Part shown: positions 1-64,000 of the stretch, in pieces
Position numbering within the stretch: position 1 is the first letter of the stretch
How the letters are laid out: every line of letters starts with the position of its first letter
Notes under the pieces: generated by a model
The model's input: the letters and a program-made list of their open reading frames with translations, nothing else
Database searches by the model: none
Told to the model about the DNA's origin: nothing
Assembly (NCBI RefSeq): GCF_900105625.1
Contig: NZ_FNSD01000001.1
Span: forward strand, 3,100,001 to 3,164,000
DNA from: Terriglobus roseus
GTDB lineage: Bacteria > Acidobacteriota > Terriglobia > Terriglobales > Acidobacteriaceae
DNA: 64,000 nucleotides
Direction of reading: 5' to 3'
Translations under genes and position numbers: made by a program

Positions 1-105
1 ATCCGGTCGATGCTGGCAGAGGCAGAGCGCCGCAGCGATCAGAGCATGATCGAAAAACTACAGTCGGAGTCGGTGCAGATCAATCGCGCGCTGCGCACGG
101 TTTAG
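1..105 (+). CDS. C-terminal end of an unidentified protein (truncated by window start)
   Basis: Only the last 34 codons are present, read in frame from base 1 to a TAG at 103-105. The residues are mostly polar and charged (several Glu, Arg and Gln at helical spacing, ending INRALRTV), which suggests an alpha-helical or coiled-coil tail. The product cannot be named from so little. The next gene starts 50 bases downstream on the same strand behind its own ribosome binding site. Confidence 0.55.
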   Translation: MRSMLAEAERRSDQSMIEKLQSESVQINRALRTV

Positions 106-155
106 ATTCGCCAACGCTGCGCTATGCTCTCCCTATCCTTACCTAGGAGAGCCCT

Positions 156-608
156 GTGCCGATGACCCGCCGTATGCTTGCCAGCTCTGCAGCCGCTATT
201 GGTGCTGCCGCCTTCACGCCGTTTGCCCGCGCCGCTGCAACCGTGCGCAAGAAGGTACTTGCGGCTAACCCGAATGCGACGCCCAAGCCGCCGTATTCAC
301 CTGCCGTGGCGTATGGAAATCTTGTCTTCGTGTCCGGTAAAGCGAGCTATGGGGCACCAGACCCGAAGGACATTCGCGCCTGCACGAAGTACGCGCTGGA
401 AGAGGTTGCGAAGGAACTGAAGAACGCGGGCTCATCCATGGAGAACGTGCTGAAGGTGCAGGTGTTCCTGCGCAACATTGAGGACTATGCCGCGATGAAT
501 GAAGTCTTTGCCGCGACCTTCGTGAAAGAACCGCCGGCGCGCACGACCATCGCCGCAATCATTCCGCGCGAGAGCCTGGTCGAGATCGACGTCGTCGCCT
601 ACATCTAG
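156..608 (+). CDS. RidA family (YjgF/YER057c) protein with Tat-type export signal
   Basis: The mature part is a RidA-fold protein. Members hydrolyse reactive enamine/imine intermediates such as 2-aminoacrylate to ketoacids and ammonia. The C-terminal PARTTIA segment carries the conserved catalytic-site Arg. The N-terminus has twin arginines (MTRRMLAS) followed by an Ala-rich hydrophobic stretch ending near ARAA, so export by Tat is predicted, which is unusual for a family that is mostly cytoplasmic. I chose the GTG at 156 because AGGAGA at 145-150 lies 5 bases upstream; the ATG at 162 is an alternative. A second RidA without a signal follows at 665, suggesting a duplication with different locations. 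Confidence 0.85.
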   Translation: MPMTRRMLASSAAAIGAAAFTPFARAAATVRKKVLAANPNATPKPPYSPAVAYGNLVFVSGKASYGAPDPKDIRACTKYALEEVAKELKNAGSSMENVLKVQVFLRNIEDYAAMNEVFAATFVKEPPARTTIAAIIPRESLVEIDVVAYI

Positions 609-664
609 TCGGCATGAAGGGCCGTGCGTTGGACGTGCAGCCCTGCGAGCGAGAGAATCGAAGT

Positions 665-1048
665 ATGTCGAACGAGAACAGCCCGAAACGGGAGTACTTC
701 AGCGCCACCAATCCATTTCCCAACGCCGCCGTCTACACGCCTGCCGTGGCCTTTGGCGACCTGGTCTTTCTTGCGGGTAAGACCTCGTGGAATGCACCGG
801 ATCCGACGGACATTCGCAGTTGCGCGCAGCACGTGCTGGACGGGATTGAGAAGGAACTGATCCACGCCGGATCCAGCATGGAACAGGTGCTGAAGGTGAC
901 GGTCTATCTGCGCGATATAGAAGACTGGGATGCTCTGAACGAAGTCTACGTCGGCCGCTTCGGTCCCAATCCGCCGGCTCGCACGACCATCGCTGCGGTT
1001 CTGCCGCGCGACAGCCGCGTCGGCATCGACGTTATCGCACACCGCTAG
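665..1048 (+). CDS. RidA family protein, cytoplasmic paralogue
   Basis: This is a 127-residue RidA-fold protein, the usual family length, with the PARTTIA motif and its conserved Arg near the C-terminus. It aligns with the preceding gene over nearly its whole length (shared APDP-DIR and AGSSME-VLKV blocks) but lacks the signal peptide. The frame is open upstream to 614, but the residues there do not resemble the family. The ATG at 665 follows a purine-rich GAGAGAATCGAAG stretch and gives the expected length. It is 57 bases from the first RidA and 22 bases from the histidine phosphatase, so the three probably form one operon. Confidence 0.88.
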   Translation: MSNENSPKREYFSATNPFPNAAVYTPAVAFGDLVFLAGKTSWNAPDPTDIRSCAQHVLDGIEKELIHAGSSMEQVLKVTVYLRDIEDWDALNEVYVGRFGPNPPARTTIAAVLPRDSRVGIDVIAHR

Positions 1049-1070
1049 ACCAGGACGGGACAGACAACAC

Positions 1071-1655
1071 ATGAGTGAGAGAACGCCTGAACTGTGGCTC
1101 ATCCGCCACGGCGAAACCGAGTGGTCGAAGAGCGGCCAGCACACCAGCTTCACGGATCTTCCTTTGACACCCTTTGGGGTAGAGCAGGCGAAGCGTCTGC
1201 AGCCTGTTTTGGCGAAGGTCGACTTCGACCTTGTCTTGACCAGCCCGCGCCAGCGCGCCATGGTGACCGCGGAGCTTGCGGGGATTCACCATCGTGCGGA
1301 GGTCGACGAGGATCTGCAGGAGTGGAACTATGGCATCCACGAAGGCGTTACCACGGCGCAGGTGCATGAGACCGATCCCACGTGGAATGTTTGGCGCAGT
1401 GAGAACCCGGGCGGCGAGTGGCTGGCGCAGGTTGAGAGTCGCACCGAGCGTGTCATCGAGCGCTGCATGGATAACGGCGGTCGCTGCGCGCTGATTGCAC
1501 ATGCGCATGTTTTTCGCGTGCTGGCCGGCATGTTCCTGGTGAAGGAAGGTATCTTCGGCGAGCACCTGATGCTGTCGACCGCGAGCATCAGCGTGTTGGG
1601 TATCGATCGCGGCGTGCGTGTCATCAAGCGATGGAACGAGATGCCGCCGGAGTAG
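1071..1655 (+). CDS. histidine phosphatase family protein (phosphoglycerate mutase-like)
   Basis: The N-terminal LIRHGETEW is the RHG signature of the branch-1 histidine phosphatase superfamily. The His of this motif accepts the phosphate and the second conserved His lies in LIAHAHVFRVL. The spacing and 194-residue length fit small phosphatases of the CobC/GpmB/YhfR type rather than glycolytic phosphoglycerate mutase. The substrate cannot be read from the sequence. It lies downstream of two RidA genes on the same strand with a short gap. Confidence 0.85.
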   Translation: MSERTPELWLIRHGETEWSKSGQHTSFTDLPLTPFGVEQAKRLQPVLAKVDFDLVLTSPRQRAMVTAELAGIHHRAEVDEDLQEWNYGIHEGVTTAQVHETDPTWNVWRSENPGGEWLAQVESRTERVIERCMDNGGRCALIAHAHVFRVLAGMFLVKEGIFGEHLMLSTASISVLGIDRGVRVIKRWNEMPPE

Positions 1656-1670
1656 CGCTTTCGTTCGCAG

Positions 1671-1820
1671 TTGCTTTCGGAGGGGCATGGCTTTAGCCGT
1701 GCCATATCCGTCGCGGGGAAGATTCGGCTTTAGCCGCTGGAGCGAAATCCCTCAGGGGCTAAAGCCCATCTCCTCTTCGCGGTTGATAGCAGGGCTGAAG
1801 CCCTGCTCCTCCGAAAGCAA
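1671..1820. repeat. composite palindromic (REP/BIME-like) element with 13-bp terminal inverted repeats
   Basis: The ends are exact inverted copies: 13 bases at 1671-1683 (TTGCTTTCGGAGG) match the reverse complement of 1808-1820. Inside are several short palindromes with GGCTTTAGCC, GGGCTAAAGCCC and GGGCTGAAGCCC cores, each flanked by bases that extend the stem. The same cores and CTCCGAA/TTCGGAG ends occur at 20741-20813 inside glmS and at 60246-60414, and a related arrangement lies at 23345-23560. No ORF spans the element. Confidence 0.8.
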
Positions 1821-1872
1821 AAGCCGTTTGCTCTGCGGAGACTCCTGAGCTGATGGTGGCGATTCATCTCTA

Positions 1873-2011
1873 CTGGTGAGAGTTGACCTCTGTTCGTGAG
1901 AGTTGACCTCTGTTCTTGACGCTTGACCTCTGTTCGTGAGAGTTGACCTCTGCTCTTCACGCTTGACCTCTGCTCATGACGCTTGATCTCTGTTGTGACG
2001 CTTGACCTCTG
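1873..2011. repeat. tandem array of seven ~20-bp units upstream of dut
   Basis: Units start at about 1873, 1893, 1913, 1933, 1953, 1973 and 1993. Each has the form T[TC][CA]NTGA[GC][AG][GC]TTGACCTCTG, and the last is 19 bp. The TTGACCTCTG core is nearly invariant (one unit has TTGATCTCTG). Two unit types partly alternate, GTGAGAG- and TTGACGC-like. The array ends 28 bases before the dut start. There is no spacer between units, so this is not a CRISPR array. It could be a minisatellite or a multi-site protein-binding region. Confidence 0.85.
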
Positions 2012-2039
2012 TGCTCGGGGCGGCGGTTATTCTGAACGC

Positions 2040-2480
2040 ATGGAATCTGGTCTGCACGTCCCCGTTAAACGTCTTCACCCGGAAGCAAAGCTGCCCAAGT
2101 ATGCACACACAGGGCCCTTCGGGGATCTGGCCGCAGACCTGTACAGTGTTGCCGGTGCGTATATTGAGCCGCACAAGACAGCGCTCGTGCCTACCGGCAT
2201 TGCGATGGCATTCCCTGCGGAGTATGGCGCGCTGATCGAAGACCGCAGCGGTCTCGCGGTGAAGGGCATCACAACGCTCGCGGGCGTCATCGATCCCGGA
2301 TACCGCGGTGAGATCAAGGTGGTCCTCATCAACATCACGGACGCGCCCATCGCGCTGAACGCGGGGGATCGGATCGCGCAACTGCGCATGGTGCGCAAGA
2401 TTGAGGCGACGTTTGTAGAGGTCGAAGACCTGGATGATACGCACCGCGGCGACGGCGGCTTTGGTTCGACTGGTTCCTGA
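2040..2480 (+). CDS. dut: dUTP diphosphatase
   Basis: Trimeric dUTPase, which cleaves dUTP to dUMP and pyrophosphate, keeping uracil out of DNA and feeding dTMP synthesis. All characteristic motifs are visible: AADLYS (motif 1), EDRSGLA (motif 2), GVIDPGYRGEI with the substrate-binding Asp and Tyr (motif 3), GDRIAQL (motif 4) and a C-terminal RGDGGFGSTG (motif 5), which closes over the nucleotide. The ATG at 2040 gives 146 residues, normal for the family; the reading frame runs further upstream only through the tandem repeats. The TGA at 2478-2480 abuts the stop codon of the convergent next gene. Confidence 0.95.
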   Translation: MESGLHVPVKRLHPEAKLPKYAHTGPFGDLAADLYSVAGAYIEPHKTALVPTGIAMAFPAEYGALIEDRSGLAVKGITTLAGVIDPGYRGEIKVVLINITDAPIALNAGDRIAQLRMVRKIEATFVEVEDLDDTHRGDGGFGSTGS

Positions 2481-2966
2481 TTACTTCGCTGCACCGTGGC
2501 CGTAACTCACCACGCGCGTAAGCTGCCAGCCGTCGTTCGTCTTGCGCCAGATCATCAGGAATCGCGCCTCTCCAAGCGGCTCGGAATCGTCATGCCCGGG
2601 ATGACGAAAGCGATGGACGCCAACCTCCATGGCTCCGTAATCCTTGATCGGAAAGATCTCCAGCGTTCCTGGAACCAGGTCCCGCTGCACCTTGCCGCAG
2701 ATGTTTTTCTGCGTGTTCTCGAGGAAGAGCTTGCGGCCCACAGCGAGGCCACCCTGGTCGTGGAAAAACTCAAGGTCATCGGCAACGAGGCTGCCCATAG
2801 CGGCGACATCGCAATGGTTATAAGCGTCGAAGAGTGACTTGTCGAGGGCCGAGACCGTCTGGGTGAGGTTCTGCGCTGGTGACGGCGTTATCTTTGCCTG
2901 GCCGTTGCACACTGCCGTGAAAAGACAGGCAGTAAGTGGAGCGGCGATGGCGTGGTGAAGGCGCAT
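2481..2966 (-). CDS. exported NTF2-like (DUF4440/SnoaL-type) protein
   Basis: A 161-residue protein with an N-terminal signal peptide (hydrophobic IAAPLTACLFTAVC) and a cone-shaped NTF2-like fold suggested by SLFDAYNHCDVAAMGSLVAD, LEFFHD and the final WQLTRVVSYGHG strand. Such proteins are often periplasmic ligand-binding or cyclase/isomerase-like. The substrate is unknown. The ATG at 2966 is preceded by GGAAGAAGAGA, a good ribosome binding site. The frame extends 17 codons upstream without a better start. It is convergent with dut, stop to stop with no gap, and divergent from the aldo/keto reductase. Confidence 0.75.
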   Translation of the reverse strand: MRLHHAIAAPLTACLFTAVCNGQAKITPSPAQNLTQTVSALDKSLFDAYNHCDVAAMGSLVADDLEFFHDQGGLAVGRKLFLENTQKNICGKVQRDLVPGTLEIFPIKDYGAMEVGVHRFRHPGHDDSEPLGEARFLMIWRKTNDGWQLTRVVSYGHGAAK

Positions 2967-3056
2967 GTTGGTCTCTTCTTCCTTCGTGAGGGTGCTGTAT
3001 CGTACGGCTGTGAGCACGGGTTAGTTCCGTGAAGCGCGATTTACCGAGGAGTGATG

Positions 3057-4127
3057 ATGAAGCTCACCGATTTCCGCACGCTTGGCCGCTCGGGCTTGAT
3101 TGTTTCGCCGCTATGCCTGGGCACCATGACGATGGGCACACCGCGCTGGGGCTCGGCCGACGATGTGTCGGAGGCGATCTTTAACGCGTACATCGACGCG
3201 GGCGGCAATTTCATTGACACTGCCGATGCCTACGCCGTTGGCCGCAGCGAAGAGTTACTGGCGGAATACATTGCTAAGCGCAGCCTGCGCGACAAAGTGG
3301 TACTGGCGACCAAGTTCACCATGTCCGCGGGCGATCAGGCGGGCAATCCCAACGGCAGCGCGAATGGCCGCAAGAATCTGTATCGCGCTCTGGACGCGTC
3401 TCTGCGCCGCCTGAAGACGGACTACATCGATTTATACTGGATGCATGCGTGGGACACGGTCACGCCTGCGGAAGAGGTGCTGCAGTCGCTGGGCGACCTG
3501 GTGCGCGCGGGCAAGATTCGCTACTTCGGTTTCAGCGATGTGCCTGCCTGGTATGCGGCGAAGGTCGCGACGCTGGCGCAGACGCACAACGTGCCGGGAC
3601 CGATTGCGCTGCAGCTGGAGTATTCGTTAACCGAACGAACCATTGAGCGGGAGCACGTGGATTGCGCGCGCGAGTTTGGGATGGGCATTACGCCCTGGAG
3701 CCCGCTGGCGAGCGGTTTCCTGGCCGGCAAATACAAGCGCGAAGACGATGGCAAGGGCAGCGGCGAAGGCCGGCTGGCGGTGCTGGCGGGTGGTAACAAT
3801 CCTGCCTTTCACAAGTACACCGAGCGCAACTGGAAGACACTCGACGCCCTGCGCGAAGTAGCCGCTGAGGCGGGCAAGCCGATGGCGCAGGTAGCGCTGG
3901 CGTGGGCCTCCGCGCGGCCGGGCGTGACGTCGTTGATCCTGGGCGCGACGAAGGTGGAGCAGCTGCAGGACAATATCGCCTCGCTTTCCGTGACGCTCAC
4001 AGCCGAACAGCTGGCGAAACTGAATGAAGTAGGCGCGCCGGAGCTGGTGCATCCGTACATGTTCTTCACGGGCATGCTGCGGCGCGAGCGCGTCTTTGGC
4101 GGCACCGACGTGACCGGCTGGCGCTAG
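3057..4127 (+). CDS. aldo/keto reductase
   Basis: NAD(P)H-dependent oxidoreductase of the AKR superfamily with a TIM-barrel fold. The catalytic tetrad is visible: Asp and Tyr in DTADAYAVGRSEE, Lys in VVLATKFTM and His in YWMHAWD. The C-terminal SLILGATKVEQLQDN segment is the usual cofactor-binding region. The substrate is not predictable. Possible starts are GTG 3051, ATG 3054 and ATG 3057; the last has GAGGA at 3046-3050 with a 6-base spacing and begins MKLTDFRTLGRSG, typical of the family. Its 3' end overlaps the convergent transporter gene by four bases (CTAG). Confidence 0.92.
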   Translation: MKLTDFRTLGRSGLIVSPLCLGTMTMGTPRWGSADDVSEAIFNAYIDAGGNFIDTADAYAVGRSEELLAEYIAKRSLRDKVVLATKFTMSAGDQAGNPNGSANGRKNLYRALDASLRRLKTDYIDLYWMHAWDTVTPAEEVLQSLGDLVRAGKIRYFGFSDVPAWYAAKVATLAQTHNVPGPIALQLEYSLTERTIEREHVDCAREFGMGITPWSPLASGFLAGKYKREDDGKGSGEGRLAVLAGGNNPAFHKYTERNWKTLDALREVAAEAGKPMAQVALAWASARPGVTSLILGATKVEQLQDNIASLSVTLTAEQLAKLNEVGAPELVHPYMFFTGMLRRERVFGGTDVTGWR

Positions 4128-5062
4128 CCTGCGGGAGCGACAGGGAAGCGCTCGGACGATGTGCGCATGGAGCCGGCTTCCAAGTAGATTTGCTTGATGT
4201 CGGGATAGCGCTTTTGGATGATGGTCTCGATGCGGCAGACCGCCGTGTACATGGCGCTCCCTTCGAGTCCGTCGCGAAACTGGACGTTCATGGTGAGCAG
4301 AGCGTTGTGTGGGCCGAAGTACATTGTTAGCGGCAGACCCACGTCCGTTACATCCGCGTCGGCTTTGGCGATGGCACGGATATCCCGCAGCGTGGCGCGG
4401 TCGGCGCCCTCGCCCACGATGAGTGCCTTGCATTCGACGATCAGCAGGATGGCCACCGTCACCAGCAGCGCGCCGATGACCATGGAGGCGATGCCGTCCG
4501 CGCGATGCCAGCCGAAGCTGTTACTGAGCCACACGCCAAGGAACGCCGCCACCAGGCCGAGCGTTGCTGCCGCATCCTCAAAGATGACGGTAAAGCTGCT
4601 TGGGTCTTTGCTGGCGTGGATGGCCGCGATCAGGCCGGTGCCCGGGTGGGACTGCTTGAATTCGCGCACGCTGACGATGAGCGCATAGCCTTCAAACAAG
4701 AAGGCAAAGCCGAGAATGGCGTAATTCCAGACCGGACTGGACGACGGCGCGGGATGCCGGGCGTGCTCGAAGCCCTCCCAGAGCGAAACGCCGCCGCCCA
4801 GCACAAATACCAGGACGGCAACGATCAACGACCAGAAGTACAGCTCCTTGCCATAGCCGAAGGGGTGGGTCTCGTCCGCAGGTTTGGTGCTCTGTTTCAG
4901 GCCCACGAGCAGCAGCGCGCCGTTGCCGCAGTCGACCGCGGAGTGGATCGCCTCGGAGAGCATGGCGGCCGAGCCGGTAAAGGCGAAACCGACCATTTTC
5001 GCGATCGCGATGGCGACATTTGCAGCGATGGCGGCGTAGATGCTCTTGTGGGACGAGGACAT
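4124..5062 (-). CDS. cation diffusion facilitator family transporter
   Basis: Inner-membrane divalent metal:proton antiporter of the CDF (Zn/Fe/Mn/Co efflux) family. The start [16 protein letters not shown], the [11 protein letters not shown] metal-site segment in the second helix, the HPFGYGKE loop and the cytoplasmic C-terminal domain ([20 protein letters not shown]) are all typical. It is 312 residues, the usual size. An open frame extends 38 codons upstream but is not family-like and would overlap the purL leader. It is divergent from purL (about 95 bases apart) and overlaps the aldo/keto reductase end by four bases. Metal specificity is unknown. Confidence 0.9.
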
Positions 5063-5156
5063 TCCCTGTCCGATGCGGTCGCCGGCCGATGGGCTGCAGG
5101 CGGTTGTGGACCGGTTTTCGACCGGGCCGGTGCGACGGCCATGCGACACTAGAAGC

Positions 5157-7598
5157 GTGAGCCAGCCCACAGCCATCCCAAAAGAGGCAGAGGTCGCGAC
5201 CTCATCCGCCGCAATCTCTCACGACGTGCCGAAGCCCTGCAACGTCACGCCTGCACTGCTCAAGACGCATAACATCACGGACGAGGAATACGCCAAAATT
5301 CTCGCAACGATGGGCCGTACGCCGTCGTTGACCGAGCTGGGTATCTACTCCGTCATGTGGAGCGAGCACTGCAGCTACAAGAGCAGCCGCGTGCACCTGA
5401 AGCGCTTGCCCACGAAGGGCACACGCCTGAGCGGCCCCGGCGCCGTCATGCAGGGTCCCGGTGAGAACGCCGGCATCATCGACGTGGGGGATGGCTGGGC
5501 CTGCGCCTTCAAGATCGAATCGCACAATCATCCGTCGTACATTGAGCCCTACCAGGGCGCGGCGACCGGCGTTGGCGGCATTCTGCGCGACATCTTCACC
5601 ATGGGCGCACGTCCCATGGCGGTGATGGATTCGCTGCGCTTCGGCCCGCTTGGCCTGACCGCCGCGGAAGGCATGCCGGATCTGGACGATGACACTCTTT
5701 CTTCTGAATCCATTGACTACGAGAAGAACCGAAGCGTGATGGAAGGCGTCGTCCACGGCGTCGCTGGGTACGGCAACTGCTTCGGCGTGCCAAATGTTGG
5801 CGGCGAGACGCGTTTTGAAGCCTGCTACAGCGGCAATCCGCTGCTGAACGCCTTTGCGCTGGGCCTTGTGCGGCACGACGAAATCTTCTACGCCAAGGCG
5901 ACCGGCGTTGGGAATCCGGTGATCTACGTCGGCGCAAAGACCGGCCGTGACGGTATCCACGGCGCGACGATGGCCTCCGAGGAGTTCACCGAAGGTTCCG
6001 AACAGAAGCGTCCCAACGTCCAGATGGGCGATCCGTTCCTTGAAAAGTTGCTGTTGGAAGCCTGCCTGGAAGCGATGAGGACGGGCGCGGTCAGTGGCAT
6101 CCAGGATATGGGCGCGGCAGGCCTGACCTGCTCTACCTGCGAGATGGGTGGACGCGGTGGCGTTGGCCTCGAGATCGAACTCGACAAGGTGCCGCAGCGC
6201 GACAGCGGCATGACCAGCTACGAAATCATGCTGAGCGAATCGCAGGAGCGCATGCTTCTCGTTGCGCACGCGGGCCGCGAGCAAGAGATCCTCGACGTCT
6301 TCGACAAGTGGGGACTCGACTCCGCCGTCATCGGTACGGTCATTCCTGAGAACCGCATGAAGGTTCGCCAGGGTGGTGAACTGGTTGCGGATTTGAGCAA
6401 CGAATCGCTGACGGATGATGCGCCGGTTTATCACCGCCCCGTCGGTACGTGGAAGTCGCCGGTTCCGCTCGATCCGCCCGCAGCGGTGCTCGAGGAACTC
6501 AAGAAGAAGCGCGACTTCACCGCGGATCTGAAGACACTGCTGGCCTCTGCGAACATCTGCGACAAGCGCCACATCTTTGAGCAGTACGACAGCATGGTGC
6601 AGACCAACACGGTGCAGGGCCCTGGCTCTGAGGCCGGCGTGATCCGCATCAAGGGCACGGGCGCTGACGGTAAAACGGAGCGCGGCCTCGCGATGGCGCT
6701 GGCCGGCAACGGTCGCTGGTGCTACCTGGAACCGAAGCTGGGTGCGATGCACGCGGTTGCGGAAGCGGCCCGTAAGGTCGCCTGCACCGGTGCAACACCG
6801 GTCTCCGCGACGAACTGCCTGAACTTCGGCAACCCCATGAAGCCGGAGATCATGGCGCAGCTGTCGAACGCCATTGACGGCATCAGCGATGCCTGCACCG
6901 CACTGGGCACGCCCATCACTGGCGGCAACGTCTCGCTCTACAACGAGACGAAGGGCGAAGGTATCTATCCGACGCCGGTTATCGGCATCGTCGGCATCCT
7001 CGACGACGCCAGCAAGGCCGTGCCGAACGCCTTCCAGAAGGTTGGCGACACCGTGGTCTTCCTCTCCGCATTCCGTGGAGCAGGGCGCCAGTGGCAGCAG
7101 GATTTTGGTTCGTCCGCATACGCCCAGGCTGTTCTCGGCGAGTTCTGGGGTGCACCGCCGGTGCTTGATCTGAACGAAGAGGCCGCTCTGCATAAGGCTC
7201 TGATCGCCCTGGCCGATAAGCGACTGCTGCGCAGCGCTGCGGACCTCTCCGATGGTGGCTGTATCACGGCATTCGCTCGCGGAGCATTCCCGAAGAGCCT
7301 TGGCGTGCGCGTCGAGATGAAGGTTGGCGGCGAGCCGGGCATGTACATTGAGCGGCTCTTCAGCGAGATCGGTTCGTCGGTTATCGCAACCCTCGACCCC
7401 GCGAAGCTGGAAGAGGCGCGCGGTGTCATCGCCGGTATTCCGGGCGTCTTCCTCGCGCCACTTGGCGAAGTCATCGCAGATCGCGTGGAGATTGTGCTCG
7501 ATGGTGAATCCGTCATCAGCGCCAGCACATCGGAACTTCGAGCATCCTGGTCGGGCGCGTTAGAAGAACAACTTGCCGCCGAGGTGGTGCTCGCATGA
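5157..7598 (+). CDS. purL: phosphoribosylformylglycinamidine synthase subunit PurL
   Basis: Converts FGAR, ATP and glutamine-derived ammonia to FGAM in purine synthesis, acting with PurQ and PurS, which are not in this window. The [12 protein letters not shown] block carries the catalytic His, [10 protein letters not shown] is a nucleotide/substrate site, and FGNPMKPE plus [11 protein letters not shown] mark the second AIRS-like half. The 813-residue length fits the small (PurS/PurQ-dependent) type. The start is taken as GTG 5157; the frame is open upstream to 5040, but that part overlaps the divergent transporter and is not family-like. Its stop overlaps purF by the ATGA tetranucleotide, so translation is probably coupled. 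Confidence 0.95.
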
Positions 7599-9094
7599 TC
7601 GACGAATTGGAGCTGAGAACCCTGCAAGCCACGGAAGCAATCGAGATCGAAGACAACGAAGCCGACGACCACTTCGACAAGCTGCGCGAAGAGTGCGGCG
7701 TGATGGCGATCTATAACCATCCCGACGCAGCACGCCTCACCTATTGGGGTCTGTATTCGTTACAGCATCGCGGACAGGAATCTGGCGGCATTGCCGCTGC
7801 CGATGGCGAAGACATTCATGACCTGAAGGGCATGGGCCTGGTCAGTGAAATCTTCACGGATCCGGTCCTCGCCAAGCTGCCGGGTAATCTCGCGATTGGC
7901 CATACGCGCTACTCCACTACCGGAGATTCCGCGCTGCTGAATGCGCAGCCCATCAAGGTGGAATCGACAAAGGGCCTCATCGCCATTGCGCACAACGGCA
8001 ACCTGGTGAACCTTGGCACAGCACGCGAACGACTTGAACGCGATGGTGCCATCTTCCAGACCACCAGCGACACCGAGATCATCGTGCAGCTTATCGCGCA
8101 CTCGAAAGAGACGACGCTGGTTGACTGCATCGCCGACTCGCTTGGCCAAGTCGATGGTGCGTTCTCCATCGTCATGATGACGCGCAATCGTATCTTCGCG
8201 GCGCGCGATCCACACGGGTTCCGTCCGCTGTCCATGGGCCGTATCCCCGGCGTCGATGGCATGCCTGACACCTTCGTTTTCGCGTCTGAGACATGTGCCT
8301 TCGATCTGCTGCACGCGAAGTACGAGCGCGATGTAGAGCCCGGCGAACTTGTCATGGTCAGCGAAGATGGTGTGACCTCGCGCTACTTCAATCGCGACAC
8401 GAAGCAGGCAAGCTGCATCTTCGAACATGTGTACTTCGCACGTCCCGACTCCCGTATTTACGGCCGCTGGGTGCAGAAGAGCCGCGATGAGATGGGCCGT
8501 ACGCTCGCCCGCGAATCCGGTGTTCCCGCCGATGTGATCGTGCCTGTGCCGGACAGCGGCGTGACTGCTGCTATCGGCTACGCGAGCGAGAGCGGCATCC
8601 CGTTCAACTTCGGCCTTATACGCAATCACTACGTGGGCCGTACCTTCATCCAACCGGAGCAGCGTGTACGCGATTTTGGCGTGCGTATGAAGCTGAACCC
8701 GGTGCGCGCATTGCTTGAGGGCAAGCGCGTCATCCTGATTGACGACTCGATCATCCGTGGCACTACCTCACGCAAGATCGTGCGCATGGTGCGTGCGGCT
8801 GGCGCGAAGGAAGTGCACATGCGCATCTCCTGTCCGCCGACCATCTCACCCTGCTTCTATGGTGTGGATACGCCAAGCACACGTGACCTGATCGCGGCGA
8901 ATAATTCCGTCGAACAAATTCGCCAGTTCATTGAAGCAGACTCGTTGGCCTATCTATCGTTGGACGGCGTAGTGCATAGCTGCACCACCGGCGATGACAA
9001 GCCCGTCGGCTACTGCACGGCCTGCTACACCGGCAACTACCCGACGCAGTGGGTGGACGTGGAAGAGATTCTGCCGGCGACTGCGAACGTCTAG
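7595..9094 (+). CDS. purF: amidophosphoribosyltransferase
   Basis: Makes 5-phosphoribosylamine from PRPP and glutamine, the first committed purine step. The N-terminal nucleophile is Cys34 in [10 protein letters not shown], exposed after removal of a 33-residue propeptide. The PRPP-binding loop is [14 protein letters not shown]. Cys residues in [16 protein letters not shown] and GYCTACYTG match the 4Fe-4S ligands of the Bacillus-type enzyme, so an oxygen-sensitive cluster is likely. It starts at the ATGA overlap with purL and is followed with no gap by an MFS gene. Confidence 0.95.
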
Positions 9095-10279
9095 ATGCGT
9101 AAGCCTCTGCTCGCACTTGCGATCGCAGCCTTCGGCATTGGCACCACCGAGTTCATCATCATGGGCCTGCTGCCGGACCTGGCGCGGGACTTTGCCGTCA
9201 GCATTCCGAAGGCAGGTACGCTCGTCAGCGCCTATGCGCTGGCCGTAACTGTCGGGTCGCCGCTGGTGGTGCTTGCGCTGGCGAAGGTTGATCGCAAGCG
9301 CGCACTCATCTTGCTGATGAGTATCTTCATCCTGGGCAATGCTGCCTGCGCGCTCGCGCCTAACTTCCATCTTCTGTTACTCGCGCGCATCTGCACGGCA
9401 CTGTCGCATGGATCCTTCTTCGGCATCGGCAGCATCGTTGCCGCGAATGTGGTGCCACGCGAGCAGCGAGCACGCGCAGTTGCCATCATGTTCAGTGGTC
9501 TGACACTGGCCAATGTACTTGGCGTACCCGCCGGCACCGCGCTGGGCCAGGCCTTCGGTTGGCGAGCAGCCTTCTGGGCCATCGTTCCCATCGGCATCCT
9601 CGCAGGGGCAGGTGTGTGGGCGCTTGTCCCGCACCAGCATTCTGAGCCGGTGCACCTGAAGCACGAACTCAAGTCGGTGATGCGGCGTGGAGTCTTGACC
9701 ACGTTGCTCATCAGCACCATGTCCTCTGCCGCCATGTTCTGCGTGCTCACCTACATCACGCCCATCCTGGAAATCGTCACGCACATCACGCCGCACGGCG
9801 TCACCGGTGTGCTCGTCCTCTTCGGCGTTGCGATCACCGTTGGCAATCTGCTCGGCGGTATTATGGCGGATTCGCAGGGCTTCCGCGCCGTCGCTATCGG
9901 CTTCGTTGCTCTCACGGTGCTCTTCGCGCTGATGCCCATTGCAGAACTGCACGTCCTTGCCATGCTCCTCGTCATCGCGCTGTGGGGCATGCTGCACTTC
10001 GCCGTCGGAGCGCCGCTCCAAACGCGCGTGGTCGATCAGGCGCGTGGGGCGCAGAACCTCGCTTCCACACTGAACCAGGGCGCCTTTAATCTCGGCAACG
10101 CTCTCGGAGCAGCGCTGGGAGCACTGGTGCTCACGCATGGCTTCGGCTACCGAGCCCTATCGCTCGCGAGCGCCGTCGTTGCCGCACTCACGGCGGGACT
10201 CACCGTGCTCGCCATCGTGTGGGAACGAGAGGACAAGAAGAAGAGCGACGATCATCTGCGCTTCTCCATGGGCCACTAG
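9095..10279 (+). CDS. MFS transporter (DHA1/AraJ-like)
   Basis: A 394-residue major facilitator with 12 predicted membrane segments. The start (GIGTTEFIIMGLLPDLARD) and the DRKRALILL loop between helices 2 and 3 are typical of the AraJ/PbuE/YdhP drug- and purine-efflux branch. The ATG immediately follows the purF stop, so it is probably cotranscribed. PbuE-type members export purine bases and nucleosides, so a purine efflux role is a reasonable inference from context but is not shown. The 3' end overlaps the convergent ribonuclease gene by four bases (CTAG). Confidence 0.88.
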   Translation: MRKPLLALAIAAFGIGTTEFIIMGLLPDLARDFAVSIPKAGTLVSAYALAVTVGSPLVVLALAKVDRKRALILLMSIFILGNAACALAPNFHLLLLARICTALSHGSFFGIGSIVAANVVPREQRARAVAIMFSGLTLANVLGVPAGTALGQAFGWRAAFWAIVPIGILAGAGVWALVPHQHSEPVHLKHELKSVMRRGVLTTLLISTMSSAAMFCVLTYITPILEIVTHITPHGVTGVLVLFGVAITVGNLLGGIMADSQGFRAVAIGFVALTVLFALMPIAELHVLAMLLVIALWGMLHFAVGAPLQTRVVDQARGAQNLASTLNQGAFNLGNALGAALGALVLTHGFGYRALSLASAVVAALTAGLTVLAIVWEREDKKKSDDHLRFSMGH

Positions 10280-11802
10280 CTATCACTGCGTGCGAAGTCG
10301 ATGAATGCCTTCGCGGTGTCCGTGTGCACGAGCGTCACATTCACGCGATCACCCACATCCAGCCCCGCGGCACCATGCACCAGCATGCCCTCGACTGGTG
10401 GTTGTAGTACCCGGACGAACGTCCCCTTCGGTCCAGCGCCGGTGACGATGGCCTTGTAGTGCTGGCCGATGCTGTGGCTCAGCGCCTGCGCCTGGGCCCG
10501 CTTCAGCATCGCTCGTTCTACCTTGCGTGCGGCCTTGTCGCGGTCGTTGCAGTGTTCGGCAATCGCGGTTAATTCATCGTCGCTGTACGGCGCCGGCGCA
10601 TTCGCCAGCATGGCATGCACGATGCGCTGTGTGACCAGATCCGCGAAGCGCCGGTTCGGCGCAGTCGAGTGCGCGTAGTCCTGCGCGGCAAGTGCGAAGT
10701 GTCCCGGCGGATCGGGATCATCCCCGCGCGCCAGGACGTACTCACCCGCGCCCATCAGCTTGATGATGGCGAGCGCCAGATCGGGATAGTGATCGGGATC
10801 GTGCTCACGTTCGGAACACAGGAAATCATTAAGAGCCTTAGCATCCGGCTGCGCAGGCAAGGTGACCGGCATCGGCAGGTTCGAACTTGCTGCGTGGACA
10901 AGATCGGCGATGCGCTGCCAGCGCTCGGGATTCTTCACCACGCGCCGCAAGCCGCTGCGCTTCGCTGCTGAGAGCGCCGTCGCAACCGTCTCATTCGCGG
11001 CGATCATCAGGTCTTCGATCATGTCCATTGCGCGATTGTGCAACGTGCTGTCGAGCGACATGACCCTGCCATCGGCGACAACTGGCATCGCCTCGGCACG
11101 ACGGAAGTCCAGAGCACCAGCTGCTCTGCGATGGATGCGCAGTCGCTGAGCGGCCTGATCCTGCAAGCGCAATTGATCCTGCAAGGCAGACGAGGCCGTC
11201 AACATCAGGTCTGCAGCATCCGCATCGCCGCTGAGCCAGGAGCCAACGCGGCTGTATGCGAACTGCGCACGGTTCTGCACCCGTGCTGCGAGGATGCGGC
11301 GATCGGTGATGCTGCCATCCGCGGCAACGACAAACTCTGCGACGAGCGCATCGCGATCCTCGTGCGGATTCAGGCTGGTCAGGCCGGTCGACAGCGCGAA
11401 GGGCAACATCGGGAAGTTACGCACGGCGGTGTAAACAGTCTGCGACTGCCGCTGCGCGAACTGGTCGATGGGCGAACCCTGCGCGACCGTTGCAGCAACG
11501 TCAGCGATGCCGACGCGGACGCGAATCGCGTCGGAGTCCGGAACACTTTCGGCCCATTCGACCTGATCCAGATCACGCGAGCTGTCATTGTCGATCGACG
11601 ACCAAAGCAGCGTCCGCAGATCCGCGCGACCATCCGCGACTTCCTCGGCAGGCTTCGCGATGATCGCCGCGAGCTGCGCTGCGCAGCCTGCGACAGGCGA
11701 CAGGTCGAAGCCATCCTGCTGCATCTCCTGTGCTGCGGATGCGGCGAAGTCGAAGTGGTCAGGAGACGTATGCGAAGGTGAGCTTTGAGCAGTCGTGGAC
11801 AC
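10276..11802 (-). CDS. RNB-domain ribonuclease (RNase II/R family)
   Basis: Processive 3'-5' exoribonuclease family. The RNB active site is SIDNDSSRDLDQ, at about residues 69-80. It is followed by VGIADVAATV, FPMLPFALSTGLTSLNP and HSTAPNRRFADLVTQR, the RNA-channel signature. The fourth Asp of the classical D-x5-DxDD motif is Gln here. The N-terminal cold-shock domains of E. coli RNase II/R are absent, and a C-terminal S1-like strand region remains. I prefer GTG 11802 (start VSTTAQSSPS). The frame extends to GTG 11883, but that would overlap the divergent gene at 11877. Confidence 0.88.
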   Translation of the reverse strand: MSTTAQSSPSHTSPDHFDFAASAAQEMQQDGFDLSPVAGCAAQLAAIIAKPAEEVADGRADLRTLLWSSIDNDSSRDLDQVEWAESVPDSDAIRVRVGIADVAATVAQGSPIDQFAQRQSQTVYTAVRNFPMLPFALSTGLTSLNPHEDRDALVAEFVVAADGSITDRRILAARVQNRAQFAYSRVGSWLSGDADAADLMLTASSALQDQLRLQDQAAQRLRIHRRAAGALDFRRAEAMPVVADGRVMSLDSTLHNRAMDMIEDLMIAANETVATALSAAKRSGLRRVVKNPERWQRIADLVHAASSNLPMPVTLPAQPDAKALNDFLCSEREHDPDHYPDLALAIIKLMGAGEYVLARGDDPDPPGHFALAAQDYAHSTAPNRRFADLVTQRIVHAMLANAPAPYSDDELTAIAEHCNDRDKAARKVERAMLKRAQAQALSHSIGQHYKAIVTGAGPKGTFVRVLQPPVEGMLVHGAAGLDVGDRVNVTLVHTDTAKAFIDFARSDS

Positions 11803-11876
11803 GATACGTTCGATGCACGCATCGCTGCCGTCGCGCTGCAGAATGTGATCTCTACAATCGGAGCAAGGGGACACAC

Positions 11877-12170
11877 ATGGCACGCTTGCTGCTTCGCATC
11901 GCCGGAGGACTCTTGCTGTTGCCGGTGCTGTTCTACGCGGTCGACTGGACCGTCTGGCAGATGCGCAGCGCGCGGGGCAACGGCATGGACGAGGTCGCAG
12001 TGACCAGCATGAGCATTGCCACGTTGAAGAGCAGCAAGGAAGAGTATTACTTCGACGGCAACATCACGCTGGCCTGTCCGCGCAGCGTGCTGCCGATGCT
12101 TACCTCGCAGGGGATGATGACACCCTGCTGGTATCTCCGCAGGCATCGCACTGTCGTCACACGCTACTGA
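11877..12170 (+). CDS. small membrane-anchored protein of unknown function
   Basis: 97 residues with one N-terminal hydrophobic helix (LLLRIAGGLLLLPVLFYAV), either a signal anchor or an uncleaved signal, followed by a short polar domain with two Cys. No family is recognised. The ATG is preceded by AGCAAGGGGA, a plausible ribosome binding site. It is divergent from the RNB ribonuclease, about 75 bases away. Confidence 0.6.
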   Translation: MARLLLRIAGGLLLLPVLFYAVDWTVWQMRSARGNGMDEVAVTSMSIATLKSSKEEYYFDGNITLACPRSVLPMLTSQGMMTPCWYLRRHRTVVTRY

Positions 12171-12195
12171 CGCGTGACGGCAGAGCGGGAAGGCT

Positions 12196-12408
12196 CTAGG
12201 TCGCCTTGCGCTGGAAGTTGGACTTTTTGGTGCCTGCGAAGGCGTCTTTTCCCTTGAAGGCGAAGTTCGGATTCGCACTGTGAGCCTTCGCTGCGACCAC
12301 GCCGGCGGCCTTGTCGCGGAGTGCCTGCAGCTTCTGTGCCTTCGGGCTAAGCCCGCCAATCTTGATCTTCGCGGGTGGTGCTGGCGGTTTCGGGGTTTCG
12401 TCGCTCAT
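12196..12408 (-). CDS. small basic protein of unknown function
   Basis: 70 residues beginning MSDETPKPPAPPAKIKIGGL, with a Pro/Lys-rich start and a Lys/Ala-rich helical middle (KAQKLQALRDKAAG). No signal peptide or known domain. The composition suggests a nucleic-acid or ribosome-associated basic protein, but no function is assigned. It is preceded on the same strand by the 98-residue exported protein, with a strong hairpin at 12444-12476 between them. Confidence 0.55.
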   Translation of the reverse strand: MSDETPKPPAPPAKIKIGGLSPKAQKLQALRDKAAGVVAAKAHSANPNFAFKGKDAFAGTKKSNFQRKAT

Positions 12409-12443
12409 AGCCTAAATCTTCTCACGCCTGTATCGGTGGCGCA

Positions 12444-12476
12444 CATCCGGCACCCGCGTGGTGCGGGCGCCGGATG
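12444..12476. terminator. strong hairpin between two minus-strand genes
   Basis: A 14-bp inverted repeat with one mismatch (12444-12457 and 12463-12476) and a 5-base loop. No T-run follows on either strand, so it may be a factor-dependent terminator or an mRNA-stabilising structure rather than an intrinsic terminator. It sits downstream of the gene at 12492-12788. Confidence 0.5.
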
Positions 12477-12491
12477 CGGTGGGAGCGAAGA

Positions 12492-12788
12492 CTACTGGTT
12501 GGCTGCGGCGCTTGCGGCGCGGTCTGCCTTGTCCTGCTGGCGTGCGGCCTTCTTGGTGTCGTCATCGTTCAGAGCCTGGTGCGTGCGATGGTCTGCTTTG
12601 GCCTGCTCTTTGTAAGCTTTCTTGGTCTTACCGCTGGTCTGCTTGGCGGCCTCTTCGTTGGCCTTTTCATCCACCTTGGCGGTGGCGTGCGCGTCCTTGC
12701 GGTCCTGTTCGCTTGTCTGGAGCGCGAACAGTGGCGTCGAGAACAGCGTTGCGGCAAGGGTAAGGGATGCGAGGTGCTTGAATCGCAT
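12492..12788 (-). CDS. small exported, highly charged helical protein
   Basis: 98 residues: a signal peptide (LASLTLAATLFSTPLFA) followed by a mature part of almost only charged and small residues (Lys, Asp, Glu, Ala, Gln), predicted to be one long helix or coiled coil. No family is recognised. The ATG at 12788 has an excellent AAGGAGGA upstream, so the longer open frame is not used. A periplasmic structural or stress role is possible but not supported by a motif. Confidence 0.65.
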   Translation of the reverse strand: MRFKHLASLTLAATLFSTPLFALQTSEQDRKDAHATAKVDEKANEEAAKQTSGKTKKAYKEQAKADHRTHQALNDDDTKKAARQQDKADRAASAAANQ

Positions 12789-12860
12789 GGGGGACTTCCT
12801 CCTTCGCACTGTAGGATGACGAACTCCGGCGCGTGGGTGGCTGGCGGGCCGCGGGTGACC

Positions 12861-12980
12861 CTCCCCCCCCCCCATTTTCCCGTAAAAATCAGAAAACAAA
12901 GGAGTTGACGTTTCCCGTATTAGCAAAAATTAGATTCCAAAGGGGTTACGGCTAAAAATCAGATTCCAAAGGACTTAGCG
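12861..12980. repeat. poly-C tract followed by three ~29-bp A-rich direct repeats
   Basis: A run of 11 C (12863-12873) precedes three imperfect copies of the pattern TAAAAATCAGATTCCAAAGG followed by NNTTANCG, at about 12882-12910, 12923-12951 and 12951-12980. The three copies share the AAA-NNN-CAAAGG spacing. The block is A-rich against G+C-rich surroundings and has no ORF. The rest of 12789-13123 shows nothing recognisable. Confidence 0.65.
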
Positions 12981-13123
12981 CCGACGCAAAGCGGGCCAAA
13001 ACTCACGCGCGAGCAGGGACGGAATCGGCCCTATCTCAATTGTAGTGATCGCAAAGAAGTCACCGGCCAACTTTATCTCACTTTGTTTTGTTGGAGATAC
13101 GTCCTGCAGGGGCTTGACAGCTT

Positions 13124-13597
13124 TTATTGCAGCGCGGCGCGAAGGCGGTCGGCGCCGGCTTCGGTATAGTCGCCCACCACGCGCTCCAGAATATTGCCGG
13201 CACGGTCCACAACCAGCGCCTGCACCTGCTCTTCGCTGGCGACGCCCACCTGCTGGTTGAAGCGATCTTTCTTCGTGTACAGCGCCACCACGTGCGGCCA
13301 CCATGCGTGGTTCGGAATACCGTGGCGCATGCCGCTGTTGATGATCATCTTCAGGAAGCCGTTCGACGTGTCGATGACCGGCACACTCAGCCACGCGGAG
13401 CCTGCCGACGGCGCCATGGCCTTCGCCCAGCTTTCAATGCTGCCCTGCTGCCCGCGCTGCCAGCCCAGGATCACAACGGTCCGTTCACCCGGCAGATCGC
13501 GTGGCAACGTGACTGCGTGTCCGTTCAGATCCTTCGAATGGACTTGGGGGAAGCGTGCGACATCGGTCGTCGCAAGGGCTGTGGCTGGGATCGGCAT
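13124..13597 (-). CDS. thioredoxin-fold-like protein lacking the CxxC motif
   Basis: 157 residues. The order of the segments (HSKDLNGHAVTLPRDL, RTVVILGWQRGQQGSIESW, then QALVVDRAGNILERVVGDYTEAGADRLRAAL) matches the secondary-structure pattern of thioredoxin-like AhpC/TSA or Atp10-type proteins, where a first strand pair precedes a strand ending in the active site. No Cys pair is present, so redox catalysis is doubtful. Start candidates are GTG 13600 and ATG 13597, behind AAGGGA. The first residues (IPATALATTD) look like the end of a shortened signal sequence. Confidence 0.6.
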   Translation of the reverse strand: MPIPATALATTDVARFPQVHSKDLNGHAVTLPRDLPGERTVVILGWQRGQQGSIESWAKAMAPSAGSAWLSVPVIDTSNGFLKMIINSGMRHGIPNHAWWPHVVALYTKKDRFNQQVGVASEEQVQALVVDRAGNILERVVGDYTEAGADRLRAALQ

Positions 13598-13741
13598 CAC
13601 TCCCTTGGACGCCTCGGAGCGGTCCCCTTGCGGTTCCCTTCGGAGCGCTTGGCGATGTCGTAAAAGTTAGTCCATTCCACTGTTCAGGCCATGGAGCGCA
13701 GCGGATCCCTCTCCATCTGACCTCGCTGGCTCAATACCCGG

Positions 13742-14818
13742 CTAGAGGGGCGTTGGCGGTGGCACGGGCGACGGGGTCACCGGAACGGCACCGGGGGCGG
13801 AGGCCTGCTGGGTGCGGGACAGGGCATCGGGCACCAGCCCTTCCTGTATCAGGATCGAGCGGTCTTTCCCTTCCAGCAGGCCGCGCATCAGGGCGTAAAC
13901 GCGATCCGCGGCGGGGTCAAAGTATTCGCCGTGGGTCTTGATGCCGTCTACCCTTGGCAGCAGGGCAGTGCAGTCCACGTCCCACACGTTATCCGGCACA
14001 GGCACGGTACGGTCCAGTCCAGAACGGCCCAGGCGGCGTTTGCCAAAGTGCTTCAGACCGGCAGAGCCACCCAGCACATCGTCGCGCCCGGTGAACAGTG
14101 CGGTGATGCGATAGCTCATGTTGGAGAGACCCTCGCCGTCGCCGTGGCTGACCTGCTCGCCGTTGCGGAACAGGTCGTTGTCGACATCGGCAGCGACCAT
14201 CAGCACCTCCTGCATCAGGCTGATCAGCAGGGGCCGATTCTTACGAGTCCAAAGCGCATTCAGAGCGTACTCCAGGACGTAGTTGCCCATGCTGTGCGCA
14301 ATGATCGACGTTCGCGCCTTGCATGCGTTTGCCGGGTCTTTGGTTGCGACTTTTTGCATGGTCAGCAGCCAGTCATACAGCTCGGACAAGACATTGTTCA
14401 GGTCTTCTCCGGTGCGCCGCGCCTCGGATCGGTCGGAGAGATAGCCGAGCAGCGCGCCCTTCGAAGGCCAGTCAAACGCAATGCACTCGCCCAGTCCGTC
14501 GGCACCGTCGAACAGACCGGCCGCAACGTTTTCGTAACGACTCATCACGGCATCCCACGCATTGTTGTAACCGTGGACGAACAGGCATACGTGCTTCTGC
14601 TGGGATGAAGGCGTGCTTTCGCCGTTGGCAACCACGGCCGGGAAGGTGTCATTCACAACCTTCAGCAGTGTCTTCCGAAAGTCATCCACGCTGACCAGTT
14701 GCCAGTCCGCAGCGTTCTTCACGCTGCCGCCGTCTTTCAGCGTCCAGTAAGTCAGCGAGCCGAACTTATCGCCAAAAACACCCTTCTTGTATTCCCGGTT
14801 CGTGATGAGCCAGCGCAT
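13742..14818 (-). CDS. alpha/beta hydrolase (DUF900-type)
   Basis: 358 residues. CLFVHGYNN is the oxyanion-hole strand, SIIAHSMGNYVLEYALN carries the nucleophile Ser (G/AHSMG), and DNDLF and THGEYFD are placed as expected for the acid and the catalytic His. This fits the DUF900 serine hydrolase family. The Pro-rich C-terminus (about the last 15 residues) looks unstructured. The substrate is unknown. I chose ATG 14818 (MRWLITNREYKKG) over an upstream in-frame start because the family-like sequence begins there. Confidence 0.78.
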   Translation of the reverse strand: MRWLITNREYKKGVFGDKFGSLTYWTLKDGGSVKNAADWQLVSVDDFRKTLLKVVNDTFPAVVANGESTPSSQQKHVCLFVHGYNNAWDAVMSRYENVAAGLFDGADGLGECIAFDWPSKGALLGYLSDRSEARRTGEDLNNVLSELYDWLLTMQKVATKDPANACKARTSIIAHSMGNYVLEYALNALWTRKNRPLLISLMQEVLMVAADVDNDLFRNGEQVSHGDGEGLSNMSYRITALFTGRDDVLGGSAGLKHFGKRRLGRSGLDRTVPVPDNVWDVDCTALLPRVDGIKTHGEYFDPAADRVYALMRGLLEGKDRSILIQEGLVPDALSRTQQASAPGAVPVTPSPVPPPTPL

Positions 14819-15047
14819 GGGGGAGAGACCTTCGTGACGACGGATTTGGACTGCGGGGAGCGGTCCCAATCTAGAGCAGGCTTTTGCGCTGTCAAGCAGG
14901 GTTTCGTCGATTCCGTTTTCAGCCGACAGTCCGGCGCGCAGGGCAAATCAGGCGGCGCAGCTTCGCCGCGCTGCCGCAGGGATTTCACCCGGATGAGCAA
15001 CAGGGAGCCGGGTACTTCGCGGGACGTGCGCGATCGCGAGGCAGTCC

Positions 15048-15614
15048 TCAGCGGTTGAAGACGATCTGTTTCACGTCCTGCACGAAGATGGTGAAGGGGC
15101 CCAGGTCGCTCTGGCCGGTGTAGGCGTAGTTTGAGGCGATGTCGCCGGTCACCACGCGGCCGTCCGTCAGGGTGAGCTTCAGGCCAATGGTGTGCGCGTT
15201 GCCATCCACCGTGAGGAAGTCGAGCTGGTGGATTTTCTCAAAGGCGATGGTCTGGCCGCTGGTGAGCTGGATGGTGTCCTCGGTCATGTTGTGCTTGAAG
15301 CTCTTCAGCGAGAGCTGTGTGGTGTCGCCCGCGCGCGATCGCAGCGTCACCGAGCCCTGGTGCGCGGCATCGGCCGTGGTGGTTACGGGCGCGGGCGGCG
15401 ACAGGGGATTGGTCGCCGTGGTGGCAACCGGCGCATCCGGTGCGGGACGCGAATCGCCCGCGACGATGGGCGCACGGTTCGCCGGATCCGAAGACTCGGG
15501 TGCGCCGTGATGGATGGCCAGCCAGAATCCACTGGCCGCCGTCAGTACCGCTGCCAGACCGGTCAGGATGCCGGGAATCGTTGTCCAGAAACTCTGCTTG
15601 TCCACTTCCGCCAC
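15048..15614 (-). CDS. membrane-anchored protein of unknown function
   Basis: 188 residues with one N-terminal membrane helix (about residues 10-35, IPGILTGLAAVLTAASGFW), a Pro/Ala/Thr-rich linker, and a C-terminal beta-rich domain of about 90 residues (VTLRSRAGDTTQLSLKSF to QDVKQIVFNR) that looks like a small beta-barrel or sandwich. No family is recognised. The start is GTG 15614, preceded by GAGGTG at suitable spacing. The gene is on its own; the accessory island begins just upstream of it. Confidence 0.6.
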   Translation of the reverse strand: MAEVDKQSFWTTIPGILTGLAAVLTAASGFWLAIHHGAPESSDPANRAPIVAGDSRPAPDAPVATTATNPLSPPAPVTTTADAAHQGSVTLRSRAGDTTQLSLKSFKHNMTEDTIQLTSGQTIAFEKIHQLDFLTVDGNAHTIGLKLTLTDGRVVTGDIASNYAYTGQSDLGPFTIFVQDVKQIVFNR

Positions 15615-15831
15615 GCCGCACCTCGGGAGAAGAGTAACTGAGGGCGGAGGAAAGTCCAGCGGGAATTGCTGCGTTCCTGCATAACTCCTTCCCATCTACG
15701 GGAACCGCGAGTCACCAATCCCATCCGCAGCGAATGTGGAGAAGAAAAGTCCGCCATCAGCATCGCGCACGTTCTTGAATTTTCTTGAAATCTGCCTGTC
15801 ATTGTCGGAAGCTGGGCTAGGGGGCAGGGAG

Positions 15832-16143
15832 ATGGCCGCAGGAACAGGATTAGCTTTTGAAACGGAATGGACCGCAGTGGCTCAGGAATACGCGGCTTCA
15901 CGTGGGTATCGTTTCTCCGACGAATGCCTAAGTGACCTTCGGGGATTCTTGGCTGGAGGGTTAGCGAACCTCGGCCACCGATCGAGCGAGATCGAAATCC
16001 GTAGTTACAACTCGTCAGTTGTTCAATTGGTGCAAGCCATGATCGACGAGTCTGCCGAAGTGGCCGACGGTGAAACGATTTTGCATGAGTGGACGCTACA
16101 GGCAGCCAGGGTGAAGTTCTGCCCACTCTTTCCTTTCTGTTAA
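15832..16143 (+). CDS. small soluble protein of unknown function, first of a pair
   Basis: 103 residues, mixed helical, with FETEWTAVAQEYAASRGY and a Cys-containing C-terminus (KFCPLFPFC). No domain is recognised. The ATG at 15832 has GGGGGCAGGGAG upstream; an earlier in-frame GTG at 15736 is less likely. The stop is 21 bases before the next gene, a small membrane protein, so the two probably form a bicistron. The base composition is visibly more A+T-rich than the core genes, suggesting acquisition. Confidence 0.55.
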   Translation: MAAGTGLAFETEWTAVAQEYAASRGYRFSDECLSDLRGFLAGGLANLGHRSSEIEIRSYNSSVVQLVQAMIDESAEVADGETILHEWTLQAARVKFCPLFPFC

Positions 16144-16164
16144 CGGTTCGCGTAAGGGGGCTTT

Positions 16165-16509
16165 ATGGCGATGGAAGAACACGAAAAAAAGGCATTCGAC
16201 TTTGCCGCCGATTTGACGAAGCAACTGATCACCTTAGCCACTTCTATCGTGACCTTTTCTCTTGCTTTCAGCGACCACTTTCCCAAGCAAAGCAGACTTG
16301 CACGCGATGCATGGTTCTTCTATCTGATCTCTATCCTTTTTGGGCTATGGACACTCATGGCACTCACCGGGACCCTGGCGCCAACGGGAGGTGCGGCGAC
16401 GGACTTCACCCTCAAGTGGAACGTTCGACTTCCATCCCTCCTTCAAATCCTCTCCTTCGGAATTGCTGTATTACTGACCATCTCGTTCGTCGGTTTTTGG
16501 TGGCACTAA
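16165..16509 (+). CDS. small multi-pass membrane protein, second of a pair
   Basis: 114 residues with an amphipathic start (MAMEEHEKKAFDFAADL) and three hydrophobic helices: LITLATSIVTFSLAF, AWFFYLISILFGLWTLMAL and LQILSFGIAVLLTISFVGFWW. AAGGGGG lies upstream of the ATG. Its role is unknown. Paired with an upstream soluble protein and lying in a compositionally distinct island next to a LOTUS-domain operon, it could be a membrane effector of an accessory system, but nothing in the sequence proves that. Confidence 0.6.
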   Translation: MAMEEHEKKAFDFAADLTKQLITLATSIVTFSLAFSDHFPKQSRLARDAWFFYLISILFGLWTLMALTGTLAPTGGAATDFTLKWNVRLPSLLQILSFGIAVLLTISFVGFWWH

Positions 16510-16829
16510 GACAAGATTGGATCGGGTCTCGCGTTATTCCGGTGCCAGCCAGCAGATTCTTATGGATATGGTTCGCGCCTTCGCGCGAATGCTCACCCTT
16601 CGACTGGCTCAGGGCAGGCTTCATGACGATTGAGCCGTCAGGAATGGGGCACCCATTGTGGTGGTGGGTTCAGAGTTGGGGACGCTGAGGAATCGCGATT
16701 CCAGACAGGAGAGGATCTGGGTGCCCCGTCCATGGCAGAGCCATTTGCGGGATCGGTGAATTGCGGGCTTCTTGTATAGACCACCCGCCCATGCGCATCA
16801 CTCGGAAGGGGTGATCTAGAGCGAACCGC
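16510..16829. repeat. gene-free spacer with inverted repeats
   Basis: No supportable ORF. It contains a 10-base inverted pair (GGGGCACCCA at 16644-16653 and TGGGTGCCCC at 16717-16726) enclosing about 60 bases, and a perfect 14-base palindrome GGAATCGCGATTCC at 16689-16702. The block looks like a miniature intergenic repeat element or a folded RNA between a plus-strand and a minus-strand operon. Confidence 0.5.
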
Positions 16830-17945
16830 CTAAACGGCATGCGCCGTTGCCAATGTCATGCCTAGAAAATCGTAAATCGTTGCGATCACTTTAGGGTTCA
16901 AGAAAAACTCTGGGCCCTCGTTGTGAGCTTTCCAGAGGAAAAACTTGTCGCTCTCTTGAGTGGAGAGGAATTTCTCTGCGTTTTGCGTCAGGAGTTCATC
17001 CGCTCTGCGCAGGTTCTGCCTGCGAGCTTTCACGGTCAACAGCACCTCTTCGCGAGAGCAATGATTGTATTGTCCAATTTTCGAATGGGAAATCATTGGG
17101 CGGAGCATAAGGCGCATTAGCACTTCATCCTCCGCTACGCTGTCGCTAGCCGTGTTTTCGAATTCCTCAACAAGCAACTCGATCGCAGTTCTTATCTCCG
17201 AGACTAAGTCGGTGCCGGTCGTATTGCATTCGTAGACTCGGCCTTCCACCAGATCGCTCGGCATTAGACCAGCATTCAGGTGTGGGTTACCTGTGACAAT
17301 CACAATGCCTCCGTGGAGGTTCGTCTCGTCGAAGATTCTTTGCCGGGTATCGCGAAAGCTTGAAGCATTCAGGAATTTAATATCAGCCCCTAAGACTCTT
17401 CCCATGGCATACACGTGTTGAGCGATGGGAAAGCCGCCAACCGTAGGGCTTCCCGTTACAACGATGCGCGGTTGAGCGGGCCGTAGAAGCTTTGGCTGTT
17501 GGAGTATGGCCTTCTGGCCTCGAAGTGACGTCCACCGTTCACTGAGCGCGATTAGCCAGTCGGATGCTTCCTCGAGGGTCATCTGGCGCAGTCCAGCAAT
17601 GGAAGCCGCCGCGGAAGGGCTCCTGCGACTGGCAGGAAGAGGTTGATCTAGGTCGATTCGGTTAACTACAGGTGTGCCGTCATCTGCCTCTGAAAGTGCA
17701 AGAATATGCCACGTGACGCACTCTCCGTCAGAGTATCGATAGACGCGCGCCCATCCTGTCAGAGACTTTAATATGTTGGGAAGATTGTCCTCGATGAGGC
17801 ATGCCGCCGAGCATGAAGCGATATCGACAGCCATGGTGATACCAGACCGGAACTCGAACCTATGTCCAACCACCTGATCGAGACGCAACGCATCGGAGGC
17901 ATCTAAGGCCCTCGCTGCGCACAACGCTCGTAGGTTGAAGTCCAT
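16830..17945 (-). CDS. unrecognised 371-residue protein encoded with a LOTUS-domain protein
   Basis: No family is recognised. What is visible: an N-terminal region with Cys residues (about 1-100); a central alpha/beta segment (about 158-260) with strands PRIVVTGSP, ADIKFLNASSF and GGIVIVTGNPHLN arranged like a nucleotide-binding or Rossmann-like core, but without a Walker A Lys; and a helical C-terminal part (about 265-371) with an HTH-like stretch HSKIGQYNHCSREEVLL. It lies 54 bases downstream of the LOTUS gene on the same strand and is more A+T-rich than core genes. The two are probably cotranscribed and work together. Confidence 0.7.
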   Translation of the reverse strand: MDFNLRALCAARALDASDALRLDQVVGHRFEFRSGITMAVDIASCSAACLIEDNLPNILKSLTGWARVYRYSDGECVTWHILALSEADDGTPVVNRIDLDQPLPASRRSPSAAASIAGLRQMTLEEASDWLIALSERWTSLRGQKAILQQPKLLRPAQPRIVVTGSPTVGGFPIAQHVYAMGRVLGADIKFLNASSFRDTRQRIFDETNLHGGIVIVTGNPHLNAGLMPSDLVEGRVYECNTTGTDLVSEIRTAIELLVEEFENTASDSVAEDEVLMRLMLRPMISHSKIGQYNHCSREEVLLTVKARRQNLRRADELLTQNAEKFLSTQESDKFFLWKAHNEGPEFFLNPKVIATIYDFLGMTLATAHAV

Positions 17946-17999
17946 GACCGCTCCTATCGCACGAAAAGACGCTGCTTTTCATGTCGCTCCTCAATCTGA

Positions 18000-18932
18000 T
18001 CAAGATGACTTCTTCGCTATGGCAATTAGTCCGCGGAGCGCAATTAGGCTTTCGACCAATTGATCGATTAGTGGCGGGAGGCGATCGAGTACGACAGGAT
18101 TAGAAACATCGATACTGACATCCAAATTGTCTTGGATGCCTCGCTCTAAGTGATCGGAGGGTCTCTCTATGGTGGTCGCAGCAGTGGACTCGGACCGTCC
18201 GCGGAAAGGCTCCGCTAGACTTCTGGGTCTAACTTTGTTGGCGACAGACCATGCTTCGATTTCAGAAAGAATCTGCTGGACATGATAGCGGCGCCATGAA
18301 CGTAGTAGATCTGGAGTTTTTCTTAAACTGTATTCGAAGCGGAATGGGTTCGAATCCTCATCGAGGAGCTTATTGAGTCGGTCCTGCGCTTCGAAAGGTT
18401 GAAGGGCGGCAAATGATCGCATCCAATCGATGAGTCTGGGCTTTGCAGAAGGAACGGGAATTGTTTGCGTTCCAAATGCAAGAGCAGTGGCCGCCGGTCG
18501 GAATGCCACATCTTTATTGATGTCGTAAAGCCAGCCGCTGGTCGCTGAATTAAAAGCCCGCCAAAGGTCTGGTCGCACTCGCACGGCCAGATTCTTGGCC
18601 GTAATCGAAGAAGCTAGCGACTCGGGCTCCTTGGACTGTTCAAGCGGGATCTCAACTAGACTCAACTGTTGAACATTGGGCGGTGAAGCTGGGAGGCTAA
18701 CCTCCAGATCACCACCAGGGTGATCGGCAACACGCACGAAGCCTGCGGTCTGGGCTGCCCTCAAGAACTCGCCGAAGCGACTAAAGCCAAGTGTCCGTTC
18801 GGTCACGCCGCCGCCAATTGCCTGCAGAAACTTAGGCTTTAGGAGCGCACCGATGCAAGGCTTGCCTGACAGCTCAAACTGCCTGACGCAAGACGCGAGA
18901 ATTGAAAAGGGTTGAGTAAGACTTGTCGACAT
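18000..18932 (-). CDS. LOTUS/OST-HTH domain protein
   Basis: 310 residues. Residues about 10-82 read as an OST-HTH/LOTUS winged-helix domain: helix with ILASCVRQFEL, LLKPKFLQAIGG, the hallmark LGFSRFGEFLRAA, then the wing GFVRVAD and LEVSLP. LOTUS domains bind RNA (including G-rich and G4 structures) or partner proteins, and in bacteria they are commonly fused to NYN/PIN-type nucleases; no nuclease domain is seen here. The rest (about 110-310) is helical and unrecognised. The ATG at 18932 has TTGAGGA 8-9 bases upstream; TTG 18947 and ATG 18941 are alternatives. A hairpin at 18959-18991 lies in its leader. Confidence 0.72.
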   Translation of the reverse strand: MSTSLTQPFSILASCVRQFELSGKPCIGALLKPKFLQAIGGGVTERTLGFSRFGEFLRAAQTAGFVRVADHPGGDLEVSLPASPPNVQQLSLVEIPLEQSKEPESLASSITAKNLAVRVRPDLWRAFNSATSGWLYDINKDVAFRPAATALAFGTQTIPVPSAKPRLIDWMRSFAALQPFEAQDRLNKLLDEDSNPFRFEYSLRKTPDLLRSWRRYHVQQILSEIEAWSVANKVRPRSLAEPFRGRSESTAATTIERPSDHLERGIQDNLDVSIDVSNPVVLDRLPPLIDQLVESLIALRGLIAIAKKSS

Positions 18933-18958
18933 ATCGAGCATCCTCAAAGAAGGAGATC

Positions 18959-18991
18959 AGTAGGGCCCTTTCAAACGTCTAGAGCCCTACT
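18959..18991 (-). promoter_or_regulatory. perfect 8-bp inverted repeat in the leader of the LOTUS operon
   Basis: AGTAGGGC at 18959-18966 and GCCCTACT at 18984-18991 are exact inverted copies around a 17-base spacer. It lies 27-59 bases upstream of the LOTUS start and just downstream of a possible promoter. It could be an operator for the operon's own HTH protein or a 5' RNA hairpin bound by the LOTUS domain. Confidence 0.55.
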
Positions 18992-19000
18992 GTCCAAAAT

Positions 19001-19030
19001 TCTTTATTGAATGCAGGCAAAGTCGATCAA
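19001..19030 (-). promoter_or_regulatory. possible sigma-70-type promoter for the LOTUS operon
   Basis: On the minus strand, TTGATC (19025-19030) is followed after 18 bases by TAAAGA (19001-19006). This would place the transcription start near 18994, right at the edge of the inverted repeat. The rest of the spacer to 19264 shows no gene; it is A+T-rich and probably holds only regulatory or inert DNA. Confidence 0.35.
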
Positions 19031-19264
19031 CTATAGAGTTCTCGGTTACCCGGCTCCTGCAGCATGAGAATCCCACTTTGCGTAAATTCTCTGCCTATCA
19101 GGCCCTATAGCGTCGCACCGAGTCGAAGTAGTCCAGATGCTTACTCTTGAAGCATCGTGCACGAAAGTTGCCTAGGTCTTGTTCGGCTATCTAGACACGA
19201 CGATCACGGCGTACAGCATGCTTAGTCTAGCAGAACAACGGTGTTCGTCAACAGAAAGTTGCAA

Positions 19265-21250
<1,986 letters not shown>

Positions 21251-21386
21251 GTTGGGAGTGTAGACGCACGCGGCGGTCTTGAGTTTCGCTTTGAGGGACC
21301 GAAGATGTGCGGGCTCCCATCTCTGCAACGCGAGAGGTGATGCGGCTGCTTCCTGTTACGGGGTGTTACAGAAGACTGACAGAGCA

Positions 21387-21402
21387 TGTGACGGTCATCA
21401 CA
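21387..21402. promoter_or_regulatory. perfect CRP-type box upstream of coxA
   Basis: TGTGA (21387-21391), six bases, TCACA (21398-21402): an exact match to the E. coli CRP consensus half-sites at the canonical spacing. It lies about 50 bases before the small ORF at 21451 and about 200 before coxA, and 137 bases upstream of the divergent glmS start. A Crp/Fnr gene whose recognition helix resembles CRP lies at 23815-24537. Confidence 0.6.
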
Positions 21403-21450
21403 GACCCCCGGGCGCCGTGCACTGGAGGATACGCACAGAGGTTCTCTGCG

Positions 21451-21603
21451 ATGCGTATACCGACGACCAAGGTCTGCCCGAATTCGAACCAGCCGTGCAT
21501 GGGCAAGTGCTCCGGCTACGGTACCAGTTCCAACTGCCCACCTCTGATTGTGCTGGCGGTACTGGCCACGTGCGCGTGTGAAGCGGCGGAGGCATGCCGA
21601 TGA
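21451..21603 (+). CDS. possible Cys-rich mini-protein translationally coupled to coxA
   Basis: 50 codons with seven Cys: C9, C16, C20 (a CMGKC, i.e. CxxxC, motif), C28, C40, C42 and C48. The short hydrophobic stretch PPLIVLAVLA lies in the C-terminal half. AGAGG at 21437-21441 could be its ribosome binding site. Its TGA overlaps the preferred coxA start as ATGA (21600-21603), a usual sign of coupling. CxxxC occurs in copper proteins of oxidase assembly (Sco, CuA site), so a metal or redox role near an oxidase is conceivable. The frame could also be chance. Confidence 0.35.
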   Translation: MRIPTTKVCPNSNQPCMGKCSGYGTSSNCPPLIVLAVLATCACEAAEACR

Positions 21604-23267
21604 GTTCGACTGCAGTTCTACAGCCGCAAACAGAAGCGGCGAGCGGATATAACCAGCGGAATTATCTGAACCAGGAACATGGGCTGCTGAGCTGGCTGCT
21701 GACGGGCGACCATAAGCGCATCGCGCTTATGTATATGTTCGCCGTGTCGATCTTCTTCATGGCGGGCGGGTTGCTGGCCATGGCGGTGCGGCTGGAGTTG
21801 CTGACGCCGCAGGCCGACCTGATGAGCCCCGACACATACAACAAGGCATTCACCATGCACGGCATTGTGATGGTCTTCTTCGTTCTGATTCCGGCGGTGC
21901 CTGCGATCCTTGGAAACTTCCTGGTGCCGCTGATGATCGGCGCGCGCGATCTGGCGTTTCCGAAGATCAACCTGCTGTCGTTCTATCTGTACTGCGTTGC
22001 GGCCGTGCTGCTGCTGTACACAATTGGTGCGGGCGGCGTGGATACGGGCTGGACCTTCACCACGCCGTTGAGCACGCACTATGTCAATACGAATGTGATC
22101 AGCGCGGGCCTTGCGGCGTTTGTGGCGGGCTTCTCGTCCATCTTCACCGGCCTGAACTTCATCGCAACGATTCATCGCATGCGTGCTCCCGGACTTACGT
22201 GGTTCCGGCTGCCCTTATTCATCTGGAGCATGTACTCCGCCAGCGTCATCATGGTGCTGGCAACCCCCGTAGTCAGCATCACAATCGTGCTGGTCGCTGT
22301 GGAACGGCTGTTCAACTTCGGATTCTTCGACCCGACGAAGGGCGGCGATCCGCTGTTGTTCCAGCACTTGTTCTGGTTCTACTCGCATCCCGCGGTGTAC
22401 ATCATGCTGCTGCCTGGCATGGCCTGCATCAGCGAGATCATGGCCTGCTTCTGTCGCAAGCGGATCTTCGGGTACGCCGCCGTAGCCTTCTCGTCGATCG
22501 CCATTGCGATGTTCTCGTTCTTTGTCTGGGAGCACCACATGTACATCATGGGTGTGTCGCAGTACTCGGCGCTGGTCTTCAGCATGTTGACGATGCTGGT
22601 TGCGGTTCCTTCGGCGATCAAGGTCTTCAACTGGACCTTCACCATGTACAAGGGATCGATCACCTTTGACGCCCCGATGATCTATGCGATCTGCTGCCTT
22701 GGATTGTTTGTGGTGGGCGGATGCACGGGCGTCTTCCTTGGCTCGCTGGGCATGGATGTGCACCTGACGGAGACCTACTTCATCGTGGCGCACTTCCACT
22801 TTGTGATGGTGGGTTTCGTACTGATGGCGTTCCTCGGCGGCATTCACTTCTGGTGGCCGAAGATGTTCGGGCGCATGTATCCGGAGGGGATCGCAAAGGC
22901 GTCCGCTGTGATCATCTTTGTGGGCTTCTACATCACGTTTGGGCCGCAGTTTGTCCTGGGCTACCTTGGTATGCCGCGGCGGTATGCTGCCTATCCAGTC
23001 GAGTACCAGGTGCTGAATGTCATGTCGACGGCGGGTGCGACGGTGATGGGTGCCGGGTTCTTTATGACGATGATCTACCTGCTGTGGTCGCTGAAGTACG
23101 GACCGGTTGCCGGACCCAACCCTTGGAACGCCTATGGTCTGGAGTGGCAGACAGCGTCACCGCCGATCACGCAGAACTTTGCCGTGACACCGATTGTGAC
23201 GCACGAAGCGTATGACTATGGCTGGATGGACTCGCAGCATCCGGAGACGGCGAAGAGCGCGGCGTAA
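21600..23267 (+). CDS. cytochrome c oxidase subunit I, A2-type heme-copper oxidase
   Basis: Catalytic subunit of a proton-pumping terminal oxidase in the cytoplasmic membrane, 555 residues with about 12 helices. The heme a ligand is in MHGIVMVFF, the CuB site is in WFYSHPAVY (His-Tyr pair kept) and EHHMY, and the heme ligands are in TYFIVAHFHF. The YSHPAVY sequence replaces the HPE of A1-type enzymes, which defines the A2 class (Thermus caa3-like proton channel). D-channel Asp is kept in GARDLAFP. The ATG at 21600 has GGAGG 7 bases upstream; ATG 21594 is the alternative. No subunit II/III gene is adjacent. A terminator follows at once. Confidence 0.92.
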   Translation: MSSTAVLQPQTEAASGYNQRNYLNQEHGLLSWLLTGDHKRIALMYMFAVSIFFMAGGLLAMAVRLELLTPQADLMSPDTYNKAFTMHGIVMVFFVLIPAVPAILGNFLVPLMIGARDLAFPKINLLSFYLYCVAAVLLLYTIGAGGVDTGWTFTTPLSTHYVNTNVISAGLAAFVAGFSSIFTGLNFIATIHRMRAPGLTWFRLPLFIWSMYSASVIMVLATPVVSITIVLVAVERLFNFGFFDPTKGGDPLLFQHLFWFYSHPAVYIMLLPGMACISEIMACFCRKRIFGYAAVAFSSIAIAMFSFFVWEHHMYIMGVSQYSALVFSMLTMLVAVPSAIKVFNWTFTMYKGSITFDAPMIYAICCLGLFVVGGCTGVFLGSLGMDVHLTETYFIVAHFHFVMVGFVLMAFLGGIHFWWPKMFGRMYPEGIAKASAVIIFVGFYITFGPQFVLGYLGMPRRYAAYPVEYQVLNVMSTAGATVMGAGFFMTMIYLLWSLKYGPVAGPNPWNAYGLEWQTASPPITQNFAVTPIVTHEAYDYGWMDSQHPETAKSAA

Positions 23268-23269
23268 CG

Positions 23270-23300
23270 CGGTCCGTCCTTCGGGGCGGGCCGTGTTTGT
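23270..23300 (+). terminator. intrinsic terminator after coxA
   Basis: A 10-bp stem (23270-23279 with 23284-23293, two G-U pairs) closed by a TTCG tetraloop, three bases after the coxA stop and followed by the T-rich TGTTTGTTG. It implies coxA is the last gene of its transcript. Confidence 0.75.
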
Positions 23301-23344
23301 TGTCGTATTTTAGGGGGTCGCTGCGGGCTGAATGACCGAGGGGT

Positions 23345-23560
23345 TTTCAGCGCCGCGAGTGGTGTAAAGAGTTGGCTCTTTGTCGCGGACCTTCAGTCCG
23401 CAGCGACGTGACGCGAGGCTGACCCAGGGCTTTGCCCTGGGCCTGGAAGTCGCGGGCCTTCAGCCCGCCTTGACTCTCGGACCTCACCTTCAGCTTGCCT
23501 TGTCATTAGCACCCTCATCTTCAGCCCGCCCTGTCGTTCGCACTCCGCGTTGTCAGCCCG
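23345..23560. repeat. block of REP-like palindromes downstream of coxA
   Basis: Several short palindromes follow each other: GCGGACCTTCAGTCCGC, CCCAGGGCTTTGCCCTGGG and GCGGGCCTTCAGCCCGC, and then degenerate CTTCAGCCCGCC copies. They share the GGNCTTCAGCCC style of the other palindromic elements in this window. No gene is supported here. Confidence 0.6.
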
Positions 23561-23574
23561 GCTCAAGTCAGTGT

Positions 23575-23754
23575 CTATCGGCAAAAGTACGGCATCAGCA
23601 TGTTGCCGGAGCTTAGAAGCAGTTCTCCATCGGCCAGTGTGAAGCCATGTACGCCCTTGCCTGCGGTGTAACTCAAGATGGTGGAAGGGCCATAGTTCAC
23701 ATTGAGAGTGGCCACCTGCTCGGTGCGCGGTTGCAGGATGGCAGCGTTCGTTAG
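23575..23754 (-). pseudogene. decayed C-terminal fragment of a class I fructose-1,6-bisphosphatase
   Basis: An open stretch of 59 codons without a start codon, bounded upstream by TGA. It reads YGPSTILSYTAGKGVHGFTL followed by an ELLLSSGNMLMP-like end. This resembles the FBPase region that runs from YGPST through GVHxFTLD to FLLSxENMxxP, but the Asp-Pro-Ser/Gly-Glu part is reduced. It ends early at TAG and no upstream part of the gene is found. Best explained as a gene remnant. FBPase identification is from memory of the family pattern. Confidence 0.5.
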
Positions 23755-23759
23755 TCAAC

Positions 23760-23844
23760 GCGTTCCTCGCCGACCTGCTGTGCAGGCGTGCGATAGGTTT
23801 GTAGGCCTTGCGTTCTAGCCGACCTGCTGCTGCAGGCGTGCGAT
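23760..23844. repeat. imperfect direct duplication of the 3' end of the Crp/Fnr gene
   Basis: Two copies of GCCGACCTGCTG followed by TGCAGGCGTGCGAT lie at 23769-23794 and 23818-23844, both preceded by GCGTTC. The right copy is the last codons of the regulator gene; the left copy lies beyond its stop. This looks like a local duplication or a recombination scar next to the FBPase remnant. Confidence 0.6.
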
Positions 23845-24537
23845 GTCGCGAAGCTGCATCTGGTCGTGCTCCAGGTGGAGTAGTCCATCGCGCCGCATGG
23901 CAGAGAGGGTGCGTGTGACTGTCTCACGCGAGATGCCGGCCATGTGGCCGAGTTCCTCATGGGTCAGCGGCATGTGGAAGCTGACCGAATTGGGGACGGT
24001 GCCGCCCAGCTGTTCATGCTGGCCCGCGAGGACGAGACCACCCCATTCCAGCAGGACACTGCCGAGTTTTGCCGCTGCCGAGGTGGAGAGGGCCAGACGG
24101 CGCGCGCTGAGGACGGCGGAGTTGTAGTCCCGCGTTACGGCCATGAGGGAGTTGCGGCCGACCGCCTGAAACTCTTCCATGAAAAGAAGGAAGTGCGTGC
24201 GAGGGATTGCCTTAAGCTGGCACGTCTCCAGGGTCTCGGCCGTCGCCTCATAGCGGGTACGCTTGAGTGCGGCAGAAAGGCCGAGGACATCGCCGGGGCC
24301 GACGATACGCAGCAGTAGCAGGCGGCCATCCACGGACGATGTGGTCAGCTTCAGCGTGCCGCTGCAGACGACATAGACGTGATCCGGAGCGTAGCCCTCG
24401 CGGAGCACTTCCTGGTGACCTTCCAGGCGCAGCCAGTGGCCCACGCTCTCAAGACGTTCCAGTGCGACTCGATCAAGCGAACAGAAGCAGTTGGGCCCCT
24501 TGGTTTCGCACTGGAGACAACTGCGCCGAAAAGGCAT
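23815..24537 (-). CDS. Crp/Fnr family transcriptional regulator
   Basis: 240 residues: a cyclic-nucleotide-binding-type beta-roll (about 25-125), a dimerisation helix, and a winged helix at the C-terminus. The recognition helix ISRETVTRTL (R204, E205, R209) keeps the Arg-Glu-x3-Arg pattern that in E. coli CRP reads TGTGA. N-terminal Cys7, Cys10, Cys17 and Cys19 resemble, but do not match exactly, the FNR cluster ligands, and another Cys lies at 106, so an iron-sulfur or redox-sensing role is possible. The beta-roll lacks the classic RxS-type cAMP-binding loop. A perfect CRP-type box lies upstream of coxA. Confidence 0.88.
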   Translation of the reverse strand: MPFRRSCLQCETKGPNCFCSLDRVALERLESVGHWLRLEGHQEVLREGYAPDHVYVVCSGTLKLTTSSVDGRLLLLRIVGPGDVLGLSAALKRTRYEATAETLETCQLKAIPRTHFLLFMEEFQAVGRNSLMAVTRDYNSAVLSARRLALSTSAAAKLGSVLLEWGGLVLAGQHEQLGGTVPNSVSFHMPLTHEELGHMAGISRETVTRTLSAMRRDGLLHLEHDQMQLRDIARLQQQVG

Positions 24538-24590
24538 TGCGTGGACTCCTGCAGCAAGTCTAGTGGACGCAATCTGGTCGACGTAAGTTT

Positions 24591-24959
24591 CTATTTCCGT
24601 TGGCCGCTTAGCTTGCTGGCTGCTGCGGCCTTTTGGTCGCCTTTGCGCTCGCCCTTTGTCTGTGAATTTTTGGGCTTGCAGCTGCCCTTTTCGCCTTGAG
24701 CCTTGCCGGGCGTGGGCTCGTAGCCGGGCCAGCAGGCGTTGGCCTGGCTGCTCTTTTTGCCGCTCTTTTTGGCAGCGGATTTCTTGCCGGGTGTCTTCTT
24801 CGTGTCGGCGCCAGTGATGTGGCGGCGGTTGGCTGCGGTCTTGGTCGATGCGGATTTCGTCGCACCCTTGGCGGGCGTGCGCTTCTTTGCGGGGGACTTC
24901 TTTGCGGCAGACTTCTTCGCCGGTGTCTTCTTTGCAGCGGATTTCTTCGTCGTAGCCAT
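24591..24959 (-). CDS. histone H1-like Lys/Ala/Pro-rich basic protein
   Basis: 122 residues built almost wholly from AKK, PAKK and SAAKK repeats, resembling the C-terminal tail of eukaryotic H1 and bacterial H1-like proteins (AlgP, HctA-type). The only less repetitive part is ANACWPGYEPTPGKAQGEKGSC, which looks like a small fixed motif with two Cys. Probably a DNA-binding nucleoid protein. It is separated by about 50 bases from the Crp/Fnr gene on the same strand. Confidence 0.7.
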   Translation of the reverse strand: MATTKKSAAKKTPAKKSAAKKSPAKKRTPAKGATKSASTKTAANRRHITGADTKKTPGKKSAAKKSGKKSSQANACWPGYEPTPGKAQGEKGSCKPKNSQTKGERKGDQKAAAASKLSGQRK

Positions 24960-25014
24960 GCGAGCTTAGAAGCGATCGACGCCGCGTGCGTCCACCTGGG
25001 CCGTGTTTACTGTT

Positions 25015-25440
25015 TCAACGCAATCGCAAACGGATGGCTCCCTTTGCAGTGGAAGCATCGACGGCATGGCCGCCCTGCGTGATGACGATCTTTTCCGCGG
25101 CCACCAGCCTGCGTGCGGCGGCACGTGCGGGTTCCATCAACGGTTCCCAGTCTTCGCGGTTGCCGGACAGCTTGCCGTCGCCCGCGACGGTTCTGGCGGC
25201 TTCGCTGGGGCAGATGGTCTTGCCGGCGCCGCGTTCGTGCAACAGGCGCAGGATCGTCTCTTCCAGCAGCTTGTCCTGCGCACCCGGCTTATGCGCTCGA
25301 CAGGCATCGCTGCAGAACTTCACGTTGTCCCAGTCGCGCTCCCACTTCTTGCGCCACGTGATGGTGCGACCGCAGGCGGCGCAGGTTTTGTCAGGATGCG
25401 CGCCGGCGTTGTGCTGCGATCTGGGCTTGCGATCAGGCAT
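25015..25440 (-). CDS. DUF2256-DUF3253 fusion protein
   Basis: 141 residues. The N-terminal part has the DUF2256 pattern [18 protein letters not shown] then KFCSDACR, a four-Cys zinc-ribbon-like motif. The C-terminal part ([34 protein letters not shown] and [10 protein letters not shown]) matches DUF3253, a small winged-helix-like domain. Both domains are known as conserved, uncharacterised, and sometimes fused. Its start codon is only 15 bases from tyrS on the other strand, so the two promoters must overlap the coding ends. Confidence 0.85.
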
Positions 25441-25446
25441 GAACTC

Positions 25447-25452
25447 TATACT
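25447..25452 (+). promoter_or_regulatory. -10 box (TATACT) implying a near-leaderless tyrS mRNA
   Basis: TATACT is a good -10 element. The usual 6-8 base spacing puts the transcription start at about 25459, almost on the ATG at 25462 and just after the ATG at 25456. A weak TTGCGA (25427-25432) is 14 bases upstream, which is short. No Shine-Dalgarno sequence precedes either ATG. Confidence 0.45.
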
Positions 25453-25455
25453 TGG

Positions 25456-26721
25456 ATGGCGATGTCAAATCTTCCGCCAAACAATTTTCCGCCTCTTGAG
25501 GCGCAGCTTGACCTCATCACCAAGGGCGCTGCCGAAATCATTCCCGTCGAAGAGCTCAAGAAGCGCATTGAGCAGTCGATTACCACGGGCAAGCCCATGC
25601 GTATCAAGGCGGGCTTCGATCCCACGGCGCCGGACCTGCACCTGGGGCACACGGTACTGATGCGTAAGCTGCGTCACTTTCAGCAGCTAGGCCACACCGT
25701 CATTTTCCTCATTGGCGATTCGACCGCGTTGATCGGCGATCCGACGGGCAAGAGCGCCACGCGCAAGGCGCTGACGCGCGAACAGATTGCGGAGAACGCG
25801 AAGACGTACCAGGAACAGGTCTTTCGCATCCTGGACAAGGACAAGACAGAGGTTCGGTATAACTCGGAGTGGCTGGACTCGCTGAACTACTACGACATCG
25901 TGAAACTGCTGGCGCAGTTCACCGTCAGCCAGATGCTGGAGCGCGAGGACTTTCACAAGCGCTTCGACGCGGAAGAGCCGATCGCGCTGCATGAGCTGAT
26001 GTACCCCATCGCGCAGGGCTATGACTCCGTTGCCTTACAGAGCGATGTGGAGCTTGGCGGCACCGACCAGAAGTTCAACCTGATGCGTGGTCGCGACCTG
26101 CAGCGCAGCGCCGGTCAGCCGCCGCAGATTGTTCTGATGATGCCAATCATCGAAGGTCTGGATGGTGTGCAGAAGATGTCGAAGTCGCTGAACAATGCGA
26201 TTGGGGTCAATGAGCCGCCGTTTGAGATGTTCGGCAAGCTGATGCAGGTGAGCGACGAACTGATGTGGCGCTACTGGACGCTGCTGACCGACCTGCCGCA
26301 GAGCGCCATCGACACCATGCGGGAGGAGGTCGCCGCAGGCACCCTGCATCCGATGGAAGCGAAGAAGGCGATGGCACGGACCATCACGGCCGGCTTCTCA
26401 TCGGAAGAAGCGGCGCTGAAGGCCCAGGAAAACTGGGCTACGCAGTTTCAGAAGGGCGGCGTCAGCGAGGATACGGAGCGTGTGTCGCTCGCCAAGGAAG
26501 AAGTTGGCTGGGACGAGGCGACGCAGACCATCGGCACGGACCGCATGCTGGCCTCTGCCGGGCTGGCTGCAAGCAATGGCGAAGCGCGTCGCAAGCGCAG
26601 CGAGAGTGCGGTGAAGATCGATGGGGGGACTGCGGCGGATGTGCGTTTCAGCACGCCGGTTCTGCCGGTCACGCTGACGGTGAAGCTGGGTAAGAAAACG
26701 AAGCTAGTAACCATCGAATAG
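25456..26721 (+). CDS. tyrS: tyrosine--tRNA ligase
   Basis: Class I aminoacyl-tRNA synthetase charging tRNA-Tyr. The HIGH motif appears as HLGHTV (about residues 62-67) and the KMSKS motif is intact ([11 protein letters not shown]). The start [13 protein letters not shown] and the S4-like C-terminal region ([17 protein letters not shown]) fit the TyrZ-type enzymes. 421 residues from ATG 25456, or 419 from ATG 25462. The open frame continues far upstream only as a shadow of the divergent gene. Confidence 0.95.
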
Positions 26722-26735
26722 CAACCTGCGGCTGC

Positions 26736-28187
26736 TTAGATCTCGCAGCCGTGGCACACCATGCGGTCTTTGCCCTCGCGTTTGGCGCGGTAGAGAGCGC
26801 TGTCGGCGAAGTCGACTAACTCATCGGACGAGCAGGTGTGGGAGCACATGGCAAGCCCAAGGCTGGCGGTGACAGTCCCGTTTTCCCACGGATAGGCGTG
26901 CAGCGCAGCGATGATGCGTTGTGCGAGGCGTTGCGCGCCGTCCATTGTGGTGTCCGGCAACAGGATGGCAAACTCTTCGCCGCCGAAGCGGCAGGCCACA
27001 TCTGCAGCGCGTTTCACGCGGTTCAGGATCGCGGCAAAGTGCCGCAGGATCTGATCTCCGTACAAATGGCCGAAGCGGTCATTCACATGCTTGAAGTCGT
27101 CCACATCCAGCAGCATCAGCGCCATGGGCCGCTTGTTCCGCTGGGCACCCATGATGGAGGTCTCCAACTGTGCATCGAAGGCCCGGCGATTCCACAGGCC
27201 CGTCAGCGAGTCCGTAAGGGCCAGTGAATTCAGCTTGCGGTTCGCCTCTTCCAGTTCGTCCTGGATCTCCTGCAGCCTGCGTTCCCGGGCCATGTGTTCT
27301 GTCATATCGACTGAGCAGCAGGCGAGCAGCTTCTCATCAGGCGGTATCAGGCACGCTACCTTCATGCTCCGCCAGTAGCTAACGGTGCCGTTTGGTTCAG
27401 GAATATCGACAAAGCTCTCGTGAAGCTTTCCCGTCCGCAGGACGTACTCGTCTTCGAGCGCAATCTCGTCGGCGGTCTGCTTGTTCCACAGGTCGTAGCT
27501 GGTCTTGCCGATCCATTCATCTGACGAAACCTTGAAGCGGTCAGCCAGCTTCTGGTTGTAGAAGAGGATCCGCCCTTTGCTGTCCTTCAGGTAGATCTCA
27601 ACCGGAACGTTGGCCAGGATAGTGTCGAACATGGCGTGTGTGCGCTCCAGATCGTGCGACATCTGCGCGACGGCGGCGGCACGCTCACGCAGTTGCAGGC
27701 GGCTGCTGATCTGCTTGCCCAACACCTCCAGCGCGCGCATCTGCTGCGTTGTCAGCGTGGAGGGAGCGGTGTCCATGACGCAGAGTGCGCCCACGTGCGT
27801 GCCGTCAGCAGTAGTCAGCGGCATGCCCGCATAAAAACGGATGCCGCCCTCGCTGTGAATCATGGCGCCGTGTTCGTCAAAGCGATGGTCGGCGTGTGTA
27901 TCTTCCACCATCATGACGTGGTCCTGCAGGACGGTGTAGCGGCAGACAGACTCCTTGACGGGCACACGTGCGGCCGGCAAACCGACCGTTGCCTTGGTGT
28001 AATTCTCTGTCTCGGTCAACAGTGTCATGGCGCCCAGCGGCTTGGCGCAGATGGCGGTTGCAAGCTCCACGATCTCGTCAAACTCCTGCTCCGGCGAGGC
28101 GTCTGCCAGGCCCATCAGGCGCAGTAATGCCTCTCGCGGAGTCTCCGGGGAGCGATGCTCGTTCGGTCGTAGGTTGAATGAGTTCAT
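26736..28187 (-). CDS. GAF-PAS-GGDEF diguanylate cyclase
   Basis: 483 residues. An N-terminal GAF domain (about 30-165), a PAS domain (about 185-300; VEIYLKDSKGRILFYNQKLA) and a C-terminal GGDEF domain with FGGEEFAILLPD. The GGEEF signature is active in many cyclases, so c-di-GMP synthesis from two GTP is predicted. The RAAD sequence five residues before it is a product-inhibition I-site. No membrane helix is seen, so this is a soluble sensor of an unknown ligand. It is convergent with tyrS, 14 bases apart. Confidence 0.93.
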   Translation of the reverse strand: MNSFNLRPNEHRSPETPREALLRLMGLADASPEQEFDEIVELATAICAKPLGAMTLLTETENYTKATVGLPAARVPVKESVCRYTVLQDHVMMVEDTHADHRFDEHGAMIHSEGGIRFYAGMPLTTADGTHVGALCVMDTAPSTLTTQQMRALEVLGKQISSRLQLRERAAAVAQMSHDLERTHAMFDTILANVPVEIYLKDSKGRILFYNQKLADRFKVSSDEWIGKTSYDLWNKQTADEIALEDEYVLRTGKLHESFVDIPEPNGTVSYWRSMKVACLIPPDEKLLACCSVDMTEHMARERRLQEIQDELEEANRKLNSLALTDSLTGLWNRRAFDAQLETSIMGAQRNKRPMALMLLDVDDFKHVNDRFGHLYGDQILRHFAAILNRVKRAADVACRFGGEEFAILLPDTTMDGAQRLAQRIIAALHAYPWENGTVTASLGLAMCSHTCSSDELVDFADSALYRAKREGKDRMVCHGCEI

Positions 28188-28230
28188 GAAACCGCGCTAC
28201 TCCACATATCGCAACTTCCCTTATACCCTG

Positions 28231-29166
28231 TTACACAGGCCGCACCACGAACGGCTCGGTGGCGGACGCGGGTATATCCCTAACGCTTTCGATCACGTGA
28301 AGACGCCCTCGATCATCCGTGCCCACGGTTGAAAGCGGGATGCGGTGGTCGTGTGGGTAGATCACTGTCCATCTCTCCGGTATGGCCCTGGCGTAGAAGC
28401 GTTTCCGCTCCTCGATGGTGCGTAGCGGGTCCAGGTCGAATCCCATGGCCCAGCCGATATCAAGGTGTGCCGTGGTGGGCAGCAGATCGCTGATGAAGCA
28501 GGCGTGCTCTCCCGCGCTCTCAATGTGGACGGCCATCAACTGTGCGGTGTGACCGGGAAAGCACTCGACGCGTATGCCCGGGAGGATGTCGGCTTCTGTG
28601 CCATGGATCAGTCGCATCTGGCCACTCTCGATCAGTGGCTCATAGTTATTGGCAACATACGACACGCGATCGCGCTCCCACTGCCGGCGGCCATGTTCCA
28701 CCTCGCCGGCGTGCGTGATGTACTGCGCGTTGGGAAAGAAGGGAACTGCTGTGCCTTCGCCACCCAGCACGGTATTCCAGCCACAGTGATCCCAGTGCAG
28801 GTGCGTGTTGATAACCACGTCGACTTCGCCGGGCGAAATCTTTGCTGCAGCCAGCGATTCCGGCAGGCGCTCCTGTATGCAGTAAATCTCTTTGAGCTTC
28901 GGGGCGATCTTGTTGCCAAAGCCAGTCTCGATCAGCACGGTCTTGCCGCCGATGCGAACGACGACGCAGTTCAGCCCCAGCATGACGCGGTTCTGTTCGT
29001 CGGCCTGTGTTCTGCGGGACCATAGTGTCTTTGGCACGACGCCGAACATGGCGCCACCATCGAAGCGGCAGGTCCCATCCGTGCATACGATGATCTCCGC
29101 GTCGCCCACGCGGGCCCTTGCGCGGATCAGGTTTTCGTCGTCGGCGGCGAGGTAGTCGATGGCCAT
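28231..29166 (-). CDS. MBL-fold metallo-hydrolase
   Basis: 311 residues with the HxHxDH metal motif as THLHWDHCGW (residues 122-127). Further metal-ligand regions are FPGHTAQLMAVH and CFISDLLP, and the last is in YPHDHRIP. It has no signal peptide, so it is cytoplasmic. The family includes lactonases, glyoxalases and phosphodiesterases; the substrate is not predictable from the sequence. It is encoded upstream of the cyclase on the same strand, 43 bases apart, possibly in one transcript. Confidence 0.88.
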   Translation of the reverse strand: MAIDYLAADDENLIRARARVGDAEIIVCTDGTCRFDGGAMFGVVPKTLWSRRTQADEQNRVMLGLNCVVVRIGGKTVLIETGFGNKIAPKLKEIYCIQERLPESLAAAKISPGEVDVVINTHLHWDHCGWNTVLGGEGTAVPFFPNAQYITHAGEVEHGRRQWERDRVSYVANNYEPLIESGQMRLIHGTEADILPGIRVECFPGHTAQLMAVHIESAGEHACFISDLLPTTAHLDIGWAMGFDLDPLRTIEERKRFYARAIPERWTVIYPHDHRIPLSTVGTDDRGRLHVIESVRDIPASATEPFVVRPV

Positions 29167-29427
29167 GCCGATAGCCTATCGCTTTCTGTCAGGCTGCTGT
29201 TGCCGTGGCGTGGGCTGCCGGGCTGCATGCTGTGCGTTCATCGACGGATCACCTGCCTCAAAAAAATATGGAACCACCTCGCAGCGCCTTGCGTAAGGCC
29301 CTACAGCACCGAAGGATGGATGAATTCTTTCCTGTGAATTCTGCATTTCCATAATTTCTGCGATGCGTAGCTGGGAATAGCAGGCACATCGCAGCACCCG
29401 TAGACCGCAGCCCGAAGGAACAGCACA

Positions 29428-32151
29428 ATGAAGACTTCATTCGCCGCCGCGGCGTGGATCGCCGCGCTCTCGATCTCGCACGCTTCCAGTACGGCGAACG
29501 CGCAGGGGCTTTGCAAGGGCGGCGGGCCGATCGCCGGCATGGTTCGCGATGTGACGGGCGCCTCCGTTGCAGAGGCCGCCGTCACGCTGGACGGCGGCGA
29601 GACCACGCACACTGCCACCGATGGCCGCTTTCGCTTTGCGTGTGTGCCAGGTGCAACGCATCGGCTGCATATCATCGCAGAGAGCTTTGCTGCCGCAGAG
29701 ATAGCGGCTGCTCACACAGGCTCTGACATTACCGTTACGCTGCGGCCAAATGAGGTGGAGGATGCCGTTGATGTAAGCGGCGCGGAGACACCGCATGGCG
29801 TGGATAACGCGGAGAACAGCGGCGCATCGCGGACGTTGCAGGGAGACGATCTGAAGGCGCTGGCCGATGATCCTGATGATCTTCTACGGCAGTTGCAGAA
29901 CATGACCGCGGGCAGTGGCGGTGATCCGGAGACGGCGTTAATTACCGTCGATGGATTTCAGTCGCCCACCAAGCTGCCGCCTAAGTCTTCCATCGCCTAC
30001 ATCCGCATCAACCCGGACCAGTTCGCCGCGGAATACCAGGAGCCGCCGTACATGGGCGGTCGCGTGGAGGTGTACACGAAGCCCGGTCAGCCGCGTCTGC
30101 ATGGCGATCTGTTTATGACGTACGGAGGCTCTGCGCTGAATGCGCGTGATCCGTTTTCTGTCTCAAAGGGAACGCTCGGCAAGCAGAGATTCGGTTTCGA
30201 CCTGAGTGGTCCGGTGCGGAGGCAGGGCAGCGACTTTGCGTTGAGCCTGGAACATCGCAGCATCGATAACATTGCTGTCGTAAATGCCGTCACGCTGGAT
30301 GCGAATGGAAATACTGTTCCGCTGACGGCGAGTGTTCCCAAGACAGAGCGGCTGTGGGTCGCGAGTGCTCGGGTTGGGTGGCAGCTTGGCCCCAAGAACA
30401 CCTTCATCGCCACTTACTCGGCGAATGTAAATACCCTGCAGAACCTTGGTGTCGGTGGCACTACCACGCAAGAGGCCGGCTACAACGCAACCCGGTACGA
30501 ACACATCGTGCGGCTGACAGACATCACCACCATCTCAGCCCACTGGATGCACGAGGCACGCGCCAGCCTGCGATTTGGTGGTGAAGACGACACGCCCGCC
30601 AGCCTTGCACCGCAAGTGCAGGTCAGTGGTGCCTTCACCGGAGGCGGAGCGAACATTGGTCCGCAGAGACAGCATGAACTGTTGCTTGAGGTGCTAGACG
30701 ACGCCATCTACACAAGGGGAAAACACACGGTCAAGTTCGGCATGGACCTGCGCAGCGCGCGCGAGCGCCAGCAGATCACCCAGGACTTTAACGGCACGTA
30801 TATCTTCGGCGGCGGCCCTGCCCCGGTGCTGGACGCGAATGGCCAGCCGATCGCCGGCAGCAGCATCGACATCACCGGGCTCGAGCAGTATCGCCGCGCG
30901 AAGCTCAATCTTGCGGGCGGCACACCGACGGCATACACCGGGCTGACCGGATCCCCGCGCATCGATTTCGTGCAGACACGGACCTCACTCTTCGCTCAGG
31001 AAGACTACAAGCTCCTGCCCAATCTGAAGTTTTCCTTCGGCCTCCGTTACTACGCGCAGAACCTGCCCTCAGTCACCGGCGACATCGTCCCACGCGCCGG
31101 CATCGCATGGTCGCCGGATAAGAAAGCAACGTGGACGCTGCGCGCGCACGCCGGCATGTTCAATGGCCGCTACAGCACCGAAGACGCAACCGAATGGGCG
31201 CGCCTGAACGGTACCGCACGTCAAAGCAGGCTGGTTTACTCACCGGTCTACGGCAACCCCTTCTCGGCAGGCGCAGTGCCCATTACAACCGTGCGGACCT
31301 TCGCGCCCGGTTTTGGCAACACCTGGTTCAGCGAGGAACAGGTGAACGTGGAGCACACCATGCGCGGTTGGAACATCAACGCCGCCTGGTACTGGCTGCA
31401 TCTTTGGAACGAGTCCCGCGTTCGTAACATCAACACACCTATTAATGGCGTGCGGCCCATCGCTGCGAACACCAACATCCTGCAATCGCAAAACAGCGGC
31501 AAGGGCTATGGTCACGCGCTCTTCTTCAGCGCAGAAGAACACAGCATCAAGCGGTTGAATCTGTTTGTGGGTTACGTCCTCGCGGAGGTCTTCGACACCG
31601 GCGGCAATGACACCTTCATGCAACCGCAGAATGCCTATTCAGACGCCGGAGAATATGTTCTTCGAGACAATCAGAATAAGCACCAACTGATCCTGAACGG
31701 CACCCTGCACCTGCCGCAGAAACTCGACTTGTCGACAGAAACCAACCTGCGCACCGGTCGTCGCTACAACGTGACCACTGGCTTCGATAACAACGGCGAT
31801 GGTAATTTCAACGATCGTCCGATGTACGCCGGGCCGGGTGATCCGAACGCGATCGCCACCAGGTTTGGCAGTCTTGTCCCAACCGGCGGAACGGCAGTCT
31901 TCCCGCGCAACGCCGGCACCATGCCTGGAGCCGCCTACGTCGACATGAACCTGAGCCGCAGCTTTACGCTGACGCCGCACGCCGCGAAGGACAGACTGCA
32001 GACTCTAAGCGCCAACGTGCGTGCAGCCAACATTCTGAACCACACCAACGTGCGCCGCGTGGGAGGTGTCCTGGGGTCACCGCTCTTCGATAAGGCGTAC
32101 GGCGCAGATACGGGCCGGCGCATCGAGTTTGGCCTGCGGTATGCCTTTTAG
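29428..32151 (+). CDS. Oar-like TonB-dependent receptor
   Basis: 907-residue outer-membrane receptor. A signal peptide (about 1-27) is followed by a carboxypeptidase-regulatory-like domain (about 35-110; GMVRDVTGASVAEAAVTL), a plug domain (about 135-230) and a 22-strand barrel ending in the C-terminal aromatic residue (LRYAF). This Oar-like family is greatly expanded in Acidobacteriota and is thought to import large carbohydrate or other ligands; the ligand here is unknown. The window contains two other Oar-like copies. The direct repeat TGAATTCT lies about 100 bases upstream of the start. Confidence 0.88.
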   Translation: MKTSFAAAAWIAALSISHASSTANAQGLCKGGGPIAGMVRDVTGASVAEAAVTLDGGETTHTATDGRFRFACVPGATHRLHIIAESFAAAEIAAAHTGSDITVTLRPNEVEDAVDVSGAETPHGVDNAENSGASRTLQGDDLKALADDPDDLLRQLQNMTAGSGGDPETALITVDGFQSPTKLPPKSSIAYIRINPDQFAAEYQEPPYMGGRVEVYTKPGQPRLHGDLFMTYGGSALNARDPFSVSKGTLGKQRFGFDLSGPVRRQGSDFALSLEHRSIDNIAVVNAVTLDANGNTVPLTASVPKTERLWVASARVGWQLGPKNTFIATYSANVNTLQNLGVGGTTTQEAGYNATRYEHIVRLTDITTISAHWMHEARASLRFGGEDDTPASLAPQVQVSGAFTGGGANIGPQRQHELLLEVLDDAIYTRGKHTVKFGMDLRSARERQQITQDFNGTYIFGGGPAPVLDANGQPIAGSSIDITGLEQYRRAKLNLAGGTPTAYTGLTGSPRIDFVQTRTSLFAQEDYKLLPNLKFSFGLRYYAQNLPSVTGDIVPRAGIAWSPDKKATWTLRAHAGMFNGRYSTEDATEWARLNGTARQSRLVYSPVYGNPFSAGAVPITTVRTFAPGFGNTWFSEEQVNVEHTMRGWNINAAWYWLHLWNESRVRNINTPINGVRPIAANTNILQSQNSGKGYGHALFFSAEEHSIKRLNLFVGYVLAEVFDTGGNDTFMQPQNAYSDAGEYVLRDNQNKHQLILNGTLHLPQKLDLSTETNLRTGRRYNVTTGFDNNGDGNFNDRPMYAGPGDPNAIATRFGSLVPTGGTAVFPRNAGTMPGAAYVDMNLSRSFTLTPHAAKDRLQTLSANVRAANILNHTNVRRVGGVLGSPLFDKAYGADTGRRIEFGLRYAF

Positions 32152-32353
32152 GCGTATCGCCCCGCAGGCTTAGCCTGTCTTTGTTGTCGATAGTAGGCTC
32201 GGCGATCTTTGGTCGCCGGAGCGTGCCCGCAGGCATCGCCCACAACCTTTGTAGGGTGGTGCGACTAAGGTGGACCAGTGCAATCGGCTGCTCGTCCGGC
32301 TGTCTTTGGACCTCTCTGGACCTGCCAATACGGAGGGGCGTCACGACTCTCGA

Positions 32354-32369
32354 TGTGATCTGGATCACT
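32354..32369. promoter_or_regulatory. CRP-like box upstream of the 1159-residue receptor
   Basis: TGTGA-TCTGGA-TCACT matches the CRP consensus TGTGA-N6-TCACA at 9 of 10 positions and contains the perfect inverted repeat GTGATC-TG-GATCAC. It lies about 140 bases before the start codon at 32507. Confidence 0.5.
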
Positions 32370-32373
32370 TATT

Positions 32374-32383
32374 GAAACGTTTC
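32374..32383. promoter_or_regulatory. LacI-family-type operator GAAACGTTTC
   Basis: A perfect 10-base palindrome with a central CG, the form favoured by LacI/GalR repressors of sugar genes. It lies 5 bases from the CRP-like box and about 125 bases before the receptor start. No LacI gene is in this window. Confidence 0.5.
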
Positions 32384-32506
32384 TATGGCTTCGGAACCAA
32401 CCCCGCGGAAAATTATCAATAATCCTGTTGCTGTTCGTTGACCTTCCGGCCTATTATGCCGCGCGCAGCGCAATCCACCGCGTTGTCGTTGTGAGGCCAG
32501 AAGAAT

Positions 32507-35500
32507 ATGAGATCCATGACACCAAATCCCGTCCCACGTGGACATGAGGCGCCCACCAAGAGCGCTGGATTCCTTAGCAGACCTTCCCTGGTTATCCGCG
32601 TCATCCTGTTCACCATCCTGGCGGCGTTTGCCGGCCGCGCGCTGGTGGCACAGGACACAACCGCGACCATCCTTGGAAACGTCACCGATCCATCGGGCGC
32701 CGCGGTGCCCAAGGCTGAAGTTACCGTCACCAATACGGAGACAAATGTCACCGTCGTCGTGACCACGACCGACTCCGGCGCGTACACCGTGCCGCAGTTG
32801 AACCCCGGCTCCTACTCGGTCAGTATCAAGATGCCTGGCTTCCAGACGGCAGCGATCTCCAACCTGACAGTTGCCGCCGGCGACAGACGCCGCGCGGACG
32901 CTGCACTGAAGATCGGCGGTGCAAACGAGACCGTTGAGATCACAACCGCTGCGCCAGTGCTGCAGACAGATGCATCGTCAATTGGCAGCAACGTGACCGA
33001 TCGGGCCGTGCAGGATCTGCCGCTGAATGGTCGTAACTACATCAACCTGGCCCAGATCATTCCGGGTGCCACGGAAGGCGCACCGAACAGCATCAGCAGC
33101 GGTACACGTCCGGACGATCGCCGTCCCACCTCATCGGTATCGATCAATGGCCAGTCAGAAGTATTGAATGACCAGCTCGTGGATGGTCTCGATAACAACG
33201 AGCGCGTCATCGGCACCATCGGTGTGCGTCCCTCGATCGACTCGATCCAGGAAGTCCGCATCCTTACGAACAGTTTCTCTGCAGATGGTGGACGCGCCGG
33301 TGGTGCACTCATCAACGTGATCACGAAGAGCGGTACGAATAACTTTCATGGCACTCTGTATGAGTTTTTCCGTAATGACAAGCTGAATGCGTTTGCCTAC
33401 CAATATGGTGCTGGCCGCGCAAAGCCGCGTCTGCGTCAGAACCAGTTCGGTGGATCGCTCGGCGGACCCATCTTCAAGGACAAGGCCTTCTTCCACGGCG
33501 ACGCGGAATTCTTCCGCCAGATCCGCGGCAGCCTGCCCAGCCAGTTGACGGTGCCGACGGCATTCCAGCAGGCGAACCCCGGCGATTTCTCGGATGCCAT
33601 CCCGAGCGGCACCATCCTGCAGACGGATGGTGTAACCCGTAACGGTTGCGCAGTCATCGCAGCTTCGGTTGCGGATCCCACGCAGAGCCAGACTACGGGC
33701 TGCGTGTATGACCCGAACCCGGCATCGCCTGGCTACCTGCGGAATCCGCTCATTGGAAACAGGATTCCAGCTGCTTATCTCGACCCCATCGGTCTTGCCT
33801 ACTTCAAGCTGTATCCGCGGCCGAACGTCGGCAGCAACGGCTATGTGAATGTCCGCAACAACGAGCAGTACTCCGTTGTATACGACGCACGCGTGGACTA
33901 TCACTTCAACGAGAAGAACCTGCTCTTCGCCAAGTACATTGTGAATGATGTGTACACGGTGTCGCCCGGTGCCCTCCCGATCTCAACGGCGAATGGCTTT
34001 GCCATTGATCCGCAGACCGGCAACGGCTTCGGTACTTCGCCGCAGATTGCGCGCAATGCCGCGTTGATCTACACGCACACCTTCACGTCGAACCTGCTGA
34101 CCACCGTGGGAGCAAGCTGGACGTTTATCAACGGCGGTTCCAATCCTTTGAACTATCAGGTGAACCCGAACCTGAAGCTGGGTCAGCCAAACATCAACAT
34201 CAGCGATGCGACTTCGGGTCTCGCGCTGGCATTACCCACGGGTCTTACCGGACTTGGAAACGGTGGCAACTTTGTGCCGCTCTTCAACAAGGACAATACC
34301 TACCAGCTGAACGGCAACGTGATCTATACCCGTGGCAACCACAGCTTCCGATTTGGCGCCGCTGGTATCCGCCGCATCGCTCGCAACCAGCAGGACAACA
34401 ACGGTAACGGCTCCTGGACATTCCGTACCGGCGCCCCTGGTCTGCTGGAAGGTATCTTCTCCGCAGCCGTTCGTAACGTCAACCTGTACACACCGTATTA
34501 CACGACGTGGGAGCCCAGCGTGTACGTGCAGGACGACTGGCACGTTGCGTCGAACTTGACGCTGAATCTTGGTATCCGGTACGACGTCTACACGCCCTTC
34601 CTGGAGAAGAACAACCACATCTCCAACTTCGATCCTTCCTGTGCCTGCATCCTGCAGGCAGGGGTGAATGGCGTCAGCCGTTCGGCTGGCGTGGCGGTGG
34701 ATTACACCAACCTTGCTCCTCGACTGGGTTTTGCTTATACCCCGATGCAGGGGCTGGTAGTGCGTGGTGGCTTCGGTCTGGCGTTCTTTCCCAGCAATTA
34801 CCAGTCGCCGACGAACCTGAAGAACACGCCGAATATCTCCATCTATGGCAACTGCTCCACCTTCCAGTCCTCAGCGGCCACCAGCGGTTGCAATCCTAAC
34901 TACAAACTCTTCCGCCAGGGTATTCCGCTGCCGAACACAACTCCCGGTACGGCAGGTGCGGCAATCGTTGGTTCCATTCCGGCCACCATCGACCGCCACT
35001 TCGGATCGGGCTATCTGCAGCAGTTCAACCTGACCGTGCAGAAGGATTTCAAGGGCAACGCTCTTACGATCTCCTATGTCGGCCAGCTGGGCCGCAAGCT
35101 CTCAACGGGCTTCGATATTAACCGCGCGCCGGCGAATGCTTCCGGCAGCCAGACACTTCGTCGCTTCGCGACACAGTTGCCGAACGTAACCACCATCACC
35201 CAGACGTTCAGCACCGGTGCTTCGTCCTATCACTCGCTGCAGGCTACCTTCGAGCGTCGCTTCTCGAACGGCCTCGGCTTCAACGTGAACACCACGTGGT
35301 CTCACCTGCTCGACAATGCTCCAAATATCAACGGCCAGGGCAACAACGGTGTAGGCCAGGTGTTGGCAACGCAGAACTACGACGACTACGGCAACGGCGA
35401 TCTCGACACTCGCAACCGTGTCGTTGTAACCGGCAACTATGCCATTCCGTGGGGCAAGGGAACCTCGGGTCTGCGCAACGCAGTCACTGCCGGCTGGCAC

Positions 35501-35986
35501 ATCAACGTGCTCAACCTGTGGTCGACCGGCCTGCCCTTCACCGTACTGAATGCCTCGAACATCAGCGGCACCAGCCCGGGTGGAGCAGCGGATCGTCTGA
35601 ACGTACTGAGCAATCCGTTCGCGAACATTCAGCCGGGCACCGGCAATACCTCGGGCGCTCTGCAGTTCTTCAACGGCAATACCGATCCCACGCGCGGTGC
35701 GGTTGCCTTTGCTCCGCAGGCTGCGGGCACCTTCGGCAACGAGCGTCGCAATCTCTATCACGGACCCCACTTCCGTCATTGGGATATGTCGCTCTTCAAG
35801 GACTTCACCGTCTATCGTGAGACCAAGCTGCAGTTCCGGGCTGAGGCCTTTAACCTGGCGAACCAGACCAACTTTGCAAACCCGTCGACTGGCGTCACCA
35901 CGCCATCCACCTTCGGTGCGCTTACCTCCACCATTGCCTCGTACCAGCCGCGGCTCTTCCAGTTCGCGCTGAAGTACGAGTTCTAG
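32507..35986 (+). CDS. Oar-like TonB-dependent receptor
   Basis: 1159-residue outer-membrane receptor. A signal peptide lies within residues 1-47 ([21 protein letters not shown]), then a carboxypeptidase-regulatory-like domain (about 50-130; [18 protein letters not shown]), a plug (about 145-270; [14 protein letters not shown] and [14 protein letters not shown]) and a barrel ending LKYEF. The start ATG 32507 is used, though ATG 32516 is also in frame. A LacI-type operator and a CRP-like box upstream suggest carbohydrate control, and a terminator follows at 36008-36038. The ligand is unknown. Confidence 0.88.
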
Positions 35987-36007
35987 AACCTGCATGGAAA
36001 CGAATCG

Positions 36008-36038
36008 AAGGGCCCGGAAACTTACTCTCCGGGCCTTT
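36008..36038 (+). terminator. terminator after the 1159-residue receptor
   Basis: An 11-bp stem with one G-U pair (36008-36018 with 36028-36038) and a 9-base loop, 22 bases after the stop codon. The right arm ends in TTT. Confidence 0.7.
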
Positions 36039-36054
36039 CGTCTGTTGCATCGGG

Positions 36055-36066
36055 ATTATCGATAAT
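36055..36066. promoter_or_regulatory. perfect 12-base palindrome upstream of the TIM-barrel gene
   Basis: ATTATCGATAAT, a possible operator between the terminator and the start at 36208. No matching regulator can be named. Confidence 0.3.
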
Positions 36067-36207
36067 GGTCCTTGCTTATCTTTTGCGCAGCAGCCTAGAA
36101 TTCCCGCGCACGGCAGCTTTGCTCTCAAGCGGAAACGCACAGACCGCAATCGCGCGGCGACTTACACACCTTTTGCAGTTCAGCCAGTGATGGAGTTACG
36201 GAAGACC

Positions 36208-37233
36208 ATGATCGTCACCAGAAGACAGTTTGGAAAAATTGCAGCGGCCACCGGCGCCGCTGCTGCGTTTGCGGGCCCCGCGAACCTCTTCGCAGCGGCA
36301 AAGCCCAATTCGAATTTCAACGGCGTGCAGATCGGCGTCATCAGCTACAGCTATCGCCAGATGCCGGACTTCGGAACGGAGAACGCAAATGCCGTGCTGC
36401 GCTATGCGCTGGCTGACGGCATCAGTGCGGTCGAGCTGGAGAACGTGCAGGAAGAGTGGGCAGGCGCGCCGAAGCGTCCGATGATGCAGCGGCCAGCAGG
36501 TGTTCCTGCCGTGCAGACCGGGCCGCCTACCGGTGGACCGCCGCCGCGCCGGCAGATGACGCCGGAGCAGATGGCCGCACAGGCGAAGTTCGCAGAGGAG
36601 ATGACGGCGTTCCGCCTGTCCGTTCCCATGAGCAAGTACGAAGCGTTGCGCAAGATGTACAACGACACCGGCGTGAGCATCTACGCCTTTAAGATCACGC
36701 TGAACATGAAGATGCAGGACGCTGAGTTCGACTATGCCTTCAAGGCTGCGAAGGCCTGCGGCGCGAACCAGATCACCATGGAGATGCCGGATGGACAGCC
36801 GGAGCTGACCAAGCGCATCGGCGACTTTGGCAGCAAGTACAAGATGATGGTGGGCTACCACGCGCACCTGCAGGCCACGCCCACCACGTGGGATGAAGCC
36901 ATGGCGCAGTCGCCCTACAACGGTGCGAACCTCGACATTGGCCACTTCATCGCGGCCGGCAACTCGCCCGAAAGTGCGCTGGAGTTCATGAAGAAGAATC
37001 ATGCGCGCATCACCAGCATGCACATGAAGGATCGCAAGTCACCCGCACACGGCGAAACCAATATGCCGTGGGGAGAGGGTGATACACCGATCAAGCAGGC
37101 GCTGCAGCTGATGAAGAAAGAAGGCTGGAAGTTCCCGGCCACGATCGAACTGGAGTACACGATCCCCGAGGGTTCGGACTCAGTGAAAGAAGTGGCAAAG
37201 AGCGTCGCCTACGCCAAGGCCGCACTGGCCTAG
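36208..37233 (+). CDS. Tat-exported sugar phosphate isomerase/epimerase-like TIM-barrel protein
   Basis: 341 residues. MIVTRRQFGKIAAATGAAAAF is a Tat signal with twin Arg. The mature part is an AP-endonuclease-2/xylose-isomerase-like barrel: GVISYSYRQMPDF, DGISAVELENVQ, CGANQITMEMPDGQP, VGYHAHLQATP and MKDRKSP. Export is unusual for the family, whose members are mostly cytoplasmic, so the substrate may be a periplasmic sugar. The start is ATG 36208, behind CGGAAG with 5-base spacing; GTG 36187 is an alternative but would bury the signal. It lies downstream of an Oar-like receptor. A terminator follows. Confidence 0.82.
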   Translation: MIVTRRQFGKIAAATGAAAAFAGPANLFAAAKPNSNFNGVQIGVISYSYRQMPDFGTENANAVLRYALADGISAVELENVQEEWAGAPKRPMMQRPAGVPAVQTGPPTGGPPPRRQMTPEQMAAQAKFAEEMTAFRLSVPMSKYEALRKMYNDTGVSIYAFKITLNMKMQDAEFDYAFKAAKACGANQITMEMPDGQPELTKRIGDFGSKYKMMVGYHAHLQATPTTWDEAMAQSPYNGANLDIGHFIAAGNSPESALEFMKKNHARITSMHMKDRKSPAHGETNMPWGEGDTPIKQALQLMKKEGWKFPATIELEYTIPEGSDSVKEVAKSVAYAKAALA

Positions 37234-37293
37234 GCACTTCGTACTGTTCTCGACGCGCTTCGCGCGTGTCCGTACAACCGCAAGCGTCAAGGG

Positions 37294-37316
37294 AAGCCCG
37301 GCCTCGTGCCGGGCTT
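37294..37316 (+). terminator. terminator after the TIM-barrel gene
   Basis: A perfect 9-bp stem, AAGCCCGGC with GCCGGGCTT, around a 5-base loop, 61 bases after the stop codon. Confidence 0.7.
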
Positions 37317-37406
37317 TCGACGTTCGTGTGGCGAGGTCAGCGTTTCCCCGTCGCCCGTGTTGGAAGCGAACGTTATGGGATGACGGCAGCGAATGGCTAT
37401 AGACGC

Positions 37407-37437
37407 AGAAAAGCCCGGAGCGAGTCCGGGCTTCTCT
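37407..37437. terminator. bidirectional terminator between the TIM-barrel gene and rpsU
   Basis: A 13-base stem with one mismatch (37407-37419 with 37425-37437) whose arms begin AGAAAAG and end CTTCTCT, giving A and T runs on both strands. It can end rpsU transcription from the minus strand. Confidence 0.7.
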
Positions 37438-37503
37438 ATCTTCTGGACTGCGGTACGGCTACACACGCGATGCGTGTCGAGAACCGCACGAAGTGCCGAA
37501 GCA

Positions 37504-37701
37504 CTAGTCCTGTTCCTTGCGAACCTTCTTGCGATTCCGCTTGCGTGCCAGGGCTTCCTTAACGCGCTTCTTCTCGCCGGGCTTCAGGTAGAAGGAGTGA
37601 CGCTTGACTTCCTTGATGATGTCTTCCTGCTGCACCTTGCGCTTGAAGCGGCGAAGAGCATTCTCGAGGGGCTCACCCTCTTGCAGACGAACTTCTGCCA
37701 A
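37504..37701 (-). CDS. rpsU: 30S ribosomal protein bS21
   Basis: 65 residues. LAEVRLQEGEPLENALRRFK and RHSFYLKPGEK are signature sequence of bS21, which base-pairs with the 3' end of 16S rRNA and aids initiation. The C-terminus KRNRKKVRKEQ is also typical. No ATG or GTG is in position; the start is most likely the TTG at 37701, with GGGGTG about 8 bases upstream. A small hairpin (GGCCT-GCG-AGGCC) lies in the leader. Divergent from the siderophore receptor operon. Confidence 0.92.
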   Translation of the reverse strand: MAEVRLQEGEPLENALRRFKRKVQQEDIIKEVKRHSFYLKPGEKKRVKEALARKRNRKKVRKEQD

Positions 37702-37976
37702 TGTAAAAACACCCCGCTCCCAGGCCTCGCAGGCCGTCTCTAAGAATACCGCAGATCGATGGAATCTCCCAGCAAACCGCGATAATCGTCCGAAAGCAGT
37801 TGATCTCGGACCAAATCTGTCGTAGTTTGGAGGTGCGGCCGAATATGTCGCCCATGATGCCCTCCCCAAGCAGGGAGGGCCGCGCGAATCGATCCGCGCT
37901 CTCGCAACAACATGGCAGCCTCTGCACTGCGGCGTTCTCGCCCGGAGGCAGACGTGCGCCTCGAAAGGAACCTGTT
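37702..37976. promoter_or_regulatory. divergent control region of rpsU and the siderophore receptor
   Basis: No separate gene is supported; open frames here are extensions of the two neighbours. It holds a hairpin CCCTCCCC-AAGC-AGGGAGGG-like at about 37861-37879. I looked for a Fur box of the GATAATGATAATCATTATC type and did not see one, so iron control is not directly supported. Confidence 0.4.
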
Positions 37977-40361
37977 TTGTCTCTCTCCCGTACCAAGGCT
38001 GGCTTCGCCCTCGCTGCCGCAGCCCTTCTTCTGCCAGGTCTTGCCCTCGCGGCTGCCCCTGACACCTGTTCTGTCGATGTCAGTGTCCCGGCTGTTCCCG
38101 TGAGCCTGACCGTCCGCGATGCCAGCGGAGCCACTATCGACCGCGCCGCGGTCCAGGTCGTCTGTGGTGCCACGGTTCGCACGCTCCAGACCGCGCAGGA
38201 TGGTTCGGTCACCGTCTCCCTGCACCCCGGACACTATCGCGTCACGGTGCAGGCCGCGGGTTTTGCGCAGCTCGACCAGGCGGATGTAATCCTGCCACAG
38301 GGTGATGGTCCCGCCGCGCTCACGCTGCATCCCGGATCGGCGACGGACGTGGTGAATGTTACGGCGCAGAGCGGCTTTGTACCTTTCGATTCGAATGCCG
38401 GTTCCAAGACGAACGCAGCGCTCATCGAGGTGCCACAGTCCATTTCCATCGTGAACCAGCTTGAGATGGAGTCGCGCAACGTGATCACCATGAACGAGGC
38501 ACTCCGCTACACGGCGGGCGTCCAGGCGGACGAGTTCGGCGTGGAGCCGCGCTTCGACTGGCTGAAGCTGCGTGGCTTCGCTGCGGAGACCTTCGGTGTC
38601 TTCCGCGATGGCATGCGCTTCAACTCGCTCTCGGGCAAACTGGATCCTTACGAACTCGAGAGCGTGGAAGTCCTGCGCGGACCCAGCTCCGTCCTGTATG
38701 GTGAAGTGCCTCCGGGCGGCCTGATCAACCAAGTGACGAAGCGTCCCAGCGCCGAGCGTCATACCGAAATCGGCGGCCAGTATGGTGCCTACGATCGCCG
38801 TCAGTTTCAGTTCGATACAACCGGGCCCTTCGACCACGCGCAGGTGTGGCGCTACCGGCTGCTGGGCTTGATCCGCAACAGCGGCACGCAGACGGCCTAC
38901 ACGCCCGACAACCGCCGCCTAATTGCACCGTCGCTCACCTACCATCCCGGCGACCGCACCAACTTCACGGTGCTGGGTGACTGGCAGCACGACCGCACGC
39001 AGTGGAGCCAGTTCCTGCCCTCGCAGGGCACACTCACCAGCAACCCTAATGGCGTGATTCCGATCAGCGCCTTCGTCGGCGAACCCGGCTTCGATAAGGT
39101 CACACGCGACCAGGCATCGTTCGGCTATACGGGCGACCATCTTCTGCAGGATGGCTGGAACGTTCACAGCAACTATCGCTACCAGTACATCAACTTCCAC
39201 GGACAGACGATCTACGGCGGTGGCTTCGACGGCACCAGCCTGACAAACATGATCCGCTATGCCTACACGCTGCCCACGCGCAACCGCATCAACACCGTGG
39301 ACAACCGTGCGCTACGCCGCTTCCACACCGGCGACTGGGAGCAGACGCTGCTGTTTGGCTACGACTATCAGCATGTCGCGGTCCGCAGCTCGCAGGCCTT
39401 TCAGCAGGTGGCAGACATCAACATTTACCACCCGGTCTACGGCGTGACGACGGTTCCCACGCTGTCGCCCTATGTGAACCAGGACAACCTGCTGCAGCAG
39501 CACGGCCTGTACGTGCAGGACCAGATCAAGTACCGCAACCACCTGATCTTCACGCTGGGCGGTCGGCAGGACTTCGCACGGAATGACACGGCGAACTTCC
39601 TGACGAATACGGAGTCGGGCCATCTGGACCAGCGCTTCACGGGACGTGTGGGTGTGTCGTATCTCACCAGCAGCGGCATCTCGCCCTATGTTGCGTACTC
39701 CACCAGCTTCCTGCCGAACGCCGGCAGCCTGGTCTACAACGCGACGACCGGTCTTTCCACCACACCGGCCAAGCCCAGCGATTCCCGCCAGATTGAAGCG
39801 GGTGTGAAGGTGCAGCCGGCCACCTGGAACAGCTACCTGACGGCGGCGTTCTTCCAGATCAACCAGACGAATGTGCTCGTAAGCAACGCAGCCTTCCAGA
39901 GCTACCAGAGCGGCGAAGTTCGCTCTCGCGGTGTGGAGCTTGAGGCGGTTGCAAGTCTGCATCATGGCCTGAGCCTGCACGGCAGCTACACCTTCACCGG
40001 CACAGAGACACTGCAGGACCAGACCACCGCGAACATCGGTAAGTGGCTGCCGCAGACACCGCGCAACCAGGTGGGAATGCTCACCGATTACACGGTGCGA
40101 GGCGGACGCTTCGCAGGTCTTGGCGGTAATTTCGGCGTGCGCTTCACCGGCAAGAATGCGGCAGACAGTGCGAATACCTTCTTCGTGCCGGACTACGCGC
40201 TGATGGATGCGGGTCTTCGCTTCGGCTATCGCGGTACCTTATTCAGCGTTAATGCAACGAACCTTACGGACAAGCGCTATGTCGCAACCTGCAGCGGCGC
40301 CAGCTACTGCTACTACGGCTATGCTCGGAATGTGATCGGTTCGGCGAAGTACACCTTCTAG
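37977..40361 (+). CDS. TonB-dependent siderophore receptor
   Basis: 794-residue outer-membrane receptor. Signal peptide (GFALAAAALLLPGLALA), then a carboxypeptidase-regulatory-like domain (about 30-100), a plug with IEVPQSISIVNQ, EALRYTAGVQ, GFAAETFGVFRDGMRF and LRGPSSVLYGEVPPGGLINQV (about 130-240), and a FhuA/FpvA-type barrel ending AKYTF. Plug motifs are those of ferric-siderophore receptors rather than Oar. I place the start at TTG 37977, after AAAGGA, because it puts the signal peptide at the N-terminus; the frame is open upstream from 37800. Next comes a PepSY gene two bases later. Confidence 0.9.
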   Translation: MSLSRTKAGFALAAAALLLPGLALAAAPDTCSVDVSVPAVPVSLTVRDASGATIDRAAVQVVCGATVRTLQTAQDGSVTVSLHPGHYRVTVQAAGFAQLDQADVILPQGDGPAALTLHPGSATDVVNVTAQSGFVPFDSNAGSKTNAALIEVPQSISIVNQLEMESRNVITMNEALRYTAGVQADEFGVEPRFDWLKLRGFAAETFGVFRDGMRFNSLSGKLDPYELESVEVLRGPSSVLYGEVPPGGLINQVTKRPSAERHTEIGGQYGAYDRRQFQFDTTGPFDHAQVWRYRLLGLIRNSGTQTAYTPDNRRLIAPSLTYHPGDRTNFTVLGDWQHDRTQWSQFLPSQGTLTSNPNGVIPISAFVGEPGFDKVTRDQASFGYTGDHLLQDGWNVHSNYRYQYINFHGQTIYGGGFDGTSLTNMIRYAYTLPTRNRINTVDNRALRRFHTGDWEQTLLFGYDYQHVAVRSSQAFQQVADINIYHPVYGVTTVPTLSPYVNQDNLLQQHGLYVQDQIKYRNHLIFTLGGRQDFARNDTANFLTNTESGHLDQRFTGRVGVSYLTSSGISPYVAYSTSFLPNAGSLVYNATTGLSTTPAKPSDSRQIEAGVKVQPATWNSYLTAAFFQINQTNVLVSNAAFQSYQSGEVRSRGVELEAVASLHHGLSLHGSYTFTGTETLQDQTTANIGKWLPQTPRNQVGMLTDYTVRGGRFAGLGGNFGVRFTGKNAADSANTFFVPDYALMDAGLRFGYRGTLFSVNATNLTDKRYVATCSGASYCYYGYARNVIGSAKYTF

Positions 40362-40363
40362 CA

Positions 40364-41530
40364 ATGGCCTTCTTCCAAACGCTCGTACAGCATCCGCGCA
40401 AGCTGTGGATCCGCAGGGCGCTCTTCCAGGTTCATCTCTGGCTGGGCGTCCTGCTTTCGCTGTACGTCGCGGTCATCGGATTATCGGGCTCGGTGATCGT
40501 GTGGGAAGACGAGATCGACGCGCATGCCTACCGGCACGTGCGCTACGACGAACGCCACCTGGCGCAGCCAGCACAGGTGATGGCGAACGCGCATGCAGCG
40601 TACCCGAACGAGACCGTCACCTACTTCATGTTTCCGCAGGCAGACGCACCGGTCTACACCGTCTACCTTCGCGATGCGCGTAACGAAAAGCGCATTGTCC
40701 GCGCGAATGCTTCTACCGGTGAGCTGCTGCCCGCAGCAAACAGTTCGTTCGTCGACTGGGTGCATGAGCTCCACGTCTACCTGCTGATGGGGCACACCGG
40801 ATTTGTGATCAACTGCGTCGCAGGCATCGGCATCTTCGTCCTTGCGCTCACAGGCATCGCGTTGTGGTGGCCGGGGCTTCGGCTGTGGATGCGTGGTTTC
40901 TACCTCTCGCTGCACCACAACTGGAAGCGCATCAACTACGACGCACACAGCGCGATCGGCGTGTGGACGTTGCTGATCGTCAGCATGTGGGGACTCACGT
41001 CGATCGACTTCCTGTGGCCTACGCAGACTACCGCTGCAGTCAATGCAGTGCTGCCCATACGAGGCATGCAGGCGCCCATCGCGATCAAGCCAGCCAGGCT
41101 CGGCGCACCCGCCTCACTGCAAACCATCGTGGACAAGGCGCACAGTTTGAGCCCGACTGCTTTCCTCTCCGGGGTGCTCTTTCCAATTGGGAAGACCGGC
41201 AACATCGTCACATACATGGATACAGCCGCCGTCGGCGATTACACTCATCGCGACATCCATACCTTCGCGGCCGACGGCACGCTGCTCACCACCTGGCACT
41301 ACGGCCACAACGAAACGCTGGGCGACTGGATCCTGTGGCTGGTGAACCCGCTGCACTTCGGCACGCTGTGGGGCACACCGGTGAAGGTGCTGTGGAGCAT
41401 CCTCGGCCTCAGCCTGCCGGCGCTGTCGATCACAGGTCTGCTGATGTACTGGAATCGCTATCTCGGCAAGCGTTGGGCGAAGCTGTCGGCTCTTCCGCAA
41501 AGAGGATGCCCTCGCACAGTACCCCAATAA
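40364..41530 (+). CDS. PepSY-associated TM helix protein (siderophore-reductase-like)
   Basis: 388 residues with four predicted membrane helices, including VHLWLGVLLSLYVAVIGLSGSVIVWEDE near the N-terminus. The His-rich pattern HLWLG, MGHTG and LHHNWKRINYDAHSAIG matches the PiuB/FsrB-type PepSY family, which is thought to move electrons across the membrane to reduce ferric-siderophores. The gene starts two bases after the receptor stop, so cotranscription and a joint role in iron uptake are likely. Confidence 0.88.
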   Translation: MAFFQTLVQHPRKLWIRRALFQVHLWLGVLLSLYVAVIGLSGSVIVWEDEIDAHAYRHVRYDERHLAQPAQVMANAHAAYPNETVTYFMFPQADAPVYTVYLRDARNEKRIVRANASTGELLPAANSSFVDWVHELHVYLLMGHTGFVINCVAGIGIFVLALTGIALWWPGLRLWMRGFYLSLHHNWKRINYDAHSAIGVWTLLIVSMWGLTSIDFLWPTQTTAAVNAVLPIRGMQAPIAIKPARLGAPASLQTIVDKAHSLSPTAFLSGVLFPIGKTGNIVTYMDTAAVGDYTHRDIHTFAADGTLLTTWHYGHNETLGDWILWLVNPLHFGTLWGTPVKVLWSILGLSLPALSITGLLMYWNRYLGKRWAKLSALPQRGCPRTVPQ

Positions 41531-41577
41531 GACTATTTGCCGGGCATATGCTTTCTGCTATACCAGCTGTTACCCCC

Positions 41578-44500
41578 ATGAAGCTGCTTCCTATCCGCGT
41601 CCTTACGGCCTCTGTTCTGGGCCTTGCTGCGACCGTGCATGCAGTCGCGCAAACGACTCTGCCTGTCCCTGCTTTGCCGAAGACCGACGCGCAAAAATCC
41701 GCGGCCGCTGATCCCTATCGTGATGAGCCGTTCGTCTTTGAAACATACGACACCACCACTCGGATGAAGGCGGACGGCACGGGGGATGTCGTGCAGCATG
41801 TCATCCTCCGCGTGCAGACGGACGGTGTGGCGCGGCAGTTCAGTGTGCTGAACCTCTCCTATGCCTCTGCCAACTCGACCGCGACCATGGATTTCGTGCG
41901 CGTGCACAAGCCGGATGGCAGCACCGTGAATACTCCGACCGACGAGGCAATGGAGATGCCGGCCGAGGTCAGCCGCGAGGCGCCCATGTACTCCGATGTG
42001 AAGGAGAAGCATCTGCCGGTGCGGAGTCTGTCGGCAGGCGACCGCCTGGAGTACCAGTTCCACACGACCCTGACGAAGGCGCAGGCTCCCGAACAGTTCT
42101 GGGGTGCGGAGCACTTCCAGGTGCAGGGCGGAGTGGTGCTGAGTGAAACACACACCCTGCAGGTGCCGGAGGAGACCTACGTGCAGGTGTGGAGTCCGAA
42201 TCATCCCGCTTCGCCCGTTGTGAAGGATGGGATGAAGACGTGGACATGGACGTCGTCCCAGACGAAGCCAAGCGCACGGGACGAAAACGGTCGCATGACC
42301 GCCGCGGAGGTGAAGGACCCGGATGAAGATGCAGACGGCCGCAAGCTGCCTTCCGTGGCATGGACTACTTTTCATAGCTGGGCAGAGGTCGGCGGCTGGT
42401 ATCGCAGTCTGGCGGAACAACGCCTGCAACCTACCGCAACGGTCCGCGCCAAGGCAGACGATCTGACCAAGAATGCGAAAACGCCCCGGGAGCAGGCGGA
42501 GGCGCTCTACCGCTTCGTGGCGACACAGATCCGTTACATCTCCATCAGCTTCGGCGTCGGCCGGTTCCAGCCGCATACGCCCGACGAGGTGCTGGATCAC
42601 GGCTACGGCGACTGCAAGGACAAGGACACGCTGCTGGAGGCCATGCTGCGCGCCAAAGGGCTGACGACGGCGCCGGTACTGATCGGTGCAGGCATCGCGC
42701 CCGTCGTCGATGTGCCGTCGCCCGCGGTCTTCAACCACGCCATCACCACGGTGGAGCTACCCGGCGCGGATGGCAAGCCGGAGCGCATCTGGCTGGATAG
42801 CACCGCGGAAGTTGCTCCCTTCCGCGTGCTGTTGCCGGTCATCCGCGACCAGCAGGCGCTCGTGATTCCGGATAAGGAACCCGCCGCGTTGGCGAAGACT
42901 CCGGCGGACCCGCCCTATGCCTATCGGGAAGACTTCCGGGCAGAGGGCGTTCTTGCCGCCGATGGCCTGATGAAGGGCCACATGAAGTGGGAGGTCCGTT
43001 CCGACGCTGAGCTGGAACTGCGTGCAATGATGCAGCGCCTGGCCCCTGCGCAATGGGACGACGCCATGCAATACCTGTCGAACGCCATGGGATTTGGCGG
43101 CAAGGTGAGTGGAACGGATATGCGACAGACCGATGCCACCTCGCCGGTCAAGATCGCCTACGATTACCGCCGTGAGAAGTACGCCGGATGGGAGAACAAC
43201 CAGTCACTGCCGCTGTTTCCTACGGTGGAGATGACCATCATCGGCAAGGAGAAGCAACCGGAACACGATATCGATCTCGGTGCTCCCAGAATGGTGGAGG
43301 CGCATAGCGTCGTCACGCTGCCGACGGGCTATCGCGCAGAGTTACCGGATGCTGTGCATGTGGACCGCGACTTCACCAGCTATGACAAGACCTACCGGAT
43401 GGTCGATGGCAAAGTCTTCGCCGATCGCAGACTGGTGGTGAAGATGCGCAAGGTGCCGCGCGGTCGGTGGAAGGATTACCTCGCCTTTCAGAAGGCGACA
43501 CTGCTGGAAGATGGTGAGCCGTACCTGAGACTGATTGAGCCCGACGGAAATCGTACCGAGAAGGCAAAGAGTGAGAAGTCAGCCGCGCCCCCGTCGAACA
43601 TTCCCGAGGATGAAGGCGTTCGGCAGCAGCTTGCCGAGATGGGGCAGATGCTGCAGCATCGCAACTTCGCGGGGGTTCGAGCACGTGCAGAGTCTCTTCA
43701 TAAGGCATCTCCGGACGCGGCGTACGTACAGGGCATGCTGGGAATCGCGAAGGCTGGGCAAGGCGATATGGACGGTGGTATCGAGGACCTGAAGGCAGAG
43801 GTGAAGGCGCACCCGGACGACGACTCCAGCATGCTTCTGGGGCTTGCAGGTCTCTATGCCGAGAAGAAGCGCTATGCGGAGGCGCTCGAAGCGCTGGACA
43901 AGTACGGTCGCAAAGGTGATGAGCGAGTCCAGCAGATGCAGGTCAACCTGCTGGAGCGTGACAATCGTGGCGAAATGGCGCTACCGATTCTGCGCAACAT
44001 GCAGGAGCGCAAGCCGGAAGATCGTGGCATCGCCACGCAACTAGCAAGCCTGCTTTATAGCCTGCACCGCAACGACGACGCCGCAGCCGCGGCGAAGAAG
44101 GCGATGGAAGGCAGCGACGATCCAGATGTAATCAACAACAACGTCTACGTCCTCTCCGAGACGAAGCAGGATCTTCCGTTCGCAGAGGCACAGTCCCGCC
44201 GGTCCGTCGATCTGCTGGAGAAAGCGACCGCTTCGCACAGCATCGAAGAGGCGAACTTTAAGGCCTTCGCGGAGTCTTCAAACCTGGTCGCATCCTGGGA
44301 CACACTTGGTTACATCCTGCTGCTGCAAGGGAAGGCAAAGGAAGCCGAGCCCTACCTTCGTGCGGCATGGTTCAGCCAGAGTGGCGTTACGGTCGGCAAT
44401 CACCTGGCACAAAGCTTTGAGGCGCAGGGGCGTAAGTCCGAGGCGCTCTGGGCGTATCGCCTGTCCCGCGACAGCGAACACGCTGCCGATGCCAAAGAGG

Positions 44501-44880
44501 ACTATGAACAGGTGCAGGCGTCGATCGCGCGGCTGGAAAAGGCAGGCATTAAGTCATCGACAGGGGAAGAGTTTCCGACGACCATGCAGGCATTTCGCAG
44601 CCATCACGTGAAGAATGGCGCAGGGGCTGAAGGTGGCGGAACGGTCCGCGTACAGATCAGCCCGGATGGCATTGCGGCAGCGGTGCTGGTTGCGGGTGGT
44701 GAGAAGCTCAAGCCGCTGCTGGAAGAGGCCAAGTCTCTCCGACTGCCGGGTGCTGAGCCAAAGGGTTCCGTCGCTCGTGTGCTGCGCGATGCCGTCGTCT
44801 ACTGTGGCAAGAAGAGCGTCAGCTGTGACTTCGTCTTCATGCTGAATTCGGGCATCGCCGTGGAAGGCGCCGCGGAATGA
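41578..44880 (+). CDS. exported DUF3857-transglutaminase-TPR protein
   Basis: 1100 residues. Signal peptide from ATG 41578 (VLTASVLGLAATVHAVAQ). A DUF3857 domain (about 60-230) is followed by a transglutaminase-like domain (about 290-410) with the catalytic triad visible: Cys in HGYGDCKDKDT, His in FNHAITTVE and Asp in IWLDST. The C-terminal third holds TPR-like repeats (about 690-1000). DUF3857/transglutaminase proteins often occur next to outer-membrane or secretion genes, but the substrate is unknown. The frame is open far upstream only as a shadow of the PepSY gene. It may be read from the iron operon; the gap is 47 bases. Confidence 0.85.
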   Translation: MKLLPIRVLTASVLGLAATVHAVAQTTLPVPALPKTDAQKSAAADPYRDEPFVFETYDTTTRMKADGTGDVVQHVILRVQTDGVARQFSVLNLSYASANSTATMDFVRVHKPDGSTVNTPTDEAMEMPAEVSREAPMYSDVKEKHLPVRSLSAGDRLEYQFHTTLTKAQAPEQFWGAEHFQVQGGVVLSETHTLQVPEETYVQVWSPNHPASPVVKDGMKTWTWTSSQTKPSARDENGRMTAAEVKDPDEDADGRKLPSVAWTTFHSWAEVGGWYRSLAEQRLQPTATVRAKADDLTKNAKTPREQAEALYRFVATQIRYISISFGVGRFQPHTPDEVLDHGYGDCKDKDTLLEAMLRAKGLTTAPVLIGAGIAPVVDVPSPAVFNHAITTVELPGADGKPERIWLDSTAEVAPFRVLLPVIRDQQALVIPDKEPAALAKTPADPPYAYREDFRAEGVLAADGLMKGHMKWEVRSDAELELRAMMQRLAPAQWDDAMQYLSNAMGFGGKVSGTDMRQTDATSPVKIAYDYRREKYAGWENNQSLPLFPTVEMTIIGKEKQPEHDIDLGAPRMVEAHSVVTLPTGYRAELPDAVHVDRDFTSYDKTYRMVDGKVFADRRLVVKMRKVPRGRWKDYLAFQKATLLEDGEPYLRLIEPDGNRTEKAKSEKSAAPPSNIPEDEGVRQQLAEMGQMLQHRNFAGVRARAESLHKASPDAAYVQGMLGIAKAGQGDMDGGIEDLKAEVKAHPDDDSSMLLGLAGLYAEKKRYAEALEALDKYGRKGDERVQQMQVNLLERDNRGEMALPILRNMQERKPEDRGIATQLASLLYSLHRNDDAAAAAKKAMEGSDDPDVINNNVYVLSETKQDLPFAEAQSRRSVDLLEKATASHSIEEANFKAFAESSNLVASWDTLGYILLLQGKAKEAEPYLRAAWFSQSGVTVGNHLAQSFEAQGRKSEALWAYRLSRDSEHAADAKEDYEQVQASIARLEKAGIKSSTGEEFPTTMQAFRSHHVKNGAGAEGGGTVRVQISPDGIAAAVLVAGGEKLKPLLEEAKSLRLPGAEPKGSVARVLRDAVVYCGKKSVSCDFVFMLNSGIAVEGAAE

Positions 44881-44886
44881 GTGCGG

Positions 44887-47115
44887 CTACTCGCCGGGAT
44901 GATAGGTGCGTTCGATGTGGCCTTTCAACTGGTCGGGGTAGTACATCACCTCCCGGAAGTCGCCGCTGGCGTAGCGATCCTGCTCATCGTTGAAGTGCTT
45001 TGAGTTGGGATCGCCGCTTTCGCCGCCGCAGGTGATGGCGCGGGCCGTGACACGCTTGGGACCAAAGTCAACGACGGCAACGAAGCTGTTGCCATTCGTG
45101 CCGTAACGCTTCTTCGTGTTGGGATAAGCCTTTGCTCCGAGCGATGCGAGCGAGCCCCAGATGGACCCGGTGAAGGGGATCGCGATGCTGGGCTGGGCGT
45201 CGTCGAAGTGCGGTGTGATGCTGTCATCCAGACGCTGATAACGGTTGATGTCGCCCCACGGCTTCTGCCACGTGCCGAAGTCTGCAGTGAGCTTGTCGGT
45301 TGCAGTTTGCAGAGCCGCCAGCAGCGTTGCGGCGAGAACCTTCGTCGCAACGTAGTCTTGCCACAGCATGTGTTCGCGATAGGCCTGGCCGGAGACGGGC
45401 GACCCGCTTGCCTCGCCCCAGTAGATCGCGAGCGTTGTTGCGGGGGAGTCGGTGGCCCACTTGAAGTCCCACTTGCGCAGCAGGTCGATCTGCGGAGCCA
45501 GTTTCGCCCGCTGCGCGTCGTCCTGTGGCAGCGCGTCGTATGCCTTCAGCAGCACGGGTACGGTCCGTGCGAAGTATGGCAGGTACGGATCGAAGGCTGT
45601 GGTGAGCAGGCTGTCGAGCGTGAAGTCCTTGCGATTATTAAGAACCTTAACCATATGTACGCCGCGCGCGGTCTCACCGCTCTGTTCCACGTACGGCGGA
45701 TAGTCTGCCTTCTTCAGCGAGCTTTCGCCCGCACCTGACCACGGTGCGTTGTTTACATTTTCCAACCATCCGCTGCGGGGATTACGCAGTTGCGGTATCT
45801 GCGCCAGCGGCATCAGGCCCTGCCAGTCCGTCGCGGGGTTTGTGCCATCGACAGGCTTGGTGAAGTCATAGCGCGTATCGCGCTCCGGGATATAGTTGCC
45901 GTGCCAGTACGCGATGTCGCCGTCGGCACTGGCGAAGATGGTGTTGTTGGAAGAGTTCGCCATCAACTCCATGGTCTTGCGATAGTCGGCATAGCTGCGC
46001 GCCTTGGTGCGTAGAAAACTCTGCTGCAGCGCGGGCACCGGCGTGTTCATCAACTCGATGCTGACCCACGCCTCGCCGTCCTTACGAACGATCGGGCCAC
46101 GATGATCGAAGTATGTCGTGAAGCTGCGCTGCCTCATGTTACCGTCCGTGGCCTTGTAGCTCAGCGTGATGGTGCGGGTCTTGAAGGGGCGAGACGTGGG
46201 GCCGTACTTGTACATCATGATGCCGCCGCCCTGCGTCACCGTGTTGCGGAACTCATCGACCGCATCGACATTGCTGCTGGTGTGCATCCATCCCGCGCGG
46301 TCGTTGAAGCCCTGGTAGACGAAGATCTGCCCCCACGTCACGGCACCGTAGGCGTTCAGGCCCTCATCGCTTTGCATCTGCAGTTCGCTGCGGAAGAAGA
46401 ACGAGGTATGTGGATTGATGAGCAGCAGAGGGTGGTGATTTGCGGTGTTGGCTGGCGCGATCGCGGCACCGTTTGAACCGCCGGGTTCCACGTCGCGATT
46501 GACCTGTGCGAGTTGCGCGACGACAGCGTTCCGTTCGTCGATCGCACGTTGCGCCGAGGTCTTCGCGCCATAGAACTTTTCAAGCTCTTCAAGATTCACG
46601 CGTTCGATGTCGCCACCGATGGAGCCTTCGGTGAAGCTCAGCGCCATCCACGGTTCGAAGTGTGTGATGACGCGGGGCTTCGTCTCCGGATGCTTGCTCA
46701 GGTAGAAGTTCGCACCGTCGGCCCATGCATCCATGAGTGCCTTCAGCCACTCCGGACTGCCAGCGTAATCCTTCTTCAGGACCTCGGGGTCGAGGAAGAG
46801 TTGCTGCCGCAGATCCTGCCAGATTTTGGCTTCGCCCTCAGCCTCTGCCAGGCGGCCGAGCGAGACGAGATAGTTCGTCTCAACGCGATTGAAGTCGTCT
46901 TCGCATTGCGTGTAGATCATGCCGAAGACGGCGTCTGCGTCCGTCTTGCCATGGACGTGCGCGATGCCCCAGTTGTCGCGCGTGATGGTGATGGCCTTTG
47001 CATGTGCGGACCACCGCGCTGGCTCGGCCAGTGTTGCACTCACTGCGCCCTTCTGCGCGAATGAGGATGTGGCAGCGACGGCGAGCAAGAGGGCAGCGGC
47101 AGAGCGAAGCTTCAT
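44887..47115 (-). CDS. penicillin acylase family protein (Ntn hydrolase)
   Basis: 742 residues with a signal peptide (LLLAVAATSSFA). The nucleophile is Ser214 in GGSNGAAIAP, the new N-terminus after autocleavage of the precursor. LLLINPHTSFF and NNTIFASADGDIAYWHGNYIP further match the family. Known members cleave penicillins, acyl-homoserine lactones or N-acyl-amino acids in the periplasm. Which of these applies is not predictable. It is convergent with the DUF3857 gene and ends 7 bases from its stop. Confidence 0.92.
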   Translation of the reverse strand: MKLRSAAALLLAVAATSSFAQKGAVSATLAEPARWSAHAKAITITRDNWGIAHVHGKTDADAVFGMIYTQCEDDFNRVETNYLVSLGRLAEAEGEAKIWQDLRQQLFLDPEVLKKDYAGSPEWLKALMDAWADGANFYLSKHPETKPRVITHFEPWMALSFTEGSIGGDIERVNLEELEKFYGAKTSAQRAIDERNAVVAQLAQVNRDVEPGGSNGAAIAPANTANHHPLLLINPHTSFFFRSELQMQSDEGLNAYGAVTWGQIFVYQGFNDRAGWMHTSSNVDAVDEFRNTVTQGGGIMMYKYGPTSRPFKTRTITLSYKATDGNMRQRSFTTYFDHRGPIVRKDGEAWVSIELMNTPVPALQQSFLRTKARSYADYRKTMELMANSSNNTIFASADGDIAYWHGNYIPERDTRYDFTKPVDGTNPATDWQGLMPLAQIPQLRNPRSGWLENVNNAPWSGAGESSLKKADYPPYVEQSGETARGVHMVKVLNNRKDFTLDSLLTTAFDPYLPYFARTVPVLLKAYDALPQDDAQRAKLAPQIDLLRKWDFKWATDSPATTLAIYWGEASGSPVSGQAYREHMLWQDYVATKVLAATLLAALQTATDKLTADFGTWQKPWGDINRYQRLDDSITPHFDDAQPSIAIPFTGSIWGSLASLGAKAYPNTKKRYGTNGNSFVAVVDFGPKRVTARAITCGGESGDPNSKHFNDEQDRYASGDFREVMYYPDQLKGHIERTYHPGE

Positions 47116-47214
47116 CGAGCAGAATCCTGGGTGCTGGCGGTGCTATGAATCTAGCACCGCCCCTATAGTCCCCGACAATACGTGTGGTCCCCGCTCGATG
47201 ATCCGAGATGCTAG

Positions 47215-48537
47215 CTACTCCGGCGCTGTCATCACGCGCTGCGCATCAATCTTTGCGGGATCAAGCTGGATATCGAAACCTGCGCCTGTGGGTAAGGCGA
47301 TGTGTGCGTTCTCCACGACCATTGGGTTCTTCTCGAAGTGGTGGTAGTGCTGCATCTTGAGGGCGAGATACTCGCCCAGCGGGAAGGTCATAGGCGACTG
47401 GCTGAAGATGGTGTGGACCGCCGCTCGCAGACTGTGGCCGTGTGGGATCAGCGGTACGTCGTAGAGTGAGCAGACCGTGCCGATCTTCAGCAGTTCCGTG
47501 ATGCCGCCGCACCACTCCGGGTCGGCCTGCACGACGGAGAGCGCGTTCTGCTGCAGGTAGCGGTGTACCTCCCAGCGGCCGTAGAAGTGCTCGCCGCTGG
47601 CGATGGGGATGGAGGTGCTGCGATGCATCTCGGCGAAGCTGCCGATCTTCTCCGGGTGCGTCACCTCTTCCATCCAGCGCGGGCGGTACTGCTCCACGCG
47701 GTGCGCCCACTCCAGCGCGTAGTTCTGGTCCCAGCCGCTGAAGGTATCGAACATCAGTTCGGTATCTTCGCCCACGGTCTCGCGCAGTGTCTTCACCAGT
47801 TCAACATTCTTCCGCATGCCCTCCGGCCCGGAGCCGGGACCGTAGGCGATGAACCACTTCTGGTAGCGAAAACCCTGCTGCTTCAGTTCCAGTGCTCGTG
47901 TGCGCACCTTATCGAGTTCGAGTGAGGAGCCGAGCGCGGAGACGTACATCTCGACCTTGTCGCGCGACGGACCGCCGAGCAGACGATAGACCGGCACGCC
48001 ATACAGCTTGCCGCGCAGGTCCCAAAGCGTGTTGTCCACGGCCGAGATCGCCATCATGTAATAGCCGTCGCGGCTGTGCCGGTCGCTGCGGTACATCTGG
48101 TCCCAAAGCACCTCGCCCGCAAGCGCATCCTTGCCGATGAGGAACGGACGCAGTCGCTCGTAGACGATCAGCGCCGGCTCCTTTTCGATAGGGCCGTAGA
48201 GTCCCTCAAGGCCGCCGGTAGCGCGAATGCGGAGGTAGATGGCCTCATACTTCACGGTAATTTCGCCGCCCGGTCTGTCGACGTAGACGGGTGGACGCAG
48301 AGTGTCATAGACATCTTCCGGGTTCACCTGGGCCTGCTTGTTCACACCGCTGCGCGAGGTGTAGTGGCCGCGCAGCTCCAGCAACTCGACCGCTTCAATC
48401 TTCAGCGGTGCGATGCCGGTCGGTCGCGCCGCAGCAGGTTGCGCGAGAGCTTGTCGCGATGCCGCGCCGCTTGCCAGCGCCCCGCCCGTGGCGCCCACTG
48501 CTCCCAGAAAACTGCGACGATTCCAGCCTGTTCCCAC
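47215..48537 (-). CDS. enolase-superfamily (mandelate racemase/muconate lactonizing) enzyme, Tat-exported
   Basis: 440 residues with a Tat signal (WNRRSFLGAVGATGGALA). The barrel shows the acidic metal-ligand strands MFDTFSGWD, WMEEVTHPE and SGEHFYGR, and a late catalytic His in PHGHSLRAA. The pattern fits sugar-acid dehydratases (galactonate, mannonate or related) rather than lactonizing enzymes. Export of an MR/MLE enzyme is unusual. The start GTG 48537 has GGGAGG 4-5 bases upstream. A perfect dyad at 48636-48654 lies about 100 bases upstream in the divergent region. Confidence 0.87.
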   Translation of the reverse strand: MGTGWNRRSFLGAVGATGGALASGAASRQALAQPAAARPTGIAPLKIEAVELLELRGHYTSRSGVNKQAQVNPEDVYDTLRPPVYVDRPGGEITVKYEAIYLRIRATGGLEGLYGPIEKEPALIVYERLRPFLIGKDALAGEVLWDQMYRSDRHSRDGYYMMAISAVDNTLWDLRGKLYGVPVYRLLGGPSRDKVEMYVSALGSSLELDKVRTRALELKQQGFRYQKWFIAYGPGSGPEGMRKNVELVKTLRETVGEDTELMFDTFSGWDQNYALEWAHRVEQYRPRWMEEVTHPEKIGSFAEMHRSTSIPIASGEHFYGRWEVHRYLQQNALSVVQADPEWCGGITELLKIGTVCSLYDVPLIPHGHSLRAAVHTIFSQSPMTFPLGEYLALKMQHYHHFEKNPMVVENAHIALPTGAGFDIQLDPAKIDAQRVMTAPE

Positions 48538-48635
48538 GTACCCTCCCGCATCGACGGCGCACACGCTTTGGCGTGCATCAAGATGCCGGCGGAAGATTAT
48601 CACCGGGGTCCGAACTAAATCGAGTTGGAAGTGCA

Positions 48636-48654
48636 ATGTGGACGTTGTCCACAT
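48636..48654. promoter_or_regulatory. perfect 8-3-8 dyad in the divergent region
   Basis: ATGTGGAC-GTT-GTCCACAT is exact over 8-base arms. It lies between the sugar-acid dehydratase (start 48537) and the YCII protein (start 48710), just upstream of a TATGAT -10-like box (48663-48668). The form suggests a GntR- or MarR-type repressor site, possibly controlling both genes. Confidence 0.6.
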
Positions 48655-48709
48655 GCTCTTGGTATGATCCACCTGCAATTCAGATGGACTTCAAAAGGAG
48701 ACGGAACGC

Positions 48710-49069
48710 ATGCGCGTGATGGTGTTTGTGAAGGCGACGGAGGACAGTGAGAAGGGCACTCTTCCCTCGGCCGAGTTGCTTGGTGCGATGGGTAAGTTCA
48801 ACGAGGAACTTATAAAGGCGGGGATTCTGCGCGATGCTGCAGGTCTCAAGCCGACGTCACAGGGGAAGCGCGTCGCGTTCCACGGAACTGAACGTAAGGT
48901 GATCGACGGACCGTTTGCAGCAACCGGCGAACTGGTGGCCGGTTTCTGGCTCTGGGAGGTGAAGGATATGGACGAGGCAGTGGCGTGGGTGAAGCGTTGC
49001 CCCAATCCGATGCCGGGACCAAGCGAGATCGAGATCCGACCGTTTTACGAGATGTCGGATTTTCAGTAG
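48710..49069 (+). CDS. YCII/DGPF-domain protein
   Basis: 119 residues of the dimeric ferredoxin-like YCII-related fold. RVMVFVKATEDS and the hallmark DGPFAATGELVAGFWLWEV are characteristic of the DGPF family found widely in soil bacteria. Function is unknown; some members are linked to ECF sigma factors. AAGGAGA precedes the ATG by about 9 bases. It is divergent from the dehydratase and shares the dyad at 48636-48654. A terminator follows. Confidence 0.88.
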   Translation: MRVMVFVKATEDSEKGTLPSAELLGAMGKFNEELIKAGILRDAAGLKPTSQGKRVAFHGTERKVIDGPFAATGELVAGFWLWEVKDMDEAVAWVKRCPNPMPGPSEIEIRPFYEMSDFQ

Positions 49070-49087
49070 ATCTCTTTCAGAGGGGTC

Positions 49088-49118
49088 GCCCCCACGTCTC
49101 AGAAGCCAGACGTGGGGC
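49088..49118. terminator. bidirectional terminator between converging genes
   Basis: An inverted repeat with a 12-base left arm (49088-49099) and an 11-base right arm (49108-49118), differing by one C, and an 8-base loop. It can serve both the YCII gene (+) and the PQQ dehydrogenase gene (-). Confidence 0.7.
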
Positions 49119-49133
49119 AACCGCCTCCGCGGC

Positions 49134-50786
49134 TTATTTGAGGACGAAGGAGTACAGCGTGTCGCCGGACGATGCGACGACGTACTGCAGGCCGTCGAGC
49201 ATGAAGGTGATCGGTCCGTTGCTGACCGCGCCACCCATGCCGGCATGCCACAGGACATCTCCGGTGGCAGCATTGAAGCCCACCAGGTTGGACAGCGGAT
49301 CGCCGGTGAAGAGTACGCCACCTGCAGTCGTCAGGATGCCGGAGCGCGCACCGGGTGAGGCCCACTGGTGGTTCCAGCGCACTTTGCCGCTTTTCGCGTC
49401 GATGGCCCGCAATGAGGCCCGCGAGAAACCACCACGATCATTGCCGGCCCAGCCCTCGGGCTTCTTGTTGTTGTCGAAGACGTAGTAGACACTGGCCGCA
49501 TCGTAGGCGGGAACGTAGAACAGGCCCGTCTGCGGGCTGTAGCTTGGCGGATACCAGTTGGACGCGCCCGCCTGGTTCGGCATCACGAGTACGCCGTTGG
49601 GCTTCGCTGCCTTTTCCGGGTTCGGAATGGGCTGGCCCTTGCTGTTGAGTCCCAGCGTCCAGTTCTGCATGGCGTAGGGTGTGCTCACAAGCGCCTTGCC
49701 GTCCGTGCGGTCCAACAGGAAGTACCAGCCGTTACGGCTGGCCTGCGCCAGCAACTTGCGTGGCTTGCCGGCGATGACCGTGTCGATCAACACGGGCGTC
49801 TGCACGGCGTCCCAGTCATGCGTGTCATGTGGGTTCGGCTGGAAGTACCAGACAAGCTTGCCGGTGTCCGGGTTCAGCGCGCAGATGGTGCTGGTGAACA
49901 GGTTGTCGCCGGGACGAGCGTCGCCGTTGATGACGGGCTGTGCGTTGCCAGTGCCGAAGTAATAGAGGTTCAGTTGCGGATCGTAGGTGCCCGCAACCCA
50001 CGTCATGCCGCCGCCATGCAGCATGGCTTCGTCGTTCGGCCAGGTCTTTGCCTCGGGTGTTCCCGGTTCAGGGTGCGTGTACCAGCGCCATTGCAGCGCG
50101 CCCGTTTCAGGGTCGTGCGCTTCAATGTAACCGGGGATGTCGAAGTCATCGCCGCTGACGCCAACCATCACGTGGTTCTTCACGATAACCGGTGCGACCG
50201 AGCCGAAGTAGAACTGGTCCGGATTACCGATGGTCGCGTGCCACTTCTCTTTGCCCGTGGCGATATCCAGCGCGACGAGGTTACAGTCTTCCGTTTCGAA
50301 GTAGAGCGTGTTGCCCTGCACCGCTGCGCCGCGATTGCCGATGGTCTCGCCGCCCTTGCTGGGCCAGTCGAACTGCCACAACTGCGTGCCGGTGCGGGCG
50401 TCGACAGCCCATGCGTGGCTGGGCACCGTGAAGTAGAGCACGCCGTTGATCTCAAGCGGCGTGGCGGAGATACGTCGGCCGCCACCGGTTGTGGTGTTGA
50501 TGCGGAAGGTCCACGCAAGCTTCAGCTTGTCGATGGTGGCCGGCGTGATCTTCGTCAGCGGGCTGAAGCGGCGACCGCTGTAGTCGCCGTTGTAAGTCGT
50601 CCACTCGCCGCCTGCAAGCGTGCCGACGGTGCCGCTCGCAACGGCCGGGGCCTTGGTGGCAACGGGCGCCGGCGCATCATGCTTCGTGGTGTCGTGCGGA
50701 TTTGCGGCATTGGTCGGTGTCTGCGCGTGCAGAGAGAGGGACAGTGCGACGGCAGAAAGGGAGGCAAAGAGTATGCGGCGCATCAT
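49134..50786 (-). CDS. PQQ-dependent dehydrogenase (membrane/periplasmic quinoprotein)
   Basis: 550 residues with a signal peptide (LFASLSAVALSLSLHA). The eight-bladed propeller repeats show tryptophan-docking motifs, starting WTTYNGDYSGRRFSPL, with Ca/PQQ-region segments such as DTHDWDAVQTPVLID. No vicinal Cys-Cys of methanol dehydrogenases is seen, so it is nearer to soluble sugar/alcohol quinoproteins. PQQ accepts electrons from the substrate and passes them to the adjacent cytochrome c. The start ATGATG overlaps the cytochrome stop, so translation is coupled. The substrate is unknown. Confidence 0.88.
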   Translation of the reverse strand: MMRRILFASLSAVALSLSLHAQTPTNAANPHDTTKHDAPAPVATKAPAVASGTVGTLAGGEWTTYNGDYSGRRFSPLTKITPATIDKLKLAWTFRINTTTGGGRRISATPLEINGVLYFTVPSHAWAVDARTGTQLWQFDWPSKGGETIGNRGAAVQGNTLYFETEDCNLVALDIATGKEKWHATIGNPDQFYFGSVAPVIVKNHVMVGVSGDDFDIPGYIEAHDPETGALQWRWYTHPEPGTPEAKTWPNDEAMLHGGGMTWVAGTYDPQLNLYYFGTGNAQPVINGDARPGDNLFTSTICALNPDTGKLVWYFQPNPHDTHDWDAVQTPVLIDTVIAGKPRKLLAQASRNGWYFLLDRTDGKALVSTPYAMQNWTLGLNSKGQPIPNPEKAAKPNGVLVMPNQAGASNWYPPSYSPQTGLFYVPAYDAASVYYVFDNNKKPEGWAGNDRGGFSRASLRAIDAKSGKVRWNHQWASPGARSGILTTAGGVLFTGDPLSNLVGFNAATGDVLWHAGMGGAVSNGPITFMLDGLQYVVASSGDTLYSFVLK

Positions 50787-51577
50787 TGCAGCGTATCCAG
50801 ATAGGTCGTCAGGTTGTGGATGTCGGTGTCCGTGATCTTTTCCAGCAGAGCTTCATGCGCTGCGTACGGGTTGGTCGTGGTGACCTTCACACCTGCGGTG
50901 CGATTGAAGGACTTCGTCGCGCCCGTTGCATGATCGCGCAACTGGATTGTGAAGTCGTCGATGCGAACGACGTCGCCCGTGGCCGTGGTGCCGTTCGGGA
51001 ACCTCACAACAGCGGTAATCGGCGCTTTCTTGCCGAGGCCCGAGCTGGGAAAGAGGAACTTCTGCTGCAGCGCAGCCGCCGAGTAGCGCTTGCCCAGGCC
51101 TGCGAGATCGCCCGTGGTCGAATGGCACTTGGCACAACCGCCCACGCCGTTAAAGTATGCTTCGCCAGCCTTGGCATCGCCTTCGGTCAGGTGCGTGGGA
51201 TGGTCGTCATAGCCACTGCGCAGAATCTTGTTAACGGAGGCGGAGAGGAACTGCGACAGGTCGTCGGCCTGCTTCTCGTTGAAATCGAACTTATGAGGAG
51301 GCGTCGACTTCAGATACGGGGCAAGCTCTTTGCCATGCAGTGCCTGGCGACGGTCATGCAGCACGACCGTTGAGCGTAGAAGGTCCGGAGCGCCATCGGT
51401 AATGCCGCGCGTGTCGCTGCCGTGGCAGCGCGCGCAGTTGCTGGCATAGGTCTTCGCGCCGCGCTCGACCGCCGCTGGTTCCGTGACGGACTTGGGGAAC
51501 TGGCCAAACAGCGCGGGTGCGATGGCGCCGACAGCCGCCATGGTTATGAGTAATCCTGTGTGTTTCGACCTCTTCAC
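50783..51577 (-). CDS. diheme cytochrome c with inserted beta domain
   Basis: 264 residues with a signal peptide (LLITMAAVGAIAPALFGQ). Two heme sites: CARCH (first domain, after ASN) and CAKCH (second domain). Between the second CxxCH and the C-terminal helix (DTDIHNLTTYLDTL) is a beta-rich stretch, VVRFPNGTTATGDVVRIDDF, which looks like an inserted small domain in the second cytochrome fold. It is the likely electron acceptor of the PQQ dehydrogenase encoded next, with which it overlaps by four bases. The start GTG 51577 follows GAGGAGCGGAAC. Confidence 0.88.
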   Translation of the reverse strand: MKRSKHTGLLITMAAVGAIAPALFGQFPKSVTEPAAVERGAKTYASNCARCHGSDTRGITDGAPDLLRSTVVLHDRRQALHGKELAPYLKSTPPHKFDFNEKQADDLSQFLSASVNKILRSGYDDHPTHLTEGDAKAGEAYFNGVGGCAKCHSTTGDLAGLGKRYSAAALQQKFLFPSSGLGKKAPITAVVRFPNGTTATGDVVRIDDFTIQLRDHATGATKSFNRTAGVKVTTTNPYAAHEALLEKITDTDIHNLTTYLDTLQ

Positions 51578-51654
51578 TCGTTCCGCTCCTCGGGCCGTGC
51601 AAACGTCCCCGCCAGTACGCCGCGACGCAACGTCGTTTGATGCCCGCACTCCTT

Positions 51655-51660
51655 TATACT
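51655..51660 (+). promoter_or_regulatory. possible -10 box of the tandem TIM-barrel genes
   Basis: TATACT 24 bases before the ATG at 51684. No convincing -35 element at normal spacing is seen. Confidence 0.3.
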
Positions 51661-51683
51661 TGGCCCGCTCGATGGAGGTCACG

Positions 51684-52565
51684 ATGGACCGGCGTCAATT
51701 CAGCCGAAGGATGGCAATTGCGGGTGTTGGCAGTGCGTTGCTGGGGCGACAAGGCGCGGCACAGGCCGCTCCATCGCCTGCCGTGAAGTTCTCGGTGATG
51801 CTTTGGATTATGGGCCGCAACTTCACCATCGAACAGCGGCTGGAGACAATTGCCGCGGCCGGTTACCAGGGCGCGGAGATGGTCGATGAGTGGATGAAGT
51901 GGACCGCGGAAGACCGCAAACGCATTGTGGCGAAGAAGAACGCGCTGGGCGTGACCTTCGATGTGATGTTCCCGAGCCTGACGACGCTGGTAGACCCGGA
52001 GGCCAGGCCCAAGCTGCGGCAGGAGATCCTGGCCGCGATTCCCATTGCGCAGGAGATTGGCTGCAGGCAATTCGCCATGAAGTCAGGCGCGCGCATCGCC
52101 GGACAGTCGCTGGAGCAGGGCCGGCAGTCGATCGCAGACGGGTTAAAGCTGGCCGCTGATGCTTGCCGCGATGCAAAGATCGAGGTGCTGCTGGAGCCCA
52201 TCGACGTGCTTGAGGATAAGAAGCAATTTGTGAATTCTGTCGTCGAGGGCTTCGCGATTGCCCGTACGGTAAACGACCCCGGCGTGAAGGTGTTGTACGA
52301 CTTCTACCATGAGCAACGGGGCACCGGGAACCTCATCGAAACCCTCGAGAAGAACATCGATCTCGTCGGCCTGGTGCACATTGCGGATGTGCCGGGAAGG
52401 CATAAGCCGGGCACGGGCGAGATGAACTATCGGAACGTCTATCGCAAGCTGGCCGCGCTGAAGTACAACCGCTACATCGCCATGGAGTTCTACTTTCAAG
52501 GGGACGCTGTCGCGGAGCTGAAGGCCGCAAAGGCCGAAGCGCTGACTGCAATGCAGACCGCATAA
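51684..52565 (+). CDS. Tat-exported hydroxypyruvate isomerase-like TIM-barrel protein, copy 1
   Basis: 293 residues. The Tat signal is MDRRQFSRRMAIAG. The mature barrel has the Hyi-like pattern: VLLEPIDVLED with metal/catalytic Glu171, DFYHEQRGTGNL, VHIADVPGRHKPGTGEMNY and the last Glu in YIAMEFYFQGD. Hyi isomerises hydroxypyruvate and tartronate semialdehyde, but related barrels also act on keto-sugars. Exported forms are unusual. ATG 51684 has GGAGGT 4 bases upstream; ATG 51672 is an alternative. A paralogue follows 47 bases later. Confidence 0.85.
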   Translation: MDRRQFSRRMAIAGVGSALLGRQGAAQAAPSPAVKFSVMLWIMGRNFTIEQRLETIAAAGYQGAEMVDEWMKWTAEDRKRIVAKKNALGVTFDVMFPSLTTLVDPEARPKLRQEILAAIPIAQEIGCRQFAMKSGARIAGQSLEQGRQSIADGLKLAADACRDAKIEVLLEPIDVLEDKKQFVNSVVEGFAIARTVNDPGVKVLYDFYHEQRGTGNLIETLEKNIDLVGLVHIADVPGRHKPGTGEMNYRNVYRKLAALKYNRYIAMEFYFQGDAVAELKAAKAEALTAMQTA

Positions 52566-52612
52566 CAGGTACGATTGCAAACGACCCTCGGGCATTACAT
52601 TACGGAGAAGGC

Positions 52613-53506
52613 ATGAACCGTCGCGACTTTCACAAATTATCCATGGGCGCTGCTGCTGCATCGCTGCTGCCCAGCCTGCCGGCGTTTGCTGCCGCACCTC
52701 CCACGGTTGCCAGCAATGACGGTCATAAGTTCTCCGTCATGCTGTGGACGCTGCCCAAAGGCCTGACCTTTGTGCAGCAACTCCAGCTTGCTTCCGATGC
52801 CGGATTTACCGGTGTGGAAGTTGGGAATGAATACGAGAAGTGGACGCCAGAGGAATGGAAGACAAATCTGGCGAAGCAGCATGAGCTGGGCATTGCGGTC
52901 GATTCCGCAGTCCCGGGACGGAATGCGCTTGCGGATAAGTCGAAGCGTACGCCGCTGCACGACGATCTGCTGAAGGCGATTCCGGGAGCGAAACAGCTTG
53001 GCTGCAAGCAGTTCATCTACACGGCGTACACACGCGTGCCGGAGCAGACACCGGAGGAGCAGCGCGCCGCAATCGTCGATACCCTGAAGTACGCGGCAGA
53101 CCTGCTGGAGAAGGACGATATCGAGATCGTCCTGGAGCCGATTGACCTGCTGGAGCACAAGCAGGAGGCGGTGGTCAGCGTTGGAGAAGCCTTTGAGATC
53201 ACGCGTGCTGTTGGCAGCCCGCGCATCAAGGTTTTATACGACTTCTACCATGAGCAGCGACAGGCCGGAAACCTGATTGAGAAGCTCACGAAGAACGTCG
53301 ACCAGGTCGGCCTCGTTCACATTGCGGACGTCCCGGGACGTCACCAGCCGGGCACGGGCGAGGTCAACTACACGAACATCTATCGTGAGCTGGCACGCCT
53401 GAAGTATGACCGCTACATCTGCATGGAGTTCATGTCCCAGGGTGATCCCGTGACGGTGCTGCGCAAGGCAAGGGAAGAAGCCATTGCTGCGATGAAGTCC
53501 GCATAG
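52613..53506 (+). CDS. Tat-exported hydroxypyruvate isomerase-like TIM-barrel protein, copy 2
   Basis: 297 residues. Tat signal MNRRDFHKLSMGAAAA. The barrel keeps the same Glu and His residues as copy 1 (VLEPIDLLEHKQ, DFYHEQRQAGNL, VHIADVPGRHQPGTGEVNY, YICMEFMSQGD), so both are likely enzymes, and they clearly arose by tandem duplication. GGAGAAGGC precedes the ATG. Together with the adjacent PQQ dehydrogenase and cytochrome c genes, this suggests a periplasmic sugar oxidation-isomerisation path. Confidence 0.85.
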   Translation: MNRRDFHKLSMGAAAASLLPSLPAFAAAPPTVASNDGHKFSVMLWTLPKGLTFVQQLQLASDAGFTGVEVGNEYEKWTPEEWKTNLAKQHELGIAVDSAVPGRNALADKSKRTPLHDDLLKAIPGAKQLGCKQFIYTAYTRVPEQTPEEQRAAIVDTLKYAADLLEKDDIEIVLEPIDLLEHKQEAVVSVGEAFEITRAVGSPRIKVLYDFYHEQRQAGNLIEKLTKNVDQVGLVHIADVPGRHQPGTGEVNYTNIYRELARLKYDRYICMEFMSQGDPVTVLRKAREEAIAAMKSA

Positions 53507-53577
53507 TTCTCGAAATCGCCGTCGCGTGAAAGTCCAGGGATACGACAGAACCGGGGCACCCGGAGTCTTGTCGATCC

Positions 53578-55407
53578 CTAGCGGCGGCGCTTCTTCGCTG
53601 TCGTCTTTGCGGGAGCAGCCATACCTCGGGATGAGGTCTTGCCCCCGCGCGACGAAGCGTAGCTGCCGCGAGATGACGATCCGCGAGAACTCGCGCGGCC
53701 GGAGCGGGATGTGGTCGCACGTCCACGGCGGCCACGGCTTGGTCCCAGACGCACCGGCTCTGCCACGTAAATCTTGCGGCCTGCGGGCAGGGCAGAGCTG
53801 GACAGATGATTCCAGTCGCGTAGATTTTCGGTGGAGACGTTGAAGCGATCGGCCACGGTGACCAGTGAGTCGCCACGGCGCGTCGTGTATTGCAGCGGAT
53901 GCGCTCCGCCACTGCCGTTGCTGCCAGCGACGGGAATCACGAGGTCATCGCCCGTTTGAATGGTGGCGGTGGGTTCCAGGTCATTCGCCGCCAGCAGGTC
54001 TGACGCGCTCACATGGAACAGCTGAGCCACCTGATCCACCGTTTCACCAGCGACCGTCTCATGGAAGCGCCAGGAGGCGCGCTTGTCTTCCGGGATGGCC
54101 GCGATGCGTTCGGTGAACTGATCTTTGGTGCCCTGCGGTACATGCAGGTCATAGCCGATGTCACGCGGTGTGCTCAGGCGCAATAGTGCGGGGTTAAGGC
54201 TGACAATGTTCGCGAGCGAGGTCCCTGTGACATCCGCGGCAAGGCGCAGGTCCATGGCGTAGTCGACGTGGACGGTGTCGAAGAGCACCGATGGATCCGG
54301 GTTCATCTTGTCCAGGCCGTACTTCTCCGGGTTCTTCGCCATAATGATGGCGGCCAGGATCTGCGGGACGTAGTTCTTCGTCTCGCGCGGCATGGCATTG
54401 CGGCGGTAAAGCTGCCAGAAATCGGCATAGCCGGTGCGCTGCACGGCTTTCTGAATGTTGCCGGGTCCCCAGTTATAACCGGCCATGGCCAGGTACCAGT
54501 CCCCGAACTGGTTGTAGAGACCCTTGATGTAACGGGCATACGCGCGCGAGCTCTTTTCCGGGTCGAAGCGCTCATCGAAGTAGCCGTTGCGCGCCAGGCC
54601 GTAGGCTCCCGTGGGCATAAACTGCCACATGCCGCCGGCGCCGCTGCTGGCGTTCATGGCCTGGGGCTGAAAGCCCGACTCGGCGACAGCGAGATAGATC
54701 AGATCCTGCGGCACGCCTTCCTGCTTCAGTACGTCCTGGATCAGGTCTTTGTACTTGCCGGCACGTTCCAGCGAACGCAGCATATGCGCGTGGAAGGCGG
54801 GGGAGTTGGCGAAGGCGTTGATGTAGCCGGCGACCTCGTCGTTGATGACGAGCGGAAGATCTGACGTTGTGTTCAACGTGCTCTTAAGATTTGCCGTGAC
54901 TTCCGGCGAGGCAGCGGGGAAGGTCAGCTCTCCGACGGCGTCGATCGGCGCCTCTTCCGTGCGGGGGCTGAAGCCGTTGCCCTGCTTCAGCGCGTCCATC
55001 TCCAGCGCGCTGACCGCGTCCACGGTGCGCTCAAATTCATCGCTCAGCGTGCTGTCCGCCTTGATGTCGATGCCGCTGGTCAGCATCAGGTCCACGGCGA
55101 AGTCGAAGTCCATGCGTGCGGCATCGAGCTGGCCATTGCGATAGTTGGTGACGCCGCTGCGATAGCTGCGGTCGACCTGTGCGATCAGGCTGGCGACCCG
55201 CGGGTTCGCCGACTGCTCGGCTGTCTGTACATTGTTGCCGCCAACGGTCTTCGGCAGCGCAGGTGCCGTGGCATTCGCTGGAGTCTTCGCCGCGACCGTC
55301 GTGGTGATGCCGTCCTGCGGGCAGCCCGTGAGGAAGATGGTGCAGGCACACGCAGCGGTGAGCAGGAGCGGGCGAACTGCGGAGGAGGCACTTCGGCCTG
55401 GCTTCAT
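53578..55407 (-). CDS. mltD: lipoprotein lytic transglycosylase with LysM domains (MltD-like)
   Basis: 609 residues. The lipobox is FLTGC with Cys29. The SLT domain has catalytic Glu243 in AVAESGFQPQAMN, followed by GGMWQFMPTGAYGL and AMAGYNWGPGN. Two LysM repeats lie near residues 450-500 and 535-585. The C-terminal tail is very Arg/Ser-rich (SRSGRASSRGSSSRG). It cleaves peptidoglycan glycan strands in the periplasm. ATG 55407 has TGAGGG 8 bases upstream; ATG 55422 is possible. The symbol is by similarity of architecture. Confidence 0.9.
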   Translation of the reverse strand: MKPGRSASSAVRPLLLTAACACTIFLTGCPQDGITTTVAAKTPANATAPALPKTVGGNNVQTAEQSANPRVASLIAQVDRSYRSGVTNYRNGQLDAARMDFDFAVDLMLTSGIDIKADSTLSDEFERTVDAVSALEMDALKQGNGFSPRTEEAPIDAVGELTFPAASPEVTANLKSTLNTTSDLPLVINDEVAGYINAFANSPAFHAHMLRSLERAGKYKDLIQDVLKQEGVPQDLIYLAVAESGFQPQAMNASSGAGGMWQFMPTGAYGLARNGYFDERFDPEKSSRAYARYIKGLYNQFGDWYLAMAGYNWGPGNIQKAVQRTGYADFWQLYRRNAMPRETKNYVPQILAAIIMAKNPEKYGLDKMNPDPSVLFDTVHVDYAMDLRLAADVTGTSLANIVSLNPALLRLSTPRDIGYDLHVPQGTKDQFTERIAAIPEDKRASWRFHETVAGETVDQVAQLFHVSASDLLAANDLEPTATIQTGDDLVIPVAGSNGSGGAHPLQYTTRRGDSLVTVADRFNVSTENLRDWNHLSSSALPAGRKIYVAEPVRLGPSRGRRGRATTSRSGRASSRGSSSRGSYASSRGGKTSSRGMAAPAKTTAKKRRR

Positions 55408-55463
55408 CGGCACAACCCTCATTGTATCGGCGCGGCGATACGGCTGGCATCTCTTGCCGTATT

Positions 55464-56630
55464 TCAGTTTGAGGGGTACGCCCGAGACTTCCACGTCGCT
55501 GGCCGGCCCAGCAGCTTCCGCGCCAGGGCGACCCACTGCAGCACCAGAAGCAGTGCCACACCCACGGGATGCAGTAGCGCGCCAAGCCAGCTTTGGCGAT
55601 ACCGTACGGCATTGACAACACGCGGCAGATAACTCAAGAGCAGCGCAACCACGGACCACCACACCGGCGCCATGCCGATGCGGATGGGTGGCCCCAGGAA
55701 GGGGATGATGAACGTCGTCCTCTCCCATGCCAGCCACAGCAGTGGCAGCGGTAAGACCTGTCCCAGTCCCAGCAGCAACGTCATGGGCACGATGCGCGCG
55801 GGCGCGGCGATGCCTTCCGTGGCGTTCTTACTTAGACCGTTCCACGTAGCCGCTGCAGTCGTGTACATGCGGCATTCGGCCAGATGGGTCAGGTCGGCCA
55901 GCCGTGTCGTGTAACCGTTCGAGCGCAGGAGGCGAGGCAGCAGCAGGCCATCGTGCATGGTGTGTCGGATGGCCGCATGGCCGCCGCTGCGGTTGTAGGC
56001 TTCCCGATCCACCAGCAGGAACTGACCGCAGCCCGCGGCATAGGCGGGCTTTGTCGTGCACCGCAAGCCTCGCATGGGGAGCAGACCCAGCAGCACGAAA
56101 TGGATCAGCGGAATCAACAGCTTCTCAAGCCAGGTGCGGGTGATCTGCCGCGGAAAGCCGCTCAACAGTGCTGCGCGTTCCCTCACCATCTGTGTCACGG
56201 TGCGTGCGAGTGCATCGGGATGCAGACGAACATCCGCGTCAAGGAAGCACAGCAGCGGCGTGTTGGCTGCCTGCGCACCCTGCCAGCAGGCGTGCTGCTT
56301 GCCGTTCCATCCTGCAGGCAGTGCCACGGATGCGATGAGCTTCAGGCGCGCGTCCTGCGCTGCCATGCCGCGCACGATCTCCGCAGTGTCGTCGGTCGAC
56401 GCATCATCAACAACCAGGAGTTGCAGATCAACCTTGCTCGAAGCCAATACGCCGCCCACGCAGGCCGCGATACCGCCAGCTTCGTTGCGTGCGGGGATGA
56501 TCACCGTCACGGCTGGCAGTCCGTCGCTCGTGATGGCAGAAGGTTCGCGGTACTCACGCAGGTTCACCACCGTCATCACGGCGGGGATCGCGGCGCACAC
56601 AGCGGAAGCGATAGTCCATGCGACAAGCAT
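55464..56630 (-). CDS. family 2 glycosyltransferase, membrane-bound (CruC/HpnB/CrtQ-like)
   Basis: 388 residues. N-terminal hydrophobic helix, then GT2 motifs: VTVIIPARNEAGG, VVDDASTDDT and the DxD as FLDADV (Asp131, Asp133). Three to four C-terminal membrane helices follow (VWWSVVALLLSYLP and onward). PAGWNGKQHACWQGA is typical of GT2 enzymes that glycosylate lipids or carotenoids. It starts at ATG 56630, overlapping the stop of the acyltransferase gene by one base. The pair recalls carotenoid glycosylation/acylation genes (CrtQ/CrtO, CruC/CruD), but the acceptor is not established. Confidence 0.82.
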   Translation of the reverse strand: MLVAWTIASAVCAAIPAVMTVVNLREYREPSAITSDGLPAVTVIIPARNEAGGIAACVGGVLASSKVDLQLLVVDDASTDDTAEIVRGMAAQDARLKLIASVALPAGWNGKQHACWQGAQAANTPLLCFLDADVRLHPDALARTVTQMVRERAALLSGFPRQITRTWLEKLLIPLIHFVLLGLLPMRGLRCTTKPAYAAGCGQFLLVDREAYNRSGGHAAIRHTMHDGLLLPRLLRSNGYTTRLADLTHLAECRMYTTAAATWNGLSKNATEGIAAPARIVPMTLLLGLGQVLPLPLLWLAWERTTFIIPFLGPPIRIGMAPVWWSVVALLLSYLPRVVNAVRYRQSWLGALLHPVGVALLLVLQWVALARKLLGRPATWKSRAYPSN

Positions 56631-57433
56631 TAGTCGGTCTCCGACGTACGATCTGCGCCCGGTATCTCGAGTTCGCCACGCATACGTGCGCGGAGACGTT
56701 GCCACAGGCTGGCGCCATTCGAATCCAGCAATGTCTCAAAGATCGAAGGGTCGCGCAGCATCGCTGCCGCAGCCAGTTCGTCTTGCGCGGTCTGCAGCTC
56801 TTCTTCCAGCAGTTGCGTCCACTGCCTCGCGGTGTTCGGCACTGCCGTGGAACGGACGTCGATCGGTGTTCCCGCGGCTGAGAGTGCCTCCGGCTTCACA
56901 CCGTTCCAGAAGGTGTACTCCAAGGCCAGCGGTAGCACCGTGACCGGGCTCGCGTCCTGCAGTCGATGCAGCAGCGCTCCCAGGCCGGCCTTCAATGTTG
57001 CAGGACGAAGCCGAACATCGCTGAAGCGTCCCTGGGCGGTGATCCAAAGCACGCCGCCTGATGCAAGCACAGACTGACTGCTGCGCAGGAACTGTGCTGC
57101 TCCACGCGCCGATCCCTGGTCGACAGGAAACATCCCCAGTCTGCCGAACATGGGATACCGCACCAGCGACGCGGCGCTGATGGGGGCGTAGTGGGTGCGA
57201 TGTGGCAGCAGCTTGCGCGCCAGTGTGAGGCAGAGCAGCGGATCCCACCACGAGGGGTGGTTCAGATAGACAATCAGCGGTCCTGCCCCGGCCTGCACCA
57301 GCCGCTCCGCGTGCAACATGCGTACCGCACGAAAGCTGCCGCGCAGGCGCCGTCGCGCAATACGCGAAAAGCCTGCCAGGAGCAGCGGCGATGGTGTTCG
57401 CACCCCGGGCTGTGATGATGGTCTCTGCTGCAT
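56630..57433 (-). CDS. PlsC-type acyltransferase
   Basis: 267 residues. NHPSWWDPLL gives the HX4D catalytic motif (His59, Asp64), and MFPVDQGSARGAA and GVLWITAQGRF match blocks II and III of the lysophospholipid acyltransferases. Without the usual FPEGTRS it is a variant, so the acyl acceptor may be a glycolipid rather than a glycerol phosphate. It is encoded upstream of, and overlapping, the GT2 gene. Confidence 0.85.
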   Translation of the reverse strand: MQQRPSSQPGVRTPSPLLLAGFSRIARRRLRGSFRAVRMLHAERLVQAGAGPLIVYLNHPSWWDPLLCLTLARKLLPHRTHYAPISAASLVRYPMFGRLGMFPVDQGSARGAAQFLRSSQSVLASGGVLWITAQGRFSDVRLRPATLKAGLGALLHRLQDASPVTVLPLALEYTFWNGVKPEALSAAGTPIDVRSTAVPNTARQWTQLLEEELQTAQDELAAAAMLRDPSIFETLLDSNGASLWQRLRARMRGELEIPGADRTSETD

Positions 57434-57607
57434 CTTGAAGAATCCGATGCTAGCAGGAGCAAGAACGCCGTTCGACCAACGCAGTCATCTCCATCGGGAG
57501 CAAAGCTCGCCTCGCTGAAAAGGAAACATTTCACCACAGGCACAAGGAAGCGCCTTTCTTTCGGCAACACGGTGAGTGATTGCGGGTTAACTGATGACGG
57601 AGGCCTC

Positions 57608-58489
57608 ATGACGAAAGCAACAACCTGTCTGACTGCAACACTTGTTTCTCTACTGGCATGGACTACGGCACGTTCGCAGGAGAGTGTAACGGCTCCTCGC
57701 AGCGATGGGCAGGTCACTCCGATGAGCGTTTACCGCGCATCCAGCCGGGGTGGCTGTGCCCCGCTCGCCGTGCTTTCTCCGGGAGCCGGTGGGACTGAGA
57801 ACGATTACCGTTACCTCGCACAAGGGCTTGGCAGCGGCGGCTTCACCGTGATCGTCATGGGGCACCGGGAGAGTGGTCCTGCGGCGGTGCGCGCTACCTT
57901 CTGGCATAACGGGATGGGCAAGGGCATGTCTGCGCTGGTTGGAAGTCGCGAGGCCGAGACAGCGCGCCTGCTCGACACGGGCGCAGCACTCACATGGTCC
58001 GATCATCAGTGCAGAGCGCCCTTCCGTGTGCTGATCGGGCACTCCATGGGAGCAGAGACAGTGATGCTGGAAGCCGGGGCCACGAATGCCATTGGCATCA
58101 GCTCGCCGCCCGCTGCGCAACATCGCTTCGACGCCTACATCGCCATGTCTCCGGAAGGTCCTGGCCTGGTCTTTCCCGATCACGCATGGAGCACCCTGCA
58201 TGTGTCGATGCTGGTGCTGACCGGTACGCGTGACCAGACGATACCGGGCGGCGGTGGTCCGGCAGCCAGGCAGATCCCGTGGAAGGACATGCCTGCCTCG
58301 AGCGATGGCTGTCGTTGGATGGGTGTCCTCGCCGACGCGACCCACATGAACTTTGCCGGCCGGGGGCCAGGTGCGAACTCCGTGACTCCAGTGGTCGTCG
58401 ACACCATTCGAAACTACCTTTCCCAGGTACAACACGGCAGTTGCCGGGATACCAGGTCTTCCACTGCATTGACGCTCTCCTCGAAGTGA
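57608..58489 (+). CDS. exported alpha/beta hydrolase
   Basis: 293 residues with a signal peptide (LTATLVSLLAWTTARSQ). The nucleophile elbow is IGHSMGAE, the acid region is TGTRDQTIPG and the catalytic His is in DATHMNF. The start LAVLSPGAGG and ENDYRYLAQGL places it in the dienelactone hydrolase/PAF-acetylhydrolase-like group. The substrate is not predictable. The start is ATG 57608, with GGAGG upstream; the frame extends to 57572. Confidence 0.85.
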   Translation: MTKATTCLTATLVSLLAWTTARSQESVTAPRSDGQVTPMSVYRASSRGGCAPLAVLSPGAGGTENDYRYLAQGLGSGGFTVIVMGHRESGPAAVRATFWHNGMGKGMSALVGSREAETARLLDTGAALTWSDHQCRAPFRVLIGHSMGAETVMLEAGATNAIGISSPPAAQHRFDAYIAMSPEGPGLVFPDHAWSTLHVSMLVLTGTRDQTIPGGGGPAARQIPWKDMPASSDGCRWMGVLADATHMNFAGRGPGANSVTPVVVDTIRNYLSQVQHGSCRDTRSSTALTLSSK

Positions 58490-58554
58490 TCGGGTGGCAC
58501 TCGCACGCATCACACTTCTGCGCAGCTGTTATCGGAGTGCGGGAGTGTGGTGCG

Positions 58555-59943
58555 ATGGCGAAGGTGGATGACGCCGAACTGCTGGAGATCGATGGCCGTA
58601 CCGTGCGGGTCTCCAACCCGCGCAAGCCTTACTTCACGCGCGGCGTGCAGCTCTCGAAGATCGACATTGTGCGGTACTACCTGTCGGTTGCGCCGGGCGC
58701 TCTGAATGGCATCCGCGACCGTCCCATCGTGCTGAAGCGCTTTGTCGATGGCGCTGAGAAGGAACCCTTCTACCAGAAGCGAGCGCCCGCAGACAAACCC
58801 GACTGGCTGCGCACCGCGACACTCTCCTTTCCCTCCGGCCGCACCGCAGAAGAGGTTGTCGTGGACGACACCGCCGGCCTTGCGTGGATCGTCAACCTTG
58901 GCTGCATCGAGCTGCATCCGCATCCCGTACGAACCGGCGACCTTGACCACCCGAACGAACTCCGCATCGACCTCGACCCGCAACCCGGCGTGGCGTGGGA
59001 CGATGTGCGCTCTGTTGCCATGGAGGTGAAGGCGCTGCTGGATGAGCTGGGGCTTGTCGCGTGGCCAAAAACCAGCGGCTCTCGCGGCATCCACGTTAAC
59101 GTACGCATCGAGCCACGATGGAGCTTTACTGAAGTTCGCCGAGCAGCGCTGGCTTTGGCACGGGCCGTCGAGCGGCGGTCACCGCTCGCCAGCAGCAAAT
59201 GGTGGAAGGAGGAGCGCCACGGCGTCTTCCTCGACTACAACCAGAACGCGAAGGACCGCACGACCTGCTCGGCCTACTCGGTGCGTCCGCTGCCCGATGC
59301 GCGCGTCAGCACACCGCTGCGCTGGGACGAGGTGATGACCTGCGATCCCGCCGACTTCACGGTGCTCACGGTGCCCGATCGCTTCGCAAAGATCGGCGAT
59401 CCGCAGGCCGCGATGGACGACCATGCAGGCGTACTCGACGCATTGCTGGAGATGGCCGCGCGCGATGAGGCCGAAGGCATCGGCGACGCCCCGTGGCCAC
59501 CGCACTTTCGCAAGATGGAGGGCGAGCCCTCCCGCGTGCAGCCTTCGAAGGCTCGCAGCAGCAGTGCAAAGAAGAGTGCCGCAAAGAAGGCTGCGGCCGC
59601 AAAGGAGGAGGGATCTGAGGCAGACCCTGCTGCCGAGACGGCTGCGCCAAAGAAGCGTGCGGGCAGACAATCGACGATGCCGCTGATCGTCATCGCGCAG
59701 TCGCCGGACAAGGCTGCAGCCGAAGCAGGTCTGGAGCGATGGAAGAAGCAGCATACGGAAGCCGCAGCATTGCTTGCTCCCGACGATGTGCTCGTCGATC
59801 GCATGCGTGGCTCGGCCTACATCTGGTACCGCATCCGCGTGAATCTGCGGCATGTGCCGGAGGATCAGCGCCCCGCGCAGGGAACGGTCGATCCCGACGA
59901 CGACCCAACGCGCGCCTGGCGCGAAGCAAAGGAGCAGCAATGA
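58555..59943 (+). CDS. LigD-type polymerase/primase domain protein with unusual C-terminal tail
   Basis: 462 residues. Residues about 20-310 form the NHEJ primase-polymerase domain of bacterial LigD: LSKIDIVRYYLSVAP, the catalytic Asp pair in LRIDLDP (Asp139, Asp141), TSGSRGIHV with the nucleotide-binding His, and VFLDYNQNAKDRTTCSAYSVR. The polymerase fills gaps at DNA breaks with NTP or dNTP and normally partners Ku and a ligase domain; neither is in this window. After an Ala/Lys-rich linker (about 325-370) comes a unique ~90-residue tail. ATG 58555 follows GGGAG at 58541. Coupled by ATGA with the next gene. Confidence 0.88.
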   Translation: MAKVDDAELLEIDGRTVRVSNPRKPYFTRGVQLSKIDIVRYYLSVAPGALNGIRDRPIVLKRFVDGAEKEPFYQKRAPADKPDWLRTATLSFPSGRTAEEVVVDDTAGLAWIVNLGCIELHPHPVRTGDLDHPNELRIDLDPQPGVAWDDVRSVAMEVKALLDELGLVAWPKTSGSRGIHVNVRIEPRWSFTEVRRAALALARAVERRSPLASSKWWKEERHGVFLDYNQNAKDRTTCSAYSVRPLPDARVSTPLRWDEVMTCDPADFTVLTVPDRFAKIGDPQAAMDDHAGVLDALLEMAARDEAEGIGDAPWPPHFRKMEGEPSRVQPSKARSSSAKKSAAKKAAAAKEEGSEADPAAETAAPKKRAGRQSTMPLIVIAQSPDKAAAEAGLERWKKQHTEAAALLAPDDVLVDRMRGSAYIWYRIRVNLRHVPEDQRPAQGTVDPDDDPTRAWREAKEQQ

Positions 59944-60116
59944 AACGAACGTTGCGTTCTATGGTTTGGGCGGTATGCGGCCTCGGCGCATGCAGTGCGT
60001 TGAGTGGTTGCGTGATGGTGGGCTATTCATCCCGAAGCGGGTTCTTCTTCTGGCCCGGCGGACTTGGGCTGCTCGTACTGCTTGGGATCCTGTGGCTGAT
60101 CTTCAGCCGCCGGTAG
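59940..60116 (+). CDS. small lipoprotein with one membrane helix
   Basis: 58 residues. The lipobox-like SALSGC (Cys24) follows a short signal (MVWAVCGLGACSA), and the C-terminal part is a helix, GLGLLVLLGILWLIF. The start overlaps the LigD-type gene stop as ATGA, implying coupling. Function is unknown. A link to the DNA repair gene is not explained; the coupling could be incidental. Confidence 0.6.
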   Translation: MKRTLRSMVWAVCGLGACSALSGCVMVGYSSRSGFFFWPGGLGLLVLLGILWLIFSRR

Positions 60117-60148
60117 GGTGGAGTCCTCCCTTACGAACTCATCTTCGC

Positions 60149-60251
60149 GATCTGGAACGTTTGGCGATCTCGGAATGCTTGGAGATTTTGAAAGCCTGGA
60201 GATTTCGAATGCTAGGCAATCGCGAATGCTTTGAGATCTCGAATGTTTGGC
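60149..60251. repeat. six degenerate ~17-bp tandem units
   Basis: Units start at about 60149, 60166, 60184, 60201, 60218 and 60235. They follow the pattern GATNTCGAATGCTTGG[AC] with substitutions. It is downstream of the small lipoprotein and before a REP-like block. No ORF is supported in 60117-60497. Confidence 0.6.
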
Positions 60252-60414
60252 TTTCGGAAGGGCATGGCTTCAGCCATGCCAACATTGCCTGAAAAGAAGA
60301 ACGGCTTCAGCCGCTGGGGTACGCTTCTTTCCTCGGAGCAACGAGAAAAGCTAAACCTCAGCGGCTAAAGCCGATTCCTTTCCGATCATGATTTGGCACA
60401 GCTAAAGCTGTGCC
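60246..60414. repeat. REP-like palindromic block
   Basis: Several palindromes: GGCATGGCTTCAGCCATGCC, CGGCTTCAGCCG, CGGCTAAAGCCG and GGCACAGCTAAAGCTGTGCC, with end sequences TTTCGGAAGGG and CCCTTCC matching the elements at 1671-1820 and 20741-20813. Confidence 0.75.
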
Positions 60415-60499
60415 CTTCCAGACGCCGCGCCTTTGGCCTTCCGACCAGCCGCACCTTTGCCTTCCAAACGCCGCGCCTGTGCCTTAAAACGTAGCGCCT
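60415..60499. repeat. three to four ~23-bp tandem units before the receptor stop
   Basis: CCTTCC-NNAC-NCCGC-CTTTG-type units begin at about 60415, 60438 and 60461, with a partial fourth (60483) that runs into the receptor stop codon. Probably of the same repeat origin as the neighbouring palindromes. Confidence 0.55.
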
Positions 60500-63400
60500 A
60501 CCGGCTCAGGCGCAGCGCAAACTGAGCCACGCGGGGATCGGTAACCGTTGCCGTGATGCTGCCGAAGGCTGTCGTACCGAACGACCCATTCGGCTGCGCG
60601 AAGCCCGGCGTGTTGGTCACGTCGAAGAGTTCCGCACGGAACTCCACATCCGTCTTTTCGCCAATGCGTGTGTGCTTGATCAGCGAAAGATCGCCGTCAC
60701 GATAGGCCGGTCCGCGCACCGGATTGCGCGATGCGGAGCCGAACTGGAACTGCGGTGTGGTGGCAAAGGCTGCCGTGTTGAAGAAGCGAGCCTTCGTGCG
60801 CTGATCCTTGGGCAGCGACGGATTCGCGATCTGGTTGGGCCGCATCAGCGCCACACCGGCGAAGCTGTTGGTGTTGGTCGATTGCGTGACGGTCACCGGC
60901 ATACCGCTCTGAAGCGTGATGACGGTGTTGATCGTCCATCCACCCAGTGCGGCTGTTGCAAGGCCGTGGCCCGCAAACTTGGGCAGCGCGTAGACCGCCG
61001 CCAGTGTCAACACGTTCGGCATGTCGCCATTGGAAGAATCGCGTTCCAGGTACGGGCGGTAGGTGTCCGCTGCAATCAGGGAAGACGAGTTCGGTGACGA
61101 CAACACCGTCGACGAGAAGACCGACGATGCATCGTCGATCAGCTTCGAATGCGTGTAGCCGAACAGCAGCGACAGGTTGTGCGACATGCGCTGCTCCACC
61201 TTCGCTTCGATCGCGTTGTAGTTCGTCTGGCCCGTGTTGTTGCGGTAGATGGAGACATTCTGGAAGCGCGGATAAGGCTTCAGCAACTGGCCGGCTGCGA
61301 TGGTCCGTGTTCCCAGCGGGCTCGACGCCGGCAGGATGCCGAAGTACGGATTCGCCACCGTCGCGGTCAGCGCTGTGCCCTGCGCAAGCTGCGCCGCGGT
61401 CAGCTGATTCAGGTTGCTGTCTGGTATGCCGACATGCACGATGTGCGAGCCAACATACGCGACCTCCACCGAAAGATTATTCGTGATCGCCCGCTGCAAG
61501 GCCAGGTTCCACTGCTGTACATAGCCGCTGCCCGCCTTGCGCGTCGCCGTGTAGACGCTCTGTCCCAGGCCTGCATCCGGGGTGTACGCGATCGGTGAAA
61601 CCGTTGGTCCATTCGATAGCTTGAAGGGTGCCGAGTAGCTATCGGTCGTCTTCTGCTGCACGTTCTGAATGAACGGATACTGCGGCGTGGTGAAGGGCGT
61701 CGTGATGCCGCTCTGGTCGATGAAGACAATGCCAAAGCCTGCACGAAGAACGGTCTTCGTGTCCGGCGAGTAAGCCAGACCGAAGCGTGGTGCAACATTT
61801 CCCCAATGCAGCTCGCGAGCACTGCGCGAGTTGCCATTCATGCCCAGGTAGTCAAGCTGCTGCGTCGCCAGGTTGAAGATCGCGCCCTGGTTGTGTGTCT
61901 CGGTGGACGGCAGGTGCAATGACCAGCGCAGACCTGCGTTGATCGTTAGATTCGGTAGCATGCGCCAGTCGTCCTGCACGAAGAACTCATGGATGTAATC
62001 GCGCGGTCGAATGGTGCGTGCCTGCAGATCGATGGAGAAGGTATCCACCTGTCCAAGCAGGAAGCTGGCGAGTGCATTGCCACCCGTCGCGCCTGTTGCT
62101 CCCTGGATGTTGGTGCCCGTCGTGGTGAAGGCAAAGGAGCCCGTCGGGTTCGGCGGTGCGATGGCATTCAACTCGTAGCGGCGCAGATCGAAGCCGGCTT
62201 TTACCGAATGCGCTCCACGCACCCACTGCACCGTATCGACGAGTTCACCTACGGCAGTCTGGTACTGCGAGAAGGTGCTGGCACTGGGCCCAAGCTGTGC
62301 GAATCCCGTCAGCGTGAAGAGCGGCAGAGCGTTGTTGAACGCCGCATTCGTCGGAATACCCGGAATGCCCAGCGAGTTGGAAGCGGTGTTGCCCAGGCTG
62401 GTGCCCGCCTGCGTGTTGCCACGCCGCGTGTAGCCGAGGCGGAAGTTATTCAGCACCGCGCCGTTGAAGGTGTGCGTCTCGTTCAGCACCACTTGCTGCC
62501 CCGTGATGTGGGTCAGGCCTGTGACATTGCCTGCGCCCAACACCGATCCGCTGATGGCGCCGGAACCGTCCGGCAGCGGTGTCGCCGGCTGTTCGACCTC
62601 GTGGTAGTACGTGTAGCGGGCGAAGCCGCGGTCACGCTGTCCATGTGCCGCATCGATGCGTGTATCGAACTGCTGCTGATGATCGTCATCGTTCGCCGTG
62701 CGTGTGTAGTTGTTGGCTGCGCCTGAAGAGGTTGGCAGTGGGAAGCGGGCCAGGAGAGCGACTGCCGCGGGGTCCAGCGGCACGTTGATGACGTCGTTCG
62801 GGAACTCGGTGCGCGTCAGTCGTCCGCCAACGGTCGTCGTGGTGCTGGGGTTGTAGATGTGTGTGCCGGTGAAGATGCCGGCGCGCTGCGCGACGGTGGG
62901 CACCGTTGAGATACGCGTGACGCCGATGCGCTGCAGAACGCCCTGGTAGTCGCCGAAGAAGAACAGGCGGTCATGCAGGATGGGAGCGCCCAGCGTTGCA
63001 CCGAACAGGTTGCGGCGATACATCGGCTTGCGCGCGGTGGATGTTGCAAACCAGTTGCGTGCGTTCAGGTCTTCATTCCGGAAGTACTCAAACAGGCTGC
63101 CGTGGATCTGGTTCGATCCGCTGCGTGTGGCGACGTTGACGACGCCACCATTGAACCGGCCATACTCTGCGGGCACGTTGTTTGCCTCCACAGTGAACTC
63201 GCTGATCGAGTCCACAATGGGGAAGAAGGCGACCTGGCCCGGCTCCGGCTGCAATGCGCTGATGCCGTCGAAGAGATATTCATTCGTGCGCGGCCGGCCA
63301 CCGTTGATGCGCGGCAGCAGCGTACCGGGCGGCAGCGCCACACCGGGTGCAAGCTGCGCAAGCTGGATGAAATTGCGTGTGTTGAGTGGCAGCGCCTGCA

Positions 63401-63833
63401 CGGTGCCGCTGGCGACGGTGGTGGCGATGTTGGAGGTCTGCGACTGCAACAGCGGCGCGTCGGAATTAACGGTTACAGCGTCGGATCCCGATGCGGCAAG
63501 TGGAGCATCGAGTCCGACCGTGCCACCCGTGGCAATGGTGATCCCGCTGCGATCATAGGTGGCAAAGCCCGGGCTCTCGACATGCAGGCTGTATGTGCCG
63601 GAGACCAGCTGCGGAAAGTCATACAGGCCGTCCGCGCTGCTGGTTGCAGACTGGCGAATGCCGGTGGCGGTCTGCGTCAGGGTGACGTGCGCGCCGGCGA
63701 CTGCGGCGCCCGTGACGTCGAGGACGCGACCGCGTAGTTCCCCCGCTACCTGGGCTTGCGCAAAGGGAAGCGTACAGGCAGCGAGAGCAAGCGCGCCAAC
63801 GCGCAGGGTGGTACGTGCATTCCGGAAAGGCAT
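60498..63833 (-). CDS. Oar-like TonB-dependent receptor
   Basis: 1111-residue outer-membrane receptor with a signal peptide (VGALALAACTLPFAQA), a carboxypeptidase-regulatory-like domain (about 30-115; GELRGRVLDVTGAAVAGAHV), a plug (about 120-240; FIQLAQLAPGVALPPG, ISALQPEPGQV) and a long barrel ending FALRLSR, lacking the usual terminal Phe. The family is shared with the receptors at 29428 and 32507. The ligand is unknown. A possible promoter lies upstream (TTGGCT and TAGATT on the minus strand near 63845-63875). Its 3' end is bordered by REP-like repeats. Confidence 0.88.
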   Translation of the reverse strand: MPFRNARTTLRVGALALAACTLPFAQAQVAGELRGRVLDVTGAAVAGAHVTLTQTATGIRQSATSSADGLYDFPQLVSGTYSLHVESPGFATYDRSGITIATGGTVGLDAPLAASGSDAVTVNSDAPLLQSQTSNIATTVASGTVQALPLNTRNFIQLAQLAPGVALPPGTLLPRINGGRPRTNEYLFDGISALQPEPGQVAFFPIVDSISEFTVEANNVPAEYGRFNGGVVNVATRSGSNQIHGSLFEYFRNEDLNARNWFATSTARKPMYRRNLFGATLGAPILHDRLFFFGDYQGVLQRIGVTRISTVPTVAQRAGIFTGTHIYNPSTTTTVGGRLTRTEFPNDVINVPLDPAAVALLARFPLPTSSGAANNYTRTANDDDHQQQFDTRIDAAHGQRDRGFARYTYYHEVEQPATPLPDGSGAISGSVLGAGNVTGLTHITGQQVVLNETHTFNGAVLNNFRLGYTRRGNTQAGTSLGNTASNSLGIPGIPTNAAFNNALPLFTLTGFAQLGPSASTFSQYQTAVGELVDTVQWVRGAHSVKAGFDLRRYELNAIAPPNPTGSFAFTTTGTNIQGATGATGGNALASFLLGQVDTFSIDLQARTIRPRDYIHEFFVQDDWRMLPNLTINAGLRWSLHLPSTETHNQGAIFNLATQQLDYLGMNGNSRSARELHWGNVAPRFGLAYSPDTKTVLRAGFGIVFIDQSGITTPFTTPQYPFIQNVQQKTTDSYSAPFKLSNGPTVSPIAYTPDAGLGQSVYTATRKAGSGYVQQWNLALQRAITNNLSVEVAYVGSHIVHVGIPDSNLNQLTAAQLAQGTALTATVANPYFGILPASSPLGTRTIAAGQLLKPYPRFQNVSIYRNNTGQTNYNAIEAKVEQRMSHNLSLLFGYTHSKLIDDASSVFSSTVLSSPNSSSLIAADTYRPYLERDSSNGDMPNVLTLAAVYALPKFAGHGLATAALGGWTINTVITLQSGMPVTVTQSTNTNSFAGVALMRPNQIANPSLPKDQRTKARFFNTAAFATTPQFQFGSASRNPVRGPAYRDGDLSLIKHTRIGEKTDVEFRAELFDVTNTPGFAQPNGSFGTTAFGSITATVTDPRVAQFALRLSR

Positions 63834-63934
63834 GCTACGAATCTATGCGATTCTATCCGTATAGCCAAGAGATTCTGTCGGCGTGCTTTCAGTCCCTGAA
63901 CGTACCGCGTAACCAGGCCATGCGAGTTTCTCCG

Positions 63935-64000
63935 CTAGCTGTCTTTGCGATACAGCATGTTGCGGATGGTGTCGCGGCGCGCTGCATCCATCTCGCTCTT
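63935..64000 (-). CDS. C-terminal end of an unidentified protein (truncated by window end)
   Basis: 21 residues plus a TAG (minus strand, stop at 63935-63937) read in frame from the window end: an Arg/Lys/Asp-rich helix with MDAARRDTIRNMLYRKDS. The product cannot be named. The gene reads toward the receptor gene, in the same direction. Confidence 0.45.
   Translation of the reverse strand, partial: KSEMDAARRDTIRNMLYRKDS

Follow-up and report, generated by a model that had tools for sequence, protein, structure and literature searches.

A two-gene cassette with a LOTUS-like protein in a defence hotspot behind glmS of Terriglobus roseus

What is a pair of foreign-looking genes doing behind glmS in Terriglobus roseus, and what does its location say about the function of the two proteins of 310 and 371 amino acids that it encodes? 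We addressed this question in a 64,000-nucleotide stretch of the chromosome, referred to here as the window, by comparing its borders and cargo with those of congeners and by searching both proteins against profile, structure and genome collections.

Borders and composition of the gene pair

The two-gene layout described in the first-pass annotation of this DNA is borne out, with both reading frames intact on the minus strand and a gap of 54 nt between them (Table 1), and Shine-Dalgarno-like GAGG and AGGAG motifs can be seen by eye ahead of the ATGs of the two genes. The first of these starts 332 nt behind a gene that we take from its sequence to be glmS. Both genes look acquired, with foreign base composition and codon make-up: GC at third codon positions amounts to 0.575 and 0.514 for the pair, compared with 0.849 for glmS and 0.801 for the flank gene that comes next, and overall GC is 0.525-0.543 in the 1-kb windows starting at 15501-18501 versus 0.577-0.651 in all others of the 64-kb stretch. 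The lower GC of what had been called an A+T-rich island at about 15.8-19.3 kb is real; its unity did not survive comparison with genome G289, which resolves it into two separate inserts, one at ~16791-19264 bearing the pair and a second at ~15647-16568. The latter contains open reading frames of 103 (15832-16143) and 114 (16165-16509) amino acids, the longer of which resembles by eye a small membrane-like protein.

Table 1. Features of the locus (window positions unless residues are given)
Feature	Position	Strand	Remarks
glmS (presumed)	19265-21328	minus	its 3' end bounds the cargo on the right
Promoter-like match	19251-19224	minus	directly behind glmS; 9 of 12, at chance level
Inverted repeat	18958-18966 / 18984-18992		CAGTAGGGC-N17-GCCCTACTG; 9 bp, perfect, loop 17, 26 nt upstream of the 310-aa protein gene
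310-aa protein gene (P0002)	18932-18000	minus	ORF; LOTUS/OST-HTH-like N terminus, UPF0158-like domain, unassigned helical C-terminal tail
LOTUS/OST-HTH-like region	residues ~6-69 of the 310-aa protein		GFSRF motif at 49-53
UPF0158-like domain	residues ~159-239 of the 310-aa protein		profile match
371-aa partner gene (P0001)	17945-16830	minus	ORF; orphan
Flank shared with G289	16569-16790		left border of the cargo; 74% over 222 columns
Second A+T-rich insert	15647-16568	plus	missing in G289; separate from the pair
Flank gene P0006	15048-15695	minus	orthologous stretch after cargo in G289 (92%), G180 and G095 (74%)

On the left side, the 222-column flank (read from 16790 to 16569) resumes in G289 3 nt past the stop of that genome's cargo gene, and in G289, G180 and G095 the flank further out (15646-15048) likewise comes after the cargo. 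Next to this shared left flank stands, in G289 and G180, a gene for an NTPase-like protein of 794 or 796 amino acids and, in G095, a third set of cargo. With one flank in four genomes and three kinds of cargo beside it, the pair is one of these cargo kinds. Short REP-like pieces of the window's non-coding flank (16560-16800) turn up again four times elsewhere in the genome, with 78-91% identity over 34-74 bases.

A defence hotspot behind glmS

We found glmS in 18 of the 19 genus genomes, the one studied here among them, and could fetch the DNA behind it from 16 of the 18 others, one of the remainder having no match and one a distant partial copy only. Three of the 16 (G248, G128 and G148) share 86-89% identical DNA at this place, and the other 13 bear cargo, with a GC content of 0.457-0.558 in the first 2 kb. 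The cargo differs in most of these 13 loci and its sharing between genomes is limited: the NTPase-like proteins of G289 and G180 are 70% identical, a BrnT-type stretch is common to G289 and G263, and 202 nt are common to G095 and G031.

To characterize this cargo we scanned 20 open reading frames with PADLOC, selected by us among the longer frames without mutual overlap in the 13 loci, and obtained matches of at least 60 bits to models of known or candidate anti-phage genes for 10 of the 20 and for 8 of the 13 loci, the methyltransferase and AAA matches being generic. The eight comprise PDC-S28 (792 bits, G166), RT-Protease_XI (512, G283), AriAB of PARIS (430, G031), MTase_II and DpdB (272 and 73, G194), MTase_II and REase_II (204 and 209, G277), NsnB (194, G207), PDC-S58 and ApeA (93 and 65, G263) and AriA (87, G256). 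The cargo of G289 and G180 gave weak matches only (22 and 25 bits), and the frames scanned from G240, G219 and G095 gave none. As controls we picked ten longer open reading frames 5.5-10 kb behind glmS in ten loci, nine of them cargo loci; none reached 60 bits (0/10), and the three matches seen (53, 50 and 19 bits) are aminotransferase-like or methyltransferase-like by family name. The difference between 8 of 13 cargo loci and 0 of 10 controls has a one-sided Fisher p of 0.0026 at a 60-bit line that was chosen after the scores had been seen; at E<=0.001 the counts are 10 of 13 and 3 of 10. The site behind glmS is a defence hotspot, in which defence-rich cargo is exchanged beside a fixed flank and in which the pair sits. 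This feature was missed in the first-pass annotation, and our literature search by title found no paper on a defence hotspot at glmS.

In Pseudomonas, core defence hotspots flanked by conserved genes are well established as places that yield new systems, and the sections of the study drawn on here describe cDHS1 and cDHS2 of Pseudomonas aeruginosa in the same terms, with fixed core genes next to a changing cargo rich in defence genes (PMC10250203). Judged against those sections, the glmS site lies in another phylum-level lineage, has a different anchor gene and holds cargo of one or few genes. Insertion just behind glmS also recalls attTn7, for which this DNA is the classical site according to the part of the source consulted (PMC2918618). 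Unlike attTn7 insertions, the window's cargo encodes no transposase, no transposase-like match being found by Pfam in its two proteins, and in G289 (L102:1282-1517) and G263 (L104, ~1335-1505) the intact glmS is followed by a second, partial copy of its 3' end. No such leftover 3' end was found in the window's own cargo. In G289 and G263 a BrnT-type gene separates the intact from the partial end and the next cargo gene comes after both, which looks as if this cargo had brought along its own glmS tail.

Several further peculiarities were noted around glmS. The GlmS proteins of G031, G277 and G256 (L115, L116 and L117; window 19424-19447) carry in-frame insertions at one C-terminal place, with net sizes from coordinates of about 55, 21 and 81 amino acids, and two of the three contain strings resembling translated REP repeats. 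Near glmS in three genomes (L104, L107 and L114) we recognized by eye open reading frames resembling REP-associated (Y1) transposases. The 794- and 796-residue proteins (L102:1562-3946 and L108:692-3082) have weak PDC-M28C matches and, in one case only, an AAA_16 match below the cut-off, and are an unnamed defence candidate at the glmS site.

Domains of the two proteins

The LOTUS-like N terminus proposed for the 310-residue protein is supported, though weakly. An in-house OST-HTH profile of 18 independently found members, from which rows found via the protein itself were excluded, scores it at 13.2 bits (best of 500 shuffles 3.9), and hhalign gives an OST-HTH probability of 67 (best of 40 shuffles 0.6), while the Pfam OST-HTH model (PF12872) does not match it even when the domain is cut out. 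A Ghxph motif, named for OST-HTH and placed between helices 2 and 3 in the portion of the family survey used here (PMC2848206), is present as GFSRF. The single-sequence structural model, too poor at a mean pLDDT of 36, has a helix-rich N terminus followed by two strands. As had been noted from the sequence, no NYN/PIN nuclease accompanies this region: a Pfam search found neither that nor any other domain, and no nuclease is recognisable. This sets the protein apart from the bacterial LK-nuclease (DUF88/NYN)-OST-HTH proteins, with which it shares the OST-HTH-like domain and the motif. All 18 OST-HTH open reading frames that we read by eye from 119 genomes of the phylum carry the nuclease, and the OST-HTH-like domain of the 310-residue protein, compared with such proteins, stands at the N terminus; bacterial OST-HTH domains are almost all nuclease-linked, as stated in the consulted part of the survey (PMC2848206).

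A second domain, missed in the first-pass annotation, resembles UPF0158. An eight-row UPF0158 profile, from which the row found via the 310-residue protein was excluded, scores it at 26.5 bits (best of 500 shuffles 3.4), the hhalign probability is 88.8 (best of 40 shuffles 1.7), and the two conserved Trp of the UPF0158 alignment are kept. The Pfam UPF0158 model (PF03682) matches neither the whole protein nor the cut-out domain. A search of 396 phylum genomes at E<=0.01 returned the protein itself and eight weak matches: two nuclease-OST-HTH proteins (over residues 5-121), one UPF0158 protein (over 141-238, a stretch where Pfam identifies it as PF03682) and five that we judged to be chance. All nine UPF0158 open reading frames examined by eye from 149 genomes are free of OST-HTH, unlike the 310-residue protein, and our literature search found no paper naming OST-HTH and UPF0158 together, nor a described function for UPF0158; among solved structures none is related to it at E<=1. 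Overall, the protein is UPF0158-like and, more weakly, LOTUS-like, short of confirmed membership in either family.

The partner was described as unrecognised, and in the searches made the 371-residue protein is indeed without a detectable relative. The Rossmann-like core and possible second HTH also ascribed to it are not established: the strings cited for the former exist and an alternating strand/helix pattern is seen at 160-265, in a low-confidence single-sequence model with a mean pLDDT of only 45, and no Pfam match attends the latter. A Rossmann or P-loop assignment is not supported; a Foldseek search at E<=0.001 returned nothing, a result without weight given so poor a model.

Neither protein matches Pfam, NCBIfam, PADLOC or PHROGs at E<=1, and protein pieces run against Pfam at E<=10 gave weak single matches with E of about 0.1. 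A search of the PDB by sequence gave nothing below E 0.2, tblastn of plasmids and phages found no relatives of the pair, and peptide-pattern scans of viral and genome contigs, which detect close relatives only, found none. In 398 family genomes the 371-residue protein matched its own copy only, and the 310-residue protein its own copy and a stretch in G031 (E 4.4e-4) that has two internal stops and lies within another gene's frame. The 396 phylum genomes gave 37 matches to the 371-residue protein at E<=0.1, own included, the best other (0.0017) having an internal stop; we read 15 of 19 other loci, five of which resemble MurA by eye, and judged the set to be chance. No full-length relative of either gene, and no second instance of the pair, was found among the 398 family and 396 phylum genomes, so that this set offers no second genome in which the adjacency of the two genes could be compared.

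Readings of the pair

We regard the pair as a compact, horizontally acquired cassette, most likely a two-gene anti-phage (or anti-mobile-element) module, a reading that we hold with moderate confidence. It rests on the exchange of cargo at one site, the richness of this cargo in PADLOC matches, the foreign codons and the LOTUS- and UPF0158-like similarity, and also on the precedent of core defence hotspots that yield new systems in Pseudomonas, as given in the consulted sections (PMC10250203). The defence function itself is suggested by location. Of the regulatory, toxin-antitoxin or defence roles first considered, it is the defence role that gains, from the defence-like genes behind glmS in 8 of 13 cargo-bearing congeners. 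More tentatively, the pair could be a novel anti-phage system in which the nuclease-free LOTUS- and UPF0158-like protein acts as an RNA sensor of infection and the orphan partner as effector. In the mechanism proposed for the module, the 310-residue protein would bind an RNA that infection produces or changes; through its UPF0158-like domain and the helical C-terminal part it would then release or recruit the partner, which would carry out the block. RNA binding is suggested by analogy with predictions or reports for other LOTUS/OST-HTH domains, and the division into sensor and actor is our guess. An OST-HTH domain also occurs in a proposed prokaryotic conflict system, as effector modules in one class, TERNS3, where it is fused to S1 OB folds in the part of that work consulted (PMC8195603); no TERNS core is recognised here.

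Several observations weigh against an anti-phage module. PADLOC is silent on the pair itself, matching it to no known defence system, five of the 13 cargo loci have no strong defence match, the LOTUS match is weak and under the Pfam cut-off, and neither protein shows a recognisable catalytic motif. Defence systems that succeed tend to recur, whereas this pair was not found in the other genomes searched. The same lack of relatives, together with the capacity of hotspots to house genes without a defence match, speaks for cargo with no present defence role, either a regulatory or RNA-metabolism pair or the decaying remnant of a larger element; we think this unlikely, as both frames are intact with ribosome-binding-like sites and most cargo at the glmS site resembles defence genes.

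Upstream of the pair lies a perfect inverted repeat, for which chance predicts 0.03 occurrences in the 333 bp upstream and which may be an operator. The first-pass annotation had reported it as 8 bp at the predicted transcription start; the repeat stands, at 9 bp, and the start position does not, the only promoter-like match upstream being the one listed in Table 1 and such matches being at chance level (2 found, against a mean of 1.5 in shuffles). An operator of this kind would suit a toxin-antitoxin or addiction pair, with one protein toxic and the other neutralising it, as would the closeness of the two genes on one strand and the BrnT toxin-type gene that occupies this site in G263 and, judged by eye, G289. 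At 310 and 371 amino acids, however, the proteins are large for a usual type II pair and no toxin or antitoxin model of the family libraries matches either, which makes this reading rather improbable. The repeat could also serve autoregulation by a pair of DNA-binding transcription regulators, LOTUS-like domains having a winged helix-turn-helix fold according to the family survey; the same survey, in the part used here, predicts that OST-HTH binds RNA (PMC2848206), and several kinds of feature were looked for, of which the repeat is one prone to arise by chance, so that we give DNA regulation little credence. That the partner is a degenerate sigma-54 (NtrC) AAA+ ATPase working with the LOTUS protein, an idea formed by eye from the resemblance of VVTGSPTVGGFPIAQHVYAM and GGIVIVTG to Walker A and B surroundings, is very improbable, since a profile of 13 such domains from the same genome scores the protein no better than shuffles and hhalign gives it a probability of 1.3 where shuffles reach 2.4.

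If the reading as an anti-phage system with an RNA sensor and an effector is true, LOTUS domains of bacteria would act in immunity with no RNase attached to them, and UPF0158 would obtain its first function. As the pair joins LOTUS-like and UPF0158-like domains at a defence site, one phage assay could test both families, and the hotspot beside glmS, defence-like in 8 of its 13 cargo loci, is a place to seek further systems in the genus.
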